Part shown: piece by piece, positions 1 through 64,000 of the stretch
Layout of the letters: the number at the start of each line of letters is the position of its first letter
How positions within the stretch are numbered: position 1 is the stretch's first letter
Origin: Aliicoccus persicus
Lineage (GTDB): Bacteria; Bacillota; Bacilli; Staphylococcales; Salinicoccaceae
DNA length: 64,000 nucleotides
Direction: 5' to 3'
NCBI RefSeq assembly: GCF_900110815.1
Contig: NZ_FOIT01000003.1
Span: forward strand, 24,250-88,249
The notes under the pieces: model-generated
Seen by the model: the letters and a program-made list of their open reading frames with translations, nothing else
What the model was told of the DNA's origin: nothing
Database searches by the model: none
Program-made: the position numbers and the translations under genes

Positions 1-273
1 GTCTTTCAGCTTCCGCTTGCTCAGCTGCTTGTCTTTCAGCTTCCGCTTGTTGAGCAGCTTCTCTTTCAACTTCTGCTTGCTCAGCCGCTGCTTGTTCAGC
101 TGCAATTCTTTCAGCTTCTGCTTGCTCAGCCGCAATTCTTTCAGCTTCTGCTTGCTCAGCCGCAATTCTTTCAGCTTCTGCTTGTTCAGCCGCTGCTTGT
201 TCAGCCGCTGCTTGTTCAGCCGCTGCTTGCTCAGCTGCAACTCTTTCAGCCTCCGCTTGTTCAGCGGCACTGT
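1..273 (-). repeat. 30-bp coding repeats, Ala/Glu/Gln-rich tract
   Basis: Near-identical 30-bp units encode EQAEAER(I/Q)AA inside the LysM gene, with shorter EQAA insertions. The third-codon positions are almost unchanged between copies, which points to recent expansion and contraction by slippage or recombination. The tract would form a charged helix or coiled coil, probably spanning the wall. Confidence 0.85.
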
Positions 274-1018
274 TATCTACAACTTCAACTTCTGCTTGTG
301 GTGCTTCAACTTCTACAATTGTTTCTACTTCTGAAGCTTCGATTACTTCTTCTGAAGCTTCAGAAGTTGTTTCAGTTGTTTCTTCAACTTGAGTTACTTC
401 TTCAACGATTTCTTGTACGTAATCGTCTTCAGCTTCCTCAGCGACTGCTTCTTCACCAACTAATGATAATTTTTGACCTACATAGATCAGGTCAACATTT
501 TCAATATTGTTCCACTGAGCAATCAGTTTATAGTCAATACCGAATCTTCCACCGATTTTAGCTAATGTGTCACCAGCTTGTACTGTGTAAACATCAACTG
601 TTTCTTCTTCTTCGACTACTTCTTCAACAACTTCTTCAGGTTCAGGTGCTGGTGCTTGAACAGTTTCTTTAAGTTCAAGCACTTGTCCTGGGTAGATTAA
701 ATGTGAAGTAATCCCGTTAATTTCCATTAACGCTCTGTAGTTTGTACCGAATCTGTCAGCGATTTTACTTAAAGTATCGCCAGCTTGTACTGTGTATGTA
801 TCAGAATCTTGTAACTTTAATGATTGATTCGTGTAGATAGTATCTGATTTTAAGTTATTTAATTTTTTGATTGAATCGATTGAGACTCTGTTATCTTGAG
901 CAAGTTTCCAAAGTGAATCACCTGCTTGAACTTTGTACTCTGAAGCGTCAGCTTCTTGCGATAATGTAATAGTGGCAAATGCTGCTGATGCAGTGAGTGC
1001 TGTAACAATTTTCTTCAT
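1..1018 (-). CDS. LysM-repeat cell-wall protein, C-terminus beyond window
   Basis: Reading the minus strand from ATG at 1018 gives a Sec signal peptide (MKKIVTALTASAAFATITLS, likely cut after ADA), then three LysM domains at about residues 27-70, 77-120 and 147-190, each opening Y(K/T)VQAGD(S/T)L. These domains bind peptidoglycan. A Glu-rich linker follows, then a low-complexity Ala/Glu/Gln tract built on the unit EQAEAERIAA that runs off the window edge. A GGAGG Shine-Dalgarno lies 8 nt before the ATG. The catalytic domain, if any, is outside the window, so hydrolase activity is inferred only from the architecture typical of staphylococcal autolysins. A WalR-type box lies about 100 bp upstream. 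Confidence 0.85.
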   Translation of the reverse strand, partial: MKKIVTALTASAAFATITLSQEADASEYKVQAGDSLWKLAQDNRVSIDSIKKLNNLKSDTIYTNQSLKLQDSDTYTVQAGDTLSKIADRFGTNYRALMEINGITSHLIYPGQVLELKETVQAPAPEPEEVVEEVVEEEETVDVYTVQAGDTLAKIGGRFGIDYKLIAQWNNIENVDLIYVGQKLSLVGEEAVAEEAEDDYVQEIVEEVTQVEETTETTSEASEEVIEASEVETIVEVEAPQAEVEVVDNSAAEQAEAERVAAEQAAAEQAAAEQAAAEQAEAERIAAEQAEAERIAAEQAEAERIAAEQAAAEQAEVEREAAQQAEAERQAAEQAEAER

Positions 1019-1117
1019 TTAGAAATTCCTCCATCGTAAATTGTTCTATATTGTTCATTCTTCTGTTGTCTAATTAACTATTCATATATTAGCAGATAAA
1101 AACTATGATTTGGGCTT

Positions 1118-1134
1118 TGTAATATAACTGTAAA
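1118..1134 (+). promoter_or_regulatory. WalR-type box upstream of LysM gene
   Basis: TGTAAT, five bases, then TGTAAA: both halves fit the WalR (YycF) consensus TGTWAH-N5-TGTWAH. The box lies 100-116 bp before the start of the divergent LysM gene. WalR controls autolysin genes in Staphylococcus and Bacillus. Assignment rests on motif and context only. Confidence 0.55.
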
Positions 1135-1316
1135 ACAATTTAAATCATTCTAATATAAACATAGGGAATTCTGTAATCTAAACCCGTTTTTTGTTACTTT
1201 TTAGGTGTCTTACAGAACATTAGCCATTATAACAAATGTAGAAAAAATAACACTTATAAAAAGTAATTTGCTAAAATTAGTAAGTAACAATTATATATGG
1301 AAAGAAAGTGTTAGAT

Positions 1317-2027
1317 ATGGGTAGGAAATGGAATAACATTAAAGAAAAGAAAGCGATGAAAGATAAAAACACATCGCGATTATACGCTAAGTTCGGACGT
1401 GAAATATACGTCGCTGCAAAAAAGGGAGAACCAGATCCGGAGAGTAATGCAGCTCTAAAGGCAGTACTAGACAAGGCTAAAACATTCTCTGTCCCAAAAC
1501 ACATCATTGATAAGGCAATTGAAAAAGCTAAGGGTACAGATCATGAAGATTATCATGAGTTGAAATATGAAGGATTCGGACCAGCGGGTTCAATGATCAT
1601 CGTTGAAGCTTTAACGAATAATGTTAACAGAACAGCAAGTGACGTGCGTGCTGCATTCGGTAAAAATTACGGTACGATGGGTAATAGTGGTGCAGTCAGC
1701 TACATGTTCGATCCGCGCAGTGTCTTTGTGTTCAAAGGTCACGAAGAAGAAGTCTTTCTGCATTTAATGGAAGAAGGCGTTGAAGTAATTGATGTAACAA
1801 CTGAAGAGGATTTAGTGGTAGTCTATGGAGAAATAAGTCAATTTAACGAAATAAAACAAGCATTGGATCAGTTGGAGATTTCTGAGTATGAGGTTGCAGA
1901 ACTCACGATGATTCCTCAGTCACAAGTTACATTGGATGAAGAAGGAATGAGACAATTTGAACAGCTCATCGATTCTCTGGATGATTTAGATGATGTGTCT
2001 GTTGTCCATCACAACGTTGCAAATTAA
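1317..2027 (+). CDS. YebC/PmpR family regulator (YeeN type)
   Basis: A 236-aa member of the YebC/TACO1 family, close to the Staphylococcus YeeN protein. The N-terminus [13 protein letters not shown] and the stretch [18 protein letters not shown] are family hallmarks; the three-domain family fold takes about this length. Members act as DNA-binding regulators or as factors that relieve ribosome stalling at proline-rich stretches. I chose ATG 1317 because family members begin MGRKW; a GTG at 1308 would add three residues with no homology. It lies alone, before a DUF402 gene 33 bp downstream. Confidence 0.9.
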
Positions 2028-2060
2028 TTGATACAACGAGATAAGTAGGTGGTATTTGCA

Positions 2061-2591
2061 GTGAGGACTAAATTTATAGATAAAAGAGGATGGCGACGTG
2101 TAACAGATTCTAGTTATAAAGAACAGTTGGTCACATTGGATGATGAACGGTGTTTAGTCGGGCTAATCCGCATAAATAAAGTAACGAATCCACTTACAGT
2201 GAAGATTGTCGGTGAAGATGTGTGTGTCGTCGCACCTGGATATCGTTGGTTAACAATCATGCCTGAGAATAAGTATTACAGCATTACGGTCATGTACGAT
2301 GAAGACTGGAAGGTCTTGCAATATTATATTGACATCAATTATGAACATACATTAGAACTCGATAATGCGCGGCGAAAAGATCTTTATCTGGATGTGTTAG
2401 TATTGCCTTCTGGTAAAAAGGAAGTCGTCGATAAGAAAGACCTTAAACACGCACTTAAAAAAGACAAAGTCACAAAGGAACAATTTGACTTTGCCTATTC
2501 TATCGTAGATGAAGTGTATCAAATGTTGGATTCTGACTTTAATGGTTTTACAACCTTTTGTAACGACTGTAAAGAAGTAATGAATAAATAA
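2061..2591 (+). CDS. DUF402 domain protein
   Basis: This 176-aa soluble protein matches the DUF402 (FomD-like) fold through the central run WLTIMPENKYYSITVMYD and the later acidic motif DLYLDVLVLPSG. Characterised relatives, such as staphylococcal Ntdp, are Mg-dependent nucleoside di- or triphosphatases, so a phosphohydrolase role is possible but not shown. GTG 2061 is preferred because AGGTGG lies 8 nt upstream; an earlier in-frame GTG at 2049 overlaps that Shine-Dalgarno. It sits just ahead of the LysR gene and may be cotranscribed with it. Confidence 0.8.
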   Translation: MRTKFIDKRGWRRVTDSSYKEQLVTLDDERCLVGLIRINKVTNPLTVKIVGEDVCVVAPGYRWLTIMPENKYYSITVMYDEDWKVLQYYIDINYEHTLELDNARRKDLYLDVLVLPSGKKEVVDKKDLKHALKKDKVTKEQFDFAYSIVDEVYQMLDSDFNGFTTFCNDCKEVMNK

Positions 2592-2613
2592 GATGAATCG
2601 GGAGGTTGTTTAA

Positions 2614-3483
2614 ATGAAAGTCGATGATCATGAGTTACTCGTAGCATTGGATCAGACGAAATCGTTGAAAAGTGCTGCGGATTTATTATTCATCTCCCAA
2701 CCAGCAGTGAGTCAGCGACTAAAATCAATAGAAGAGGATTGGGGCGTGCAGATTTTCATTAGAACGAAGCGCTTCATCCACGTTACACCCGAAGGTGAAC
2801 GTATCATTGAACATGCAAGGCGCGTTGTTGCTGGAGAAAAAGAAATTAAAGAGTACTTGCGAAGTCATAAGAACGAAGTGTCAGGGAATTTATCGATTGG
2901 TGTGTCTTCCATTATAGGCAGTACGATTTTACCGAAAATTGTGCGTCAGTTTTTACTGGAATATCCGGATGTGAATATTAAAATCACCGTTGGATCAACA
3001 CCTCAAATCATTTCGAAAAGTAACGAGTATCACGTGTCGATAATACGCGGTACACAGATCTCTCATAAGATTAACGAGCGTATTAAAACCGATCGACATT
3101 ATTTTGTCTCACCAATTCAACAGATGGATGCCCATGAACTTTCTGTTATCGAATTTCAAGCAGACCGCTTATACTTAAATGAGATTGAGCAGTTTTACGT
3201 TGAAAGATATCAGGAAAGATATGATCCACAGATTAAAGTGGACCAGATGAGTACGTGTAAAGAGCTGTTGCTAGAAGGTATAGGTGTAACGATCTTACCC
3301 GAAATTGCAACACAGGATTTAAGCAATGAAGATTTCAATATCGAAGAAGTGTTAGTTAGAGGCGAACCACTTTTAAGAGATACATATTTAGCATATGATG
3401 AAACCATGTTGCGATTACCTCAAGTCAATGCATTTAAATCATTAGTCAATACGTTCGTACAACAAAATAATAGAAAGAATTAG
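2614..3483 (+). CDS. LysR family transcriptional regulator
   Basis: 289 aa. The N-terminal winged helix-turn-helix is clear (residues 1-60: LLVALDQTKSLKSAADLLF then SQPAVSQRLKSIEEDWG), followed by the LysR linker helix and a periplasmic-binding-like effector domain starting near residue 92 (GNLSIGVSS). LysR proteins typically control a neighbouring gene, and the MFS transporter follows with its Shine-Dalgarno overlapping this stop codon, so the transporter is the likeliest target or operon partner. The effector is unknown. A GGAGG-type ribosome site precedes ATG 2614. Confidence 0.93.
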   Translation: MKVDDHELLVALDQTKSLKSAADLLFISQPAVSQRLKSIEEDWGVQIFIRTKRFIHVTPEGERIIEHARRVVAGEKEIKEYLRSHKNEVSGNLSIGVSSIIGSTILPKIVRQFLLEYPDVNIKITVGSTPQIISKSNEYHVSIIRGTQISHKINERIKTDRHYFVSPIQQMDAHELSVIEFQADRLYLNEIEQFYVERYQERYDPQIKVDQMSTCKELLLEGIGVTILPEIATQDLSNEDFNIEEVLVRGEPLLRDTYLAYDETMLRLPQVNAFKSLVNTFVQQNNRKN

Positions 3484-3491
3484 GGGTGCCT

Positions 3492-4700
3492 ATGCTAAGG
3501 GATATATTTAATATAAAAAATTACCCATTGTTTTTAGTTAATATGGGATTCCTTGGAGTTGCCATTGCTGTCACGAGTCCATTCTTAATCATCTATATGA
3601 CTGAAGAATATGGCATATCAACAACTGCGTTTGGTTTGTTTTTAGCAGCTGCAGCACTCGGGAGTTTTATCATCAATACATATGTCGGTCGAAAAAGTGA
3701 CCATATTACCTTTGACCGAAAATACATAATCGTCGCTGCGCTAGTCAGTATGATCATCGCGTTTATGGGCTTCGTAATATTTGAGAATTTACTCATCGTT
3801 ATTGTCAGCTACATATTGTTTGCATCACTCGGTGCACCAGCAATGCCACAACTGTATGCAAGTGCACGCGAATCGATTAACGATTACCAGCCCCGCCTTG
3901 CGACATTTGCCAACACAGTCTTACGTTCTACATTTTCACTTGGATTTTTGATCGGTCCATTAATCGGTACAATATTACTCGCTAATTTTGGCTTCGATGG
4001 TTTGTTTGTCGGTACTTCATTATTTTTCGTTTCGGTATTAATACTTGCGTTACTGATAAAACCTCGTTCAAAACCACCGAGTGAGCGCGACGATGTTCAG
4101 ATGAATGTATCAGTGTCTAATCAAGCACCCTCATTAACAAAAAACATGTATATTTTCTTACCGTTTATAGCATTTATCTTTTTACAAATGGCTATGTTTA
4201 TGTATAACCTTAACATGCCGTTATATGTTACGGGGACGCTTGGACTTGATGAACGAAACGTCGGAATTATCGCGAGTCTCTGTGCAGGACTCGAAGTACC
4301 ATTTATGATTATGGTGGGTTATATTGCGGGGAGATATTCTGCTAGAAATTTACTCATAGTCAGTGGATTCTTTGCAATTATATATTTCACCTTAATCGGC
4401 ACGATACAAGACTTTACGTGGATGCTGATTGGACAAGTGCCACTCTCCATATTTTTAGCAATCATGTTAGGACTTGGAATTAGTTATTTCCAAGAACTTG
4501 TGCCACAATTTCCGGGGTTTGCTTCAACACTTTTTGCCAACGGTATGATCGTTGGGCAGTTACTAGGAAATTTACTCGGTGGGATGCTCAGTGACTTTGC
4601 TGGCGTACAGAGTGTATTTTACCTTTGTACAGCTGCTGTCATCATATCGATGATTATCCTGTTTATAACGAAGCCAGTAGTAAAAGAGGAGGCGATTTAA
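3492..4700 (+). CDS. MFS transporter
   Basis: 402-aa polytopic membrane protein with about 12 hydrophobic segments and the MFS loop 2-3 signature (GRKSD near residue 66). The central hydrophilic loop (about residues 190-215) separates two six-helix halves. It resembles sugar-efflux type MFS members, but the substrate cannot be read from sequence. ATG 3492 is preferred over GTG 3486 because TAGGGG, which overlaps the LysR stop, sits 5 nt upstream. Translational coupling to the LysR gene is likely. Confidence 0.88.
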   Translation: MLRDIFNIKNYPLFLVNMGFLGVAIAVTSPFLIIYMTEEYGISTTAFGLFLAAAALGSFIINTYVGRKSDHITFDRKYIIVAALVSMIIAFMGFVIFENLLIVIVSYILFASLGAPAMPQLYASARESINDYQPRLATFANTVLRSTFSLGFLIGPLIGTILLANFGFDGLFVGTSLFFVSVLILALLIKPRSKPPSERDDVQMNVSVSNQAPSLTKNMYIFLPFIAFIFLQMAMFMYNLNMPLYVTGTLGLDERNVGIIASLCAGLEVPFMIMVGYIAGRYSARNLLIVSGFFAIIYFTLIGTIQDFTWMLIGQVPLSIFLAIMLGLGISYFQELVPQFPGFASTLFANGMIVGQLLGNLLGGMLSDFAGVQSVFYLCTAAVIISMIILFITKPVVKEEAI

Positions 4701-4701
4701 T

Positions 4702-5187
4702 ATGGAAGTTTTATGGTGGATTTTGATTGTCGTGTCGTTTCTCATTGGATTTGTCGGCGTTGTTATACCAGTGATCCCTTCGATATTAATGTTTTGGATT
4801 GGATTTTTTATCTATCAATTTTTAATTAGTGGGTATGAACTCGGCTGGATATTCTGGACAACTTCAGCCGTTTTAACAGTGTTGCTCTTCTTTAGTGAAA
4901 TTATCGCTAACTCTATATTTGTAAAGAGATTCGGTGGTACAAAAGCGGGTGAATATGCAGCAATCATCGGTGTCATTGCCGGTATGTTTGTGTACCCGCC
5001 AATCGGTATCATTTTAGTTCCTGTCATTGGGGTTTTTACTGTAGAATTTTATCAGTCAAGAAATAGACGCCAAGCAACACGAGCATCCATCGGCTCATTA
5101 TTAGCATTTCTTGCGAGCTCATTATTTACTTTACTCGTGTTCATATTCTTAGTCGTATGGTTCATATTATGGGTGTTCGTATTTTAG
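4702..5187 (+). CDS. DUF456 family membrane protein
   Basis: A 161-aa integral membrane protein with about four to five helices and the Gly-rich family segment KRFGGTKAGEYAAIIGVIAG in the middle, diagnostic for DUF456. No activity is known for the family. It begins one base after the MFS stop, so it is in the same operon. The final 30 residues are almost entirely hydrophobic, giving a last helix that ends at the C-terminus. Confidence 0.85.
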   Translation: MEVLWWILIVVSFLIGFVGVVIPVIPSILMFWIGFFIYQFLISGYELGWIFWTTSAVLTVLLFFSEIIANSIFVKRFGGTKAGEYAAIIGVIAGMFVYPPIGIILVPVIGVFTVEFYQSRNRRQATRASIGSLLAFLASSLFTLLVFIFLVVWFILWVFVF

Positions 5188-5209
5188 ATAGAAGGACGGA
5201 GATGGCGAT

Positions 5210-5452
5210 ATGAAGAGAATATTAACGATTTGTTTATTGTTTACTGTTACAATCGTTCTTAATGGCTGTGAAAATGCAAGTAGTGAAAGTGCAACGATGG
5301 AAGAAGAAAATAAATGGATGGAATCACGAATAGCAGAGCTTCAGGAAGAAAATGCAGCATTACTTGAAGAGATACAAGCATTAGATCCTGAGTTTGAATA
5401 TGGGAAAGAAGAAACTGATGAAGAAACAGAAGAAATAGAAGAAGACAACTAA
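5210..5452 (+). CDS. Small acidic lipoprotein
   Basis: 80 aa with a lipoprotein signal peptide ending in LNGC (Cys20), so the mature protein is about 61 residues tethered to the outer membrane face. The mature part is a short Glu-rich helix (IAELQEENAALLEEIQAL, coiled-coil-like) and an acidic tail. No family recognised. It closes the LysR-MFS-DUF456 run, 22 bp after DUF456, and is followed by a strong terminator. Confidence 0.75.
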   Translation: MKRILTICLLFTVTIVLNGCENASSESATMEEENKWMESRIAELQEENAALLEEIQALDPEFEYGKEETDEETEEIEEDN

Positions 5453-5470
5453 AAAATTATGGATGATGAA

Positions 5471-5497
5471 GCTAGGACATGTGTCCTAGCTTTTTTC
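5471..5497 (+). terminator. Rho-independent terminator
   Basis: GCTAGGAC, loop ATGT, GTCCTAGC, then a run of six T: an 8-bp perfect stem closing the LysR-MFS operon. Confidence 0.9.
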
Positions 5498-5686
5498 TTT
5501 TGAATAAATTTTGTGTTGGAATAAAAGAATTACAATGACAAACCAACGATTAGAGATCATATGAAAAATTCATAATTAACGTATAACGATTGCATAATTA
5601 ATTTGATAGAGTTTCTAGGAAAATCAAATAATAATTATAAAATTTAATTTTTATTATCAAAAATTGAAAATAAACAAGTGTATAAA

Positions 5687-5701
5687 TGATAACGATTACA
5701 A
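5687..5701 (-). promoter_or_regulatory. cre-like site (CcpA)
   Basis: On the minus strand TTGTAATCGTTATCA fits the cre consensus WTGNAANCGNWNNCW at every fixed position. It overlaps the first codon of the small frame at 5701 and has no clear promoter around it, so its function is uncertain. Confidence 0.35.
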
Positions 5702-5841
5702 TGCTTCATAATAAAGAAATCGATAAAATCAATGTTATCGGAGATTTTAATTTGAAAATTATGGGAAAAACTGGTTTTATTGCATTTAACGAATATGAAA
5801 TTGTCATACAAAAAGCTTGGACTAAAATTAAATTAGAATAA
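5701..5841 (+). CDS. Unrecognised 46-aa frame, possible gene remnant
   Basis: ATG 5701 to TAA 5841 encodes a 46-residue peptide with mixed, protein-like composition (core GDFNLKIMGKTGFIAF). There is no Shine-Dalgarno worth the name ahead of it. I do not recognise the family. It may be the remnant of a decayed gene, in keeping with the internally deleted gene next door, or a chance frame in AT-rich DNA. Confidence 0.25.
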   Translation: MLHNKEIDKINVIGDFNLKIMGKTGFIAFNEYEIVIQKAWTKIKLE

Positions 5842-5911
5842 TTTATAATAATACTTGAATTGAATATAGATTGATATATGATTGTTTCAAATTTAACTTG
5901 GAAGAATGCAA

Positions 5912-6808
5912 ATGAAACGATTGAAAAGCACTTTGGCTTTATCATTAATGTTACTCGGGGACGGTGTGTTCTTATCACAGACAGCTGATGCACAGGAACA
6001 AGGTGGCGATGTGATTGTATCGATTAATAGTGATGTGGTATCAATGGATCCACATGGAAGTAACGATGTACCATCGAACCAAATGCGTACGACATTGTAT
6101 GAAGGTCTCGTTAAGTTAGACGAAAATATGGAAATTCAGCCGCTACTTGCTTCAGAATGGGAAGCAGTTGATGACACAACTTGTGTGTTTAATTTAAGAG
6201 AAGGCGTAACATTCCATGATGGTACTGAGTTTAATGCAGAAGTTGTTAAAGCAAACTTAGATCGAGTATTGGATCCAAATTTCGCTTCAGAGCGTGCATT
6301 CCTCTATACAGCTGTAGAGTCAGTAAACATCATCGATGAATATATTGTTGAAATTGTTACAAGTTATCCGTATTCACCATTACTCGAGCATTTAAGCCAT
6401 GATGGTGGGGGAATGATGAGTCAGGACCTCATCGAAGCGGACTATGAAAATGCACTTGAACAAGCGGGTGTTGAATTATCTCTAGAAGAATACTACGAGT
6501 TGTGTGAAGACGGTGGTAGCGATAACGCACTTGTTCCATTATTCCACTCTGATAGTTTAGGTGATGTGGGTAACCGTTCGTTCTACGTGAGTGAAGAACT
6601 CGATGCTTTACTTGATGCAGGTAAAGAAGAAGTTGATGATGATGCACGTGAACAAATATACAAAGATGCAGCACAAATTATTGTTGAAGATGCACCAGCA
6701 ATCTTCGTTCGTCACGGTGAATACTTGAACGCATACAGAACTGAATTACAAAATGTACAGATGGATAGATTTAATAATATTAACTTCAAAGATTTATACT
6801 TTGAATAA
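5912..6808 (+). CDS. Oligopeptide-binding protein with large internal deletion
   Basis: 298 aa related to family-5 solute-binding proteins (DppA/OppA type). Residues 1-200 align with the first 200 of the full-length paralogue at 7681, and residues from about 205 align with its last 100; roughly 245 central residues are missing while the frame stays open. The junction is at EDGGSDNALVPLFHSD. Without the middle, most of the peptide-binding cleft is gone, so it is probably a non-functional relic, though it is still readable. Start ATG 5912 has GGAAG 7 nt upstream. The signal peptide ends TADA-QEQ with no lipobox cysteine. No permease genes are nearby. Confidence 0.8.
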   Translation: MKRLKSTLALSLMLLGDGVFLSQTADAQEQGGDVIVSINSDVVSMDPHGSNDVPSNQMRTTLYEGLVKLDENMEIQPLLASEWEAVDDTTCVFNLREGVTFHDGTEFNAEVVKANLDRVLDPNFASERAFLYTAVESVNIIDEYIVEIVTSYPYSPLLEHLSHDGGGMMSQDLIEADYENALEQAGVELSLEEYYELCEDGGSDNALVPLFHSDSLGDVGNRSFYVSEELDALLDAGKEEVDDDAREQIYKDAAQIIVEDAPAIFVRHGEYLNAYRTELQNVQMDRFNNINFKDLYFE

Positions 6809-6830
6809 TCATTGAATAATAGCTAGACTT

Positions 6831-6860
6831 AAAGAGTGCCAAACGGCATTCTTTATTTTT
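6831..6860 (+). terminator. Rho-independent terminator
   Basis: AAAGAGTGCC, loop AAAC, GGCATTCTTT followed by a T-rich stretch; one G-T pair in a 10-bp stem. Confidence 0.8.
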
Positions 6861-6876
6861 GGAGAGGAGAGAGGAT

Positions 6877-7578
6877 ATGAAAGTTCCATTAATAGGCGTA
6901 ACGACATTTATTGAAGGTGTCAGCTATCGTTTACCAAAATATTACGGTGAAGCAATTGTTGACTGTGGGGGCGTTTCAGTGCTCCTTGTTAAAACTTTAG
7001 ACGAAGATAAAGTAAAGAAACAAGTCGAAGCACTCGATGGCATCATTTTAGCAGGTGGTAGCGATATAGATCCTGAATTATTTGGAGAAGGGCCACATCA
7101 AAAACTTGGTGAAATTGAGCCAGGACGTGACGAATATGAAATGCTGTTGATCAAATATGCACTTGAGATGAACAAACCAATTTTAGGTATTTGTCGCGGT
7201 AGCCAAATCTTAAACATCGCAATGAAAGGTAATATGTATCAGGACATCTACGCGCAGATGGATGATGTTTATCAGCATAATCAAAAATCACCTGTGCAAC
7301 GAAATTCACATTATATTGATATTGAAAAAGGTTCGAAATTACACGAGATTATGGGGGATGACAATATTAAAATCAACTCATTCCACCATCAGGCAAACAA
7401 AGAAGCTGGACCAGGATTTAAAGTCGTTGCACGAAGTAAAGACGGTGTCGTTGAAGCGATTGAGTCGACAACACATGATTTCGTGATTGGTGTGCAATGG
7501 CATCCAGAATGTACATATGAAGTAGATGAATATTCACAAAAATTATTCCAAAGATTTGTTGATACAGCACGTGGATAA
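6877..7578 (+). CDS. Peptidase C26 / gamma-glutamyl hydrolase-like amidotransferase
   Basis: 233-aa class I glutamine amidotransferase-like protein of the PuuD (gamma-glutamyl-GABA hydrolase) branch. Visible features are LAGGSDIDP near residue 62, the nucleophile motif PILGICRGSQILN with the catalytic Cys, and the His/Glu pair in GVQWHPE near the C-terminus, so the triad is intact. It likely cleaves gamma-glutamyl amides in the cytosol. ATG 6877 has a purine-rich GGAGAGG ahead; the upstream in-frame TTG at 6859 is inside that site. It is flanked by two peptide-binding-protein genes, hinting at use of imported peptides. Confidence 0.88.
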   Translation: MKVPLIGVTTFIEGVSYRLPKYYGEAIVDCGGVSVLLVKTLDEDKVKKQVEALDGIILAGGSDIDPELFGEGPHQKLGEIEPGRDEYEMLLIKYALEMNKPILGICRGSQILNIAMKGNMYQDIYAQMDDVYQHNQKSPVQRNSHYIDIEKGSKLHEIMGDDNIKINSFHHQANKEAGPGFKVVARSKDGVVEAIESTTHDFVIGVQWHPECTYEVDEYSQKLFQRFVDTARG

Positions 7579-7619
7579 CAAATAAATATTAATTAAAATT
7601 TATTTTATTACGAATTCCG

Positions 7620-7648
7620 TTGTAATCTGTAAACGCTTTCTTTATACT
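7620..7648 (+). promoter_or_regulatory. SigA promoter with internal cre site
   Basis: TTGTAA (7620-7625), 17-bp spacer, TATACT (7643-7648). The spacer is almost filled by CTGTAAACGCTTTCT (7627-7641), which fits the cre consensus except for the first base. CcpA bound here would block RNA polymerase directly. Confidence 0.7.
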
Positions 7649-7680
7649 AAACTTATGACTATAAGGAGAGTGATGATTTA

Positions 7681-9339
7681 ATGCGTTTGGGTAAGATGAT
7701 GTTAACAAGTTTAGGTGTAATGCTCACAGCATCGTTAGGGTATAGCATGGCAACGAGTAGTGTAGATGCGCAGGAAGACGGTGTTGATTTAGATATTGGT
7801 TTACTGAATGAACCGGTATCGATGGATCCACATACTGCGAATGACATTCCGTCTGCACAGATTAGAACTCAGCTTTATGACACTTTAGTGAAACAAGATT
7901 TCGATATGGAGATCGGAGAAGGCCTTGCAACAGACTGGGAACAAGTGGATGACAATACATGGAGCTTCACATTACGTGAAGGTGTAACATTCCATGATGG
8001 CAGTGATTTTACAGCAGAGGACGTGGAAGCAACACTTGAGCGTATACTGGATCCTAGTTCAGCATCATCTGTTCGATTTATGTTTGAAATGATTACAGAT
8101 ATAGAATCGGTCGATGAACATACGTTAGAGATTACGACAGAATATCCGTTTGCACCGTTATTGAGTAACTTATCTCACAACACAGCGGGTATTTTAAGCA
8201 AAGATACGATTGATGAAGATTATCAGAACGCGCTTGACGAAGCTGGATTAGACATTACGCTTGATGAATATTATGAGATGCGCGATGAAGGTGGAGATGA
8301 GTTCGATGATGTATCGGCTCAGATTACTGAATTCATTGGAAATCATTTAGCACCAAACCCTGTCGGTACAGGTCACTTACAATTTGTAAGTCGTACGCCA
8401 GGAGATAACATCGTGCTTGAAGGTTTCGACGATTACTATGAAGAAGGACGCGAGCTTGGTACAGTTACTTACCGCGTCATCCCAGAAAACCAAGCGCGTT
8501 TAGCAGAACTTGAAACAGGTGGTATCGCAATTTCTGATAGCGTTGACCCAGTGAATATGGAACGTGTTAGAAATGCTGATAATATGGATATCATCGATCA
8601 AGAAGGATTATCAATGACTTATTTAGCATTTAACGTTGAGAACGAATTGTTTGCTGATGTGAATGTCAGAAAAGCAATTTCACATGCATTAGACCGTGAA
8701 GGTATGATTGATGGTCTACTAGATGGTCGAGGCATTCATGGTTCAACACATATTGCACGTACAGTTAACTTCCATGACGAGTCATTCGAAGAAATCGAAT
8801 ATGATATGGAATTAGCACAAGAATATATGGCTGAGTCTGACCAGGCGGATGGCTTCAGTGCAACACTATGGGTATCTAACTCAGATACGAACCGTGACTT
8901 AGCGCAGTACATGCAAGAGACACTTGGTGAGTTGAAAATCGATATTACAATTGAAGAATATGAGTTCGGTACATTCTTAGATATGGCAAACAGCGGTACA
9001 CATGATATGTTCATGCTTCAGTGGATTACAGTAACAGGTGATGCGGACTACGGATTATATCCAATGTTCCATACAGATTCTCAAGATGGTTCAGGTAACA
9101 GATGGTTGTATTCTAACCCAGAACTTGATACAGAATTAGAAGGTGGACGTCAAGCACAAGATGAAGAAGAACGTGCTGCATTCTATAGTGAAGCACAGCG
9201 CATCTTACTTGAAGACCTTCCGATTACACCGCTTTACTATTCAGAGCTCGGAATTGGTATCAATACAGACTTAGTCAGTGGTGTTGAACTCGATCCAGTT
9301 GGTATCATTCGCTTAGAGAATGTTACTGCCCCAGAGTAA
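7681..9339 (+). CDS. Oligopeptide ABC transporter substrate-binding protein
   Basis: 552-aa family-5 extracellular solute-binding protein, full length for DppA/OppA-type proteins. The motif region EPVSMDPHTANDIPSAQIRTQ near residue 44 and TDWEQVDDNTWSFTLREGV near 84 are family signatures. The signal peptide has no lipobox; cleavage after SVDA is expected, so membrane attachment is unexplained. The protein is very acidic. No permease or ATPase gene is adjacent, so it must serve a transporter encoded elsewhere. AAGGAG lies 10 nt before ATG. Expression is probably under CcpA control from the cre-containing promoter. Confidence 0.93.
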   Translation: MRLGKMMLTSLGVMLTASLGYSMATSSVDAQEDGVDLDIGLLNEPVSMDPHTANDIPSAQIRTQLYDTLVKQDFDMEIGEGLATDWEQVDDNTWSFTLREGVTFHDGSDFTAEDVEATLERILDPSSASSVRFMFEMITDIESVDEHTLEITTEYPFAPLLSNLSHNTAGILSKDTIDEDYQNALDEAGLDITLDEYYEMRDEGGDEFDDVSAQITEFIGNHLAPNPVGTGHLQFVSRTPGDNIVLEGFDDYYEEGRELGTVTYRVIPENQARLAELETGGIAISDSVDPVNMERVRNADNMDIIDQEGLSMTYLAFNVENELFADVNVRKAISHALDREGMIDGLLDGRGIHGSTHIARTVNFHDESFEEIEYDMELAQEYMAESDQADGFSATLWVSNSDTNRDLAQYMQETLGELKIDITIEEYEFGTFLDMANSGTHDMFMLQWITVTGDADYGLYPMFHTDSQDGSGNRWLYSNPELDTELEGGRQAQDEEERAAFYSEAQRILLEDLPITPLYYSELGIGINTDLVSGVELDPVGIIRLENVTAPE

Positions 9340-9376
9340 ACCATTTATTTAAAAGATAAAAATATAAAATAATACT

Positions 9377-9420
9377 AATACACGTATTCCCCATCATGGA
9401 TGCAATACGTGTATTTTTAT
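9377..9420. terminator. Terminator, 12-bp perfect stem
   Basis: AATACACGTATT (9377-9388) pairs perfectly with AATACGTGTATT (9404-9415), 15-nt loop, then TTTAT. It ends the binding-protein gene. Confidence 0.85.
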
Positions 9421-9511
9421 CTGTGCGTGTGAGCCAGTCATATTTCCATAACCAATGTTCAAGTGATATAATAAACAAGTGATTACGAATTGAGAAAATT
9501 GGGTGAACAAT

Positions 9512-9832
9512 ATGTATGAAAAACAATTTAGATTGCTAGAAAATAAAAAAATGACATTAAAAGAACTTGCACTTGAGCTGGAAAGTGTTGTCGGACAAAC
9601 GATCAATAAAGATGAATTTTTTTATAAAAGAGATGTTGCGCTAAAGCCAAATACGAACGTGTCACAAGATACATTTCATGTAACATATGAATTTCTGGAT
9701 CATAAAGATTTTATAGATGTCGTTGCGTCGTTACCGAGTAAGCGAAAGCTTTCAGAGTATGATTTTACAGATGCCAATTTTGATATCGAATTAATATCTT
9801 ATGTTAAACGAGATACTCCAGAAAATAAGTAA
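9512..9832 (+). CDS. Hypothetical protein, 106 aa
   Basis: Soluble, charged 106-residue protein with no signal peptide or membrane segment. I recognise no family. The N-terminal 35 residues look helical (LLENKKMTLKELALELESVV), and the remainder has alternating beta-like segments. ATG 9512 has GGGTGA 5 nt upstream. It lies 8 bp ahead of the GNAT gene, so the two are probably cotranscribed. Confidence 0.65.
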   Translation: MYEKQFRLLENKKMTLKELALELESVVGQTINKDEFFYKRDVALKPNTNVSQDTFHVTYEFLDHKDFIDVVASLPSKRKLSEYDFTDANFDIELISYVKRDTPENK

Positions 9833-9840
9833 GGTAAACA

Positions 9841-10383
9841 ATGATTTATTTTAAAACGAAACGATTGATTTTTAGGGATTGGAAGGCATCTGACATCCCG
9901 AAATTTCAGCGTATGAATATAGACCCAGACGTTCGCAGATATTATGAAGTAAAAGAATTGGACAAAGAAATTTCGAAAACGCGCGCAGAAGAATTTCAAA
10001 AACATCTAGAAGATCGTGGCTTTGGATTTTTTGCAGTCGAACTGAAGCGGACAGGGGAGTTTATCGGGATGATTGGTATTAAAGTGATCGATGAAAATGG
10101 TCCCTTTAAATTGGAAATTTTCCCGTGCGTTGAAATCCGTTGGAAACTGATGAAGAAATATTGGAACCAAGGCTACGCAACAGAAGCGGGTGTTGGTCTG
10201 ATTCGATTTGTTGATCGGAACACAAACATCCATGAGTTATATGCCCTGTTTCCAAAGAAGAACTTTGCTATTCAAAATGTCGTGGAAAAAATCGGCATGA
10301 CGTATCACTCGAGCTTTGACCATCCGCTTATAACGGATGGCCATCAATTAAAGCCATTTTCTGTTTTTTATCGAAAAATATAA
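9841..10383 (+). CDS. GNAT family N-acetyltransferase (RimJ/RimL type)
   Basis: 180-aa acetyltransferase. The opening FKTKRLIFRDWKASDIPKF is typical of the RimJ/RimL branch; GEFIGMIGI and the acetyl-CoA loop region KYWNQGYATEAGVGLIRF are clear, followed by N-x-x-x-x-N-V-V-E-K-I-G-M near the end. It acetylates an amine on a protein or small molecule, not predictable from sequence. It follows a small unknown gene by 8 bp. Confidence 0.9.
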   Translation: MIYFKTKRLIFRDWKASDIPKFQRMNIDPDVRRYYEVKELDKEISKTRAEEFQKHLEDRGFGFFAVELKRTGEFIGMIGIKVIDENGPFKLEIFPCVEIRWKLMKKYWNQGYATEAGVGLIRFVDRNTNIHELYALFPKKNFAIQNVVEKIGMTYHSSFDHPLITDGHQLKPFSVFYRKI

Positions 10384-10399
10384 TAGGTTTTGTTGGATT

Positions 10400-10441
10400 A
10401 CCCCTGTGAGCTGGAAGAAAACTAGTTTATGGGGGTTTTTG
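10400..10441 (+). terminator. Weak terminator candidate
   Basis: ACCCC at 10400-10404 can pair with GGGGT at 10432-10436, followed by five T. The loop is long, so confidence is modest. Confidence 0.4.
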
Positions 10442-10465
10442 TTGTCGAGTGTGTGGATATACGTG

Positions 10466-10562
10466 CCAATGAAAGTTGCTCATTGACACGCAGATTGGTT
10501 TACATTCCAATGAGACTCGCTCACGGACACGCAAACTCGATTTACTCACCAATAAGCGTCGC
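10466..10562. repeat. Direct repeats, about 41-bp units
   Basis: Two full imperfect units beginning CCAATGA (10466 and 10507) and a partial third beginning CCAATAAGCGTCGC (10549). Shared parts include GCTCA and GACACGCA at matching positions. Spacing is 41 then 42 bp. This is probably a dispersed intergenic repeat; no reading frame is convincing. Confidence 0.6.
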
Positions 10563-10599
10563 AAAAAACAAAAATACCCCCTGCATATAACAGGAGGTA
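10562..10599 (-). terminator. Terminator of the phoP-phoR operon
   Basis: On the minus strand the inverted repeat TACCTCCTG / CAGGGGGTA (one mismatch, 7-nt loop) is followed by a T-rich tract (complement of the A-rich run 10563-10574). Confidence 0.75.
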
Positions 10600-10614
10600 C
10601 CCAACAATACAATT

Positions 10615-11208
10615 TTAATTCAAATTTTGAATGTCTTCGTAAGTTCGTGTGGATAATGGCGTAAATGTTTTAAATCCTTCAAGCAGTTTTTCAGCAGAAG
10701 TTTCTACTTGAACGAGTGTTTTAAAACGCGCTTCTAGAAATCCTTCATCGATCAACTTATCGATTGTTTTTAACAATTGATCATAGTATCCGTTGACGTT
10801 TAAAATACCGATTGGCTTATCATGTAATCCAAGTTGGCCCCAAGTGAATACTTCGAAAAATTCTTCTAATGTACCTGCGCCACCTGGTAACATAATGATG
10901 CCGTCACCGTGTTCTTCAAGCATCGCCTTACGCTCATGCATTGTTTTAACAATAATCGTTTCACTGATGTCAGCATGCGCGACTTCGCGGTCGACTAAAA
11001 ATTGTGGGATGATGCCTTTCACATAGCCATTCCCAGAAAGTGCACCATCTGCGACTGCACCCATCATGCCTGTTGCGCCAGCGCCATACACAAGTCCGAT
11101 ATTCTGTTCTGCTAAAAATTTTCCTAACTGAAGTGCGGATTCTATATAAGCAGGATCTTTACCTGATCCAGCGCCACAGAAAACCGTAATATTCTTTAAC
11201 TCTCTCAT
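10615..11208 (-). CDS. LOG family protein (YvdD type)
   Basis: 197-aa Rossmann-fold protein with the LOG signature PGGAGTLEEFFE near residue 107 and the start motif FCGAGSGKDPAYIESA. Family members hydrolyse nucleoside 5'-monophosphates, releasing ribose 5-phosphate (cytokinin-activating LOG enzymes in plants, AMP/GMP nucleosidase-like in bacteria); older annotations wrongly call it lysine decarboxylase. It is the last gene of a minus-strand run after phoP, phoR and an unknown anchored protein, 15 bp from the latter. Confidence 0.9.
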   Translation of the reverse strand: MRELKNITVFCGAGSGKDPAYIESALQLGKFLAEQNIGLVYGAGATGMMGAVADGALSGNGYVKGIIPQFLVDREVAHADISETIIVKTMHERKAMLEEHGDGIIMLPGGAGTLEEFFEVFTWGQLGLHDKPIGILNVNGYYDQLLKTIDKLIDEGFLEARFKTLVQVETSAEKLLEGFKTFTPLSTRTYEDIQNLN

Positions 11209-11223
11209 TGCGACGCAACTCCT

Positions 11224-11880
11224 TTAGATACCCGTTTTTCTACCAATTTCTTGTATATGTGCTTCTTGTTTTTCTCTGTGCTTTTCAAAGAGACTCTTTG
11301 ATGAATCTTTATCTGTTTCTACCTCGTGATTATCTTTACGATCTTTTTCCTCTTCTTGCGTGAAGTCAACCGCTTTAGAATCTAGCGCACGCTTGTGTTT
11401 TTCATGCAGTTTTCCAGGATCGAGTGTCTCTGCTTCCTTTCGACTCGCAGCGATTTTCTTTTCATTTAATTTTGCAATGTTATTTAGCATGTTTGATCCA
11501 ATCTCCTTTTCGTGTTGGACATTAATATTTTGAATATCTTTGATGTCTTGTACTTCTTTAGAATCTAAATTATTTTGCTCTTGAGATTTTAAAATCTGAG
11601 GTACTTCTACTTTTTCTTTAGAACGCAATTCTTCTACCTTGTCACCAACATTTGAATTGACTGTTTTAATCGTTTGTTTCGTGTTGGAGTAGACAGATGA
11701 ACTGATATTTTTGGCACCTTTAATTGTTTTCGTACTTGTGTTTTTTATTGAATTTAGTGCATTGCTGGATTTTTCAGGAATTCCCTTATCAGTGATGTAA
11801 TTCTTTATGTTTTGTCGATTCATGATGATTGGAATCAGTACTAAAATTAAAACATTTACTATCAGTCTAGCATTTTTCAT
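11224..11880 (-). CDS. Hypothetical membrane-anchored charged protein
   Basis: 218 aa: a single hydrophobic N-terminal segment (residues 4-20), then about 195 highly charged, Lys/Glu/Asn-rich residues predicted helical or disordered. The middle (about 35-75) has a Ser/Thr/Lys pattern like SIKNTSTKTIKGAKN, and the tail ends in short repeats of the type HEKHKRALDS / FEKHREKQEAH. No family recognised. It lies 18 bp after phoR, so it is probably expressed with the phosphate two-component system. Confidence 0.7.
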   Translation of the reverse strand: MKNARLIVNVLILVLIPIIMNRQNIKNYITDKGIPEKSSNALNSIKNTSTKTIKGAKNISSSVYSNTKQTIKTVNSNVGDKVEELRSKEKVEVPQILKSQEQNNLDSKEVQDIKDIQNINVQHEKEIGSNMLNNIAKLNEKKIAASRKEAETLDPGKLHEKHKRALDSKAVDFTQEEEKDRKDNHEVETDKDSSKSLFEKHREKQEAHIQEIGRKTGI

Positions 11881-11898
11881 ATTCTCACCCTCTGATCA

Positions 11899-13686
11899 TT
11901 AACTTGATACGTCATGGTGTTTTCTCGGAATAATAACTGTAAATGTTGAGCCTTCGCCTTCAACACTTTCAACATCGATTCGACCTTTGTGAAGTTCGAC
12001 AAGGTGCTTCACGATGGATAATCCGAGTCCGGTTCCACCTGAATGACGGCTTCTTGCTTTATCTACCCTATAAAAGCGTTCAAAAACACGCGAAATCGTA
12101 TTTTTAGGAATACCTATTCCATCGTCAGTCACAGCGAGTACAAATTCATCTTTTGAGAATACAACACCGACTTTAATATTACCATTTTCTTTTGAATAGT
12201 TAATTGCATTTGCAATTAAGTTTAAGATGACTTGACTGAATCGATCCACATCAAGCTCAACAAACATTTCCTTCTCATCCAAATTCGGTAGTTGCAATGT
12301 CAGTCCTTTTTTCTCAATTTCATTTTGTAATGTTGCGGCCGTACTATGAATGAGCTGGATGACATCGACCGTTTTAATATTGAGCGGGATATCATGTTTT
12401 TCAATTCTAGACAATTGTAGTAAGTCGTGAATTAGACGATCGATACGATCACTTTCATCATAAATAATTTGTAAGAAGTAGTTTCGTGTCTTTTCATCAT
12501 TGACTTCGTTAGAGAGCAGTGTTTCTGTAAATCCTTTTACCGATGTGACTGGTGTTTTTAATTCATGTGATACATTCGCGATGAAATCACTTCGAATTTG
12601 TTCAAGTCTTCTGATGTTCGTAATGTTATGGAGGACGACGATAATCCCGCGTCGCTTCCACCCTTTACCATAGTATGGTGTCAAATGGGCATCATAGATA
12701 AAATTCTCAGATAAGTGTAGTTCCTCTTGGATTTTTCTATTATCTTGATACAATTCATGCATTAAACGAATCAGAGTAGGGAAAGACTTAATACTCGTAA
12801 AATGCTTACCGATTAGATCGTCTTTCGTTAAATTGAGAATAGATGTCATCGACGGATTGATCAGCTCGATATATCCTGCCTTATCTACAATCATAACTCC
12901 GCTGTTGATCTGAGAGATGATACTCTCAAGTTCTCTTTCATTTTCTTCAATTTCACGCGTCTGTTCAAACAGACTCACCGCAAGGTCGTTAACAGATTCA
13001 CCGAGAATTTTGATCTCACCGCTCGTGTCGATATTCACTCGACTGCTGTAATTCTTGTTGCGCAGCTCTTTCGTTACTTTGATAATTTCATTGATTGGCC
13101 GCGAGATACCACGTGCAATCAACATGCTAATGATTGCGAATAGAATGAGTAGACCACCTGTTACAAAGGCTGCACTTCTCCAAAATTCCGCAATCATTTG
13201 TTCTAGAGAATTTAAGGTCATCGATGTCCGTATGATCCCTGCGATTTCACCATTCGCATCGTATGTTTTAAGTGCATGGTAAAGCATGGATTCTTCAAGC
13301 GTATCACTATATCTCTCAGTCGTATAAGAGCGTCGACTATCTTCAAGTAAAACTTGAATCTCTTCACGTTCTAAATGATTTTCCATAGATGCCTGGTTGT
13401 GCATCGAGTCAACGATGACATCACCATCCGTATCGATAAAAGTCATGCGTACATTGGATTCTGTGTTTAAATCTTCCAACCATATTTCTACGTTCTCATG
13501 TATCTCATCGATTTCTTGAAACTGGAGTTGTTGTGAAATGAGTTGTGCAGTATCTTCTAATTGTGTGATAACTTGTTCTCTAGCAAACGATTCTATCGTA
13601 GAAGTTAATGCCCACCATAATAACAATAAAAGTATGAGAATACTCAAGAAAAATGCTGAAGCTATTCTCAACCATAATCTATTCAT
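11899..13686 (-). CDS. phoR: PhoR-like sensor histidine kinase
   Basis: 595 aa. Order: TM1 (about 4-25), extracellular sensor region, TM2 (about 170-192), HAMP, PAS (GVMIVDKAGYIELINPSM), then HisKA with H-box NVSHELKTPVTSVKGF and HATPase with N-box NLIANAIN, G1 DDGIGIP and G2 GGTGLGLSI. The H-box and architecture match PhoR of Bacillus and Staphylococcus, the kinase for phosphate limitation. ATG 13686 is chosen since GGAAGGA lies 7 nt before it and its start overlaps the phoP stop by 8 nt; ATG 13713 would sit deep in phoP. Confidence 0.88.
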   Translation of the reverse strand: MNRLWLRIASAFFLSILILLLLLWWALTSTIESFAREQVITQLEDTAQLISQQLQFQEIDEIHENVEIWLEDLNTESNVRMTFIDTDGDVIVDSMHNQASMENHLEREEIQVLLEDSRRSYTTERYSDTLEESMLYHALKTYDANGEIAGIIRTSMTLNSLEQMIAEFWRSAAFVTGGLLILFAIISMLIARGISRPINEIIKVTKELRNKNYSSRVNIDTSGEIKILGESVNDLAVSLFEQTREIEENERELESIISQINSGVMIVDKAGYIELINPSMTSILNLTKDDLIGKHFTSIKSFPTLIRLMHELYQDNRKIQEELHLSENFIYDAHLTPYYGKGWKRRGIIVVLHNITNIRRLEQIRSDFIANVSHELKTPVTSVKGFTETLLSNEVNDEKTRNYFLQIIYDESDRIDRLIHDLLQLSRIEKHDIPLNIKTVDVIQLIHSTAATLQNEIEKKGLTLQLPNLDEKEMFVELDVDRFSQVILNLIANAINYSKENGNIKVGVVFSKDEFVLAVTDDGIGIPKNTISRVFERFYRVDKARSRHSGGTGLGLSIVKHLVELHKGRIDVESVEGEGSTFTVIIPRKHHDVSS

Positions 13687-14380
13687 CCGACGGTCCTTCC
13701 AGCTTATAGCCAAATCCGCGAATCGTTTTTATGTATACAGGACGCTTTGAATCATCTTCAATCTTCTCGCGCAAGTGACTGATGTGAACATCGACGATGC
13801 GTGTATCTCCGTCATAATGGAAGTCCCAAACACCGTTGAGCAGTTGATCTCGACTCAGCACCTTACCATGATTATTCGCAAGATATAGTAGGAGCTCGAA
13901 CTCTTTTGGTGTTAAAACGAGTAATTTATCTTTAAAATGAACATCATAACGATCAAGGAAAATTTTCAAATCACCGATTTTGATGACTTCACCATTTTCG
14001 TCCTCTGTTTTCACATCTTGTGTGCGTCGTAAGATTGCTTTGACACGTGCGATGACTTCTCTTGGACTAAATGGTTTTGTCATATAATCGTCTGCGCCGA
14101 GTTCAAGACCAAGAATCTTGTCGAATTCTTCATCCTTGGCAGTGAGCATGATAATTGGTACATTGACCTTCTCTTGTCTTAAATGTTTACATACATCCAT
14201 CCCATCCATTCCTGGGAGCATTAAATCGAGAATGATTAAATCTAGTTTTTCTTTTAAAGCAATCTCTAAAGCTTGTTTACCATCATCTGCTGAAATTACG
14301 TTGTAACCAGCTTGTTTTAAATTAAATTGTAAGAGCGTAGAAATTGATGGTTCATCATCGACAACTAGAATTGTACGCAT
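13679..14380 (-). CDS. phoP: PhoP-like response regulator
   Basis: 233-aa OmpR-family regulator. Receiver domain with acidic pocket VVDDE, phospho-acceptor Asp in LIILDLMLPGMDG and conserved Lys in DDYMTKPFSPRE. The winged-helix DNA-binding domain follows from about residue 130 (LTPKEFELLLYLANN, DVHISHLREKIED, IRGFGYKLE). It pairs with the overlapping PhoR-like kinase. The close WalR is ruled out by the partner kinase and gene set, but assignment to PhoP over another OmpR member rests on similarity alone. Confidence 0.88.
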   Translation of the reverse strand: MRTILVVDDEPSISTLLQFNLKQAGYNVISADDGKQALEIALKEKLDLIILDLMLPGMDGMDVCKHLRQEKVNVPIIMLTAKDEEFDKILGLELGADDYMTKPFSPREVIARVKAILRRTQDVKTEDENGEVIKIGDLKIFLDRYDVHFKDKLLVLTPKEFELLLYLANNHGKVLSRDQLLNGVWDFHYDGDTRIVDVHISHLREKIEDDSKRPVYIKTIRGFGYKLEGPSDE

Positions 14381-14523
14381 GGAGAAGCTCCTTTCACTTT
14401 ATGTATCCACAGTGGACAATTATAATAATATTTTAACATATCAACACGAAAACTTAGCAATATTAACAATCTTTTAATATACACGTTGCTGACTGGTAGT
14501 AAGAAGAGAAGGAGGGCATTTAT

Positions 14524-15525
14524 ATGGGAAGATATAGTCGTCAAACATTGTTTAAACATATCGGTGTAGACGGTCAGCGTGCGATTACAAAGCGTACGGT
14601 CGTAATCATTGGTGTTGGTGCGCTCGGAACAGTATCGGCTGAGATGCTCGCAAGAGCTGGTGTAAAGAAATTAATACTCGTCGATAGAGATTATGTAGAG
14701 GAAACAAATTTACAGAGACAGTCTTTATTTACGGAGCGCGATGCGGTGAATCAAACACCAAAGGTTGTCGCAGCGAAAGAAAGAATTAAGGAAATAAGAA
14801 GTGACCTAGCCATTGAAACGTATATCGAACATTGTGATGCACAGTTGCTTTTATCGATTGCAGCAGGTGCTGATTTAATATTAGACGGCACGGATAACTT
14901 TGAAACGCGTCTGTTAATCAATGATGTCGCTTATAAATTAGGCATCCCATGGATATATGCTGCATGTGTTGAGAGTACCTATGTGAGCAGTGCATTTATA
15001 CCCGATAAAAACACGCCGTGTTTTAGATGCTTGATTCCAACTTTACCGACGACAACATTAACATGTGACACGGCAGGCATCATCGCACCAGCAGTGCATA
15101 CAGCTGTCAGCTTACAAATTTCAGCTGCGCTCAAAATTTTGAGTGGGGGAGAAATTATAAAACCATCGATGACAATGGGTGACCTGTGGCAAAACGAACA
15201 CATGACGATCGGTACAGAAGCGTTGATTCATGACGAATGCCCAACGTGTCAAACGAAAGAATTTCCAGAATTAAATAGAACGACACATCGTCAATTTAGT
15301 TTATGCGGACGCGATACGGTGCAGATTATTGATGACAGACTCACAGAGCAAGTGGTTGCTAAAACACTTACAGAACGTTCAATAGAATATAAAGAAACAC
15401 CATATTTCATAGAATTTCATTATGATGATACACGTATCGTTGCGTTTCAAAATGGACGATTACTCGTTCATGGCATCATGGATGTCAATAAAGGACAGAC
15501 AATCGTCAATCAAGTGTTTGGATAA
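14524..15525 (+). CDS. moeB: Molybdopterin-synthase adenylyltransferase (MoeB/ThiF)
   Basis: 333-aa E1-like enzyme that adenylates the C-terminal Gly of MoaD before sulfur loading. The ATP site is GVGALGTVSAEMLARAG near residue 36, with VDRDYVEETNLQRQ, and two zinc-binding Cys pairs are present (CFRC near 174 and CPTC near 239). The last 90 residues form an extra, weakly conserved domain in the position of the rhodanese domain of longer relatives but with no rhodanese active-site Cys loop that I can see. ThiF function cannot be excluded, but context is all Moco. Confidence 0.9.
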   Translation: MGRYSRQTLFKHIGVDGQRAITKRTVVIIGVGALGTVSAEMLARAGVKKLILVDRDYVEETNLQRQSLFTERDAVNQTPKVVAAKERIKEIRSDLAIETYIEHCDAQLLLSIAAGADLILDGTDNFETRLLINDVAYKLGIPWIYAACVESTYVSSAFIPDKNTPCFRCLIPTLPTTTLTCDTAGIIAPAVHTAVSLQISAALKILSGGEIIKPSMTMGDLWQNEHMTIGTEALIHDECPTCQTKEFPELNRTTHRQFSLCGRDTVQIIDDRLTEQVVAKTLTERSIEYKETPYFIEFHYDDTRIVAFQNGRLLVHGIMDVNKGQTIVNQVFG

Positions 15526-15537
15526 GGAGTTGAGGAA

Positions 15538-16032
15538 ATGAGTCACGTTGAGGATATCGGAAGAAAAATTAGAGTGGGTGTGATAACTGTCAGTGACACG
15601 CGGACGAAAGAGACTGATAAGGGTGGCGCGCTCGTGCAAAGCTATTTAGATGATGATACCTATGAAGTGACGCATTATCGTATTGTTAAAGACGATGTTA
15701 ATGCCATTCAATCTGAATTAAAAGAGATGCTTAACACAGTGGATGCTGTTATAACGACAGGAGGGACTGGCATTGCCAAACGCGATGTGACGATTGAAGC
15801 GGTGTCATCATTTTTTGTAAAAGAGCTCGAAGGTTTTGGTGAGATTTTTAGAATGTTGAGCTATACAGAAGATATTGGATCACGGAGTATTTTATCGAGA
15901 GCTACAGCAGGTACGACGGAAGAAAATAAGTTAATTATTTCACTACCCGGTTCAACAGGTGCCGTCAAGCTTGCGATGGAACGACTCGTCGTGCCTGAGT
16001 TGAAACATATGATTTCTGAACTAAATAAATAA
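15538..16032 (+). CDS. moaB: Molybdenum cofactor biosynthesis protein MoaB
   Basis: 164-aa MoaB/Mog fold protein that adenylates molybdopterin in preparation for metal insertion. Motifs: ITVSDTR near residue 18, VITTGGTGIAKRDVTIEAV near 72 and SLPGSTGAVKLA near 140. It follows moeB by 12 bp with AAGGAG ahead of ATG, and converges on moaC across a long hairpin. Confidence 0.92.
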   Translation: MSHVEDIGRKIRVGVITVSDTRTKETDKGGALVQSYLDDDTYEVTHYRIVKDDVNAIQSELKEMLNTVDAVITTGGTGIAKRDVTIEAVSSFFVKELEGFGEIFRMLSYTEDIGSRSILSRATAGTTEENKLIISLPGSTGAVKLAMERLVVPELKHMISELNK

Positions 16033-16040
16033 TCAAGTAA

Positions 16041-16082
16041 AAATCACGTATGTCTTCTCATACAAGGAGACATACGTGATTT
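16041..16082. terminator. Bidirectional terminator, 15-bp stem
   Basis: AAATCACGTATGTCT (16041-16055) and AGACATACGTGATTT (16068-16082) pair perfectly around a 12-nt loop, between convergent moaB and moaC; A-rich and T-rich flanks serve both directions. Confidence 0.9.
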
Positions 16083-16097
16083 CATTTTTGATTATTC

Positions 16098-16586
16098 TTA
16101 ATCGGCTTGATAGTCCCCACTTTTACCACCGGACTTTAACAACAGTTTAGTTTCTAAAATTTCCATGCCTTTATCGAGCGCTTTACACATATCGTAAACG
16201 GTTAATGCCGCTGCACTTGCTGCTGTCAGTGCCTCCATTTCAACACCTGTCTTTCCAGTTGTTTTAACCGTTGCACTGATTTTTAAAATATATACATCAT
16301 TCTTTTTATCATTCTCCCATTCGAAACTGATATCAATACCATTTAACATGAGTGGATGGCACATGGGGATGATTTGTGAAGTATTCTTCGCTGCCATAAT
16401 TCCTGCGACTTGACTGACAGCGAGTACATCACCTTTTTTTATATTGTCTTCAGTAATAGCTGCATAGATCTCTTCAGTCACTTTAATTTTAGACTGCGCA
16501 GTTGCTGAGCGTTTCGTTATATCTTTGTCAGAGACGTCAACCATGCGTGCGTGTCCTTCTTCATTGAAGTGCGTAAACTTTGTCAT
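16098..16586 (-). CDS. moaC: Cyclic pyranopterin monophosphate synthase MoaC
   Basis: 162 aa. Acts after MoaA to convert 3',8-cyclo-7,8-dihydro-GTP into cyclic pyranopterin monophosphate. The family signature [10 protein letters not shown] near residue 75 and [24 protein letters not shown] near 112 hold the active-site residues. It is the only Moco gene on the minus strand here, divergent from moeA, as in staphylococcal Moco loci. Confidence 0.95.
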
Positions 16587-16669
16587 AGAATCACCTTGCT
16601 ATATAATAGTATGTAATCATTATAACGCAGAATCATAACAAGATACTAAAATAGAGGAAAGTGATCGCC

Positions 16670-17941
16670 GTGACATTACAACGTACACCCATTCATATCA
16701 CCGATGCTGTTGCTCGTGTGATTAAACATACAAAAGAAACAAAAATCGAAACGATTGACTATCTAGACAGTTACGGGAGATTTTTAGCAGAAGATTTATA
16801 TGCAAATGAAGATCTACCGCTGTTTAATAAATCTGCCATGGACGGATTTGCCATTCGTTCTGTAGACTCGATTGGTGCATCGGGTGACAATCGTATCGCG
16901 TTCAAAGTAGTTGAAGAATTACCTGCTGGAAAAACGAGTGATTACACGCTCAAAGAGAATGAAGCATTTCGAATTATGACCGGTGCCGAAATTCCGACAA
17001 GTGCTGATGCTGTCGTCATGTTTGAACAATCAAAAGCGATTGATGATACATTATTCACGATTAGAAAACCTTTCGAACCGAATGATAACATCGCCATGCG
17101 TGGCGAAGAGGTTAAGACTGGTGAATTAGTCGTGCCAAAAGGCACGTTGATCAATCCTGGTGTCGTTGCGAACTTGGCAACGTTTGGCCATGGTAAAGTG
17201 CGCGTGCATCAGTTACCGAAAGTTGCGGTCATGTCTACAGGCAGTGAGCTGTTAGATGTAGAAGATAAACTGACGCGAGGAAAAATTAGAAACTCTAATA
17301 CGCCGATGATTATTAGCCAGTTGAAACGCATGGGCATCGAGGCGAAAGTTTATCGGTTTAAAACAGATGAGCTGGATGAAATTTTAGAGATTTTTAAAGA
17401 ATTGACGTCTGACTTCGATGTTGTCATTACAACGGGTGGTGTCTCTGTCGGAGACTATGACTTATTACCAAAAGTGTACGCCCACTATGATGCAGAAGTA
17501 TTATTCAACAAAGTCGCAATGCGTCCAGGCAGTGTCACAACGGTTGCAAAGCTGAATGATACGCTGCTGTTTGGACTTAGTGGTAATCCTTCAGCATGTT
17601 ATTCAGGATTTGAATTATTTGCACGACCATCGATTTTAAAGATGCTTGGCGGAAAAAATATTTATGCTCCTATTGTTGAAGCGACGCTTGGTGCTGATTC
17701 CAAAAAGGCAAATCCTTTTACACGATTTATTAGAGCAGAATTAGAATACACAGGTGGCACACTGTATGCATCACCTGCTGGATTCAATAAATCAAACGCA
17801 GTCACTTCTATCGCAAGATCGAACGGTGTCATCATCTTGCCAAGTGGATCACGTGGTTTTGTTGCAGGAGATCAAGTGAAAGTCATGCTGACAGATGTGA
17901 CGAGTGGTACACCTTCGTTTCTGCTTACGGAGGATGATTGA
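16670..17941 (+). CDS. moeA: Molybdopterin molybdenumtransferase MoeA
   Basis: 423 aa, the usual length. MoeA inserts molybdate into adenylated molybdopterin. Domain I carries FNKSAMDGFAIR, domain II GAEIPTSADAVV, and the MoaB-like domain has STGSEL and TTGGVSVGDYD. GTG 16670 is chosen because GAGGAAA lies 9-10 nt upstream; the in-frame GTG at 16661 abuts that site. It leads a tight moeA-mobB-moaE-moaD-mobA run with overlapping or near-touching genes. Confidence 0.93.
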   Translation: MTLQRTPIHITDAVARVIKHTKETKIETIDYLDSYGRFLAEDLYANEDLPLFNKSAMDGFAIRSVDSIGASGDNRIAFKVVEELPAGKTSDYTLKENEAFRIMTGAEIPTSADAVVMFEQSKAIDDTLFTIRKPFEPNDNIAMRGEEVKTGELVVPKGTLINPGVVANLATFGHGKVRVHQLPKVAVMSTGSELLDVEDKLTRGKIRNSNTPMIISQLKRMGIEAKVYRFKTDELDEILEIFKELTSDFDVVITTGGVSVGDYDLLPKVYAHYDAEVLFNKVAMRPGSVTTVAKLNDTLLFGLSGNPSACYSGFELFARPSILKMLGGKNIYAPIVEATLGADSKKANPFTRFIRAELEYTGGTLYASPAGFNKSNAVTSIARSNGVIILPSGSRGFVAGDQVKVMLTDVTSGTPSFLLTEDD

Positions 17942-17942
17942 T

Positions 17943-18419
17943 ATGAAGATACTTCAAGTCGTCGGCTATAAAAATTCAGGTAAGACAACGACGATTCGTA
18001 CATTTATTGAGCATGTTAAATCTCATGGAAAATCTGTTGCTGTCATTAAACATCATCATTTAGACAAAGCCGTTATCCGTGAAGAAGTGGATACGGGCAA
18101 ATTTGTCGCAACTGGAGCTGAATACAGTATATTGAACACACCGACATATACTGAATTGACACAGCGTCATGATGAAGATATTGTCGTTCAATTGAATCAT
18201 CAACTGGAATTTCTAGAAAAGTCAGGGATCGATTTCGTCTTTATTGAAGGATATAAGGACCAACCGTATCCAAAAATCTCATTGAACTATTCATTTGGTC
18301 AAGCCAGAGAGACAGACATCAATGATATCGGACTTGAAGCGGTGTTAGAAACGTTTGATTTACGGTATGATAAAGAGAAATTGTTTTCATGGTTTAAAGG
18401 TTGGAGTGATTTAAATTGA
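17943..18419 (+). CDS. mobB: Molybdopterin-guanine dinucleotide biosynthesis protein MobB
   Basis: 158-aa P-loop GTPase; Walker A is GYKNSGKTT at residue 7. MobB assists MobA in attaching GMP to the cofactor. The stretch VFIEGYKDQPYPKI is the usual conserved second motif. ATG 17943 sits one base after the moeA stop with GGAGG 9 nt upstream inside moeA. Confidence 0.93.
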   Translation: MKILQVVGYKNSGKTTTIRTFIEHVKSHGKSVAVIKHHHLDKAVIREEVDTGKFVATGAEYSILNTPTYTELTQRHDEDIVVQLNHQLEFLEKSGIDFVFIEGYKDQPYPKISLNYSFGQARETDINDIGLEAVLETFDLRYDKEKLFSWFKGWSDLN

Positions 18420-18862
18420 AGTTATTTAGCGTGGTAGAAGAGCCGATTGATGTCAATCAATATCAACAGCTCGTACTCAATGAACATCAAGGTGCAATCG
18501 TGACATTTACAGGACATGTTCGCGAATGGACACATGGAACGAAAACGGTTCATTTAGAATACGAAGCATATACACCGATGGCTGAAAAAATGATGGCACA
18601 AATCGGTGCCGAGATTGAAGAACGTTGGCCAGGTGTCATGACAGCAATGGCACATCGTATAGGTCATTTAAATATATCGGATATCGCAGTCGTTATCGTC
18701 ACGAGTTCGCCGCATCGTAAAAATGCATATGAAGCAAATGCGTATGCAATAGAAAGAATAAAAGAAATCGTCCCGATTTGGAAAAAAGAAGTTTGGGAAG
18801 ATGGAGAAGAATGGATAGGAGATACGAAGCAGTATCATCCAGACGTGGAGGAAGAACAATGA
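18416..18862 (+). CDS. moaE: Molybdopterin synthase catalytic subunit MoaE
   Basis: 148 aa. Binds cyclic pyranopterin monophosphate and, with thiocarboxylated MoaD, makes the dithiolene. Motifs: GAIVTFTGHVRE near residue 27, LEYEAYTPMAEK near 49 and SSPHRKNAYEA near 97 with the catalytic Lys region PIWKKEVWEDG. The start is TTG 18416, overlapping the mobB stop as TTGA, so translational coupling is likely. Confidence 0.95.
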   Translation: MKLFSVVEEPIDVNQYQQLVLNEHQGAIVTFTGHVREWTHGTKTVHLEYEAYTPMAEKMMAQIGAEIEERWPGVMTAMAHRIGHLNISDIAVVIVTSSPHRKNAYEANAYAIERIKEIVPIWKKEVWEDGEEWIGDTKQYHPDVEEEQ

Positions 18863-19092
18863 AAGTTCTGTTATTTGCAGGTTTAAAACAAAAGGTCGGT
18901 CGGGAGTTTATTGACATTCCAGTTGAACAGTCGTTAGAGGTCAGCGCATTGCGTGAAAATATAGAAGAGATCGCGCCAACATTAAATGGAGAAGTATACA
19001 TGGTGGCAGTAAATGAAAACTTCGTGCGCGCAGATTATCGAGTGCAAAAAGAAGACACTGTTGCACTTATTCCACCAGTGAGTGGCGGATGA
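18859..19092 (+). CDS. moaD: Molybdopterin synthase sulfur carrier subunit MoaD
   Basis: 77-aa ubiquitin-like sulfur carrier. It ends in the required Gly-Gly (PPVSGG), which MoeB adenylates. ATG 18859 overlaps the moaE stop as ATGA, and GGAGG lies 6 nt upstream. Confidence 0.95.
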   Translation: MKVLLFAGLKQKVGREFIDIPVEQSLEVSALRENIEEIAPTLNGEVYMVAVNENFVRADYRVQKEDTVALIPPVSGG

Positions 19093-19664
19093 GAACAATC
19101 GGCATCATACTGACAGGCGGACGCTCCACGCGTTTTGGTGAAGATAAGTCGTTATACAAAATCGATGGTAAACCGATGTATCAACATGTCTATGATTTAG
19201 TCGATGATTCAGGTGTGACCGATGAGATCATCATCAGTACGAATGAAACATTAAAAGATGAATTTGGCGCGCATCAAGTAATTGTCGATGAACCTTCACT
19301 GACTGACGTCGGACCGCTTGGCGGTTTATATGCAGTAGCGAAAAAGTATCCAGGCTCACGATTTATACTTGTTTCTTGCGATACACCTTATATACCTTCC
19401 TCATGGATAAAAAGACTTGTTGAACATGCAGAAGCGCAACCGGGTAAATCTATCATTACTTTAGAAAATAGTATGTTACATCCGACGATTGCTGTGTTTG
19501 ATGATCCTGAGTTAGTGGATAAGTTAGCAACACATTTGAATTCGGGTGGGCGTAGTATCCGTTCATTTTTCGATCAGATAGATGTCACATTTTTAGATGT
19601 AATTGAAGAAGGATTTGATCGCGAGAACTTTATCAATATTAACAGGAAGTCAGAATTGAAGTAG
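19089..19664 (+). CDS. mobA: Molybdenum cofactor guanylyltransferase MobA
   Basis: 191-aa nucleotidyltransferase that adds GMP to Mo-molybdopterin. The signature LTGGRSTRFGEDKSL near residue 8 binds GTP; GPLGGLY and SCDTPYIP carry the Mg-binding Asp. ATG 19089 overlaps the moaD stop. Presence of MobA and MobB implies that the host uses the guanine dinucleotide form, as in nitrate or formate dehydrogenases. Confidence 0.95.
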   Translation: MRTIGIILTGGRSTRFGEDKSLYKIDGKPMYQHVYDLVDDSGVTDEIIISTNETLKDEFGAHQVIVDEPSLTDVGPLGGLYAVAKKYPGSRFILVSCDTPYIPSSWIKRLVEHAEAQPGKSIITLENSMLHPTIAVFDDPELVDKLATHLNSGGRSIRSFFDQIDVTFLDVIEEGFDRENFININRKSELK

Positions 19665-19695
19665 ATTTATGCATGATTAGTTAGGAGGGGTCACA

Positions 19696-20712
19696 ATGAT
19701 TGTAGAAGATAAATTTGGAAGACCCATAAGGGATTTAAGGATTTCAGTCACAGACCGATGTAATTTCAGATGTTCATATTGTATGCCAAAAGAGATATTT
19801 GGTGACGACTATGAATTTTTACCGAAGAGAGAACTGCTGAGCTTCGATGAAATCGAACGTGTCAGTCGAATATATAGTGAGATGGGTGTTAAAAAACTGC
19901 GTTTGACAGGTGGAGAACCGTTGTTGCGTCGTGATTTGCACGTCTTGATTGAAAAGTTAAATAAAATCGAGGGTATTGAAGATATCGGCTTGACAACAAA
20001 TGGTATTCTTCTTAAAAAACATGGTCAGAAGTTATTTGATGCAGGGTTGAAGCGTATCAACGTGAGTTTAGATGCTTTAGATGATGAATTATTTGGAAAT
20101 ATTAATGATCGCGGAATCGGTGCAAGACAAGTGCTAGAAAATATACACCATGCGCTAGACATCGGTTTCCAAGTGAAGATTAATATGGTTGTACAAAAGG
20201 GTTTAAATGAACAAGAAATTTTGCCGATGGCACGTTATTTTAAACAATTACCCGTCACATTAAGATTTATAGAGTTTATGGATGTGGGTAATGATAACGG
20301 TTGGAACTTCGATAAAGTGCTGACGAAAAAAGAAATGTTTTCAGTTTTAAGTGAAGAATTTGATTTAGAACCAGTCGACCCAGCATATTATGGAGAAGTG
20401 GCTAAAGTGTATAAGCACAAGGATGCGAACAGTCACCTCGGATTCATCACGAGTGTTTCAGAAAGTTTCTGTTCAACATGTACACGCGCACGCTTAAGTT
20501 CAGATGGTCGCTTTTATGGATGTCTATTTGCAACGAAAGGTGTTAATGTTAAAGAGATGTTGAGAAGCGATATGTCTGATGATGATTTGAAAGCAGAATT
20601 AGTGGATGTTTGGTCGAGAAGAAACGACCGTTATTCAGATATTCGTACAGAAATTACTGAGGAAAAACGTCGCGAAAGAAACAAAATTAATATGAGTTAC
20701 ATCGGTGGTTAG
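19696..20712 (+). CDS. moaA: GTP 3',8-cyclase MoaA
   Basis: 338-aa radical SAM enzyme, the first step of Moco synthesis. N-terminal cluster motif CNFRCSYC near residue 17, SAM-binding [10 protein letters not shown] near 70, and the C-terminal second cluster [18 protein letters not shown] near 258. It ends in the conserved Gly-Gly tail required for activity. AGGAGGGG precedes ATG. It closes the Moco run, 31 bp after mobA. Confidence 0.95.
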
Positions 20713-20746
20713 AAAGCTTAACCACGTACCAATAGGGGGACGATTT

Positions 20747-21598
20747 ATGAAGAAGCTTGCGATTGTTACTGACAGTGCATCCGGCATATCAAACGAATAC
20801 GCGAAGGAACATGATGTCATCATTTTACCGATGACTGTAATTATTGATGGTGTCGCATATCGTGAAGGTGTCGATGCAACGATAGAAGAAATTTATGAAA
20901 AGCTAGTAGTAAGTGGAGAAGGTGCGAAGACATCTCAACCAACGATCGGTGAATTTATTCAAGTGTACGAAGAAATAGAACAAGATGAAAGTTATGAAGC
21001 GGTCATTGCCATTCATGCTTCAAGTGAACTTACTGGTACGTACCAGAGTTCTTTATCGGCATCACAAGAATGTTCAAAGCCAGCTTTAGTAATTGATTCT
21101 TCAACGGGTAGTTATCCACTCCATAAAATGATTGAACTTGCTGTTGAATCTCGTGAATCGGATGAGTCGTTAGAAGCACTTGGCAAACGTATTCAATACG
21201 TAATCGACAATTCACAACTCTATATTTTACCGAAGAGTTTCAACCAGATGCGTAAGAGTGGGCGTGTATCTGCATCTCAGTCGATGCTGGCATCATTATT
21301 GAATATTCAAATTCAATTAGAGTTTGATGCGGGTAAAATTGTTATCGGAGAAAAGGTAAGAACGAAGCGCAAGATGGCAAAGTTGGTGATGGATAAGCTC
21401 GAACGCCACGTTGCTGAGGACAGTATCAAAACGATTGCTGTGCTATACGCCGGTACTAAATCATTGACGGATGAATGGGTTGAAAAACTAAAAGGGAGTT
21501 TCAATTCAGTTGATCTGGTATTCCAACCATTCGTACCAGTTGCTGGTGTTCACACTGGCCACGGAACGATAGCATTTAGTTTTGTAAAAGGTATGTAA
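20747..21598 (+). CDS. DegV family fatty acid-binding protein
   Basis: 283 aa. Opens KKLAIVTDSASGI and carries KTSQPTIGEF and the later RKSGRVS motif, all DegV hallmarks. Such proteins (FakB type) bind a fatty acid for phosphorylation by FakA in phospholipid synthesis. ATG 20747 is chosen for the GGGGGA 7-12 nt upstream. A second DegV paralogue lies at 44680; they are not adjacent, so each may bind a different acyl chain. Confidence 0.92.
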   Translation: MKKLAIVTDSASGISNEYAKEHDVIILPMTVIIDGVAYREGVDATIEEIYEKLVVSGEGAKTSQPTIGEFIQVYEEIEQDESYEAVIAIHASSELTGTYQSSLSASQECSKPALVIDSSTGSYPLHKMIELAVESRESDESLEALGKRIQYVIDNSQLYILPKSFNQMRKSGRVSASQSMLASLLNIQIQLEFDAGKIVIGEKVRTKRKMAKLVMDKLERHVAEDSIKTIAVLYAGTKSLTDEWVEKLKGSFNSVDLVFQPFVPVAGVHTGHGTIAFSFVKGM

Positions 21599-21600
21599 CC

Positions 21601-21626
21601 AAGGTGCGATTGTGCACCTTTTTTTA
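21601..21626 (+). terminator. Rho-independent terminator
   Basis: AAGGTGC, 6-nt loop, GCACCTT followed by T-run, just after the degV stop. Confidence 0.85.
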
Positions 21627-21722
21627 CGCTTAAAATAATTGGATTTTAATTGTAAATCTATTATCATTTTGATATTATATTGTATTATATAATGAACACA
21701 TTATAAACTTTTTAAATTTACC

Positions 21723-21755
21723 GGAGGTGAATCCCTTTTTTAAGGGAACTAATTG
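21723..21755 (+). promoter_or_regulatory. Hairpin between strong SD and TTG start
   Basis: GGAGGTGA (21723-21730) lies 22 nt before the TTG at 21753, too far to act directly. Between them TCCCTT (21732-21737) pairs with AAGGGA (21742-21747) around a TTTT loop. If folded, the effective distance from SD to TTG falls to 6 nt; if unfolded, AAGGGA itself is an SD 5 nt from TTG. Confidence 0.55.
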
Positions 21756-23087
21756 GACATATCCACCATAACAAACTTACTTATTTTTGTGATTCTGATC
21801 TTGCTAACGATTATATTCGTTGGTTCAGAATTCTCGCTTGTAAAAGCACGACAATCTAGAATCGATCAACTGATTGAGGATGGCAACAACGCAGCTGTAC
21901 GTGTTAAAAAAATGACGAATGAACTCGATTACTACTTATCTGCGTGTCAGCTCGGTATTACCGTAACTGCACTCGGACTTGGTTGGATCGGAGAAAGTAC
22001 ATTTGAAGTCATTCTACACCCATTCTTTGATTTCATTGGATTACCTGACAACTTAGAGACAGTATTTACAGTGGCGACAGCATTCGCAATCGTTACGTTT
22101 TTACACGTTGTTGTCGGTGAACTTGCACCGAAGACAGTCGCGATTCATTATGCTGAGAAATTAGCAATGATGTTCTCATTACCACTTTATATATTCGGGG
22201 TTGTATTGAAGCCGTTTATTTTTGTTTTGAATGGTGCATCTCGCTTACTCTTAAGAATACTTGGCTTTAAAGACGCACCGCTCGATCAAGGTCACAGTGA
22301 AGAAGAATTAAAAATTATCATGACGCAAAGTTATCAGAGTGGTGAAATTAACCAGCAAGAGCTTGCTTATATGCAAAATATCTTTTCATTTGATGAGCGA
22401 TTGGCGAAAGATATTATGGTACCACGAACTCAGATGATTACTTTAACGGAGCCAATTACTGCAGAAGATGTCTTAGCAGTTGTTCAAGAACACAACTTTA
22501 CGAGATATCCTATTACTGGCTCAGACGGCGATAAGGATAATATTATCGGTTATATTAATGTCAGAGAATATTTAACACAGCACCTCGCAACGAATGGTAA
22601 CGTACGCCCAGAAGATTATACACATGAAATGCCTCTAGTCACTGAAGTTTCAAGAATAAGTGATGCATTGATTAAAATGCAAAGAGAGCGCGTACATATT
22701 TCATTGATTATTGATGAATATGGTGGTACAGCAGGTATGCTAGCAATGGAAGATATTCTTGAAGAGATTGTTGGGGAAATACGAGATGAGTTTGATGAAG
22801 ATGAGGAACCAGATGTTGTCAAAGTCGATGACGATGTGTTCCATATCAGTGGACGTGTTCTACTTTCGGACTTAGAAGAACAGTTTGATGTTGAGTTTAA
22901 AGATAGCGAAGAGATCGACACAATCGGTGGATGGATTAGAAGTATGAATTCAGAAATTGAAGTGGATGATTCTATCGATACCGAAAAGGACCGATGGATC
23001 GTTCTTGAACTTGATAATCACTTGGTGAAACAAGTTGCGCTCCACCGTAATTACAATAATAACAACATTGAAGTAATAGAAGATTAA
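21753..23087 (+). CDS. CorC/HlyC family transporter (CNNM-CBS)
   Basis: 444 aa. An N-terminal DUF21 (CNNM) membrane domain of three to four helices (residues 1-190), two CBS domains (about 215-340; VPRTQMITLTEPITAED and MPLVTEVSRISDALIKM), and a CorC/HlyC C-terminal domain (from about 355). Relatives export or sense Mg or other divalent ions. An in-frame TAA at 21741 limits the start to TTG 21753 or later; the TTG is supported by AAGGGA 5 nt upstream. Confidence 0.9.
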   Translation: MDISTITNLLIFVILILLTIIFVGSEFSLVKARQSRIDQLIEDGNNAAVRVKKMTNELDYYLSACQLGITVTALGLGWIGESTFEVILHPFFDFIGLPDNLETVFTVATAFAIVTFLHVVVGELAPKTVAIHYAEKLAMMFSLPLYIFGVVLKPFIFVLNGASRLLLRILGFKDAPLDQGHSEEELKIIMTQSYQSGEINQQELAYMQNIFSFDERLAKDIMVPRTQMITLTEPITAEDVLAVVQEHNFTRYPITGSDGDKDNIIGYINVREYLTQHLATNGNVRPEDYTHEMPLVTEVSRISDALIKMQRERVHISLIIDEYGGTAGMLAMEDILEEIVGEIRDEFDEDEEPDVVKVDDDVFHISGRVLLSDLEEQFDVEFKDSEEIDTIGGWIRSMNSEIEVDDSIDTEKDRWIVLELDNHLVKQVALHRNYNNNNIEVIED

Positions 23088-23103
23088 CAAAAAATAAGAG
23101 ATT

Positions 23104-23145
23104 AAACGGCCATGGCTTCTTTATTTAAAGAAACCATGGCCGTTT
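23104..23145. terminator. Long hairpin, possible terminator
   Basis: AAACGGCCATGG (23104-23115) and CCATGGCCGTTT (23134-23145) pair perfectly; inside them TTCTTT and AAAGAA extend the stem. There is no clear T-run after it, so it may act more as a 3'-end stabiliser. Confidence 0.65.
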
Positions 23146-23212
23146 GTAAATTTATTCATCCTTTTTTGTATTGAATAATTATGTATAATAGAAATATGTG
23201 AGGTGTTGAGCT

Positions 23213-23539
23213 ATGGAATTTATCTTCTTAATTGTACTTGCAATAATGTCACCAGCAATTATTTCAGTCGTTGGTGAAACTTTTGTAAATATTAGAGATA
23301 GTAAATCTAAACTGGAATACAAAAAAATGGTTGAAGCTCGTCAGTTAGAAGAAATTAAACAGGAGAACTATCTTCTTGAAAATAAATCCATGCTCAAAGA
23401 ATTAGAACAAATTCGCGCTGAACGGAAGGCACTAGAAGAGGATTTAAATGACAAACGATGGTTAATTAAGGAACGAAAGCGACCTCAGAAACAATTGACG
23501 ACTAAGCAGAGTGCGTTAAAAGAAAAGAAAGAGGGATAA
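23213..23539 (+). CDS. Small membrane coiled-coil protein A
   Basis: 108 aa: an N-terminal membrane helix (residues 3-22), then a charged helix with heptad-like spacing (LEEIKQENYLLENKSMLKEL) and a basic C-terminal tail. No family recognised. The next gene, one base later, is a paralogue with the same plan and the shared cores QEN(Y/F)LLENK and RWLI. Confidence 0.7.
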   Translation: MEFIFLIVLAIMSPAIISVVGETFVNIRDSKSKLEYKKMVEARQLEEIKQENYLLENKSMLKELEQIRAERKALEEDLNDKRWLIKERKRPQKQLTTKQSALKEKKEG

Positions 23540-23540
23540 T

Positions 23541-23822
23541 ATGGATTTTGAACTCATCATTGGACTCGTCGCAACCGTCATGGCACTTGGCATACCGCTC
23601 TACGCAATTAAAAGAACTTCAGACGCGAATGATAGCAAACGCCAGCTGAAACATGTGAAAGAGCAACAAGAGTTAGAAAAAATGCGTCAAGAAAACTTTT
23701 TGCTAGAAAACAAACATATGGAACTAGAACTTGAAAAAATTAAAAATGATAGAAAACTGCGTGATGAAATCAAGTTGGAACGTGAAGATCGTTGGTTAAT
23801 AGAAGATAAAGACCGGAAATAA
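23541..23822 (+). CDS. Small membrane coiled-coil protein B
   Basis: 93 aa: membrane helix at residues 4-22, followed by a charged coiled coil (ELEKMRQENFLLENKHMELEL) ending RWLIEDKDRK. It is clearly related to the upstream protein, implying tandem duplication. The pair could form a hetero-oligomer at the membrane, which is inference only. A bidirectional terminator follows directly. Confidence 0.7.
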   Translation: MDFELIIGLVATVMALGIPLYAIKRTSDANDSKRQLKHVKEQQELEKMRQENFLLENKHMELELEKIKNDRKLRDEIKLEREDRWLIEDKDRK

Positions 23823-23850
23823 AAAAAGCGTATGGATAATCCATACGCTT
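23821..23850. terminator. Bidirectional terminator
   Basis: AAGCGTATGG, 5-nt loop, CCATACGCTT with an A-run on the left serving the minus-strand gene; lies between convergent genes. Confidence 0.85.
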
Positions 23851-23876
23851 ATCATATTTAATTAAGACAATATGTG

Positions 23877-24137
23877 TTACGCTCTTTTGTTTCCGCTGAT
23901 TGCTTTCATAACAAATGATACAATTAGAATTAAAATAATTGCACCTAATAGACCGCCAACGATGCTCATGCCACCGATTTCAGGTCCGATATCTAAATTA
24001 AGTGCATTACCAATTGACGCACCAATAAGACCAGCAATGATATTACCGATGATACCAAATGGTACATCTTTACCTAAAATTGCACCAGCTAACCAACCGA
24101 TAATACCACCGACAACTAATGTAATAAGCCAACCCAT
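23877..24137 (-). CDS. GlsB/YeaQ/YmgE family stress membrane protein
   Basis: 86-aa very hydrophobic protein with the Gly-rich transglycosylase-associated (GlsB/YeaQ/YmgE) pattern GGIIGWLAGAILGKD and GIIGNIIAGLIGASIGN. Family members are stress-induced small membrane proteins of unclear mechanism. A SigB-type promoter lies about 35-60 bp upstream, and AGGGGAG lies before ATG. Confidence 0.92.
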   Translation of the reverse strand: MGWLITLVVGGIIGWLAGAILGKDVPFGIIGNIIAGLIGASIGNALNLDIGPEIGGMSIVGGLLGAIILILIVSFVMKAISGNKRA

Positions 24138-24171
24138 TTGTAAAAACTCCCCTCTGTTTTTATACTATTAA

Positions 24172-24196
24172 TTACCCGATGTATAAATGAATAAAC
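24172..24196 (-). promoter_or_regulatory. SigB-type promoter of glsB-like gene
   Basis: On the minus strand GTTTAT, 13 bases, GGGTAA: close to the Bacillus/Staphylococcus SigB consensus GTTTAA-N12-15-GGGTAT. It fits general-stress control of this protein family. Confidence 0.6.
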
Positions 24197-24327
24197 ATAA
24201 ATATTAAAAAAATTATTATAACTTTACGACAAAATATTATATACTACAGTTCATTGTAAGAGGAGTACCATTCGAAGGCTTATTTACTTATAATTAAACA
24301 TATATTAACGAATTTGAGGGATAATTC

Positions 24328-24903
24328 ATGTCTAAACTATTGATGATTGATAACTACGATTCATTTACATATAACATCATCCATTATCTCGAACAAATTG
24401 ATGGGGTTGAGATTGTTATTTATCAACCCCATGAACTAAAAGATATGAAAGAATCTTTTTCGGGAATAATAATCTCCCCTGGTCCGTCACATCCAAAAGA
24501 CCGACCGGACACGATGGGTTTTGTCGAATCATATTGGGGGAAAGTACCGATCCTCGGAATTTGCCTCGGGCATCAAATGCTCTGGTATATGACCGGTGGC
24601 GATGTACAAAGAGGTGACCGTCCAATCCACGGTCATGTGTATACAATCACGCATGATAACAGTGAACTATTTCAAGCATTGCCTGAATGTTTTGATGTTA
24701 CAAGATATCATTCATTGGAAGCAAGCGGTGAGAATTCACAATTCGAGGTAACGGCACGCACTGAGGACAACGTGAATATGGCAATACGTCACAAGCACTT
24801 ACCGATTTATGGTGTGCAATACCATCCAGAGGCGATTTTAAGTAATCACGGTATGGATCAACTGGCGTTATTTGTGGATATTGTGAAAGGAAGTGCATTA
24901 TGA
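24328..24903 (+). CDS. pabA: Aminodeoxychorismate synthase, glutamine amidotransferase subunit
   Basis: 191-aa class I glutamine amidotransferase that feeds ammonia to PabB. The opening MIDNYDSFTYNIIHYLEQ, oxyanion motif ISPGPSHP, nucleophile GICLGHQ and C-terminal His in GVQYHPEA are intact. A TrpG role is possible by similarity, but the partner fused PabB-PabC protein makes the folate (p-aminobenzoate) role the better call. The stop overlaps the pabBC start as ATGA. Confidence 0.9.
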   Translation: MSKLLMIDNYDSFTYNIIHYLEQIDGVEIVIYQPHELKDMKESFSGIIISPGPSHPKDRPDTMGFVESYWGKVPILGICLGHQMLWYMTGGDVQRGDRPIHGHVYTITHDNSELFQALPECFDVTRYHSLEASGENSQFEVTARTEDNVNMAIRHKHLPIYGVQYHPEAILSNHGMDQLALFVDIVKGSAL

Positions 24904-26588
24904 GAGTACATGCCAAAGTAAAAGTGAAGGGTCTTGTTTCTGACTTTTACTTTAACCATCCGATTCGTGTTTTAACTGAAGAAGATTGTTCACTTCGTGA
25001 GGCATTAGAAATTGTCGAGACTTCTTTGCAAGCGGGTTACTATGTCGTACCGGCAATCACCTACGAGAGCAATCAAGTACTGCCAAAAAATGAGAGCTTT
25101 ATCATCGGTATTTTTGACTGCTTTGCTGATAAAGAAACATTTGGAACAGAGCAGGGCATCTATCAATTGTCACCGCTTGAATTCGATGAAACGAGAGAAA
25201 AAATAGAAGCAGACATTGAGAAGGTCAGAGATTATATAAGAGATGGTCATACATATCAAGTCAATTATACGACCCGCCTTCATGGTACATTTAGTGGCGA
25301 TGCACACACGTTATTCTTACAATTGATGTCAAAAAATAATGGCGACTATGCATTTTACATTGAGTATGAAAATGAAAAAATTATCAGTTGCTCACCCGAA
25401 CTCTTTTTTGAACGCGATGGTGATACGATTCGTACGAAACCGATGAAAGGGACATCTCAACGTTACGCAGATGAGGTGCGCGATGAAGAAAGTTATCAGT
25501 TTTTAAAACACTCAACGAAAGACCGTGCTGAAAATGTCATGATTGTCGATCTGTTACGCAATGATCTGTCAAAAATTGCACAAAAGGGCACTGTTAGATG
25601 TCCTGAACTATTCACGATTGAAAAGTATGAGACAGTGTATCAGATGACATCCACGATTGAAGCAGAATTAAAGACGAATGCATCATTAAATGATGTGATG
25701 CAGGGCTTGTTTCCTTGTGGTTCAATCACAGGTGCACCGAAACAAAGTACGATGCGCATCATAGAATCATTAGAATCATCTCCACGTCAGTACTATTGTG
25801 GTACAATCGGACTGTTACTTTCCCCAGATAACTGGGTATTTAACGTACCGATTCGTACATTATACATCCAAGGAACTGATGCGGTATATGGTGCGGGTGC
25901 GGGCATTACATATGATTCTAATCCGAGCGATGAGTACGACGAGATCGTTGCAAAAACATCATTCCTTTGGAATGGTTACGTCCAACTGATCGAGTCGATG
26001 CGTGTTGATGCTGGTGCGATACCTCGTTTAGATTTGCATATAAAGCGCCTAAAAAGCAGTGCGGATGCACTAGGGTATCCTTTTAATGACAACAATATTG
26101 CTTTAATTGATCAATACGTGAAACTGCATCTTTCAGCTGGTGTGTATAAGCTACGTGCGCTGCTTGATCAAAGCGGAACGCTGGCTTTATCGCATTCAGA
26201 ACTCAACGAAGATAAGGAGATGTTCAGTACGATTCATCACGAACCGATCGATGGCGTTAAAGAATATATAAATCATAAGACAACCGTGCGATATCACTAT
26301 GAGTTAACAGGTGATAATGCATTAAATTTATACTATAATAAGAACAATGAACTGACGGAATTTAATATTGGTAATATCGTTATTAAAGAATCCGGGCAGT
26401 ATTACACACCGAAACATTCATCAGAATTACTGAACGGTGTGATGCGTCAACAGTTAATACACGAACAAAAATTGACTGAGCGCACGTACTTGCTTAACGA
26501 ATTTATTGAGAAATACCGAAGCGGTTCTATAGAAGTATTTATGATTAACAGTGTCAGAGAATGGACTAAAGTGAAGTTTGAAATATGA
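24900..26588 (+). CDS. pabB: Fused aminodeoxychorismate synthase I / lyase (PabB-PabC)
   Basis: 562 aa, two enzymes in one. Residues about 1-355 are the chorismate-binding domain (DGHTYQVNYT, GSITGAPKQSTMRIIE, YGAGAGITYDSNPSDE). From about residue 365 (ESMRVDAGAIPRLDLH) a class IV aminotransferase-like lyase domain begins, with the PLP Lys likely in INHKTTVRYHYE and LTEFNIGNIVI as the usual conserved stretch. Together with PabA it turns chorismate and glutamine into p-aminobenzoate for folate. Three small genes follow tightly. Confidence 0.9.
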   Translation: MRVHAKVKVKGLVSDFYFNHPIRVLTEEDCSLREALEIVETSLQAGYYVVPAITYESNQVLPKNESFIIGIFDCFADKETFGTEQGIYQLSPLEFDETREKIEADIEKVRDYIRDGHTYQVNYTTRLHGTFSGDAHTLFLQLMSKNNGDYAFYIEYENEKIISCSPELFFERDGDTIRTKPMKGTSQRYADEVRDEESYQFLKHSTKDRAENVMIVDLLRNDLSKIAQKGTVRCPELFTIEKYETVYQMTSTIEAELKTNASLNDVMQGLFPCGSITGAPKQSTMRIIESLESSPRQYYCGTIGLLLSPDNWVFNVPIRTLYIQGTDAVYGAGAGITYDSNPSDEYDEIVAKTSFLWNGYVQLIESMRVDAGAIPRLDLHIKRLKSSADALGYPFNDNNIALIDQYVKLHLSAGVYKLRALLDQSGTLALSHSELNEDKEMFSTIHHEPIDGVKEYINHKTTVRYHYELTGDNALNLYYNKNNELTEFNIGNIVIKESGQYYTPKHSSELLNGVMRQQLIHEQKLTERTYLLNEFIEKYRSGSIEVFMINSVREWTKVKFEI

Positions 26589-26596
26589 GGTGAAAC

Positions 26597-26806
26597 ATGA
26601 TTACGATACTATTAATTCTCCTGTTGACGGGAATTATTTTGTTTACACATTTCGTTGTAAACTACTTAATTGAAAATAACATTCGAATACTTGCAATATT
26701 GTTTACTTTTGCTGGTGTGATCACATCGATTTTCATTGTGAATTTTATCATGGGGAATCTCGTTGAATTCGTAACATCACAGCTAGAAATTTTTTATAGA
26801 GATTAG
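26597..26806 (+). CDS. Small membrane protein, unknown
   Basis: 69 aa with two hydrophobic helices (about 3-25 and 32-55) and a short C-terminal tail. No family recognised. Its Shine-Dalgarno (AGGTGA) overlaps the pabBC stop region, 8 bp upstream, and the next gene follows by 8 bp, so it is an operon member. Confidence 0.65.
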   Translation: MITILLILLLTGIILFTHFVVNYLIENNIRILAILFTFAGVITSIFIVNFIMGNLVEFVTSQLEIFYRD

Positions 26807-26814
26807 GTGAGCAC

Positions 26815-27072
26815 ATGCTATTTGCAAACGGTGATTGTTATATCACGTATAGCACAGATACTAAAATTGAAGAGACAACTCAAGAAAGAATCAAACAGCA
26901 TTTTGAATCATACAAATCTGACTTTTTAACAGAGATTAATATGACAAACAATGATGTGACGTTTACTTATTTACCCATTGAAGTCATGGTAAGTCACGGT
27001 ACGATTGAGCCGTCGATCATCGTTATGGAAGAGGTTCAACAGTTTTTAGAAGAAGTGGGCGTGTCGATATGA
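26815..27072 (+). CDS. Short protein resembling the N-terminal domain of PxpB/KipI
   Basis: 85 aa, soluble. The pattern GD then YITYSTDTKIEE, a helix, VTFTYLPIEV and a final helix EEVQQFLEEVGV resembles the ferredoxin-like N-terminal half of the 5-oxoprolinase subunit PxpB (KipI, AHS1). The cyclophilin-like catalytic half is absent. Its stop overlaps the start of the PxpC-like gene (ATGA), the usual order pxpB-pxpC. The assignment is an inference from weak similarity plus context. Confidence 0.5.
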   Translation: MLFANGDCYITYSTDTKIEETTQERIKQHFESYKSDFLTEINMTNNDVTFTYLPIEVMVSHGTIEPSIIVMEEVQQFLEEVGVSI

Positions 27073-28022
27073 GTGTAATTATTGAAAACAGTGGTTTGTT
27101 GACGCTGCTACAAACATTAGATAAGAAAGAAAATGATGATAATCGTGTGTACAACGGTGCACTCGATCGCTTAGCGTTTCAGATGGCTAACCAACTCGTG
27201 GGCAATCCTATAGATGCACTCACGGTTGAAATGACCGTGCAACCCGCAGTCATTAAATTTACTGAGCCGACGATTGTCGCATTCTCTGGTGCTGATTTTG
27301 CAGGTGAAGTGAATGGACGCATTTTGAATACGAATAGAATCTACTTATTCGATAGAGGCGACACGGTGAAATTTGATTCTCAAAAGCGCGGCAACAGGTT
27401 ATATATGGGTGTTGCAGGGGGCATAGAAACTGAAGGTACGAACGTGTTATCAAGCGGTGACGAATTGATCATGAAGCGTGAGTACACAGAACAACATAAA
27501 GAGTTGTTTAATATTTTAAGAACGAATAATACGGTTAATTGGGGTGTCGATTATTACGCACTAACAGAAGTGTACATCTCTGACATTTTTCACATCGTAA
27601 AAGTCCCAGGTGTCGACCCGAAGATCTATGAACAATTAGAAAAAAATACATATAGTGTACACAATGAAAAGAACCGAATCATGATGTATTTAAAAGGTGG
27701 CGCAGTTGATGTGGCAGAGACAGCCAATGGTCATGACATTGAGCAATATGGCTTGCGTGGTGGGGTCTTTATTCCAGAAGATCAGCCGGTGATTACTTTA
27801 AATGACTTCGACCAGCCAACGACAGCATCACATGTTGGGACAATTCCAAGCTATCATCTACACAAATTAGCACAGAAACGTCCGGGTTCACAATTACAAT
27901 TTAAATGCATCGACATTGAAGATGCCCATGCGAACTTGTATGCCCATCATCTGTGGATTACGAGTTTGTTCAAAGCGATCGATTATAAATTATCTAAAGA
28001 GCTTGTGAAAGAGAAACTCTAA
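27069..28022 (+). CDS. Biotin-dependent carboxyltransferase family protein (PxpC/KipA)
   Basis: 317-aa AHS2-domain protein. Clear family motifs: the opening ENSGLLTLLQ, GALDRLAFQMANQLVGN, FSGADFAGEVNGR and GRGLGxG-like loop variants through GLRGGVFIPEDQPVI. The full enzyme (PxpABC) hydrolyses 5-oxoproline, but pxpA is not visible nearby and the expected PxpB partner is only 85 aa, so the complex may be altered or have another substrate. Overlaps the preceding gene by 4 nt. Confidence 0.82.
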   Translation: MSVIIENSGLLTLLQTLDKKENDDNRVYNGALDRLAFQMANQLVGNPIDALTVEMTVQPAVIKFTEPTIVAFSGADFAGEVNGRILNTNRIYLFDRGDTVKFDSQKRGNRLYMGVAGGIETEGTNVLSSGDELIMKREYTEQHKELFNILRTNNTVNWGVDYYALTEVYISDIFHIVKVPGVDPKIYEQLEKNTYSVHNEKNRIMMYLKGGAVDVAETANGHDIEQYGLRGGVFIPEDQPVITLNDFDQPTTASHVGTIPSYHLHKLAQKRPGSQLQFKCIDIEDAHANLYAHHLWITSLFKAIDYKLSKELVKEKL

Positions 28023-28027
28023 TTTTT

Positions 28028-28053
28028 AAGACCCTTCTAAGGGTCTTTTTTTT
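28028..28053 (+). terminator. Rho-independent terminator
   Basis: AAGACCCTT, 2-nt center, AAGGGTCTT then a T-run; ends the pab operon. Confidence 0.9.
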
Positions 28054-28165
28054 AATCTCTCCCGGATAAAAAACCAACCTTCACAAAACATTTACATAAC
28101 CAACTATAAATCCACACAAAAAAAGTGTATAATATACTAATATTTAAATTGGATGGTTAGTGTCT

Positions 28166-29950
28166 ATGGAAAAAACTTTAATAGAATATTTTGGTTACTC
28201 AACGTTTAGACCGAAGCAAAGAGAAATTATTGAATCGGTCATATCAAAACATAATACACTAGGTGTCTTGCCAACGGGATTAGGTAAATCAATTTGTTAT
28301 CAAGTTCCGACGTTAATGCAGGATGGGTTAACTCTAGTTATCTCTCCACTGATCGCACTGATGCAAGATCAGGTGGAAGAGTTAAATCGTCGTGATATAC
28401 CAGCCGCTTATCTGAACTCAACGTTGTCACAAGCGCAAATTACAAAAGTTGAAAGTAACTTATCAAACAATCAATATAAATTTTTATATGTTGCACCGGA
28501 ACGTTTAGTTTCTGACACGTTTCAAGACTTTTTAAAAACATTAAAGATAGACCTTATCGCTTTTGATGAAGCGCACTGTATATCTAAGTGGGGACATGAT
28601 TTCAGACCGAGTTATCAAGATGTAATCCCTGTCATAAAGTCCCTATTTCCAAATGTGACAATCATTGCAGTGACTGCAACTGCGACTGAAGAAGTACAGG
28701 AGAACATTCAGACGCTACTTGATATTGATGAAGCGGGTGTGTTTAAGGGTGAAGTGAAGCGTGAAAACCTTCAGTTGATGATTAACCCAACATTCCAACG
28801 CGATCAGTTTATCTTGAACTATGTTTTAGCGCGTCCAGACGAAGCGGGTATCGTTTATGCTGCAACGCGTGCTGAAGTCGAGAAACTTTCGCTGTACTTA
28901 TCAAACCATGATATTAAAAATGTCGCCTATCATGGTGGTATGAAAAAAACAGAACGCATGATGAATCAAGATTTGTTCATCCGTAACGAGGTACCGCTTA
29001 TCATCGCAACCAATGCATTTGGTATGGGAATAAACAAAGCGGATATCCGCTATATCATCCACCATAATATGCCGGGTGATATCGAAAGCTACTACCAAGA
29101 AGTTGGGCGTGCAGGTCGAGATGGAAAATTAAGTGAATGCATCTTGCTATCAAGTGCACGGGACATCAACTTGCACCAGTATTTTATTGATAAGTCTGAT
29201 GCGAATGAGGGTCACAAACAAAAGATGCGTGAAAAACTCGACAAGATGCTGCAGTATCAAAAAACAAAAAAATGTCTGACAGGATTCGTCACAAAATACT
29301 TTAGTCCAAATGATTACATCAGTGAGTGTGGGCATTGCTCAAACTGTTTAAGTCAGAAGCGAACATATGATATGACAGCTGAAGCAAAAGAAATCATGGA
29401 ACTCTTGCTCCAGTTTCCAAATCACTTAACGAAGTCTATGGCGATTCAAATTTTACGTGGTGAAAAAACGGAAGACATTTTCAAATATAAACTTGATCGA
29501 AATTCTAAATTTGGCACGATGAGCGATACGATGACGAGTGAAATTTATTACATTTTAGACGAACTTATCTATAGAGGTTACGTTCACATTGAAGACGATA
29601 AATTAACAGTTCTTATTAAAGGACGCCTGCTCATTGAAGGCAAACGGATGATTTTCACTGAGCCGTTTAAACAATCACTACTTGAGAAAGTGGATATTTC
29701 TACTGATGAATTACCGAGTATCGATCTATATGAAAAACTTTTGAATGTCAGAAAATCACTTGCTCAAAAGTATAATGTCGATGAAGAAAATATATTTACA
29801 CTACAAACGATTAAAGAATTTGCGAAGAAAAAACCAACAACAAAAGAAGAAATGGTTTATTTTGATGGTGTTGGGAGTTACAAATTGAAACATTATTGTC
29901 CTCATTTCTTAAAAGCAATTGAATCGCATGTAGAAAACATCGTGATTTAG
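28166..29950 (+). CDS. recQ: RecQ family ATP-dependent DNA helicase
   Basis: 594 aa. RecA-like helicase core with Walker A LPTGLGKSICYQVP, DEAHC box, FRPSYQ and motif VI QEVGRAGRDGK; a RecQ zinc domain (CLTGF, then CGHCSNC), winged helix, and a C-terminal HRDC domain (from about residue 520). It unwinds DNA at forks and recombination intermediates. GTG 28160 is in frame, but ATG 28166 has GGATGG 9 nt upstream and begins as homologues do. Staphylococcus has a recQ gene at the same relative place. Confidence 0.92.
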   Translation: MEKTLIEYFGYSTFRPKQREIIESVISKHNTLGVLPTGLGKSICYQVPTLMQDGLTLVISPLIALMQDQVEELNRRDIPAAYLNSTLSQAQITKVESNLSNNQYKFLYVAPERLVSDTFQDFLKTLKIDLIAFDEAHCISKWGHDFRPSYQDVIPVIKSLFPNVTIIAVTATATEEVQENIQTLLDIDEAGVFKGEVKRENLQLMINPTFQRDQFILNYVLARPDEAGIVYAATRAEVEKLSLYLSNHDIKNVAYHGGMKKTERMMNQDLFIRNEVPLIIATNAFGMGINKADIRYIIHHNMPGDIESYYQEVGRAGRDGKLSECILLSSARDINLHQYFIDKSDANEGHKQKMREKLDKMLQYQKTKKCLTGFVTKYFSPNDYISECGHCSNCLSQKRTYDMTAEAKEIMELLLQFPNHLTKSMAIQILRGEKTEDIFKYKLDRNSKFGTMSDTMTSEIYYILDELIYRGYVHIEDDKLTVLIKGRLLIEGKRMIFTEPFKQSLLEKVDISTDELPSIDLYEKLLNVRKSLAQKYNVDEENIFTLQTIKEFAKKKPTTKEEMVYFDGVGSYKLKHYCPHFLKAIESHVENIVI

Positions 29951-29968
29951 CAGCTCTCTCTATGTAGG

Positions 29969-30004
29969 GTGTGTGAAGTAAAATTCCACACCTTTTTATT
30001 TTTT
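29969..30004 (+). terminator. Rho-independent terminator
   Basis: GGTGTG(T)GAA pairs with TTCCACACC around a 6-nt loop (one bulge), followed by a T-rich tract. Ends recQ. Confidence 0.8.
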
Positions 30005-30096
30005 TCTATTGAAAAGAATATTGAGCAAAAGAGTTGCAAAAATAAAATCGTTTTAAATATTGATATTTAAATTTCAGTATGGCATGATATAGCTAT

Positions 30097-30112
30097 TAAC
30101 AATATATTGTGT
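30097..30112. promoter_or_regulatory. NrdR box 1
   Basis: TAACAATATATTGTGT matches the NrdR consensus ACACWATATATWGTGT at 14 of 16 positions. It is 32 bp, about three helical turns, from box 2, the usual spacing. Confidence 0.8.
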
Positions 30113-30140
30113 TGGTTTTTCTCTATAAACACTATATATT
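30112..30140 (+). promoter_or_regulatory. nrdI promoter
   Basis: TTGGTT (30112-30117), 17 bp, TATATT (30135-30140). Box 1 touches the -35 and box 2 covers the -10, so NrdR would block polymerase. Confidence 0.6.
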
Positions 30141-30144
30141 GTGT
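30129..30144. promoter_or_regulatory. NrdR box 2
   Basis: ACACTATATATTGTGT is a full match to the NrdR consensus. NrdR represses ribonucleotide reductase operons when (d)ATP is plentiful. Confidence 0.88.
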
Positions 30145-30199
30145 TTTAATTCCAAATGGTTCGTTGAACACAAAAGCCATGACGCACATTGCTTCAAGC

Positions 30200-30230
30200 A
30201 CACAGTGTAGAACATATGTTCTACCTGTGT
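30200..30230. promoter_or_regulatory. LexA-like palindrome / hairpin in nrdI leader
   Basis: GTAGAACATATGTTCTAC (30207-30224) is a perfect palindrome with the Gram-positive SOS core GAAC-N4-GTTC. Flanking ACACAG and CTGTGT extend it to a 31-nt hairpin with one bulge. It lies in the transcribed leader about 20 bp before the nrdI start. Confidence 0.55.
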
Positions 30231-30252
30231 TAGTATGTAGAGGAGGATTGAT

Positions 30253-30651
30253 GTGTTAATTGTATACTATTCGATGACAGGAAATTGTCGTCGTTTCGTC
30301 AATTCTTCAGGTATTGCTGATGAATACGAAACAATCGAGTTAAAGAAAGATAACATCGATGATGCAATCGATGAACCGTTTCTATTGGTCACACCGACGA
30401 TTAACTTCGGAGAAGTACCTCCGATGGTCCAGCGATTTTTACAAAAAAACCATAGCCAACTTATCGGTGTTGCATCGAGCGGCAACCGAAATTGGGGTGG
30501 GAATTACGCAAAAGCTGGTGATCGCATCAGTGAAGACTATCACGTTCCGTTAATTATGAAGTTTGAGTTACATGGTAATGAGCAATCACGCAAAGAATTT
30601 AAAGAGAAGGTAGGCGCGTTAGATGAAAGTATTAGACGAGAAAAAGTATAA
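30253..30651 (+). CDS. nrdI: Class Ib ribonucleotide reductase assembly flavoprotein NrdI
   Basis: 132-aa flavodoxin-like protein that supplies the oxidant for the dimanganese cofactor of NrdF. FMN-binding pieces: YSMTGNCRRF, VTPTINFGEVPPMVQRFL and GVASSGNRNWGGNYA. GTG 30253 overlaps an ATG at 30251 (ATGTGTTAA), which opens a two-codon frame; AGGAGG lies 6 nt before the GTG. The last 29 nt overlap nrdE. Confidence 0.95.
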   Translation: MLIVYYSMTGNCRRFVNSSGIADEYETIELKKDNIDDAIDEPFLLVTPTINFGEVPPMVQRFLQKNHSQLIGVASSGNRNWGGNYAKAGDRISEDYHVPLIMKFELHGNEQSRKEFKEKVGALDESIRREKV

Positions 30652-32728
30652 TCACATAGAGTTAAACAACGAAGTCACTAAGAGAGATGAGACTGGATTC
30701 TACCAGCTGCACAAAGATATCGAAGCAAAAGACGTATTTATGGAAGAAGTAAGAGATAAAACAATCTCGTTTAACTCAGAAATTGAGCGTCTGCATTATT
30801 TAGTTGATAACGACTTCTATTACGATTTATTCGCAGAATACACAGAAGATCAACTGACTGAAATCATTCATCATACGGAAAGCTTAGAATTTACATTTAA
30901 GAGCTACATGGCTGCGAGTAAATTCTTTAAGGACTACGCACTAAAAACAAACGATAAGAAACAATATCTTGAAGATTACAAGCAGCATGTTGTCATCGTC
31001 AGCTTATACTTATCAAAAGGTGATGTTGACCTTGCGAAACGCTTTATCACGTCAATGGTTGAACAGCGTTATCAACCAGCGACACCGACATTTTTAAATG
31101 CAGGTCGTGCACGTCGCGGTGAGATGGTTTCTTGTTTCCTTTTAGAAGCGGATGATAGCTTAAACTCAATCAACTACATCGATTCAACAGCGAAGCAGTT
31201 GAGTAAAATCGGTGGCGGTGTCGCAATTAACTTATCTAAATTGCGTGCACGTGGCGAAGCAATCAAAGGTATCGAAGGTGTTGCAAAAGGTGTCCTTCCA
31301 GTAGCGAAAGCACTTGAGAATGGATTTAGCTATGCAGACCAACTTGGACAACGTCCAGGTGCGGGTGCGGTTTACCTAAATATCTTCCATTATGATTTAC
31401 CGGAATTCTTAGATACGAAAAAAGTGAACGCAGATGAAGACTTACGTCTATCGACGATTTCAACAGGGCTCGTTGTTCCATCTAAGTTCTTCGATCTCGC
31501 GAAAAATGATGAGCCGTTTTATCTATTCGCTCCACACACGGTGGAACGTGAATATGGCATGACGCTTGATGATATGAACATCGATGAGATGTACGATCAA
31601 CTTGTTGCAAACGACAATGTTAAAAAGCGTAAAATGGATGCACGTGAAATGTTAAATACGATTGCACAGACACAACTTCAGTCTGGTTACCCATATATTA
31701 TGTTCAAAGATAACGCAAACAAAGTTCACCCATTAAAAGATATTGGACAGATTAAAATCAGTAACTTATGTACTGAAATCTTCCAACTGCAAGAAACTTC
31801 AGTAATCAATGATTATGGTACTGAGGACGAAATCAAACGTGATATTTCTTGTAACCTGGGTTCATTAAATATCGTCAATGTGATGGAATCTAAAAAGATC
31901 CGTGAATCCGTACATGAAGGTATTGACGCTCTAACAGTTGTGAGTGATGATACATCAATTGCAAATGCGCCAGGTGTTAAAAAGGCAAACGATGAGTTAC
32001 ACTCAGTTGGTCTTGGTGCAATGAACCTTCACGGTTACCTCGTTAAAAACGGCATTACGTATGAATCAGAAGAAGCACGTGATTTTGCAAATGTATTCTT
32101 CATGTTAATGAACTACTATTCATTAGAGCGCTCGATGGAAATTGCGATTGAACGCAATCAAACATTTAAAGATTTTGAACGTAGTGAATACAAAAAAGGG
32201 ACATACTTCGATAAGTACATCAACAATTCATATGCACCAGCATCAGAGAAAGTTGCAGCATTGTTCGAAGATATCCATATCCCGACTCAAGAAGATTGGA
32301 TAGCACTGAAAGAAAACATACAAGCGCATGGATTGTACCATGCATATCGCTTAGCAATTGCACCAACACAAAGTATCTCTTACGTACAAAACGCAACGAG
32401 CTCGGTTATGCCGATCGTTGATACGATTGAACGTCGTTCATACGGTAACTCTGAAACGTTTTACCCAATGCCGTTCCTTTCACCGAAAACAATGTGGTTG
32501 TACAAAGGTGCATTTAACACAGACCAAATGAAAATTATCGATATGATTTCAGTCATTCAAGAGCATATCGATCAAGGAATCAGTACAATTCTTTACGTGA
32601 ACTCTGAGATTTCTACGCGTTCTTTAGCAAGATTATATATCTATGCACACCACAAAGGACTGAAGTCTTTATACTACACAAGAAACAAATTACTAAGTGT
32701 AGAAGAGTGCACAAGCTGCGCGGTTTAA
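30623..32728 (+). CDS. nrdE: Class Ib ribonucleotide reductase alpha subunit NrdE
   Basis: 701 aa. Reduces ribonucleoside diphosphates to deoxy forms. Visible: PATPTFLNAGRARRG with the first active-site Cys in MVSCFLLEADD, SNLCTEIFQ with the radical Cys, the radical-relay Tyr pair near the C-terminus, and the final redox pair CTSCAV. Starts ATG 30623 inside nrdI, with AAGGTAGG upstream. Allosteric ATP-cone is absent, as usual for class Ib. Confidence 0.97.
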   Translation: MKVLDEKKYNHIELNNEVTKRDETGFYQLHKDIEAKDVFMEEVRDKTISFNSEIERLHYLVDNDFYYDLFAEYTEDQLTEIIHHTESLEFTFKSYMAASKFFKDYALKTNDKKQYLEDYKQHVVIVSLYLSKGDVDLAKRFITSMVEQRYQPATPTFLNAGRARRGEMVSCFLLEADDSLNSINYIDSTAKQLSKIGGGVAINLSKLRARGEAIKGIEGVAKGVLPVAKALENGFSYADQLGQRPGAGAVYLNIFHYDLPEFLDTKKVNADEDLRLSTISTGLVVPSKFFDLAKNDEPFYLFAPHTVEREYGMTLDDMNIDEMYDQLVANDNVKKRKMDAREMLNTIAQTQLQSGYPYIMFKDNANKVHPLKDIGQIKISNLCTEIFQLQETSVINDYGTEDEIKRDISCNLGSLNIVNVMESKKIRESVHEGIDALTVVSDDTSIANAPGVKKANDELHSVGLGAMNLHGYLVKNGITYESEEARDFANVFFMLMNYYSLERSMEIAIERNQTFKDFERSEYKKGTYFDKYINNSYAPASEKVAALFEDIHIPTQEDWIALKENIQAHGLYHAYRLAIAPTQSISYVQNATSSVMPIVDTIERRSYGNSETFYPMPFLSPKTMWLYKGAFNTDQMKIIDMISVIQEHIDQGISTILYVNSEISTRSLARLYIYAHHKGLKSLYYTRNKLLSVEECTSCAV

Positions 32729-32752
32729 TTTGATATAAGGGAGAATATTTGA

Positions 32753-33715
32753 ATGATTGCTGTTAACTGGAACAAAGAAGACGATTTGACCATGGTATTT
32801 TGGCGTCAAAATGTTGCGCAAATGTGGGTGGAGTCAGAATTTAAAGTATCTAAAGATATTAGCTCATGGGCGACGCTCACGGATGATGAGAAAGATACAT
32901 TTAAAAAAGTACTTGCAGGATTAACTGGACTCGACACACACCAAGCGGACGACGGTATGCCACTTATCATGTTACACACTAAGGATTTACGTAAAAAAGC
33001 TGTGTATTCTTTCATGGGAATGATGGAACAGATACATGCAAAAAGTTATTCACAGATTTTCACAACGCTATTACCGTCACGCGAGACGAATGAATTGCTC
33101 GATACATGGGTGCTCGAGAACGAACATCTGACATATAAAGCAGATAAAATCGTCAGTAGATATCACAAGTTGTTTGACAGAGATGCAAGTGTTTATGATC
33201 AATACATGGCACGAGTAGCGAGTGTATTTTTAGAGTCATTCTTATTCTATTCAGGATTCTATTATCCGCTCTACCTTGCTGGACAAGGTAGAATGGTGAC
33301 AAGTGGTGAAATTATCCGTAAAATCTTACTTGATGAATCGATCCACGGTGTCTTTACAGGACTGGATGCACAATCGATGCGTGGAGATCTATCTCAAGAA
33401 GAGCAAGATCGTGCGGACAAAGAGATGTATGAATTACTTACAGAGCTATATGCGAATGAAGAAGCATACACAAAATCACTTTATGATAAGATTGGTTTAA
33501 CAGAAGACGTGATGAACTACGTCACATATAACGCGAACAAAGCATTAGCAAACTTAGGGTTTGAACCATACTTTGAAGAAAAAGCATTCAACCCGATCAT
33601 AGAGAACGCACTCGATACAACGACAAAGAACCACGACTTCTTCAGTGTGAAAGGTGATGGCTATGTCATCGCGCTGAATGTCGAAGCGATTCGTGATGAA
33701 GACTTTGTCTTCTAA
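32753..33715 (+). CDS. nrdF: Class Ib ribonucleotide reductase beta subunit NrdF
   Basis: 320-aa ferritin-like subunit carrying the tyrosyl radical and the dimetal site. Metal ligands and neighbours appear in DTHQADDG, EQIHAKSYSQIF and DESIHGVF. It lies 24 bp after nrdE, completing the NrdIEF set. It is followed by a strong terminator. Confidence 0.97.
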   Translation: MIAVNWNKEDDLTMVFWRQNVAQMWVESEFKVSKDISSWATLTDDEKDTFKKVLAGLTGLDTHQADDGMPLIMLHTKDLRKKAVYSFMGMMEQIHAKSYSQIFTTLLPSRETNELLDTWVLENEHLTYKADKIVSRYHKLFDRDASVYDQYMARVASVFLESFLFYSGFYYPLYLAGQGRMVTSGEIIRKILLDESIHGVFTGLDAQSMRGDLSQEEQDRADKEMYELLTELYANEEAYTKSLYDKIGLTEDVMNYVTYNANKALANLGFEPYFEEKAFNPIIENALDTTTKNHDFFSVKGDGYVIALNVEAIRDEDFVF

Positions 33716-33726
33716 TATAAACTGAA

Positions 33727-33762
33727 ATAGAAGCCCCGAAAACTGTGGGCTTCTATTTTTTC
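33727..33762 (+). terminator. Rho-independent terminator
   Basis: ATAGAAGCCC, 10-nt loop, GGGCTTCTAT then T-run: 10-bp perfect stem after nrdF. Confidence 0.9.
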
Positions 33763-33843
33763 GAGTTTAGACACATTTAAAACGATATGATATACAGAAT
33801 TTGTTAAACTAACAAGTATAAGATGAATGAAGGAGAGAATGAA

Positions 33844-34269
33844 ATGTTTAAGAAAAGAAATTTAGCACTTCTACTAGGGTCTGTGCTGTTGCTTGCAGCA
33901 TGTAACGGTGATGAAGAAACAGAAGAAAGCGATGAACACCAAGGCCATGATCAAGATCATGATTCATCTGAAGTTGCGATGTTAGAAGTAGAGATCGATA
34001 TGCCTGATACAGCAACTGCGGGCGAGAGTATCGAAATCGGCGCACATGTGACATACGATGGTGAAGATGAAACTGAAGCGGATCAAGTAGAGTTTGAAAT
34101 TAAATTAGACGATGAATCTCTCGATTCAATTGTGGCCGAACATACAGAAGACGGAAATTACGTTATTGAATACACATTTGAAGATACGGGTGAGTATGAG
34201 GTCATTGCACATACAGATGCACATTCATTACACACAATGCCGAATCAAACAATCACTGTAGAAGATTAA
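33844..34269 (+). CDS. YtkA/FixH-like lipoprotein, His-rich
   Basis: 141 aa. Lipobox LLAAC at Cys20; mature N-terminus is acidic and His-rich (EHQGHDQDHD), suggesting metal binding, then an Ig-like beta domain of the YtkA/FixH type (about residues 48-138: MPDTATAGESIEIGAHV, then a final HTDAHSLHTMP). Such domains occur in proteins tied to copper handling and cytochrome oxidase assembly, so a copper-related surface role is plausible but unproven. ATG 33844 follows AGGAGAG and gives a proper signal peptide; the in-frame ATG at 33823 adds an acidic leader. Confidence 0.75.
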   Translation: MFKKRNLALLLGSVLLLAACNGDEETEESDEHQGHDQDHDSSEVAMLEVEIDMPDTATAGESIEIGAHVTYDGEDETEADQVEFEIKLDDESLDSIVAEHTEDGNYVIEYTFEDTGEYEVIAHTDAHSLHTMPNQTITVED

Positions 34270-34327
34270 TTGATTAGATTGTGCTTAAATTTGTTATAAT
34301 TGTTTGAAATAGCAATGGAGGGATAAT

Positions 34328-34939
34328 ATGGCAGAAGGTCAGCGTGTCTATATTATATGTAATCCAAACACAGATATCGGAAAAAGTGTTGCATATACTT
34401 TGTTAGATGAGAATTATCAAATCATACTGGCTGGACCAGATTATTCAGCACTTAAGGCGTTGCAGAAACAGCTGGATCAAGATGGGTTTAATCATGTTTC
34501 TGTCGCACTGTTAGAACCAAGTAAAGAAATAGATTGGAAAAATCTTATTGAAATACTTGAGCGATTGGATAATCAACTGGCAGGTATTATCCATGTACAT
34601 GAGAATGAATCAACTGATCCTGAATTATTTGAAATGGATTATGAAATGTTTTCTGCTAAGATGGATGCACATCTCTGGGGCACATATGTCGGTGCAAAAC
34701 ATATCGTGCCGTTGCTACACACAGAGAGCTCTGGTTCACTCTTACATCTTGTGGAAACAATGAAAGAAGACGATTTTTCAATGTACAATGCGATGATTAA
34801 ACGTGCACTTGATGCAATGTTATCGATGATGGCGAAAGAGTTAAAAGAATCCAATTTAAATATCAAATATATAGAAGTAGATGATGCTTCATTAAAAGAG
34901 GTACTACTTCTTAACCTTGATAATACTGCAAATGAGTAA
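34328..34939 (+). CDS. Degenerate SDR-like Rossmann protein
   Basis: 203 aa with the fold pattern of short-chain dehydrogenases: first beta-alpha-beta at VYIICNPNTDIGKSVAYTL, a central region with NQLAGIIHVHEN, and helix MYNAMIKRALDAMLSMMAKEL. However, the TGxxxGIG nucleotide loop has become CNPNTDIG and the catalytic YxxxK is replaced by Y-x4-K, so oxidoreductase activity is doubtful. It may be a regulatory or structural relic. AGGGA precedes ATG. Confidence 0.65.
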   Translation: MAEGQRVYIICNPNTDIGKSVAYTLLDENYQIILAGPDYSALKALQKQLDQDGFNHVSVALLEPSKEIDWKNLIEILERLDNQLAGIIHVHENESTDPELFEMDYEMFSAKMDAHLWGTYVGAKHIVPLLHTESSGSLLHLVETMKEDDFSMYNAMIKRALDAMLSMMAKELKESNLNIKYIEVDDASLKEVLLLNLDNTANE

Positions 34940-34944
34940 TTGAG

Positions 34945-34983
34945 AAAGTGAATGGTTCTCGCAATATAGACCATTCACTTTTT
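34945..34983 (+). terminator. Rho-independent terminator
   Basis: AAAGTGAATGG pairs with CCATTCACTTT around a 15-nt loop, followed by T. Confidence 0.85.
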
Positions 34984-35092
34984 ATGTTTAATTTGTGTCT
35001 GAAGTTCATCCTTTAAAAGGAAAAGCGTATTCTAATTGTAAAATATCTTGACTACATAATTATGATATACTAAGATTAAAATCGTAATTGAT

Positions 35093-35125
35093 ATTGAGAA
35101 TCGTTCTCAATTAGAATGATTCTAA
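35093..35125. promoter_or_regulatory. Tandem Fur boxes before the iron transporter
   Basis: ATTGAGAATCGTTCTCAAT (35093-35111) and TTAGAATGATTCTAA (35111-35125) are adjacent inverted repeats close to the 7-1-7 Fur box TGATAATNATTATCA. They end 40 bp before the first permease gene, consistent with iron repression. Confidence 0.75.
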
Positions 35126-35165
35126 ATAAGATTATACACTTGGTGTTGTTAGGTAGGTTATTTGA

Positions 35166-36134
35166 ATGGTAAAGCATTTGTTTCGTCTTGATGTACTGTT
35201 TGTTTTGCTGATTGTTTTATCGATTGCATCGATGTTTGTTGGTGTATCGGCAATTAGTATCACAGATATATTCTCACTGAGTGAGTACCAACAAAATATT
35301 CTGTTCTCCAGTCGATTTCCACGAACAATGGCAATCATCATTGCTGGTGCAGCGCTTGCTGTCTGTGGTTTAGTGATGCAGCAGTTGACGCGAAATAAGT
35401 TTGTTTCACCAACGACTGCAGGTACGACAGAGTGGGCGCAGCTCGGTATACTGCTCGGAATGATTTTCTTCCCTGCAATATCGATCTTTGGTCGACTAGG
35501 ATTTGCAACTGTTCTTGCTGTACTGGGTACGTTACTTTTCATGAGAATTATCACAAGCATAAAGTTTAAAGACGTAATATTTGTACCATTAATCGGTCTA
35601 ATGCTCGGTAGCGTGGTCGCGAGTGTGACGACATTCATAGCGATTCGTGAAAATGCATTACAAGCAATATCCGGATGGATGCACGGTAACTTTGCCATGA
35701 TGACGACAGGACGATATGAAATCATGTATATAACAATACCGATGTTCATCATCGTCATGTTATTTGCCAGTCGTTTTACAGTTGCTGGGATGGGTGAGGA
35801 TTTTTCTAAAAACCTAGGTCTTAACTACAAATTTGTTTTAAACACCGGTCTGTTCTTAACTGCAGCATTAACCGCTGTTATTGTAGTTTCAGTTGGATTA
35901 CTTCCGTTTTTAGGTTTGATTGTCCCAAATATCGTCTCGATATTTAGAGGAGATCATCTTAAAAACACAATTCTCATAACAGCTTTAGTCGGTGCAATCT
36001 TTGTAATGATATGTGATATTATTGGGCGAATTATTATATATCCTTATGAGGTTTCAGTTGGACTGGTTATTGCAACGGTTGGTAGCGGAATTTTCCTAAT
36101 CTTAATATTCAAGAGGGCTAAACATGACAGATAA
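35166..36134 (+). CDS. sstA: Iron-siderophore ABC permease (SstA-like)
   Basis: 322-aa FecCD-family permease with about nine to ten membrane helices. Typical motifs: SRFPRTMAIIIAGAALAVCGLVMQ near residue 50, and GFLPFLGLIVPNIV-like VGLLPFLGLIVPNIV near 242, which contacts the ATPase. In Staphylococcus the sst operon takes up catechol-type iron chelates and sits, as here, between nrdF and murB. The 3' end overlaps the next permease by 11 nt. Substrate is inferred from homology. Confidence 0.85.
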   Translation: MVKHLFRLDVLFVLLIVLSIASMFVGVSAISITDIFSLSEYQQNILFSSRFPRTMAIIIAGAALAVCGLVMQQLTRNKFVSPTTAGTTEWAQLGILLGMIFFPAISIFGRLGFATVLAVLGTLLFMRIITSIKFKDVIFVPLIGLMLGSVVASVTTFIAIRENALQAISGWMHGNFAMMTTGRYEIMYITIPMFIIVMLFASRFTVAGMGEDFSKNLGLNYKFVLNTGLFLTAALTAVIVVSVGLLPFLGLIVPNIVSIFRGDHLKNTILITALVGAIFVMICDIIGRIIIYPYEVSVGLVIATVGSGIFLILIFKRAKHDR

Positions 36135-37083
36135 GAGAAGAAATCGCCTACTCATAATCCTTACTGTTGCAGCCATAGGACTCATCGCATTTTACATGTT
36201 GTATCAATTAAATCCAGATATTCTATTCTATCAATTACCGTCTAGAACAAAGCGTGTTGTCGCAATTGTCATCGTTGCAGTAGCGATTGCAGTTTCAACA
36301 GTAATATTCCAGACTATTGTTAACAATCGTATATTAACGCCTTCAATCATGGGGCTTGACTCAGTATACATGTTTATACAAACGTCTATTATATTTTTTG
36401 CTGGCGCAACATCTACATTGCTTCTAGATAATCGTATCAATTACTTTGTCAGCGTAATACTACTTGTAATTTTTACAGTGCTCGTGTTTAAGTATCTATT
36501 TAAGTTTACTGGTAATAATGTTTTTCTATTATTACTCATCGGAATTATACTCGGTACATTTTTTGGAAATTTAGCATCCTTTATGCAATTGTTGATCGAT
36601 CCACAGGACTTTATGGTGTTACAAAGCCGAATGTTTGGTTCGTTTTCTTCAGTAAATGAACAATTGCTGTTATTCACTTCAATTATCATTATTATTCTTT
36701 TGATAATCGTATTTAAAGATTTCGGATCGCTAGATGTGTTAGCCTTAGGGAGAGAACATGCAGTCAACTTAGGTGTTAATTATGATCGCAAAGTGTCGCA
36801 ATTACTGATTATAATTGCTATCCTAGTATCTATATCAACAGCTTTAGTTGGTCCTATAATGTTCTTAGGGTTACTTGTTGTTAATATTGCACATGAGATA
36901 TTTGAAACATTTAGGCATAGATATATGATTATAGGAACGATGCTATTTAGTACTATTGCATTGTTACTTGGTCAGATGGTTGTGCAATTTGTATTCAATA
37001 ACAATATCGAGTTAAGCATAATAATTAACTTAGTCGGTGGACTGTACTTTATATACTTAGTTTTAAAAAGGAGTCAAAAATGA
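36124..37083 (+). CDS. sstB: Iron-siderophore ABC permease (SstB-like)
   Basis: 319-aa second FecCD permease, with about nine helices. Motifs: PSRTKRVVAIVIVAVAIAVS near residue 39 and GPIMFLGLLVVNIAHE near 246 (ATPase-coupling loop). Probably forms a heterodimer with SstA. Overlaps sstA at its start and the ATPase gene at its end by 4 nt, giving a compact operon under the Fur boxes. Confidence 0.85.
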   Translation: MTDKRRNRLLIILTVAAIGLIAFYMLYQLNPDILFYQLPSRTKRVVAIVIVAVAIAVSTVIFQTIVNNRILTPSIMGLDSVYMFIQTSIIFFAGATSTLLLDNRINYFVSVILLVIFTVLVFKYLFKFTGNNVFLLLLIGIILGTFFGNLASFMQLLIDPQDFMVLQSRMFGSFSSVNEQLLLFTSIIIIILLIIVFKDFGSLDVLALGREHAVNLGVNYDRKVSQLLIIIAILVSISTALVGPIMFLGLLVVNIAHEIFETFRHRYMIIGTMLFSTIALLLGQMVVQFVFNNNIELSIIINLVGGLYFIYLVLKRSQK

Positions 37084-37895
37084 TAAATGTAAAAGGGATC
37101 ACAAAATATTTCGGTAAGAAGCCTGTCGTAGACGATGTTTCAATTTCCATAGGTAAAGGGCGTATCACATCGATAATTGGGCCGAACGGTGCTGGGAAAT
37201 CAACAGTGTTGTCAATGGTAACAAGACTTCTTAGCAATGACTCTGGAGAAGTGCTTGTTGAGGGAGAGAATATTTTAACACAACCAAGTGATGCACTTGC
37301 GAAGAAAATTTCAATCCTGAAACAATCGAACCATTTACAATTAAAAATTACTGTTAGACAGCTGATTGCTTTCGGACGTTACCCATACTCAAAAGGACGG
37401 TTGACTGAAGAGGATGAGCGTGTGATCGACGAAACAATTCAATATATGGAACTCGAGGAATATGAACACAGTTACATAAATGAATTATCGGGTGGTCAGC
37501 GTCAACGTGCTTATATCGGTATGACAATCGCACAGGATACTGAATATATATTCTTAGATGAACCTTTAAACAATTTAGATATGAAACATTCAGTGCAAAT
37601 CATGCAAATTCTCAGAAGACTTGTCAGAGAACGAGATAAAACAATCATTATCGTCATACACGATATTAACTTCGCCTCATGTTACTCGGATGATATCGTT
37701 GCACTAAAACATGGTAAGGTAGCCATTAGTGGAACAAAAGATCAAGTCATCAAAAAAGAAGTCTTAGAAGAAATTTATGAAATGGACATGAATATCGAAG
37801 TGATTGGCGGACAACAGATCTGTGTCTACTTTGATGAGAAATGTACAACTGCGAATGAGCTGAGTGCACTGCAAAAGGTAAAAGTAGCTCAATAA
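37080..37895 (+). CDS. sstC: Iron-siderophore ABC ATPase (SstC-like)
   Basis: 271 aa. Walker A GPNGAGKST near residue 38, Q-loop near KQSNHLQ, signature LSGGQRQRAY, Walker B YIFLDEP and switch His in VIHDINFA. It drives the FecCD permeases. The Asp and Leu of the D-loop are present (LNNLD). Length normal for FepC-type ATPases. Confidence 0.9.
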   Translation: MINVKGITKYFGKKPVVDDVSISIGKGRITSIIGPNGAGKSTVLSMVTRLLSNDSGEVLVEGENILTQPSDALAKKISILKQSNHLQLKITVRQLIAFGRYPYSKGRLTEEDERVIDETIQYMELEEYEHSYINELSGGQRQRAYIGMTIAQDTEYIFLDEPLNNLDMKHSVQIMQILRRLVRERDKTIIIVIHDINFASCYSDDIVALKHGKVAISGTKDQVIKKEVLEEIYEMDMNIEVIGGQQICVYFDEKCTTANELSALQKVKVAQ

Positions 37896-37927
37896 ATATA
37901 TATTCAAAAGGAAGAAGTGCATATTAA

Positions 37928-38956
37928 ATGAAAACTCTATATAAATCTTTAGGAATTACTTTAGCTTCAGTCGTTGCAGTTTCTGTTTTCGCAAGTAATG
38001 ATGAAGTCGTTTTAGCACAAGATGAAGAAACTGTAACAATTGAAAATAACTTTACGATCAGTCCACCAAGAGGTACAGAAGGTGATTCAGAAGAGCACAA
38101 CGAAACAGTAGAAATTGCTAAAAATCCTGAGAATGTTGTAATTTTCGACTTAGGTCTAGCGACAACATTTGTTGAATTAAGGATTGAAGATGCAATCGCT
38201 GGTTTACCTAAAGGTGAGAACAATGCAAGTTTATCTGAAGACTTAGCAGTGTTTGAAGATGAACAATTTGAAAATTTAGGTGGATTATTCGAACCAAACT
38301 ACGAATTGATTGCACAGATCCAACCGGAGTTAATCTTGTTAAGTGGACGTCAGTCATCAACGGATATCATTGCAGAACTTGAAGCTGCGGCACCAAATGC
38401 AGAAATCGTTAATATCGCAGCAAATAACGTAAACTACATTGAAGATATTAAAGCTTCAACATTAATTCTTGGTGAATTATTTGAAGTTGAAGAAGAAGCA
38501 GAAACGTTAGTTGAAGAACTAGACACAAGAATCGAAATATTAAATGAAATGATTGATGCTGGAGACAATTCAATGCTATTCATCCAAACAAATGGTGGAG
38601 ATCTAGCATTCCACGGTGTTGGTGGACGTTACGGATTCCTATTTGAAGAGTTAAACTTTGAAATTGCAGGGGAACTCACAGACACTGAGACAGAAAACCA
38701 TGGTAACCAAGTGTCATTTGAATTTATTGCAGAATCAAACCCAGAATTAATCTTCGTCATGGACCGTGGTGCAGCAACATCTACAGGTGAAGCAACGAAC
38801 ATTGATGTTCTAGTGAACGATGTGACGAGTAGTGTCGCAGCCGTTCAAAACGAAAACATCTACGAACTATCACCAGTACCTTGGTACTTAAATGCAGGTG
38901 GATATGGTACTTTAATGACTCAGTTAGACGAGATTGAAGCAGCTGTAGCAGAATAA
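37928..38956 (+). CDS. sstD: Iron-siderophore binding protein (SstD-like), no lipobox
   Basis: 342-aa class III binding protein. The start of the mature domain, TVTIENNF and then AKNPENVVIFDLG, resembles Staphylococcus SstD, as does HGNQVSFEFI and VMDRG near the end. S. aureus SstD is a lipoprotein, but here no cysteine is present near the signal peptide, which ends VVLA-QDEE, so ordinary signal peptidase I cleavage is predicted. How it is held at the surface is unknown. It ends the operon and a terminator follows. Confidence 0.88.
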   Translation: MKTLYKSLGITLASVVAVSVFASNDEVVLAQDEETVTIENNFTISPPRGTEGDSEEHNETVEIAKNPENVVIFDLGLATTFVELRIEDAIAGLPKGENNASLSEDLAVFEDEQFENLGGLFEPNYELIAQIQPELILLSGRQSSTDIIAELEAAAPNAEIVNIAANNVNYIEDIKASTLILGELFEVEEEAETLVEELDTRIEILNEMIDAGDNSMLFIQTNGGDLAFHGVGGRYGFLFEELNFEIAGELTDTETENHGNQVSFEFIAESNPELIFVMDRGAATSTGEATNIDVLVNDVTSSVAAVQNENIYELSPVPWYLNAGGYGTLMTQLDEIEAAVAE

Positions 38957-38968
38957 TATAAATAACAT

Positions 38969-38996
38969 ACGCACATTAGTCGTGCGTCTTTTTTTA
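38969..38996 (+). terminator. Rho-independent terminator
   Basis: ACGCAC, 7-nt loop, GTGCGT followed by a T-run. Confidence 0.8.
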
Positions 38997-39004
38997 TGCA
39001 CAAA

Positions 39005-39034
39005 ATAGGATCAGACGGGTTATTCTGATCCTAT
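39005..39034 (-). terminator. Terminator of murB
   Basis: ATAGGATCAGA and TCTGATCCTAT form an 11-bp perfect stem with an 8-nt loop; on the minus strand a short T-rich stretch follows. Confidence 0.75.
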
Positions 39035-39046
39035 AGAAAGAATATA

Positions 39047-39964
39047 TTATAATTTTTCTCCAATTATTCTTACTTCTCGATTTAACTCAACGCCGAATTG
39101 CTGTGCAACTTCCTCTTGGACATACTTGATCAAATCTTCGTAATCACTCGCTGTCCCACCATCAACATTCACCATGAATCCAGCATGTTTCTTAGAAACT
39201 TCTACGCCACCAATACGATAGCCCTGTAGTCCTGCATCTTGGATTAATTTCCCGGCAAAATTCCCAGGTGGTCTTTGAAAAACACTGCCACAAGAAGGAT
39301 ATTCCAACGGTTGCTTTGATTCACGTTTCTCAGTTAAATCATCCATTATTGCTTTAATTTCTTGCTTGTCTCCGTATTCAAGTTGGAATGTTGCTTCCAT
39401 TATGATTGAATCATTTCTTTGAAATATAGATGTACGGTAGTCAAGTTCTAATTCATCACGATTGAGCGTAAGGATATTGCCATCTTGATCAATCGCTTTG
39501 ACCTCTTTAATACAATCTTTCACTTCACCGATGTAAGCACCAGCATTCATGTATATTGCGCCACCAACAGAACCTGGAATCCCACATGCAAATTCGAGTC
39601 CTCTGAGTTCATTTTCGAGCGCATCACGACTCGCTTGAATAATTGGGTAACCGCTCCCGACGACGAGCTCTTTATCGTTTACGTGACAGTAGCGAATGTC
39701 TAATAGATTAAATACAACGCCACGAATGCCGCCATCGCGAATAATGACATTCGAGCCATTGCCTAAAAAGGTGACTGGCACGTTATTCTCTTTACAGTAT
39801 TTAATTGCTTCAGCTGTATCTTCTAGTGTTTTTACAGTAAGATAAACATCTGCGTTTCCGCCTGTTTTAGTATATGTGTAATGTTTTAAAGGCTCATTTA
39901 TTTTTATGTTTGAATGTGTTAATCGATCAGCTAAATCAGCTGCAATTTTTTGTGTATCCATCAT
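39047..39964 (-). CDS. murB: UDP-N-acetylenolpyruvoylglucosamine reductase MurB
   Basis: 305-aa type II MurB. Flavin site: [28 protein letters not shown] and [22 protein letters not shown]. Catalytic Ser lies in [11 protein letters not shown] and Glu in the C-terminal motif [11 protein letters not shown]. Makes UDP-MurNAc for peptidoglycan. GGAGG lies 9 nt before ATG 39964; ATG 39961 is also possible. Confidence 0.96.
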
Positions 39965-40088
39965 TAGGTTAAACCTCCGAATGATAAAATAATAGCTATA
40001 ATATCATTGAATTGTTAATATGAACATACTTTCGGAAATATGTTGTGCTATATTCTATTATATAATAGTTTTCTAGGAATGTGATGAA

Positions 40089-40970
40089 ATGAAAAGAATA
40101 ATGTTATTAAACATTTTATTATTGTTATTAACGGCATGTTCAAATTCGCTTGGTGAAGCGCTTGAAGATTATCAACGAGACATGTCGGAAATAGCGACTA
40201 AGAATGATCAACTCAATACATTGCTTGAATCATTTGATTATTCATTGTTAAATGGCAGCAGCATTAACGGTGATAGTGCTTCTCTCAGAAATTCTCTCAG
40301 GGAGATGAGCACGGTGATTGAGGATGAAATCGTACCACTTGTAGATGAAATTGAGCAAGAGCTTGAGACAATCGAAATTACAAATGATGAAATTGATTCG
40401 ATTCATACAACATTTTTAGAGAGCTTTGCTGTTAAGCAAGACTTCATAAATGATATAGAGCGTTATATCGAACTGTACTATCAAACGCTTACTAAAAGTG
40501 AAGAACTGGTTCGACTCAGCCAGATGTTCATAGAGAACCAAGAGATTCGGAACGAGTATATTGCTAGTGCTGAGACTGAGGAAGAAGAGGAAGAAGTCAA
40601 TCGTATAATTGATCAAATAAACGAGAACAGCAGTGAGCTAGAAAATAGTGCAAAGGAATTACAAGAAACAACAGAATCAGAAGATAAACAAAATTATATT
40701 GATGAATCTTTGACACCAATTATAGAAGAACACATTAGAAAATTAAATGAGATGAACTTGGATACCGACATTGCAATTCGAGTGAGAAGTATTACACTTG
40801 AGATGTACTATGGATATGAAAGATATTACACAGAGAGACGAGATACGCTCTTCTATAACGAAGAATTAGAGCGACTACAAATCGATACGATATTACAACA
40901 AATCAATGTGTATGAACAGCTAGAAAGTACGTACATAGAGTCGCTGGAAGAGCTAATTAATGAAAGTTAA
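40089..40970 (+). CDS. EMYY motif lipoprotein
   Basis: 293 aa. Lipobox LLTAC at Cys17, then an all-helical, Glu/Asn-rich mature protein. The motif LEMYYGYERYY near residue 237 is the EMYY signature of a staphylococcal lipoprotein family that occupies this place next to murB. Function is unknown. An acidic run (EEEEEEV near 160) marks a loop. Confidence 0.85.
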   Translation: MKRIMLLNILLLLLTACSNSLGEALEDYQRDMSEIATKNDQLNTLLESFDYSLLNGSSINGDSASLRNSLREMSTVIEDEIVPLVDEIEQELETIEITNDEIDSIHTTFLESFAVKQDFINDIERYIELYYQTLTKSEELVRLSQMFIENQEIRNEYIASAETEEEEEEVNRIIDQINENSSELENSAKELQETTESEDKQNYIDESLTPIIEEHIRKLNEMNLDTDIAIRVRSITLEMYYGYERYYTERRDTLFYNEELERLQIDTILQQINVYEQLESTYIESLEELINES

Positions 40971-40997
40971 AAGAGTTGGCAAATTGCCAACTCTTTT
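40969..40997. terminator. Bidirectional terminator overlapping stop codon
   Basis: AAAAGAGTTGGCAA and TTGCCAACTCTTTT form a near-perfect palindrome; the left arm begins within the TAA of the EMYY gene. Serves both converging genes. Confidence 0.9.
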
Positions 40998-41021
40998 AAT
41001 TTAAAATCATTTATATTATTT

Positions 41022-41270
41022 TTACTTGTCGTTAGAATTTGATTCCTTTTTGACAGCATTGTTCAGTGGATGCGTTGGGTCATTCTGAGCTTTAGAAATG
41101 ACCACATTTCTAAAAATTAAAAACCCAGCCCACATTGTAAATACTGCGATGAGTAGCCAAGAAATGAGTGGCTGTTCTTCAAAATTAATCAAGAATAAAA
41201 TCGACACGATTAATAATGATGCGTTCAAAGTATCTAATATTGTCCAGCGTTTTAGTGTTGGTTGTTTCAT
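41022..41270 (-). CDS. Small two-helix membrane protein
   Basis: 82 aa with two membrane helices (about 11-27 and 35-51) and a polar C-terminal tail. No function known; related small proteins occur at this spot in staphylococci as far as context suggests. ATG 41270 is chosen because GGAGGACGA lies 4-10 nt upstream; an earlier ATG at 41321 would add a poorly coding leader. Confidence 0.65.
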   Translation of the reverse strand: MKQPTLKRWTILDTLNASLLIVSILFLINFEEQPLISWLLIAVFTMWAGFLIFRNVVISKAQNDPTHPLNNAVKKESNSNDK

Positions 41271-41380
41271 TCGTTCGTCCTCCAATCTCCACGTGTGTAT
41301 TATATCATAAAAGCAATGCATTATTGCTTAATTTGACAAAGAATGATAAGTTATTATCAGTCTAGTTAGAGGTGACATTT

Positions 41381-41701
41381 ATGTTAAGAAAAATTACTAC
41401 AATCGATGCATTCGATCAGTTGTTAGAAAGTAAAGAAGTTTTTTATTTTTTGAAACACAGTAACAGTTGCCCAGTTTCTCAGGCTGCTTATGAGACTTTT
41501 GAAAAGTTTCATTATGAATGCGATATGGATGGATATTATTTAATTGTCCAAGATCATGCTGAGTTATCAAAACATATCGAAGAAAAATATGGCATAAAGC
41601 ATGAATCTCCACAGGCATTTTACTTTAAAAACAAAGCAGTAAAATGGAATGGCTCACATCAAGAAATTCAAATGAATACGTTATCAAATGCAGAAGATTA
41701 A
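41381..41701 (+). CDS. brxC: Monothiol bacilliredoxin BrxC (YtxJ family)
   Basis: 106 aa, thioredoxin-like. The active-site context KHSNSCPVSQAA has a single Cys at the C-x-x-S-like site, typical of YtxJ/BrxC, which removes bacillithiol from S-bacillithiolated proteins. ATG 41381 gives AGAGGTGA 6-7 nt upstream; GTG 41372 overlaps that site. Confidence 0.85.
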   Translation: MLRKITTIDAFDQLLESKEVFYFLKHSNSCPVSQAAYETFEKFHYECDMDGYYLIVQDHAELSKHIEEKYGIKHESPQAFYFKNKAVKWNGSHQEIQMNTLSNAED

Positions 41702-41735
41702 AAATCACATGCCACAATCGCATGTGATTTTTTTA
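41701..41735. terminator. Bidirectional terminator
   Basis: AAAAATCACATGC, 7-nt loop, GCATGTGATTTTT: 13-bp stem between convergent brxC and the GGDEF gene. Confidence 0.9.
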
Positions 41736-42782
41736 TAGGGGACTGAACATAATCTGGTTCTGTCCCTGCTTTTTTGCACGATGTAACATATCTCCCGCAT
41801 CTTTAAATAATGTTGTTTTATCGGTTTCTAAAGACTTGCTATGGTAGCCGATACCGATCGTAACTGTCAGTGAAATCTGTTCATCATCATCGATGTAAAA
41901 CAGATGGTTTTCAATATTCTTGCGTATGCCATCGGCAAGACGAACAGATTTATCGAAGCTGAGTTCAGGAATCAAAATTGTGAATTCCTCTCCACCATTA
42001 CGAAACAATAAAGAACCTTGAGGCGAAATATTTTTAAGTGCATCGACCATTTGACGAATAATCGCATCACCTGTGCGATAACCATAATTTTCATTGTATG
42101 TACTAAAGCCATCGATATCGATTAAATACATCGTCAAATGATTTTTGGATGCAATCCATTTTTCAACATCGCGATCGAGCGCTTTACTATTTCCAAGTTG
42201 TGTGAGTTGATCCGTATATTCATCTTGTTCATAACGTTTTATTAATTTGGCAATGAAGTTGATATCATTTAGAATAATCGTTGTTAAAAATGCGATGATG
42301 TGAGAAATTATGATTGCTATGAATACTGTTGACAATGAAATGACTTCAAAAGCAACATAAATACCGATAAAATAAATAAATATAAACAGCGAATGTGATA
42401 TCGTTGAATTTACAAATCGGCTAAAGTTTTGAAAATGATCAGCGAGTAGTGCAATCGCATACGCCACAATAAAAATTGCAATCATTTCCCAATAAAAAAT
42501 ACCTTCAATCCATTTCATCATGAATACACCAAGAAGTGTTAGTGAGAAAATGACAGGGTGTTTAAATATTGAGATTAATAATAGTGGTACGAAAAACATG
42601 GATATGCCAAAACCATTGACATCGATCATTATATAAGCGAGCACAAGCGCAAGTATCGCAAGCAATATCGCTTGTGTACGGTCGTGTTCGACGAAAGATT
42701 TATTGAATCGATATATCGCTCGATAGTAAAAGTAAATAATACTGATGACGAGCGTTAAATTGATAAGGACATCTAAAAACAT
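41733..42782 (-). CDS. gdpS: GGDEF domain membrane protein (GdpS-like)
   Basis: 349 aa. About six hydrophobic helices in residues 1-185 (5TM-LYT type), then a GGDEF domain with the active loop RNGGEEF near residue 262 and DQLTQLGNSKAL at its start. Staphylococci encode a single such protein, GdpS, next to tagO, as here. There is no RxxD inhibitory site before the loop that I can see. In S. epidermidis, GdpS is reported to act independently of c-di-GMP, so enzyme activity should not be assumed. Confidence 0.88.
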   Translation of the reverse strand: MFLDVLINLTLVISIIYFYYRAIYRFNKSFVEHDRTQAILLAILALVLAYIMIDVNGFGISMFFVPLLLISIFKHPVIFSLTLLGVFMMKWIEGIFYWEMIAIFIVAYAIALLADHFQNFSRFVNSTISHSLFIFIYFIGIYVAFEVISLSTVFIAIIISHIIAFLTTIILNDINFIAKLIKRYEQDEYTDQLTQLGNSKALDRDVEKWIASKNHLTMYLIDIDGFSTYNENYGYRTGDAIIRQMVDALKNISPQGSLLFRNGGEEFTILIPELSFDKSVRLADGIRKNIENHLFYIDDDEQISLTVTIGIGYHSKSLETDKTTLFKDAGDMLHRAKKQGQNQIMFSPL

Positions 42783-42902
42783 ATGCGGTCCTCCTTACGA
42801 GTAAATTCACCATATTAATTATACTGATAATTAATATAGGTTACAATGTTATAGAGTAGTGGTGGTTGTTTTAGTAAGTAGCTGACCAGTGAAGGTGAAT
42901 AT

Positions 42903-43961
42903 ATGTACACAATCTTTTTGTTTCTCATGTCATTTTTAATATCGATTATTTTGATCCCTATTTTAATATATATTTCTCATGCATTCGGTTTAGTAGATCG
43001 ACCAGGGACGAGGAAAGTACACGACGTACCTATGCCATTTTTAGGTGGTGTTGCAATTTTATTGTCATTCATACTTGGCGTCGTAATCTCCCGACCGATT
43101 GAAGTAGAATATATCGCAATTTTTGTCGGGGGTATTTTTGTCGTCATTCTAGGCGTTATTGATGATATTTTTGATATTAAGCCGTTGATCAAGTTCATCG
43201 GACAAATACTCATCGGCTTTGTGCCGATATATTACGGCATTATCATCGATGAAATCAGCCTATTTGGTTTTTCCATTGAATTTGGATATCTGGCTATTCC
43301 AGTTACTATCTTTTGGATCATTTCAATCATTAATGCAATTAACTTTATAGACGGTCTAGACGGTTTAGCAACAGGCGTGTCGATAATATCACTCTTAGCA
43401 ATAGCAGTGATAACAGTGTTGCAAGGCAATATTTTCGTCATGATGATCTGTGTGATTCTCATCGGTTCTTGTTTAGGGTTCTTAGTATATAATTTCTACC
43501 CAGCAAAAATATTTCTCGGGGATAATGGGGCAATGTTGCTCGGTTACATACTAAGTGTCGTCAGTTTGATGGGCTTTAAAGAAGTAACATTTCTATCGTT
43601 GCTGTTCCCAATTATCATTTTAGCTGTTCCGATCATCGATGTATTGTTTGCAATGATAAGACGCTATAAGAATAGAGTGTCAATCGTTCGTGCAGACAAA
43701 CATCACCTGCATCATCGCCTTCAATTTTTAGGACACAGTCACCGTAGAAGTGTTATAATCATCTATTTGATTTCGAGTTTATATGCAATTTCGAGCGTTG
43801 TCCTCTATATATCACCCGAGTATGGCATCATTACAGTGGCGGTTATCCTGTTGTTTACAACAGCCATCGTCGTCGAGTACACGAGTCTTGGTGGCAATAA
43901 AAAGCAGCCATTGCTCAATCTGATGAGAAAAATATTCAGAAATAATCAAGAAAGTCCCTAA
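42903..43961 (+). CDS. tagO: Undecaprenyl-phosphate GlcNAc-1-phosphate transferase TagO
   Basis: 352-aa polytopic membrane enzyme of the WecA/TagO family. Motifs: VDRPGTRKVHDVPMPFLGG, DDxxD-type VIDDIFDIKP, NFIDGLDGLATG, FLGDNGAMLLGY and the HxH loop DKHHLHHRL. It starts wall teichoic acid synthesis. The 3' end overlaps the convergent yigZ gene by 4 nt; the two stop codons share bases. Confidence 0.93.
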   Translation: MYTIFLFLMSFLISIILIPILIYISHAFGLVDRPGTRKVHDVPMPFLGGVAILLSFILGVVISRPIEVEYIAIFVGGIFVVILGVIDDIFDIKPLIKFIGQILIGFVPIYYGIIIDEISLFGFSIEFGYLAIPVTIFWIISIINAINFIDGLDGLATGVSIISLLAIAVITVLQGNIFVMMICVILIGSCLGFLVYNFYPAKIFLGDNGAMLLGYILSVVSLMGFKEVTFLSLLFPIIILAVPIIDVLFAMIRRYKNRVSIVRADKHHLHHRLQFLGHSHRRSVIIIYLISSLYAISSVVLYISPEYGIITVAVILLFTTAIVVEYTSLGGNKKQPLLNLMRKIFRNNQESP

Positions 43962-43983
43962 AGTACACGCTCACTAGGGACTT
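43952..43983. terminator. Hairpin shared by tagO end and yigZ coding sequence
   Basis: AAGTCCCTA (43952-43960) and TAGGGACTT (43975-43983) pair around a 14-nt loop, followed by CTTCTTTT. The stem contains both stop codons and the last codons of yigZ, so it is part coding. Confidence 0.6.
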
Positions 43984-44587
43984 CTTCTTTTACATCCATA
44001 TTATAGTTATCTTTCGTAATCGCTTGAATCTGTTGTTGAAGTGTATCTTTTTTATCAGTTTCAACATAAAAATGATAGGTCACTTTATCGGTATACGCAG
44101 TGTCTTTAATTTGAATATCATTGTTCTCAAAGTAATGCTCAATTGAATTTGTGAACGTATAATCTACGACTAAAGTCACGGGATGCATCATGACAAGATA
44201 GACTTTTCCCGCAGCTTTTACTACTTCTGATGTTGATTTCGCATACGCTCTAATCAACCCACCTGCACCGAGTTTAACACCACCAAAATATCGTGTAACA
44301 ACGACTGTCGTATTGTAGAGTTCTTCTCGCTTTAACACTTCTAACATCGGTACGCCTGCAGTGCCACTCGGTTCCCCATCATCATCTGCACGCTGAATCA
44401 GTGCACTTTCTCCAATGATATACGCACTGCAGTTATGTGTCGCATCTTTATATTTTTCTTTAATCGTGGCAACGAATGCTTTCGCTTCATCTTCACTCTC
44501 AGTTCGTGCGATATGTCCGATAAAATTTGATTTGTTGATTGTAATTTCTGCAGAAGTATTTTTATAATTCATGTACGTTTGTTCCAT
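43958..44587 (-). CDS. YigZ/IMPACT family protein
   Basis: 209 aa. N-terminal UPF0029 (IMPACT) domain: SNFIGHIARTESEDEAKAFV, ATHNCSAYIIG, DDGEPSGTAGVPMLEVL and VVVTRYFGGVKLGAGGLIRAY; C-terminal DUF1949 ferredoxin-like domain. Some relatives are proline-peptide or stress-response factors; role in bacteria unsettled. Staphylococcus keeps the same tagO-yigZ-degV neighbourhood. Confidence 0.9.
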   Translation of the reverse strand: MEQTYMNYKNTSAEITINKSNFIGHIARTESEDEAKAFVATIKEKYKDATHNCSAYIIGESALIQRADDDGEPSGTAGVPMLEVLKREELYNTTVVVTRYFGGVKLGAGGLIRAYAKSTSEVVKAAGKVYLVMMHPVTLVVDYTFTNSIEHYFENNDIQIKDTAYTDKVTYHFYVETDKKDTLQQQIQAITKDNYNMDVKEEVPSERVL

Positions 44588-44679
44588 TTTGACACCTCAT
44601 TTACATTCTATCATAATGGACGAAGTCGAGTGTAAATAGTAATATATAAATGAGTGTATTAGTTGTAGGAGGATTTTTT

Positions 44680-45546
44680 ATGAAGATTGCAGTAGTCGCG
44701 GATTCGACAGCATATATTCCAAAGGATTTAAAGGAAAAATATAACATATATACAATTCCATTGATCGTAAATATGGATGATGGTTCATACAAGGAAGAAA
44801 TTGAAATCACAACAGCTGAATTCTTTGAAAAAATGGCGGCGATGAATGAGTTACCAACGACTTCACAACCATCTATTGGTGATTATATATTACTCCTTGA
44901 ACAATTGCGGAACGAAGGCTACACAGATGTCATCAGCGTTCATCTTTCCGCTGAAATCAGTGGGACGTGTGCGAATGCTCGAGCTGCTGGTGCCTCAGTT
45001 GATGGTATAAATCTGCATGTTGTGGATACGGAGATCGCCTGCTTGATGCAAGGGTTTATGGCACTCTATGCAGCGCAAAACAAAGATAAGCTTGAATTAG
45101 TGGAACTATTAGAGAACTTGGAAGAGATGAAACAAAAGACGAGCTCCGATGCGAAATTTATCGTGGATTCTATGAAGAATTTACAAAAGGGCGGACGTGT
45201 ATCTCATTCTCAAGCACTGATTGGTGGTCTGTTAAACATTAAGCCCGTTCTTGAATTCCAAGAAGGTAAAATTGTTCCTTATGAAAAAGTAAGGACGATG
45301 AAGAAAGCGAAGAGCTTGGTTGAAGAACAGTTTGGTGAAGAGATTAAGAAGCAAGCGGGCAAGAAGATCACAGCAACTGTCATTCATAGTAATGATGAAG
45401 AAGCCGGGCGTGAGTGGATGAGGCATTTACAATCTCTCTATCCGGACGTTCATTTTACATTGAGTTATTTCGGACCAGTCATTGCAACACATTTAGGCGA
45501 AGGTAGTCTGGGTCTCGGCTACACAACATTCGATTTAGAAATGTAA
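44680..45546 (+). CDS. DegV family fatty acid-binding protein (second copy)
   Basis: 288 aa. Opens MKIAVVADSTAYI, with TTSQPSIGDYI and the KGGRVSHSQALIGGLLNIKPVL lipid-site region. Paralogue of the protein at 20747. A FakB-type role in fatty acid uptake is likely. GGAGG lies 7 nt before ATG 44680. This copy is the one that keeps the staphylococcal location beside yigZ and comFA. Confidence 0.92.
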   Translation: MKIAVVADSTAYIPKDLKEKYNIYTIPLIVNMDDGSYKEEIEITTAEFFEKMAAMNELPTTSQPSIGDYILLLEQLRNEGYTDVISVHLSAEISGTCANARAAGASVDGINLHVVDTEIACLMQGFMALYAAQNKDKLELVELLENLEEMKQKTSSDAKFIVDSMKNLQKGGRVSHSQALIGGLLNIKPVLEFQEGKIVPYEKVRTMKKAKSLVEEQFGEEIKKQAGKKITATVIHSNDEEAGREWMRHLQSLYPDVHFTLSYFGPVIATHLGEGSLGLGYTTFDLEM

Positions 45547-45571
45547 AAAAGAAGAAAAAATATTTAGGTGC

Positions 45572-45598
45572 AGCTTATTTAGCTGTGCCTTTTTTTGT
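45572..45598 (+). terminator. Terminator immediately before comFA
   Basis: GGTGCAGCT, 5-nt loop, AGCTGTGCC with two G-T pairs, followed by a run of seven T. It leaves under 15 bp to the comFA start. Confidence 0.75.
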
Positions 45599-45606
45599 GG
45601 AGACAT

Positions 45607-46851
45607 ATGTTAATAAAAAATACAGGGAACGTTGTTATTGCTCTAAAGTCTGTGACGATAAAGCCACTCAAATGCCTACGCTGTAAAAACGATAAAAAAC
45701 ACCTGTTCTATACGTATGAATCAAAACTTTATAAAGGTCCGGTCACATATTGTATGAACTGTGTACAACTTGGTGCGATGACAAATCGGAAGCCACTCCG
45801 TGGTGTCGATGTCATAAAAAGAAAAGAGCGGGCACAGTTTATTTTAGATTTTGAACTGAGTGAAATTCAATCAAAGGCATCCGATGCATTGCTAAAGGCG
45901 AGTATAGAGAACAGAAACATTTTACTGTCAGCCGTCACAGGTGCAGGTAAAACGGAAATCACATTCCAATGTATTGCAGCAGCACGACAACGGGCTAAAC
46001 GCGTTGCATTTATAGCACCGAGAATCGATGTCGTCAAAGAGATTTACACACGACTCAGCGCAGCATTTGTCAATTCGAGAATTGATCTAAAGTATGACGG
46101 TGTGAAGTTAGAGTTTGAACATCAGTTTCTAGTTGCAACAGTACAACAATTATATAACTATCATGATCACTTTGATTTAATCATCGTCGATGAAACAGAT
46201 GCCTTTCCACTGACGACTGATGATACTTTAATGCAAGCCATAAAAGTTGCGGCAACTGAGAAACACAGCATTATTTTTATGACCGCAACACCGTCTCAGC
46301 GCACGCTTAAATTTTTAGGACAACATGAAACAGTCACGATAAATAAACGTTATCATGGCCATCCACTTGCGATACCTAGATTAGAATGGCAAGACGTCAT
46401 CAAACAGTTGAGAAAAAATAGAATCAATAAAAGACTGGTTGAACTGCTAAAACAAATTGTGGCAAGTAAACGCAAAGTGCTCGTATTCGTTCCGGAAATT
46501 GAACTGATGCATCAATTAGAAACGCTGCTATCCAACCAATTCGACGGTATGACTTCAGTCTATAGCGACGATGCATTCCGCTATGTCAAAGTTGAAGCAA
46601 TCCGTGAATCTAAAATAGAAATATTATTGACGACAACCATTTTAGAACGAGGTGTCACTTTTTCGTATTTGGATGTCATCGTCATTGGGGCAGACCATTA
46701 TGATTTTAGCAGTCTGATGCAAATCTGTGGAAGAGTTGGTAGAAAAATCGATGATCCAATCGGCAACATACATTTCTTTACTGAGTTTCAGACACTAGAT
46801 ATTATCCGTACGATAAAAACAATCCAAAAACTTAATGCGGAGGATTTATGA
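45607..46851 (+). CDS. comFA: Competence helicase ComFA
   Basis: 414 aa. N-terminal four-Cys zinc finger (CLRC and CMNC), Walker A AVTGAGKTE near residue 111, DEAD-box variant DETD near 196, then SAT-like MTATPSQRT and motif VI QICGRVGR. It drives DNA uptake across the membrane. ATG 45607 is chosen; GTG-type codons upstream lie within the terminator. Its last 4 nt overlap comFC. Confidence 0.9.
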   Translation: MLIKNTGNVVIALKSVTIKPLKCLRCKNDKKHLFYTYESKLYKGPVTYCMNCVQLGAMTNRKPLRGVDVIKRKERAQFILDFELSEIQSKASDALLKASIENRNILLSAVTGAGKTEITFQCIAAARQRAKRVAFIAPRIDVVKEIYTRLSAAFVNSRIDLKYDGVKLEFEHQFLVATVQQLYNYHDHFDLIIVDETDAFPLTTDDTLMQAIKVAATEKHSIIFMTATPSQRTLKFLGQHETVTINKRYHGHPLAIPRLEWQDVIKQLRKNRINKRLVELLKQIVASKRKVLVFVPEIELMHQLETLLSNQFDGMTSVYSDDAFRYVKVEAIRESKIEILLTTTILERGVTFSYLDVIVIGADHYDFSSLMQICGRVGRKIDDPIGNIHFFTEFQTLDIIRTIKTIQKLNAEDL

Positions 46852-47522
46852 TCTGTTTATATTGTCACTCACCGTTGAGTCAACATGTCGATATCTTTTC
46901 CTTGTTTCAAAAGTCCAGTATCATCTGTCATACATGTGAGAAAAAACTCTCACCCCTTTCAGATTCTCCAACGTGTAAAAGATGTGCCAATAAGACAGAA
47001 GAAGCGGTTGACCTTTGTGAGAGCTGTCTGTTTTTAAGTCAGTCCTTTAAACATTTGCCGAATCAAATTATTACAGTATTTGACTACAATAAAGAAGTGC
47101 AGCAGTTATTTCATCGCTACAAATTCGTCAATGATGCGGCAATGAGTGAAGTCATTGCGCATTTCATCAATGTGGATTTTAAAAAGTATGATCTTGTAAT
47201 TCCGATACCAATCTCAAATAAGCGGTTAGAGGAGCGGACATATAATCAAGTGTCTTTGGTACTCGACCAGTTAAATGTAAATTACTCTGATATTTTAAAG
47301 ACGAATAAAGTAAAGCGTCAATCAGAACTTACGAAAGCCGAGCGCTTGCGTGAAAAACAAATATTTTTCATGCATGAAGGTGATAAAGAACGGGTATATG
47401 GTGCGAACATATTGTTAGTGGATGATATATACACGACAGGAATTACTGTGCATCAAGCAATTCAGGAACTTTATGCACATAATTGTAAGAATATCGACCT
47501 GTTAACGTTTTCAAGAAGCTGA
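46848..47522 (+). CDS. comFC: Competence protein ComFC, phosphoribosyltransferase family
   Basis: 224 aa. N-terminal four-Cys zinc region (CLYC, CHTC, CKRC, CESC) and a phosphoribosyltransferase fold with VIPIPISNKRLEERTYNQV and the PRPP loop ILLVDDIYTTGIT. Acts with ComFA in transformation. Starts at ATG 46848, overlapping comFA as ATGA. Confidence 0.92.
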   Translation: MICLYCHSPLSQHVDIFSLFQKSSIICHTCEKKLSPLSDSPTCKRCANKTEEAVDLCESCLFLSQSFKHLPNQIITVFDYNKEVQQLFHRYKFVNDAAMSEVIAHFINVDFKKYDLVIPIPISNKRLEERTYNQVSLVLDQLNVNYSDILKTNKVKRQSELTKAERLREKQIFFMHEGDKERVYGANILLVDDIYTTGITVHQAIQELYAHNCKNIDLLTFSRS

Positions 47523-47572
47523 TGATAGTGATATAATTAAAGTAGTAAATAATTATAAAAGGAGTTGGGATC

Positions 47573-48142
47573 ATGATTACATGTGAAATTAGAGGAGAAA
47601 AACTCACTGTAACTGATGCTATTAGAAATCACATAGAAAGTAGGGTAGCAAAGCTCGAACGTTATTTCACTGATGTGCCCGATGCACATGCACACGTGAA
47701 TATTAAAACGTACAATAACAAAACTGCAAAAGTGGAAATTACAATTCCGATGAAGCGTCTAACACTACGCGCAGAAGAAAAACACGATGATTTATATGCG
47801 GCAGTTGACTTAATCATCGATAAACTCGAACGACAAATTAGAAAGCATAAAACTAAAATTAACCGTAAGTTCAGAGAGAAGAATGAAGAACCTTACTACT
47901 TCGGTGCGCCTGATGTGAACGGTGAAGCTGGAGCTTCAACAGAAGAAAATAATGATGATAGCTTTGATATCGTTAAAAATAAAACAATTAATTTAAAACC
48001 GATGGACTCGGAAGAAGCGATTTTACAAATGAACATGCTCGGTCACGACTTTTTCGTCTTCAATGATCGTTACACAGAAGGTACGAGTATCGTATACAAA
48101 CGTAACGATGGAAAATATGGATTAATTGAAACAGAAATCTAA
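47573..48142 (+). CDS. hpf: Long ribosome hibernation promoting factor Hpf
   Basis: 189 aa. N-terminal S30AE domain (ITCEIRGEKLTVTDAIRNHIESRVAKLE) and a C-terminal dimerisation domain after an acidic linker (VVKNKTINLKPM-like IVKNKTINLKPMDSEEAI). The long form makes 100S ribosome dimers in stationary phase. AGGAG precedes ATG, and it is followed by a strong terminator. Confidence 0.95.
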   Translation: MITCEIRGEKLTVTDAIRNHIESRVAKLERYFTDVPDAHAHVNIKTYNNKTAKVEITIPMKRLTLRAEEKHDDLYAAVDLIIDKLERQIRKHKTKINRKFREKNEEPYYFGAPDVNGEAGASTEENNDDSFDIVKNKTINLKPMDSEEAILQMNMLGHDFFVFNDRYTEGTSIVYKRNDGKYGLIETEI

Positions 48143-48153
48143 GAGGATTCATG

Positions 48154-48177
48154 AGAGGCCGCAAGGCCTCTTTTTTT
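48154..48177 (+). terminator. Rho-independent terminator
   Basis: AGAGGCC, loop GCAA, GGCCTCT then T-run; a stable GNRA-type loop after hpf. Confidence 0.93.
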
Positions 48178-48258
48178 ATGTCCATTATAATTTTAATTTA
48201 CATGCAAGAGTGATAAAATGAATGATTGAGAGTGTACCTAGGAGGAGAATGACACACG

Positions 48259-50802
48259 ATGAATGTCTTAGAGAAAATATTTAACTTTAATAAGCGTGAC
48301 CTTAACCAAATACGAAAAATTGCGATGCAAGTTGATAATTTAAAAGATGAGATGAGTCGCCTTCAAGATGGAGACTTTAAAAAGAAAACTGAAGAATACC
48401 GTGCTCAATTTAAAGAACTGGAATCTCGTGCCGATGAAGAAAAGCTGATGGAAAAAATCTTACCAGAAGCATTTGCTCTCGTCAGAGAAGCAGCAAAACG
48501 TACACTCGGGCTCGAACCTTTCATTGTACAAATCATGGGTGGTATTGTGCTTCATAGAGGCGATATTGCTGAGATGAAAACCGGTGAAGGTAAAACATTA
48601 ACTGCAGCGATGCCAGTTTATTTAAATGCATTGACTGGACGTGGTGCACATGTCATTACAGTCAACGAATATCTATCTGAAACACAGAGTCAAGAGATGT
48701 CGAAACTATATAATTTCTTAGGATTAACAGTCGGTCTTAACTTGAACTCTAAGAAAAGTGATGCAAAGCGCGAAGCATATGATTGCGATGTAACATATAC
48801 GACGAACAATGAACTCGGATTCGATTATTTACGTGACAATATGGTCGTTTACAAAAAAGACCGTGTACAACGTGAATTGAACTTTGCAATCGTCGACGAA
48901 GTTGACTCGATTTTAGTCGATGAAGCGCGTACGCCATTGATCATTTCAGGTAAAGCGGATGCAACATCGACAAATTACGTTGAAGCCAATGCATTTGTGA
49001 GAACGTTGGAAATTGAAGAAGATTTCACATATGATGTGAAAACTAAAAACATTCAGCTGACTGAGGCTGGCGTCGAAAAGGCAGAAAACTGGTTCAAACT
49101 AGACAACTTATATGACGTTTCAAACGTAAATTTAATTCACCACATCAACCAAGGACTCCGTGCAAACAAAGCGATGGCGCGCGATGTTGACTACGTGGTT
49201 GAAGAGAATAAAGTCGTAATCGTCGACCAATTCACTGGTCGTAAAATGCCAGGCCGACGCTTCTCTGATGGTTTACACCAAGCGCTTGAAGCGAAAGAAG
49301 GATTATCGATTCAAAACGAATCACGTACAATGGCATCGATTACGTTCCAGAACTTCTTCAGACAGTATTTCAAATTATCTGGTATGACAGGTACTGCGAA
49401 AACCGAGGAAGAAGAATTCGTAAACATTTACAACATGAAAGTTATTTCTATTCCGACAAACGTTCCTGTTGAACGAATTGATAACCCAGATAAAATTTAC
49501 TCGACGAAAGATATGAAATTCAAAGCAGTATTAGCGGATGTTGAAGCGCGACATCGTCGAGGCCAACCGATTTTAATCGGTACGGTTGCCGTAGAAACAA
49601 GTGAAATGATCAGTAAAGTTTTACGTAAAAAAGGAATCCGCCACAACGTATTAAATGCGAAGCATCACTCAAGTGAAGCGGAAATTATTGCAGATGCCGG
49701 TAAAAAAGGTGCGGTGACAATTGCGACGAACATGGCTGGTCGTGGTACGGATATCAAGCTTGGTGAAGGTGTTAAAGAACTCGGCGGACTATATGTTATC
49801 GGTACAGAGCGTCACGAATCACGTCGTATTGATGATCAGTTACGCGGGCGTTCAGGTCGTCAAGGGGATGTTGGTGAAAGTTCATTCTATCTATCACTTG
49901 AAGATGACTTAATGCGTCGCTTTGGTTCAGAGCGTATTCAAAACATGATGGAACGACTCGGTATGGGTGGCGAAGAATTATCTTCAAAAGTCATTACGCG
50001 TTCTGTTGAGTCAGCACAAAAACGCGTTGAAGGTAATAACTTCGATGCACGTAAACGTCTCTTACAGTTTGACGATGTACAACGTCAACAACGTGACGTG
50101 ATCTACCGCGAACGTAACGAAATTTTAGATAATGAAGACATCAATGATTCATTGATGGGTATGATTCAAGGGGCAGTAGATCGCCTTGTTGAATATCACA
50201 TTATTGAAGATGAAGATAATAGAGATTACGAAGCATTTATACAGCAAGCAGAGGAGAACTTTATTTCAGAAGGCGCACTTGAGAAATCTGAAATTGAGCG
50301 TCGTGATGCAGCAGAAGTTAAAGAAATACTGATGGAAAAAATTGAATCTGAACTTGAGGATAAAGAAAAACAACTCGGCGAAGAACGCATGAGAATGTTT
50401 GAAAGTATGATCATGCTTAGAACAATTGATAAGAAGTGGATTGAGCACATCGATGCGATGAATCAGTTAAGAACGGGTATCGGTTTACGTTCGTATGCAC
50501 AAACAAACCCACTGCAAGAGTATCAACGTGAAGGATTACAAATGTTTGAAGAGCTGTTGACATCGATCGAAGATGATACAGCGAAATATGTCTTGAAGAC
50601 GAAAATCCGTCAAGAAGATGAAATCAAGCGTGAAGAAGTGGTGGATAAGGAAACACTTCAAGCAGGTAACAATGCTGCAAACCAGAAAAAACAACCGGTG
50701 CGTCGCAAGCCAATCATTAATGAAATTAAAATTGGTCGAAATGATCCGTGCCCATGTGGTTCTGGTGAGAAATATAAAAATTGTCATGGGAGTAATGCGT
50801 AA
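48259..50802 (+). CDS. secA: Preprotein translocase ATPase SecA
   Basis: 847 aa, full length. Motor motifs [27 protein letters not shown], and GRGTDI plus [16 protein letters not shown]; the C-terminal zinc motif [14 protein letters not shown] is present. It powers protein export through SecYEG. GGAGG precedes ATG by 13 nt. It lies only 2 bp before prfB, so the two are cotranscribed. Confidence 0.97.
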
Positions 50803-50804
50803 AC

Positions 50805-51915
50805 ATGGAATTACATGAAATTAAAAACTTTTTAGAAGATATGGAAGAAAAAATCGATAACTTTAGGGGGTCACTTTGACCTAGAGGAAAAAGAAATACA
50901 GATTGCTGAGTACGAAGAGCAAATGGCTGACCCTAACTTTTGGAACAATCAATCAAAAGCACAAGCAATCATTGACGAAAGTAACCAAATCAAACAGGTG
51001 ACAGAATCGTTTAAAGCGATTCTGTCACACATCGAAGATATCGAAGTATCTTATGAGTTGTTGAAAGAAGAATATGATCAAGACATGCACGACACTGTGG
51101 TCGAGAATGTAAAAGAAACCGAGGAATTACTGAATCAATTTGAGCTCAGCGTGTTACTGAGTGATGAACACGATCATCTCAATGCACTGCTTGAACTGCA
51201 TCCTGGTGCAGGCGGAACGGAATCACAAGATTGGGCGGAGATGTTACTCCGTATGTATAACAGATTTTGTGAACAACAGAACTTTAAAGTTGAAGTGTTG
51301 GAATATCTTGCAGGTGATGAAGCGGGTGTAAAAAGCGTGACTTTATTGATTAAAGGAACCAATGCTTATGGATTATTAAAAGCAGAAAAAGGTGTACATC
51401 GTCTCGTGCGAATTTCACCATTTGATTCTTCAGGACGTCGTCATACATCATTCGTTTCATGTGAGGTAACACCACAATTTGAAAATGAAAACATAGAAAT
51501 CGAAATACGTTCTGAAGATATTTCAGTCGACACGTACCGTGCGAGCGGTGCAGGTGGTCAGCACGTTAACACGACAGATTCAGCTGTGCGTATTACACAC
51601 CATCCATCAGGCATCGTCGTCACGTGTCAGAACGAACGCTCACAGATAAAAAACCGTGAGCAAGCGATGTCGATGTTAAAGTCGAAGCTCTATCAACGAA
51701 AACTAGAAGAGCAACAAGCAAAAGTTGACGCAGCAAAAGGTGAACAGAAAGAAATCGGATGGGGATCGCAAATCCGTTCTTACGTCTTCCATCCGTATTC
51801 GATGATCAAAGACCATCGAACAAATCTAGATGTCGGAAACACTTCGAAAGTGATGGATGGTGACTTATTGCCATTTATTCATGCATTCTTACGACAAAAC
51901 ATTTCACATAATTAA
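50805..51915 (+). CDS. prfB: Peptide chain release factor 2, programmed +1 frameshift
   Basis: RF2 of 369 aa made by joining frame 0 (50805-50876) to frame +1 (50878-51915). The site is AGGGGG, then TCA, CTT TGA C: an internal Shine-Dalgarno, slippery CTT and in-frame UGA, exactly the known RF2 autoregulation signal. Downstream, the UGA-reading SPF motif ([11 protein letters not shown]) and catalytic GGQ ([14 protein letters not shown]) are intact. Recognises UAA and UGA. Without the shift only 24 residues would be made. Confidence 0.97.
50864..50880 (+). promoter_or_regulatory. RF2 frameshift element
   Basis: AGGGGG at 50865-50870 pairs with 16S rRNA three bases before CTT TGA C (50874-50880). 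Low RF2 makes the ribosome slip +1 at CTT, restoring RF2 synthesis. Confidence 0.95.
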
Positions 51916-51922
51916 TGATATA

Positions 51923-51953
51923 TTGACATTTTTGTAGATATTATGGGTATAAT
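51923..51953 (+). promoter_or_regulatory. Promoter of cytochrome c gene (long spacer)
   Basis: TTGACA (51923-51928) and TATAAT (51948-51953) are both perfect, but 19 bp apart, which is longer than the usual 17. Confidence 0.5.
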
Positions 51954-51995
51954 TAAATTGGATTTAAAATATTATAAAATAGGGAGGGAATTTAG

Positions 51996-52409
51996 ATGAA
52001 AAAGTTCTTTATGTTCTTTCTACTATCATTTGTCCTAGTATTAGGTGCATGTGGTAACGGCGATGATGATGCTGACACAACAGATGATGTTGAAGAAGAT
52101 GCGGACACAGAAGAAGTTGTTGATGAAGAAGAGGCAACTGAAGATGAGGAAGCAACTGATGAAGAGGAAGAAGCAGATGATTCAGCTTCAACTTCAGACT
52201 TTGATGCAGAAGAATTTGCACGTACAAACTGTACAGCTTGTCACGGACAAGACTTCACAGGTGCTATGGGTCCTGATTTAACAGGTTTAGATGAAGGTAC
52301 TATTACTGACGCAGTACGCGAAGGTCCTGGTTCAATGCCTAGCTACAACGAAAACCAAATCAGTGACGAAGATTTAGATGTCCTTGCTGGATTCTTCAGC
52401 GAAATGTAA
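51996..52409 (+). CDS. Cytochrome c551-type lipoprotein (CccB-like)
   Basis: 137 aa. Lipobox VLGAC at Cys19, a very acidic Asp/Glu linker (about 22-65), then a small class I c-type cytochrome with haem motif CTACH near residue 78 and likely Met ligand in GSMPSYNE. It shuttles electrons on the outer membrane face. Bacillus has cccB right after prfB; S. aureus has no c-type cytochromes, so this is an ancestral or regained trait. GGGAGG precedes ATG. Confidence 0.9.
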   Translation: MKKFFMFFLLSFVLVLGACGNGDDDADTTDDVEEDADTEEVVDEEEATEDEEATDEEEEADDSASTSDFDAEEFARTNCTACHGQDFTGAMGPDLTGLDEGTITDAVREGPGSMPSYNENQISDEDLDVLAGFFSEM

Positions 52410-52418
52410 TTCTTTTTT

Positions 52419-52456
52419 AACACACGCCATTAAAAATGGTGTGTGTGTTTTTTTTT
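52419..52456 (+). terminator. Rho-independent terminator
   Basis: AACACACGCCATT, 3-nt loop, AATGGTGTGTGTT (one G-T pair) then a long T-run after the cytochrome gene. Confidence 0.9.
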
Positions 52457-52560
52457 GCCTATAATCGACACAAATTTATCAAGATAACATACTGATGTGA
52501 ATAGGTGGACACCGACAAGTATGATAGAATAAACACAATATATTATAAGGTTGAGACGAT

Positions 52561-53148
52561 ATGAAATTAAAACGAGTACTTTTATTAGTCGGTGTATTTG
52601 CGTTACTTATGGTAGTAGCCTATTCAATCTATGCAGTATTATCGATGTCAAATAATCAAATACGTGATCAAATGATTCAATCGATTGGTAACGCTGAAGG
52701 ACGAGATACGCATATGGCTGTGGGTAATAACATATTAAATGATAATTTCGATTATGTCATAAACAATGATGCCACACTTCAAGAAGTCGTATCTTCACAT
52801 GACGTGACTGTCGTTAACTTTTTTGCATCTTGGTGTTTACCATGTCAGCGGGAAGTACCTGAGTTAAACGAACTACATAAGGAAATTAACGGTTCGGATG
52901 CTGCGATAATTGCAATCAATGTCGATGATACTGTAGATGGTCGCGATAAGTTTATAGAAGAACATAATGTACTGTTTCCAGTCTATGAGTTTCATGATGA
53001 AGATGCTGGTTTAGATGAATTTAAAGTGAGTGTCATTCCGACGACGTTTTTCGTCGATGGTGATGGAGAAATCATACGTGTATTTATTGGCGAAGTTAAT
53101 CTCGATCTACTCAACAACTATATATCATATGTAAAGGAGTTGGACTGA
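52561..53148 (+). CDS. ResA/TlpA-like membrane thiol-disulfide oxidoreductase
   Basis: 195 aa with an N-terminal membrane anchor (about 5-28) and an extracellular thioredoxin fold; active site WCLPCQREVPEL near residue 92 and cis-Pro in VIPTTFFVDGDG. ResA-type proteins reduce the CXXCH of apocytochrome c before haem attachment. The place directly after a c-type cytochrome gene supports that job here. The last base overlaps the next start (ATG at 53148). Confidence 0.85.
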   Translation: MKLKRVLLLVGVFALLMVVAYSIYAVLSMSNNQIRDQMIQSIGNAEGRDTHMAVGNNILNDNFDYVINNDATLQEVVSSHDVTVVNFFASWCLPCQREVPELNELHKEINGSDAAIIAINVDDTVDGRDKFIEEHNVLFPVYEFHDEDAGLDEFKVSVIPTTFFVDGDGEIIRVFIGEVNLDLLNNYISYVKELD

Positions 53149-53792
53149 TGGGAATTCATCAATATTTTAAAAGTTTAAATGATATGGAAAATCTCATTAG
53201 AATGCCGGGTAAGTTTAAGTATCAAATGCATAATGTGGCCGCACATTCATACAAAGTGACAAAGATTGCACAGTACTTTGGAACAGTTGAAGAGCACGCT
53301 GGCAACGAGATCAATTGGAAAAATTTATATGAAAAAGCTTTGAATCATGATTATCCAGAGATTTTCACAGGAGATATTAAAACACCGGTTAAATATGCTT
53401 CAGAAAAATTAAACTATCTGTTTACTGAAGTAGAACAATCTATGACGATACGCTTCATTGAGTCTGAATTTCCAGAAGAGTATCAAGAAGCATATAAGAG
53501 TTTTCTTGCGGATGAAGGTAAAGATGATACGATTGAAGGTCAAATTTTATCAGTCGCCGATAAAGTGGATTTATTGTATGAATCATTTGGCGAAATTCAG
53601 AAACGTAACCCAGAGCCGCTGTTTTTTGAAGTATATACAGAAAGTCTAAAAGAGATTATCTCCTTTAAGCATCTCACGTGCGTTCAACAGTTTGTCAATG
53701 TCATTATTCCAGAGATGTTGGAAGAGAAATTTATAAAAACGACTGAGTTAATCGATATCACTCAGGAAATTTTAGCAAAGGAATTTGATTAA
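53148..53792 (+). CDS. HD domain phosphohydrolase (YfbR-like)
   Basis: 214 aa. HD-domain pattern: NVAAHSYKVTKIAQYFG, catalytic pair LNHDYPEIFTGDI, and SVADKVDLLYE with the last metal Asp. YfbR is a 5'-deoxynucleotidase, so a nucleotide-pool role is plausible. Overlaps the thioredoxin-like gene by one base; csbA follows after 2 bp. Confidence 0.85.
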   Translation: MGIHQYFKSLNDMENLIRMPGKFKYQMHNVAAHSYKVTKIAQYFGTVEEHAGNEINWKNLYEKALNHDYPEIFTGDIKTPVKYASEKLNYLFTEVEQSMTIRFIESEFPEEYQEAYKSFLADEGKDDTIEGQILSVADKVDLLYESFGEIQKRNPEPLFFEVYTESLKEIISFKHLTCVQQFVNVIIPEMLEEKFIKTTELIDITQEILAKEFD

Positions 53793-53794
53793 TT

Positions 53795-54040
53795 TTGGAA
53801 TTATTTTGGCCGATGATGGCACTTATCGTTCCTGCGGTCATCGTTATATTTTTTACACGATGGACACATAATAAGTACGTTGCAGTGTTGTTGACTTTTA
53901 TCTTGTTTGCTGCAGCAATATATCAGGGGTATTTTTACTCTGAATGGACATTATTTTTAAACGCAGTTTCAATTGTAATTGGTTATATGTTGATAGAGTT
54001 GTATGAATTAGATGCGATAGATGTACAAGATGGAGAGTAG
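53795..54040 (+). CDS. csbA: CsbA family membrane protein
   Basis: 81 aa with about three helices and a short acidic tail, matching CsbA (DUF2198). Bacillus subtilis csbA is SigB-controlled and lies directly before uvrB, as here. Start is TTG 53795. Its stop region merges into the terminator-LexA element before uvrB. Confidence 0.8.
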   Translation: MELFWPMMALIVPAVIVIFFTRWTHNKYVAVLLTFILFAAAIYQGYFYSEWTLFLNAVSIVIGYMLIELYELDAIDVQDGE

Positions 54041-54084
54041 TGAAAAGACGCGAACATACGTTTGTGCTTTTCACTACTTTTTTT
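54036..54084 (+). terminator. Terminator of csbA, its loop holding a LexA box
   Basis: AGTAGTGAAAAG (54036-54047) pairs perfectly with CTTTTCACTACT (54067-54078), then T-run. The 19-nt loop contains the SOS box. The left arm starts inside the csbA stop codon region. Confidence 0.85.
54051..54064. promoter_or_regulatory. LexA (SOS) box upstream of uvrB
   Basis: CGAACATACGTTTG matches the Gram-positive consensus CGAACRNRYGTTYG at every position. uvrBA are known LexA targets in Bacillus and Staphylococcus. Confidence 0.88.
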
Positions 54085-54138
54085 GCTGTATATTTGATAA
54101 AATAATAAATGCAGTGAATATAAAAAGGATGTGATGAG

Positions 54139-56115
54139 GTGGCAGAATTCGAGTTAGTTTCAAAATACCAACCTGCTGGGGATCAGCCGAAGGCGATTGA
54201 TGAGCTTGTCGAACAGATCAATTCAGGACAGAGACATCAGACGCTCTTAGGTGCGACAGGAACAGGTAAAACATACACGATGAGCCAAGTCATTCAACGT
54301 GTCGGAAAGCCGACGCTTATCATCGCGCATAATAAGACGTTAGCAGGACAGCTATACAGTGAGTTTAAAGAGTTTTTCCCAAACAACCGTGTTGAATATT
54401 TTGTCAGTTACTACGATTATTATCAACCGGAGGCATATGTACCATCAACCGATACTTTTATCGAAAAAGATGCACAGATTAATGATGAGATTGATAAGTT
54501 GAGGCACTCTGCAACGAGTGCACTTTTTGAAAGAGATGATGTCATCATCATCGCATCGGTATCATGTATATACGGTTTAGGTAACCCAGAAGAATATCGA
54601 GACATGGTCGTAAGTGTACGTGTGGGGATGACAATCGAGCGCAATCAATTGTTACGCAAGCTCGTTGACATTCAATATTCGAGAAATGATATCGATTTTA
54701 AACGCGGTACGTTTAGAGTGCGCGGTGATGTCGTGGAGATATTCCCAGCGTCACGAGACGAACAGTGTATTCGCGTCGAATTTTTCGGTGATGAAATCGA
54801 TAGAATACGTGAGATTAACCATTTAACCGGTGAAGTATTAGTTGAGCGAGAACATTTTGCAATCTTCCCTGCATCACACTTCGTAACGCGTGAAGAGAAG
54901 ATGAAGATTGCAATAGAGCGAATCGAAGCGGAATTAGAAGAGCGTTTAACTGAGTTAAGAGAAGATAACAAGTTGCTAGAAGCACAGCGACTAGAACAGC
55001 GTACAAACTATGACTTAGAAATGATGCGAGAGATGGGATTCTGCTCAGGGATCGAGAACTATTCATTACATCTGACACTTCGTCCAATCGGTTCAACACC
55101 ATATACACTCCTTGATTACTTTAAAGATTTCTTAATTATGATCGATGAATCACACGTGACATTACCCCAGATACGCGGGATGTTCAACGGTGACAGAGCA
55201 CGAAAAACAGTGCTTGTTGAACATGGTTTCAGATTGCCGAGTGCACTAGATAATAGACCGTTGCAATTCGAAGAGTTTGAAGAGAAAGCACAGCAGTTAC
55301 TCTATGTTTCGGCAACGCCAGGTCCATACGAATTAGAGCATACTGAAAAGATGGTCGAACAGATTATCCGTCCGACAGGGTTACTGGATCCAACAATTGA
55401 TGTCAGACCATCTGAACATCAAATTGATGATCTCGTTGAAGAGATTTTACAGCGTGTAGAGAAAAACGAGCGTGTACTCATTACTACATTGACAAAAAAG
55501 ATGAGTGAAGATTTAACGGATTACTTAAAAGAAGCGGGCATTAAAGTCCAGTACTTGCACTCAGAAATTAAGACGCTAGAACGTATTGAAGTTATTCGTG
55601 AGCTCCGACTCGGTACTTACGACGTACTCGTCGGAATCAACTTATTACGAGAAGGTCTGGATATACCAGAGGTGTCTCTCGTTGCAATTCTCGACGCGGA
55701 TAAGGAAGGATTTCTACGTTCAAACCGCTCGCTTATTCAGACGATTGGTCGTGCTGCGCGTAACGCAAACGGTCATGTTATATTATATGCCGATAAAGTA
55801 ACGGATTCTATGAAATATGCACTCGATGAGACGGCACGTCGTCGTGAATTACAAATTGAATTTAACGAAAAACACAACATTACGCCGACGACGATTCAGA
55901 AAGAAATACGCGAGCTGATCAGTGCATCTGGTGAGATTAAAGATGATGAATCCAAAGAACAACCGATGAAGAAAAAGCGGAAGTTAACGAAGAAAGAACG
56001 TGAAAAAGTGATGGTCAATCTCGAAAAAGAAATGAAGGATGCTGCGAAAGCTTTAGATTTCGAACGTGCATCTGAATTAAGGGATGCTCTGTTTGAGTTG
56101 AAAGCGGAAGGATGA
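54139..56115 (+). CDS. uvrB: Excinuclease ABC subunit B
   Basis: 658 aa. Walker A GATGTGKT near residue 39, beta-hairpin with the conserved Tyr-rich [24 protein letters not shown] (DEAD) and motif [11 protein letters not shown]; a C-terminal UVR domain ([16 protein letters not shown]) binds UvrC. Start is GTG 54139, after AAGGATG-type signal. Stop overlaps uvrA. Confidence 0.97.
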
Positions 56116-58952
56116 AGGAATTGAAAAATAAATATATATCTATACGTGGTGCAAGACAACATAATTTAAAAGGCATCGATATTGACATTCCAAGAGACAA
56201 GTTCGTCGTCATGACGGGTTTGTCTGGATCTGGAAAATCATCACTCGCATTTGATACGATCTATGCAGAGGGACAGCGTCGTTATGTTGAGTCGTTGAGT
56301 GCATATGCACGACAGTTTTTAGGACAGACGGATAAGCCTGAGGTGGATTCAATCGAAGGATTATCACCAGCAATTTCAATCGACCAAAAGACGACGAGCA
56401 ACAACCCGAGGTCAACGGTTTCAACAATAACTGAAATCTATGACTATATGCGCTTGTTGTTTGCACGTGCAGGCACACCATACTGTCCAATACATAACGA
56501 AGTAATATCGTCTCAAACGATTCAAGAGATGGTCGATCGCGTTATGGAATTGCCTGAATTGACACGTATTCAAGTATTTGCGCCGATTGTTAAAGGCCGC
56601 AAAGGGCAGCATGTTAAAGTGTTTGAAGAAATTAACAAAGAAGGTTTCTCAAGAGTCGTTGTTGATGGAGAGATGTATGATATTTCAGAAGTTCCGGAAT
56701 TAGAAAAGAACAAAAAACATAACATCCATATCGTTGTCGACAGAATCGTCGTTAAACATGGCATTGAGTCACGCTTATCTGACTCATTACAAACCGCATT
56801 AAATAAAGGTGATGGTAACGTCACAGTAAACGTCATCGATGGGGAAGATATGACATTTTCTGAACACTTTGCATGTCCAAAGTGTGATTTCACATTGAGT
56901 GAAATGGAACCGAGACTTTTTTCATTTAATGCGCCATATGGCGCATGTAAATCATGTGACGGCCTTGGCATCAAGATGGCAGTGGATAGATCACTCGTCA
57001 TGCCGGATGAAAGTTTATCTTTAAATGAAGATGTGCTATTACCGTGGACGCCAATCAGTTCTAATTATTATCCAACATTATTAAAACAAACGGCAGCACA
57101 CTTTGGCATCGATATGGATACACCATTTAATAAGTTACCGAAGAAACAACAAGATATTATTTTATTCGGTTCAGACGGTGAAGAGATACAATACACATTT
57201 AATCAAGACAACGGTGTAACACGTAAGAGAAAGATGGCATTTGAAGGTGTATTTAATAACATTGAACGCAGATATACAGACAGCCCATCGAACTATGTGC
57301 GTGAAGTCATGAGTCAGTACATGAAGGAAATGTCATGTCAATCATGTAATGGTTACCGTTTAAGCGATGAGGCGTTATGTGTAAGGATTCAAGATAAACA
57401 CATTGGTGAATATTCTGCACAATCGGTAAAAGAAGCTTTAAAATCGTTGGAAGAAGTGCAATTGAGTAAAAACCAACAGACAATTGCTGAACCGATTTTT
57501 AGAGAAATTAATGCACGACTCACATTTTTAAGAAATGTTGGATTGGATTACTTAACACTCAATCGTCGAAGCGGTACTTTATCGGGTGGGGAAGCACAGC
57601 GCATACGATTGGCAACTCAAATCGGTTCTCGATTGAGCGGTGTGCTTTATATATTAGATGAGCCATCAATAGGGCTTCATCAACGTGACAATGACCGATT
57701 AATTTCTACACTACAGGATATGAGAGATCTTGGTAACACACTCATCGTCGTTGAACATGATGAAGATACGATGCTTGCTTCAGACTATATCATCGATATA
57801 GGACCTGGTGCGGGCGAGCATGGTGGAGAAATCGTTGCGAGCGGTACGCCGAAGCAAGTGATGAATAATAAGAAGTCGTTAACGGGCCAATATTTGAGTG
57901 GTAAAGCGCGTATTGAGCTGCCAGAAACATATAGAACACCAGATGAAAAACGTTATATTGAAGTAAAAGGTGCACGTCAAAATAACTTAAAGAATATAGA
58001 TGTTAAGTTCCCGATGTCTGTCTTAAACGTTGTCACAGGCGTTTCAGGATCGGGTAAGAGTACTTTAGTCAATGAAATTCTTTATAAAGGATTGCACACA
58101 CATGTCTATCGTTCAAAACAAATTCCAGGTGAACATGACACAGTCGAAGCGACGGAGATGATTGAAAAGATTATCGATATTAACCAATCACCGATCGGAC
58201 GAACACCGAGAAGCAACCCGGCGACATATATCGGTGTATTTGATGACATTCGAGATGTCTATGCACAGACAAATGAAGCCAAAGTCAGAGGGTACAATAA
58301 GGGCAGATTTAGTTTTAACGTTAAAGGTGGACGTTGTGAAGCGTGTAAAGGTGATGGAATTATAAAAATAGAGATGCATTTCTTACCAGATGTCTTTGTA
58401 CCGTGTGAAGTTTGTGAAGGAAAAAGATATAATAGAGAGACATTGGAGATTAAATATAAAGACAAAGACATCTCTGATATATTAAACATGACAGTTGAAG
58501 AAGGGTACTACTTCTTTGAAAACCATCCGAAGATCAACCGCAAGATGAAAACCATCATGGATGTAGGTTTAGGTTATGTGCGCTTAGGACAACCAGCAAC
58601 AACATTATCTGGGGGTGAAGCACAGCGGGTGAAGCTTGCTTCAGAGCTCCACAAGCGTTCAAATGGTCGATCGCTCTATATCTTAGATGAACCGACAACC
58701 GGTTTACATTCTGAGGATATTAAAAAGCTGCTTGGCGTCATCCAACGTTTAGTGGATGCAGGAGATACAGTTGTGATTATCGAGCATAATCTCGATGTCA
58801 TAAAAGTAGCGGATAATATTATCGACATGGGACCAGAAGGTGGAGACGAGGGTGGAACTGTCGTTGTCACGGGATCAGTAGATACGATTATGGAAGAAAA
58901 AGCGAGTTACACAGGTCAACATTTAATAAAATGGTTGGAAAGAAACCATTAG
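56112..58952 (+). CDS. uvrA: Excinuclease ABC subunit A
   Basis: 946 aa. Two ABC ATPase halves: Walker [10 protein letters not shown] and GVSGSGKST, with signatures [13 protein letters not shown] and [13 protein letters not shown], and zinc modules CPKC/CKSC and CEAC/CEVC. It scans DNA for lesions and loads UvrB. ATG 56112 overlaps the uvrB stop by four bases, coupling them. Confidence 0.97.
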
Positions 58953-58962
58953 GAGGATGACA

Positions 58963-60150
58963 ATGAATCACAAAGCACAAATTTTAAAGATGCTTGAAGA
59001 AGGAAAAATCAACGCGGAAGAAGCATTTAAACTAATTGAAGCACTCGATAAGGATTCTGAAACTTCAACTCCAAACGACTCGAAGAAAGTAACTGTTGAA
59101 CGACCGACTGAAGAAGACGCAGGAGAGAGAAAGACAGTACAAGATGCGAATGAACAAGGTCAAAAGAAAAATGCATTCGAAGATATCTTCAGTGATATCA
59201 CGAATGATTTCCAAAAATTGTTCAACAGTGAAAAGCTCTCAGAAACATGGAAAAATATTAGAGGCAGTGAACAGACGCAACAAGTAAAAAATACGGTAGG
59301 GAAGGCACTTGACTCCGTTAAAAATACGAACTTTGAGTCGATGTTCTCACAAGGCCCAAAAAATCGATTGATTGAGACAATTGACGAAGACATCAATCGC
59401 ATGAATATTGATGTGACGCACGGCAATGTTTCGATCGTTCCGACTGAGCGCGTAACGACTGTAAAGTTTGAAGTGATACCACTTTATAGAAAATTAGATA
59501 AGAAAAAAAATTATTTTGAAGATATCATATGTGAAGTAAATGATGGAAACTTAAACATCGTCTCAGATGCGAAGTTTATAAAAGTGAACGTAGAAGTGTT
59601 GCTTAATCAAGACACTCTAAAACGCCTCATCATTTCAGGAACGAACGGTAATGTAGACCTTGCTGACCATACATTCGATGAGTTATCTGTTGATTTATTA
59701 AATGGGAATATTAAACTCGATGGCACGATGACGAACAATGCATTTCTGAGAACATCTAGAGGTAATTTGACTGTCGGTAAAGGTAGCCACAAAGTGCTTG
59801 AGATGATCTCGATGTTTGGTACGATCAATACGGATAAGTTGTATGCAAAAGAATTGAACGTGTCAGCAAACGGTGCGGTAAATATTGCATTAGAATCTCA
59901 AACTGAAGCTGCAGTGTTGAATTCAAACATGGGTAATATCAATTTAACTGTTCCACGCGATCGCCATTTTGAAGGTCGCATGAGCACTGTTCTCGGTCAA
60001 TTGAACTATCCATCAGATATTGAAGTACGCAGTATGAAGCACCAAGATGTCGGTATAAAAGAAGTCATGTTAATCAATGACACAGATGAGCCAAGCGTCT
60101 ATTTAGAAGTATCTACTAAATTCGGTAGTGTGACGCTACATCGCAAATAA
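58963..60150 (+). CDS. DUF4097 family protein (YvlB-like)
   Basis: 395 aa. A short N-terminal helical domain (NHKAQILKMLEEGKINAEEAFKLIEAL) of the SHOCT-like type, a charged linker, then a long beta-repeat domain (about 130-395) with repeating N-G-N motifs (TNGNVDL, LNGNIKL, SRGNLTV, NMGNINL), the DUF4097 beta-helix. B. subtilis yvlB sits between uvrA and hprK-lgt too and belongs to the envelope-stress group. ATG 58963 has GGAGG 6 nt ahead. Confidence 0.85.
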   Translation: MNHKAQILKMLEEGKINAEEAFKLIEALDKDSETSTPNDSKKVTVERPTEEDAGERKTVQDANEQGQKKNAFEDIFSDITNDFQKLFNSEKLSETWKNIRGSEQTQQVKNTVGKALDSVKNTNFESMFSQGPKNRLIETIDEDINRMNIDVTHGNVSIVPTERVTTVKFEVIPLYRKLDKKKNYFEDIICEVNDGNLNIVSDAKFIKVNVEVLLNQDTLKRLIISGTNGNVDLADHTFDELSVDLLNGNIKLDGTMTNNAFLRTSRGNLTVGKGSHKVLEMISMFGTINTDKLYAKELNVSANGAVNIALESQTEAAVLNSNMGNINLTVPRDRHFEGRMSTVLGQLNYPSDIEVRSMKHQDVGIKEVMLINDTDEPSVYLEVSTKFGSVTLHRK

Positions 60151-60164
60151 GAAACAAAACAAAT

Positions 60165-60200
60165 AATCCTGCCATTTCGTAAGGTATGGTAGGATTTTTA
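60165..60200 (+). terminator. Rho-independent terminator
   Basis: AATCCTGCCAT, 10-nt loop, ATGGTAGGATT with one G-T pair, then T-rich tail. Confidence 0.85.
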
Positions 60201-60254
60201 TTGAAAGTAAGCATAATTTTAATTATAGTTTATACAATAAGGTAGGTGTTGTGG

Positions 60255-61181
60255 ATGTTAACAATCGAGACGATTGTTGAAAAGTTTGAGCTTAAAGTTT
60301 TAGCGGGTTCCGATGGATTACAAAAAGAAATTAGAAATAGTGATATTTCAAGACCGGGACTGGAAATCGCCGGTTATTTTACATATTATCAAGCCCACCG
60401 CGTACAAATCTTAGGGATGACAGAGCTCACATTTTTTAATCAAATGCTGACACATGATGAACGTGAGAAAAGAGCAGAGAAATTGTGTGACCCACAAACT
60501 CCATGTATTATTATTTCAAGACGGTTAGAACCACCACAAGAAATCGTTGACGCATGTAACAAGAGCAACGTGCCGCTTTTGTTAACACATACGAAAACAA
60601 CGAACTTCTTCAGTCGTCTATCATACTATCTTGAACGTGAGTTATCACCGGAGACCAACAGACATGGTGTGCTGATTGATATATACGGTATCGGCGTACT
60701 GATCACAGGTGAGAGTGGCGTCGGTAAAAGTGAGACCGCGCTCGAACTCGTTAAAAGTGGGCATCGTCTTGTTGCGGATGATAATGTTGAGATTAAACAA
60801 GTGGCAGAAGGCGTACTGATGGGATCCTCACCACCACTCATTCGCAACATGCTTGAAATACGAGGACTCGGTGTGGTCAATGTCATGACGTTGTTTGGTG
60901 CAGGAAGTATACTGGATGAAAAGCGCGTCATGTTAAATGTCCATTTAGAACCGTGGAACCCGAGTAAGCAATACGATCGACTTGGACTTGATCGTACTAA
61001 ATTAAAGATTTTAGATACTGAAATCGATAAAAAGACGATACCAATCCAGCCAGGTCGTTCAATGTCAGCAATTGTTGAAGTAGCCGCAATGAACTATCGC
61101 ATGCAGCGACTTGGTTACAACGCAGCCGTTGAATTAAATGAACGAATTCAGGAACAAATTAAAGAGAATAACGGAGGATAA
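60255..61181 (+). CDS. hprK: HPr kinase/phosphorylase
   Basis: 308 aa. Walker A GESGVGKSET near residue 153, the family signature EIRGLGVVNVMTLFGAG, and the conserved His in ERH-type segment before the P-loop. It phosphorylates HPr Ser46, generating the CcpA corepressor, so it links directly to the cre site at 7627. ATG 60255 is chosen because AGGTG lies about 7 nt upstream. Confidence 0.95.
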   Translation: MLTIETIVEKFELKVLAGSDGLQKEIRNSDISRPGLEIAGYFTYYQAHRVQILGMTELTFFNQMLTHDEREKRAEKLCDPQTPCIIISRRLEPPQEIVDACNKSNVPLLLTHTKTTNFFSRLSYYLERELSPETNRHGVLIDIYGIGVLITGESGVGKSETALELVKSGHRLVADDNVEIKQVAEGVLMGSSPPLIRNMLEIRGLGVVNVMTLFGAGSILDEKRVMLNVHLEPWNPSKQYDRLGLDRTKLKILDTEIDKKTIPIQPGRSMSAIVEVAAMNYRMQRLGYNAAVELNERIQEQIKENNGG

Positions 61182-61184
61182 CAT

Positions 61185-62060
61185 ATGTTGATGAACATTC
61201 AGCCCTTAAATCCTATTGCATTTTCATTAGGGCCATTAGACATTCACTGGTACGGTGTATTAATCGCTGGTGGTATGTTCCTTGCATACTTACTTGCAAA
61301 CTATGAAGCAAACAGAAAAGGTTTACCAGAAGGTACATTCGTAGATTTAATGTTTTATATCATCATTGCGTCACTCGTCGGTGCGCGTCTGTATTATGTA
61401 TTATTTAACTTTGAGTATTATGCTGCAAATCCGATGAATATTATCCGTGTAGACCAAGGTGGTATGGCCATTCATGGTGGATTAATCGGTGGATTTTTAG
61501 CCGGTATTATCTACTCGCGTGCCAAGGGCTATAGCTTCATGCAAATTGCAGATGTTGCAGCGCCGAGTATTTTACTTGGACAAGTAATCGGCCGCGTCGG
61601 TAACTTTATTAATCAAGAAGCACATGGTGGCGAAGTCAGTCGAGAATTTTTAGAATCTCTATTTTTACCAGAGTTCATCATTAATCAAATGTACATTGAT
61701 GGTGCGTATTACCACCCGACGTTTTTATATGAATCGATGTGGAATTTAGTCGGTATCGTATTGATCTTGCTCTTGAGACCGCATTTAAAGATCGGTCAAT
61801 CCATATTGATCTATCTGATTTATTATTCTGTTGGCCGTTACTTCATCGAAGGCATGCGTACGGATAGTTTGATGGTCACAGAAGTATTGCGCGCAGCACA
61901 GATGATATCAATTGTTATTATTATCGGTGCGATTGCAGTTTGGATTTACCGCAATATGAAGTATGATCTGCCTAAATATAAAGATGTGAACAGTGTGTTT
62001 AAACACAAAGAGAAAAATCCATCGACAGTGCAGAATGGAAAGGTGAAAGGGAAGCAATAA
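61185..62060 (+). CDS. lgt: Prolipoprotein diacylglyceryl transferase Lgt
   Basis: 291 aa with about seven helices. Signature GRVGNFINQEAHGGE near residue 127 and HWYGVLIAGG at the start (Tyr and His conserved). It attaches diacylglycerol to lipobox Cys residues, so lipoprotein processing is present in this genome. It is 3 bp after hprK and overlaps the next gene by one base. Confidence 0.96.
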   Translation: MLMNIQPLNPIAFSLGPLDIHWYGVLIAGGMFLAYLLANYEANRKGLPEGTFVDLMFYIIIASLVGARLYYVLFNFEYYAANPMNIIRVDQGGMAIHGGLIGGFLAGIIYSRAKGYSFMQIADVAAPSILLGQVIGRVGNFINQEAHGGEVSREFLESLFLPEFIINQMYIDGAYYHPTFLYESMWNLVGIVLILLLRPHLKIGQSILIYLIYYSVGRYFIEGMRTDSLMVTEVLRAAQMISIVIIIGAIAVWIYRNMKYDLPKYKDVNSVFKHKEKNPSTVQNGKVKGKQ

Positions 62061-62548
62061 TGAGAGACTTAGTGCGTCACAAAGTCGGAAAGACGAATCC
62101 GTTATGGAGAATGTACCGCACGATTTCATTTTTTAAAGTTGTAAAGAATTTTGTAATTATTGAAATCGGACGGTTCGCACCGTCTACGAGACTCAAACAC
62201 TGGCTCTATACGCAAGGACTCGGTATGAAACTTGGACGTCATGTATCTCTCGCATATAAAGCGATGCCGGACTTGATGTATCCTGAGAAGATATACATTG
62301 GCAATAATACAATTATTGGTTATAATACAGTAATATTGACACACGAGTATCTCGTGGATGAGTATCGAATTGGGGATGTTCGTATAGGTTCTAACACAAT
62401 GGTCGGTGCGAACGTGACGATATTACCTGGTGTAACGATCGGTAATAATGTCACAGTTGGTGCAGGCAGTGTCGTGTCAAAAGACATACCAGATAACACA
62501 ACATGTTACCCACATCCGCTAATGATGAGGAGCAAACGTGATGAATAA
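62060..62548 (+). CDS. Hexapeptide-repeat acyltransferase (YvoF-like)
   Basis: 162 aa. Left-handed beta-helix repeats (IYIGNNTIIGYNTVIL, VRIGSNTMVGANVTI, VTIGNNVTVGAGSVV) with His of the active site in ILTHEY. The hprK-lgt-yvoF order is kept in Bacillus and Staphylococcus. Substrate unknown, likely a sugar or wall component. Confidence 0.88.
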   Translation: MRDLVRHKVGKTNPLWRMYRTISFFKVVKNFVIIEIGRFAPSTRLKHWLYTQGLGMKLGRHVSLAYKAMPDLMYPEKIYIGNNTIIGYNTVILTHEYLVDEYRIGDVRIGSNTMVGANVTILPGVTIGNNVTVGAGSVVSKDIPDNTTCYPHPLMMRSKRDE

Positions 62549-63965
62549 TAGTAAAATCATACCGTTTCAGCCAGATGGTGCGTTCCACTTCCGGCAGGGT
62601 ATGAAAAAAATTGAACAGAATAAAAAGTCTGAAGCGCTTCAAAGCTTCGAAAAAGCGTTTGATTTAGAACCGGACAACTTATCATACATGGCACAGTATG
62701 CATATCTTTTAGCAGAAAGAGGGCAGCTGGCATATGCAGAGAAGATTGTGATCGATCAATTCATTCAGCATCAATATGATGCTGAATTTTATTTTATCTT
62801 CTCGCAGATGTATATGATTGTCGGTGATGCAAATAAATCATTCTTATTTGGCATGAAATTTTCCGATAAATTTCCTGATGAGAATTATGATGAAGAGCTC
62901 GAAAATGTTTTTGAAATCGATGTGGATGAATCAGAGGACGTTATCGAAGAAGCGGATATTTTCATAACGAGTCATCTATTTCAGTATTTGTTTATGAATG
63001 CGCGTATCGATGATGCGTTGGATGTGCTAAATGCAGCACCAATTCATCTTCAGGAAATTAAAGAGTTTAGAAATTTAAAAGCGATGGGCTTACTATTCAT
63101 GAATCGCTTTGAAGAAGCGCATATTATTCTAGAGCAACTTCTAGAAGAAGACAAAACAGATATGCACGCACTCAGTCATATGACACTCTTGTATTATCAT
63201 ACAGACGCAAGAGAAGAGTACGACAATGCGATGCAAAAGTTAGCAGTTGTACAGCCCTTAAACGATGATGATCAATTTAAAATCGGTTTGGTTTTAAATT
63301 TCTTACGTAAACATGAACGCTCCTATGAATTGCTGTTTCCACTCTATAAAAAGGGGCAGTTTATCTCCTTCCAATTACTTCACGCGTTAAGTCACTCAGC
63401 ATATGAGCTCGGTCATATCGATGAGTCAAGAAACTTTTGGGAAAAGATGCAGCAGTTTCACACGGTGCCGGAATTATATAGTCCTTGGGAAAAAGGGCAC
63501 GCGACAAATGAAATCAGTTCTATAGAACAAGATTATTTCTTTGATGATGATCTTTACATGCGTCTGATTGGTATTTATCGTATGTCGAGAGTGAAACCAT
63601 TTGAAGCTATCTACGGACATCCGGTATGGAATACGCTAGAATCGCTCGGTGATTTAGAGAAAATCTATGTTTCATGGCTATACAAAGAAGTACATTTCAG
63701 AAGACCAGAAACGATGCATCATGGTTTAAATATTTTGTACGAAAACGGCTTTACTTCTGATGACGATATGTATACGTGGTTGATTATCGTTTCACTTCTT
63801 TACGAGGCAAAAGTAGAGATTGATGATATTGCGCCATATGTTGCAGCGAGTATGTATCAAATGTATGAAAATGTTACGAAAAAATCATTGCAAGAAGCTT
63901 TTCAAGTGTCTCGCTATAAATTCGAAAAGGCACTTAGGGTGATAAGCAAGTTACATGAGAAATAG
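62541..63965 (+). CDS. TPR-repeat protein
   Basis: 474-aa soluble protein, largely helical, with at least three tetratricopeptide-like units (QGMKKIEQNKKSEALQSFEKAF DLEPDN-type start near residue 16, then about 50, 165 and 195). A protein of this type lies between the acyltransferase and trxB in staphylococci. ATG 62541 follows AGGAG; GTG 62538 is one codon earlier. It overlaps the previous gene by 8 nt. The partner is unknown. Confidence 0.8.
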   Translation: MNNSKIIPFQPDGAFHFRQGMKKIEQNKKSEALQSFEKAFDLEPDNLSYMAQYAYLLAERGQLAYAEKIVIDQFIQHQYDAEFYFIFSQMYMIVGDANKSFLFGMKFSDKFPDENYDEELENVFEIDVDESEDVIEEADIFITSHLFQYLFMNARIDDALDVLNAAPIHLQEIKEFRNLKAMGLLFMNRFEEAHIILEQLLEEDKTDMHALSHMTLLYYHTDAREEYDNAMQKLAVVQPLNDDDQFKIGLVLNFLRKHERSYELLFPLYKKGQFISFQLLHALSHSAYELGHIDESRNFWEKMQQFHTVPELYSPWEKGHATNEISSIEQDYFFDDDLYMRLIGIYRMSRVKPFEAIYGHPVWNTLESLGDLEKIYVSWLYKEVHFRRPETMHHGLNILYENGFTSDDDMYTWLIIVSLLYEAKVEIDDIAPYVAASMYQMYENVTKKSLQEAFQVSRYKFEKALRVISKLHEK

Positions 63966-63977
63966 GCAAGTTTAATA

Positions 63978-64000
63978 TATAATAGTGTTGAATTGTGAGG
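63978..64000 (+). promoter_or_regulatory. -10 element and SD of a gene beyond the window
   Basis: TATAAT at 63978-63983 and GTGAGG at the very end suggest a new gene starts just outside; by synteny it would be trxB. Confidence 0.3.

Follow-up and report, generated by a model that had tools for sequence, protein, structure and literature searches.

The window, by which we mean the whole 64,000-nt stretch of Aliicoccus persicus DNA that was analysed, contains an open reading frame for a 444-aa protein with the three parts expected of a CNNM/CorC (mpfA-like) protein: a CNNM membrane domain (PF01595, 1.4e-49), a CBS pair (3.5e-12) and a CorC_HlyC domain (4.7e-14), all Pfam matches above cut-off. 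The genome holds no other close copy of this gene; its second CNNM protein is only 28% identical, and the hairpin detector described below found no bridged leader in front of that second gene. A terminator-like hairpin with a T-run lies at positions 21601–21620, directly 3′ of the upstream DegV gene, so that transcription of the exporter gene probably begins at a separate promoter in the interval 21620–21723. On the other side, just 3′ of the exporter gene, there is a near-perfect 19-bp inverted repeat (23104–23145) that was called terminator-like for the minus strand. Two adjacent small genes at 23213–23539 and 23541–23822 encode proteins that are alike, each opening with a short hydrophobic stretch and continuing as a charged part that resembles a coiled coil; a Pfam search with these two proteins gave no match.

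Table 1 The exporter gene and the features of its leader in the window
Feature	Position	Strand	Basis or remark
Distal Shine-Dalgarno (S-D) sequence GGAGGUGA	21723..21730	+	Read from sequence; exposed in the folded leader (predicted)
Hairpin, putatively bridging: 5′ arm UCCCUU 21732-21737, loop UUUU 21738-21741, 3′ arm AAGGGA 21742-21747	21732..21747	+	
UUG start codon, GAC next	21753..21755	+	In-frame TAA directly 5′; UUG in 110/110 orthologues
CNNM/CorC-type gene, mpfA-like Mg2+ exporter	21753..23087	+	Pfam CNNM + CBS + CorC_HlyC

Read directly, the DNA letters at 21723–21730 are GGAGGTGA, and ACTAA (21748–21752) separates the hairpin from the TTG. The S-D sequence is 22 nt from the start codon in the linear sequence and 6 nt from it with the hairpin removed, and the 3′ arm of the hairpin is itself S-D-like and ends 5 nt from the TTG. 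These distances, with the TCCCTT and AAGGGA arms and the TTTT loop, had been given in the first-pass annotation, and every number in it is exact. The last three letters of ACTAA are an in-frame TAA (21750–21752), so that no translation start farther upstream is possible in that frame; together with the invariant UUG in 110 orthologues, this rules out a wrongly assigned start codon. When a 73-nt region of the window was folded as a single sequence, the hairpin was present in both the minimum free energy and the centroid structure, with a z of −0.96 against shuffles. Such a fold is not unusual, and the window sequence alone therefore could not decide between a real hairpin and a chance one.

We compared the leaders of 110 orthologous loci from Staphylococcaceae, Salinicoccaceae and Planococcaceae, a set in which some species are present twice. 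Of the leaders with enough length for comparison, 54 are distinct. The strong S-D, the hairpin and the UUG are found in all 110 of these loci (Staphylococcales and Planococcaceae), and all 110 leaders also pass the closed-hairpin detector. GAGGUG is kept in every one of them, the orthologue consensus being (G)GAGGUG, and it is kept also in CNNM leaders across Bacilli. The arms vary with retention of pairing, as UCCCUU/AAGGGA, UCCCUA/UAGGGA, CCCC/GGGG or CCCUCC/GGAGGG, and more distant pairs include CCUCCU/AGGAGG, UCCCUC/GAGGGA, CCCCUG/CAGGGG and UCCCUCUC/GAGAGGGA. The first-pass annotation had named compensatory changes in relatives as the test of its hairpin, and such changes are present: four of the five stem pairs show changes on both sides among 87 distinct leader rows, and 35 pair cells are changed on both sides, as against 8.7 ± 2.3 in shuffles and 0–6 in slid controls, counted on a model alignment (A3) that leans to the model; alignment A1 misregisters the arms of Planococcus and Jeotgalicoccus. 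An arm-swap test, which is independent of any alignment, gave −10.6 kcal/mol for native pairing versus −8.5 kcal/mol with the 3′ arms of other species (0/5000 permutations). We conclude that a chance hairpin is ruled out by conservation, covariation, the arm-swap test and the control genes described below.

A covariance model of the leader has one strong match in the genome of the window. Within the order it is positive in 142 of 157 genomes, and the 15 genomes without a match all belong to one family. Across a sample of 398 genomes from the class Bacilli, it is positive in 129, representing 28 of 146 genera. We inspected 39 regions with 50 matches, and 49 of these matches lie directly 5′ of a CNNM/CorC-type gene, every one of the 49 with a UUG start; where two CNNM genes stand in tandem, a match is often found in front of both copies. 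The sole exception (L202) is weak, with an E-value of 0.03 on a self-built model whose E-values are rough, and has no CNNM gene nearby. Viral contigs contained no exact match to the motif.

Further CNNM genes were picked by protein similarity, both from Bacilli genomes without a model match and from Bacilli of a phylum sample, and were scanned for closed hairpins with thresholds identical to those applied to control genes. An S-D, a single hairpin and a start codon at bridged distance were detected in 21 of 40 CNNM genes of other Bacilli, compared with 1 of 29 outside Bacilli and 2 of 278 control genes at their presumed start (long open reading frames from 20 Bacilli genomes; 39/2318 candidate starts). 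Three loci that are positive by eye (L208, L232 and L233) fell below the thresholds and were entered as negative. The control count rules out the layout as a general feature of genes. The hairpins of the other Bacilli CNNM genes share no common sequence and reach 18 bp; their linear gap is 19–58 nt and their bridged gap 7–14 nt. Mapped on a protein tree, the trait shows clustering (8 changes, as against 14.1 in shuffles) and is present in almost the whole mpfA clade; three rows of the tree (L169, L184 and L196) are marked hairpin-less only through a misplaced start, and all three do show the motif. The start codon is UUG in 72 of the 76 carriers in the tree and AUG in the other 4; among control genes with a pentamer S-D, 22 of 160 have UUG. 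Since the layout is lacking in roughly half of the CNNM genes scanned from other Bacilli and in nearly all of those from outside Bacilli, it is, judging by this distribution, not required for the function of the protein as such.

The spacing of the leader elements bears directly on how they would be used. Among 82 leaders of the motif family, the distance from GGAGG to the start codon is 22–29 nt in the linear sequence and 8–11 nt when bridged, and the gap between the distal S-D and the hairpin is 4 nt in 81 of them. In ordinary genes of the same genomes, a search reaching 19 nt from the ATG found GGAGG mostly at 6–10 nt and at 14 nt at most. The S-D of these leaders is thus farther from its start than ordinary S-Ds are (22 nt after GGAGGUGA; 22–29 nt after GGAGG), and the predicted hairpin between the two, supported by covariation, gives a functional gap. 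That folding shortens the distance from S-D to start, as had been proposed for the window, accordingly holds for the predicted folds of these motif leaders. Because the bridged distance is near-constant while the linear distance and the length of the hairpin vary, we consider the leader to be, probably, a hairpin-bridged (‘split’) ribosome-binding site. The exposed distal S-D would pair with the 30S subunit, while the hairpin would stay folded and absorb some 12–46 nt; the UUG would thereby be brought to a normal distance, 8–11 nt from GGAGG within the main motif family and 7–14 nt overall. A strong S-D and a weak start codon, with a folded hairpin between them, would together set the efficiency of starting. 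We infer that the hairpin is folded during initiation, that the distal S-D is the one in use, and that the arrangement serves tuned or regulated expression of the Mg2+ exporter.

The main rival to bridging is a relay from the distal to a proximal S-D, in which the distal S-D would be a standby site that only loads the 30S subunit, the hairpin would then open, and the proximal S-D in the 3′ arm would direct the start, so that the folded and open forms would be two alternative initiation routes. Consistent with this, the base of the 3′ arm is G-rich (two or more G among its last four bases) in 21 of 22 independent hairpins, versus 1 of 22 for the 5′ arm base, and part of the motif family has a well-spaced GAGG, equivalent to a GGAGG 5–8 nt from the start. 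A proximal S-D within the hairpin is thus conserved as well and could be used if the hairpin opens; the earlier idea that the right arm is a weaker S-D is borne out by this conservation, and the arm may offer the second way to start that was proposed. However, in 37 of the 82 motif leaders the arm lacks a matching tetramer, a near-fixed gap of 4 nt between S-D and hairpin would be unneeded by a mere loading site, and predicted energies reach −16 to −25 kcal/mol in some hairpins. Both the near-fixed gap and these very stable hairpins speak for bridging, and we regard a relay as unlikely.

The first-pass annotation had further suggested that the hairpin could sense Mg2+ or temperature by melting. 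The gene product does belong to a Mg2+ exporter family, and mpfA mRNA is increased in an S. aureus mutant lacking the DEAD-box helicase CshB (cshB), most at 25 °C and in RPMI, an effect that may be indirect according to its authors (PMC5122736). This increase is consistent with control through RNA. The predicted energies speak against a sensor: for the window hairpin ΔG is −6.8 kcal/mol at 37 °C, rising to −4.4 kcal/mol at 55 °C; across species, ΔG at 37 °C lies between about −4.7 and −25 kcal/mol, and every hairpin computed keeps a negative value at 55–65 °C. Melting by heat or low Mg2+ in the physiological range is unlikely on this basis. The wide spread in stability between species also argues against a sensor. 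Moreover, the strong S-D is not hidden by the hairpin, so that the window leader, with its main S-D outside a hairpin that by predicted energies persists at 55 °C, does not have the make-up of an RNA thermometer. An Rfam search gave no match at gathering score and only chance-level matches at E up to 10, and no conserved ligand-binding core or pocket was seen in the loop and arms across Bacilli leaders; we conclude that a known Rfam family or riboswitch, M-box or other, is ruled out by the lack of an Rfam match and of conservation in loop and arms. Taken together, these observations leave the sensor suggestion unsupported, and we hold it to be very improbable. The hairpin might instead be an operator, to which a regulator protein or RNA would bind and so prevent initiation, as happens in E. 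coli thrS. The strong gene-family specificity of the leader would fit such a role, but neither the loop nor the arms keep a common sequence across Bacilli, which makes a sequence-specific binder unlikely, and we give this explanation hardly any credence.

Farther upstream, most Staphylococcales have a mini-ORF that is equipped with an S-D and has the form [A/U]UG GGA AGG NNN, 0–1 further codon and a stop (Met-Gly-Arg-x); the peptides include MGRI, MGRRI, MGRCI, MGRS, MGRR and others. It is situated about 85–150 nt upstream of the exporter start, and its stop codon is 44–99 nt before the exporter's S-D. Staphylococcales loci with the mini-ORF are L095, L098, L056, L054, L047, L033, L052 and most others, and the element is also found at L163, L166, L187, L189, L190, L191, L232 and L234. 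Within the order, 81 of the 157 genomes contain the pattern, almost always as a single occurrence, compared with 3 matches for a reversed control pattern, and longer versions, most of them starting MGRR, precede CNNM genes of other Bacilli families. The S-D and start region of the mini-ORF is complementary to a stretch that ends 0–10 nt before the exporter's S-D, and this long-range pairing, which shows covariation, is predicted at −13.4 kcal/mol for native partners versus −9.7 kcal/mol when they are swapped between species (0/5000 permutations). The mini-ORF is absent from the window, where TGGGAAGG was not found; Rfam has no family for the element, and a search of open-licence papers found no description of it. 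The obvious hypothesis is that the mini-ORF acts as a leader-peptide or ribosome-occupancy switch. The ribosome-binding site of the mini-ORF would pair with RNA ending next to the exporter's S-D, and occupancy by a ribosome would switch the fold. The mpfA-type leader would then be a ribosome-read feedback on Mg2+ export, in which the hairpin-bridged UUG would serve as an unvarying output module, and the species of the window would have kept the output module only. We put this forward tentatively, as a possible but doubtful reading.

The bridged layout is apparently a conserved and undescribed mode of translation start that recurs before one gene family across the class Bacilli. Our search of open-licence papers found no description of the mpfA-type hairpin leader, and the hairpin-bridged S-Ds that we know of are few, from phage and enterobacteria. 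With a layout conserved over a class and before one gene family, and a hairpin sequence free to turn over, selection appears to act on bridging itself. The leaders provide natural variants for measuring how ribosomes accommodate structure between an S-D and a start, and suggest that S. aureus and its relatives control Mg2+ export post-transcriptionally. They also affect the start annotation of CNNM genes, where a UUG is combined with a distant S-D.

Mg2+-responsive leaders include the M-box riboswitch of mgtE and leader peptides of the mgtL type in E. coli and Salmonella. The mpfA-type leader resembles these in being the leader RNA of a Mg2+ transport gene and, in relatives of the window species, in having a very short upstream ORF; it differs in having neither an Rfam match nor a conserved core, and in preceding an exporter rather than an importer. 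S. aureus mpfA (SA0657) and B. subtilis mpfA (yhdP) have a Pfam architecture identical to that of the window gene, and Staphylococcus relatives, including the S. aureus complex (S. schweitzeri, L098), have the same leader layout. In S. aureus, mpfA is needed for Mg2+ tolerance (PMC5122736, PMC6711546). The open-licence literature on mpfA describes Mg2+ tolerance and mRNA level, and not leader control or the start codon. In E. coli thrS, the hairpin is upstream of the S-D and is bound by the product of the gene itself, whereas in the mpfA-type leader it lies between the S-D and the start and has no known binder. The two are alike in having a folded hairpin within the binding site of the ribosome, which in the thrS split ribosome-binding site is accommodated by the ribosome (Sacerdot 1998, via PMC3936740). 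Split ribosome-binding sites are experimentally supported for T4 genes 38 and 25, where folding shortens the gap from 22 to 5 nt and from 27 to 11 nt, respectively (PMC3014915). These are phage genes with AUG, and bridging in them was shown by experiment, whereas the mpfA-type leader belongs to a cellular gene family, has UUG, is class-wide with free turnover of its hairpin, and is known from sequence comparison. The T4 genes and the mpfA-type leader nevertheless have in common a strong S-D too distant from the start, a hairpin between the two, and a functional gap on folding, which in the window goes from 22 to 6 nt.
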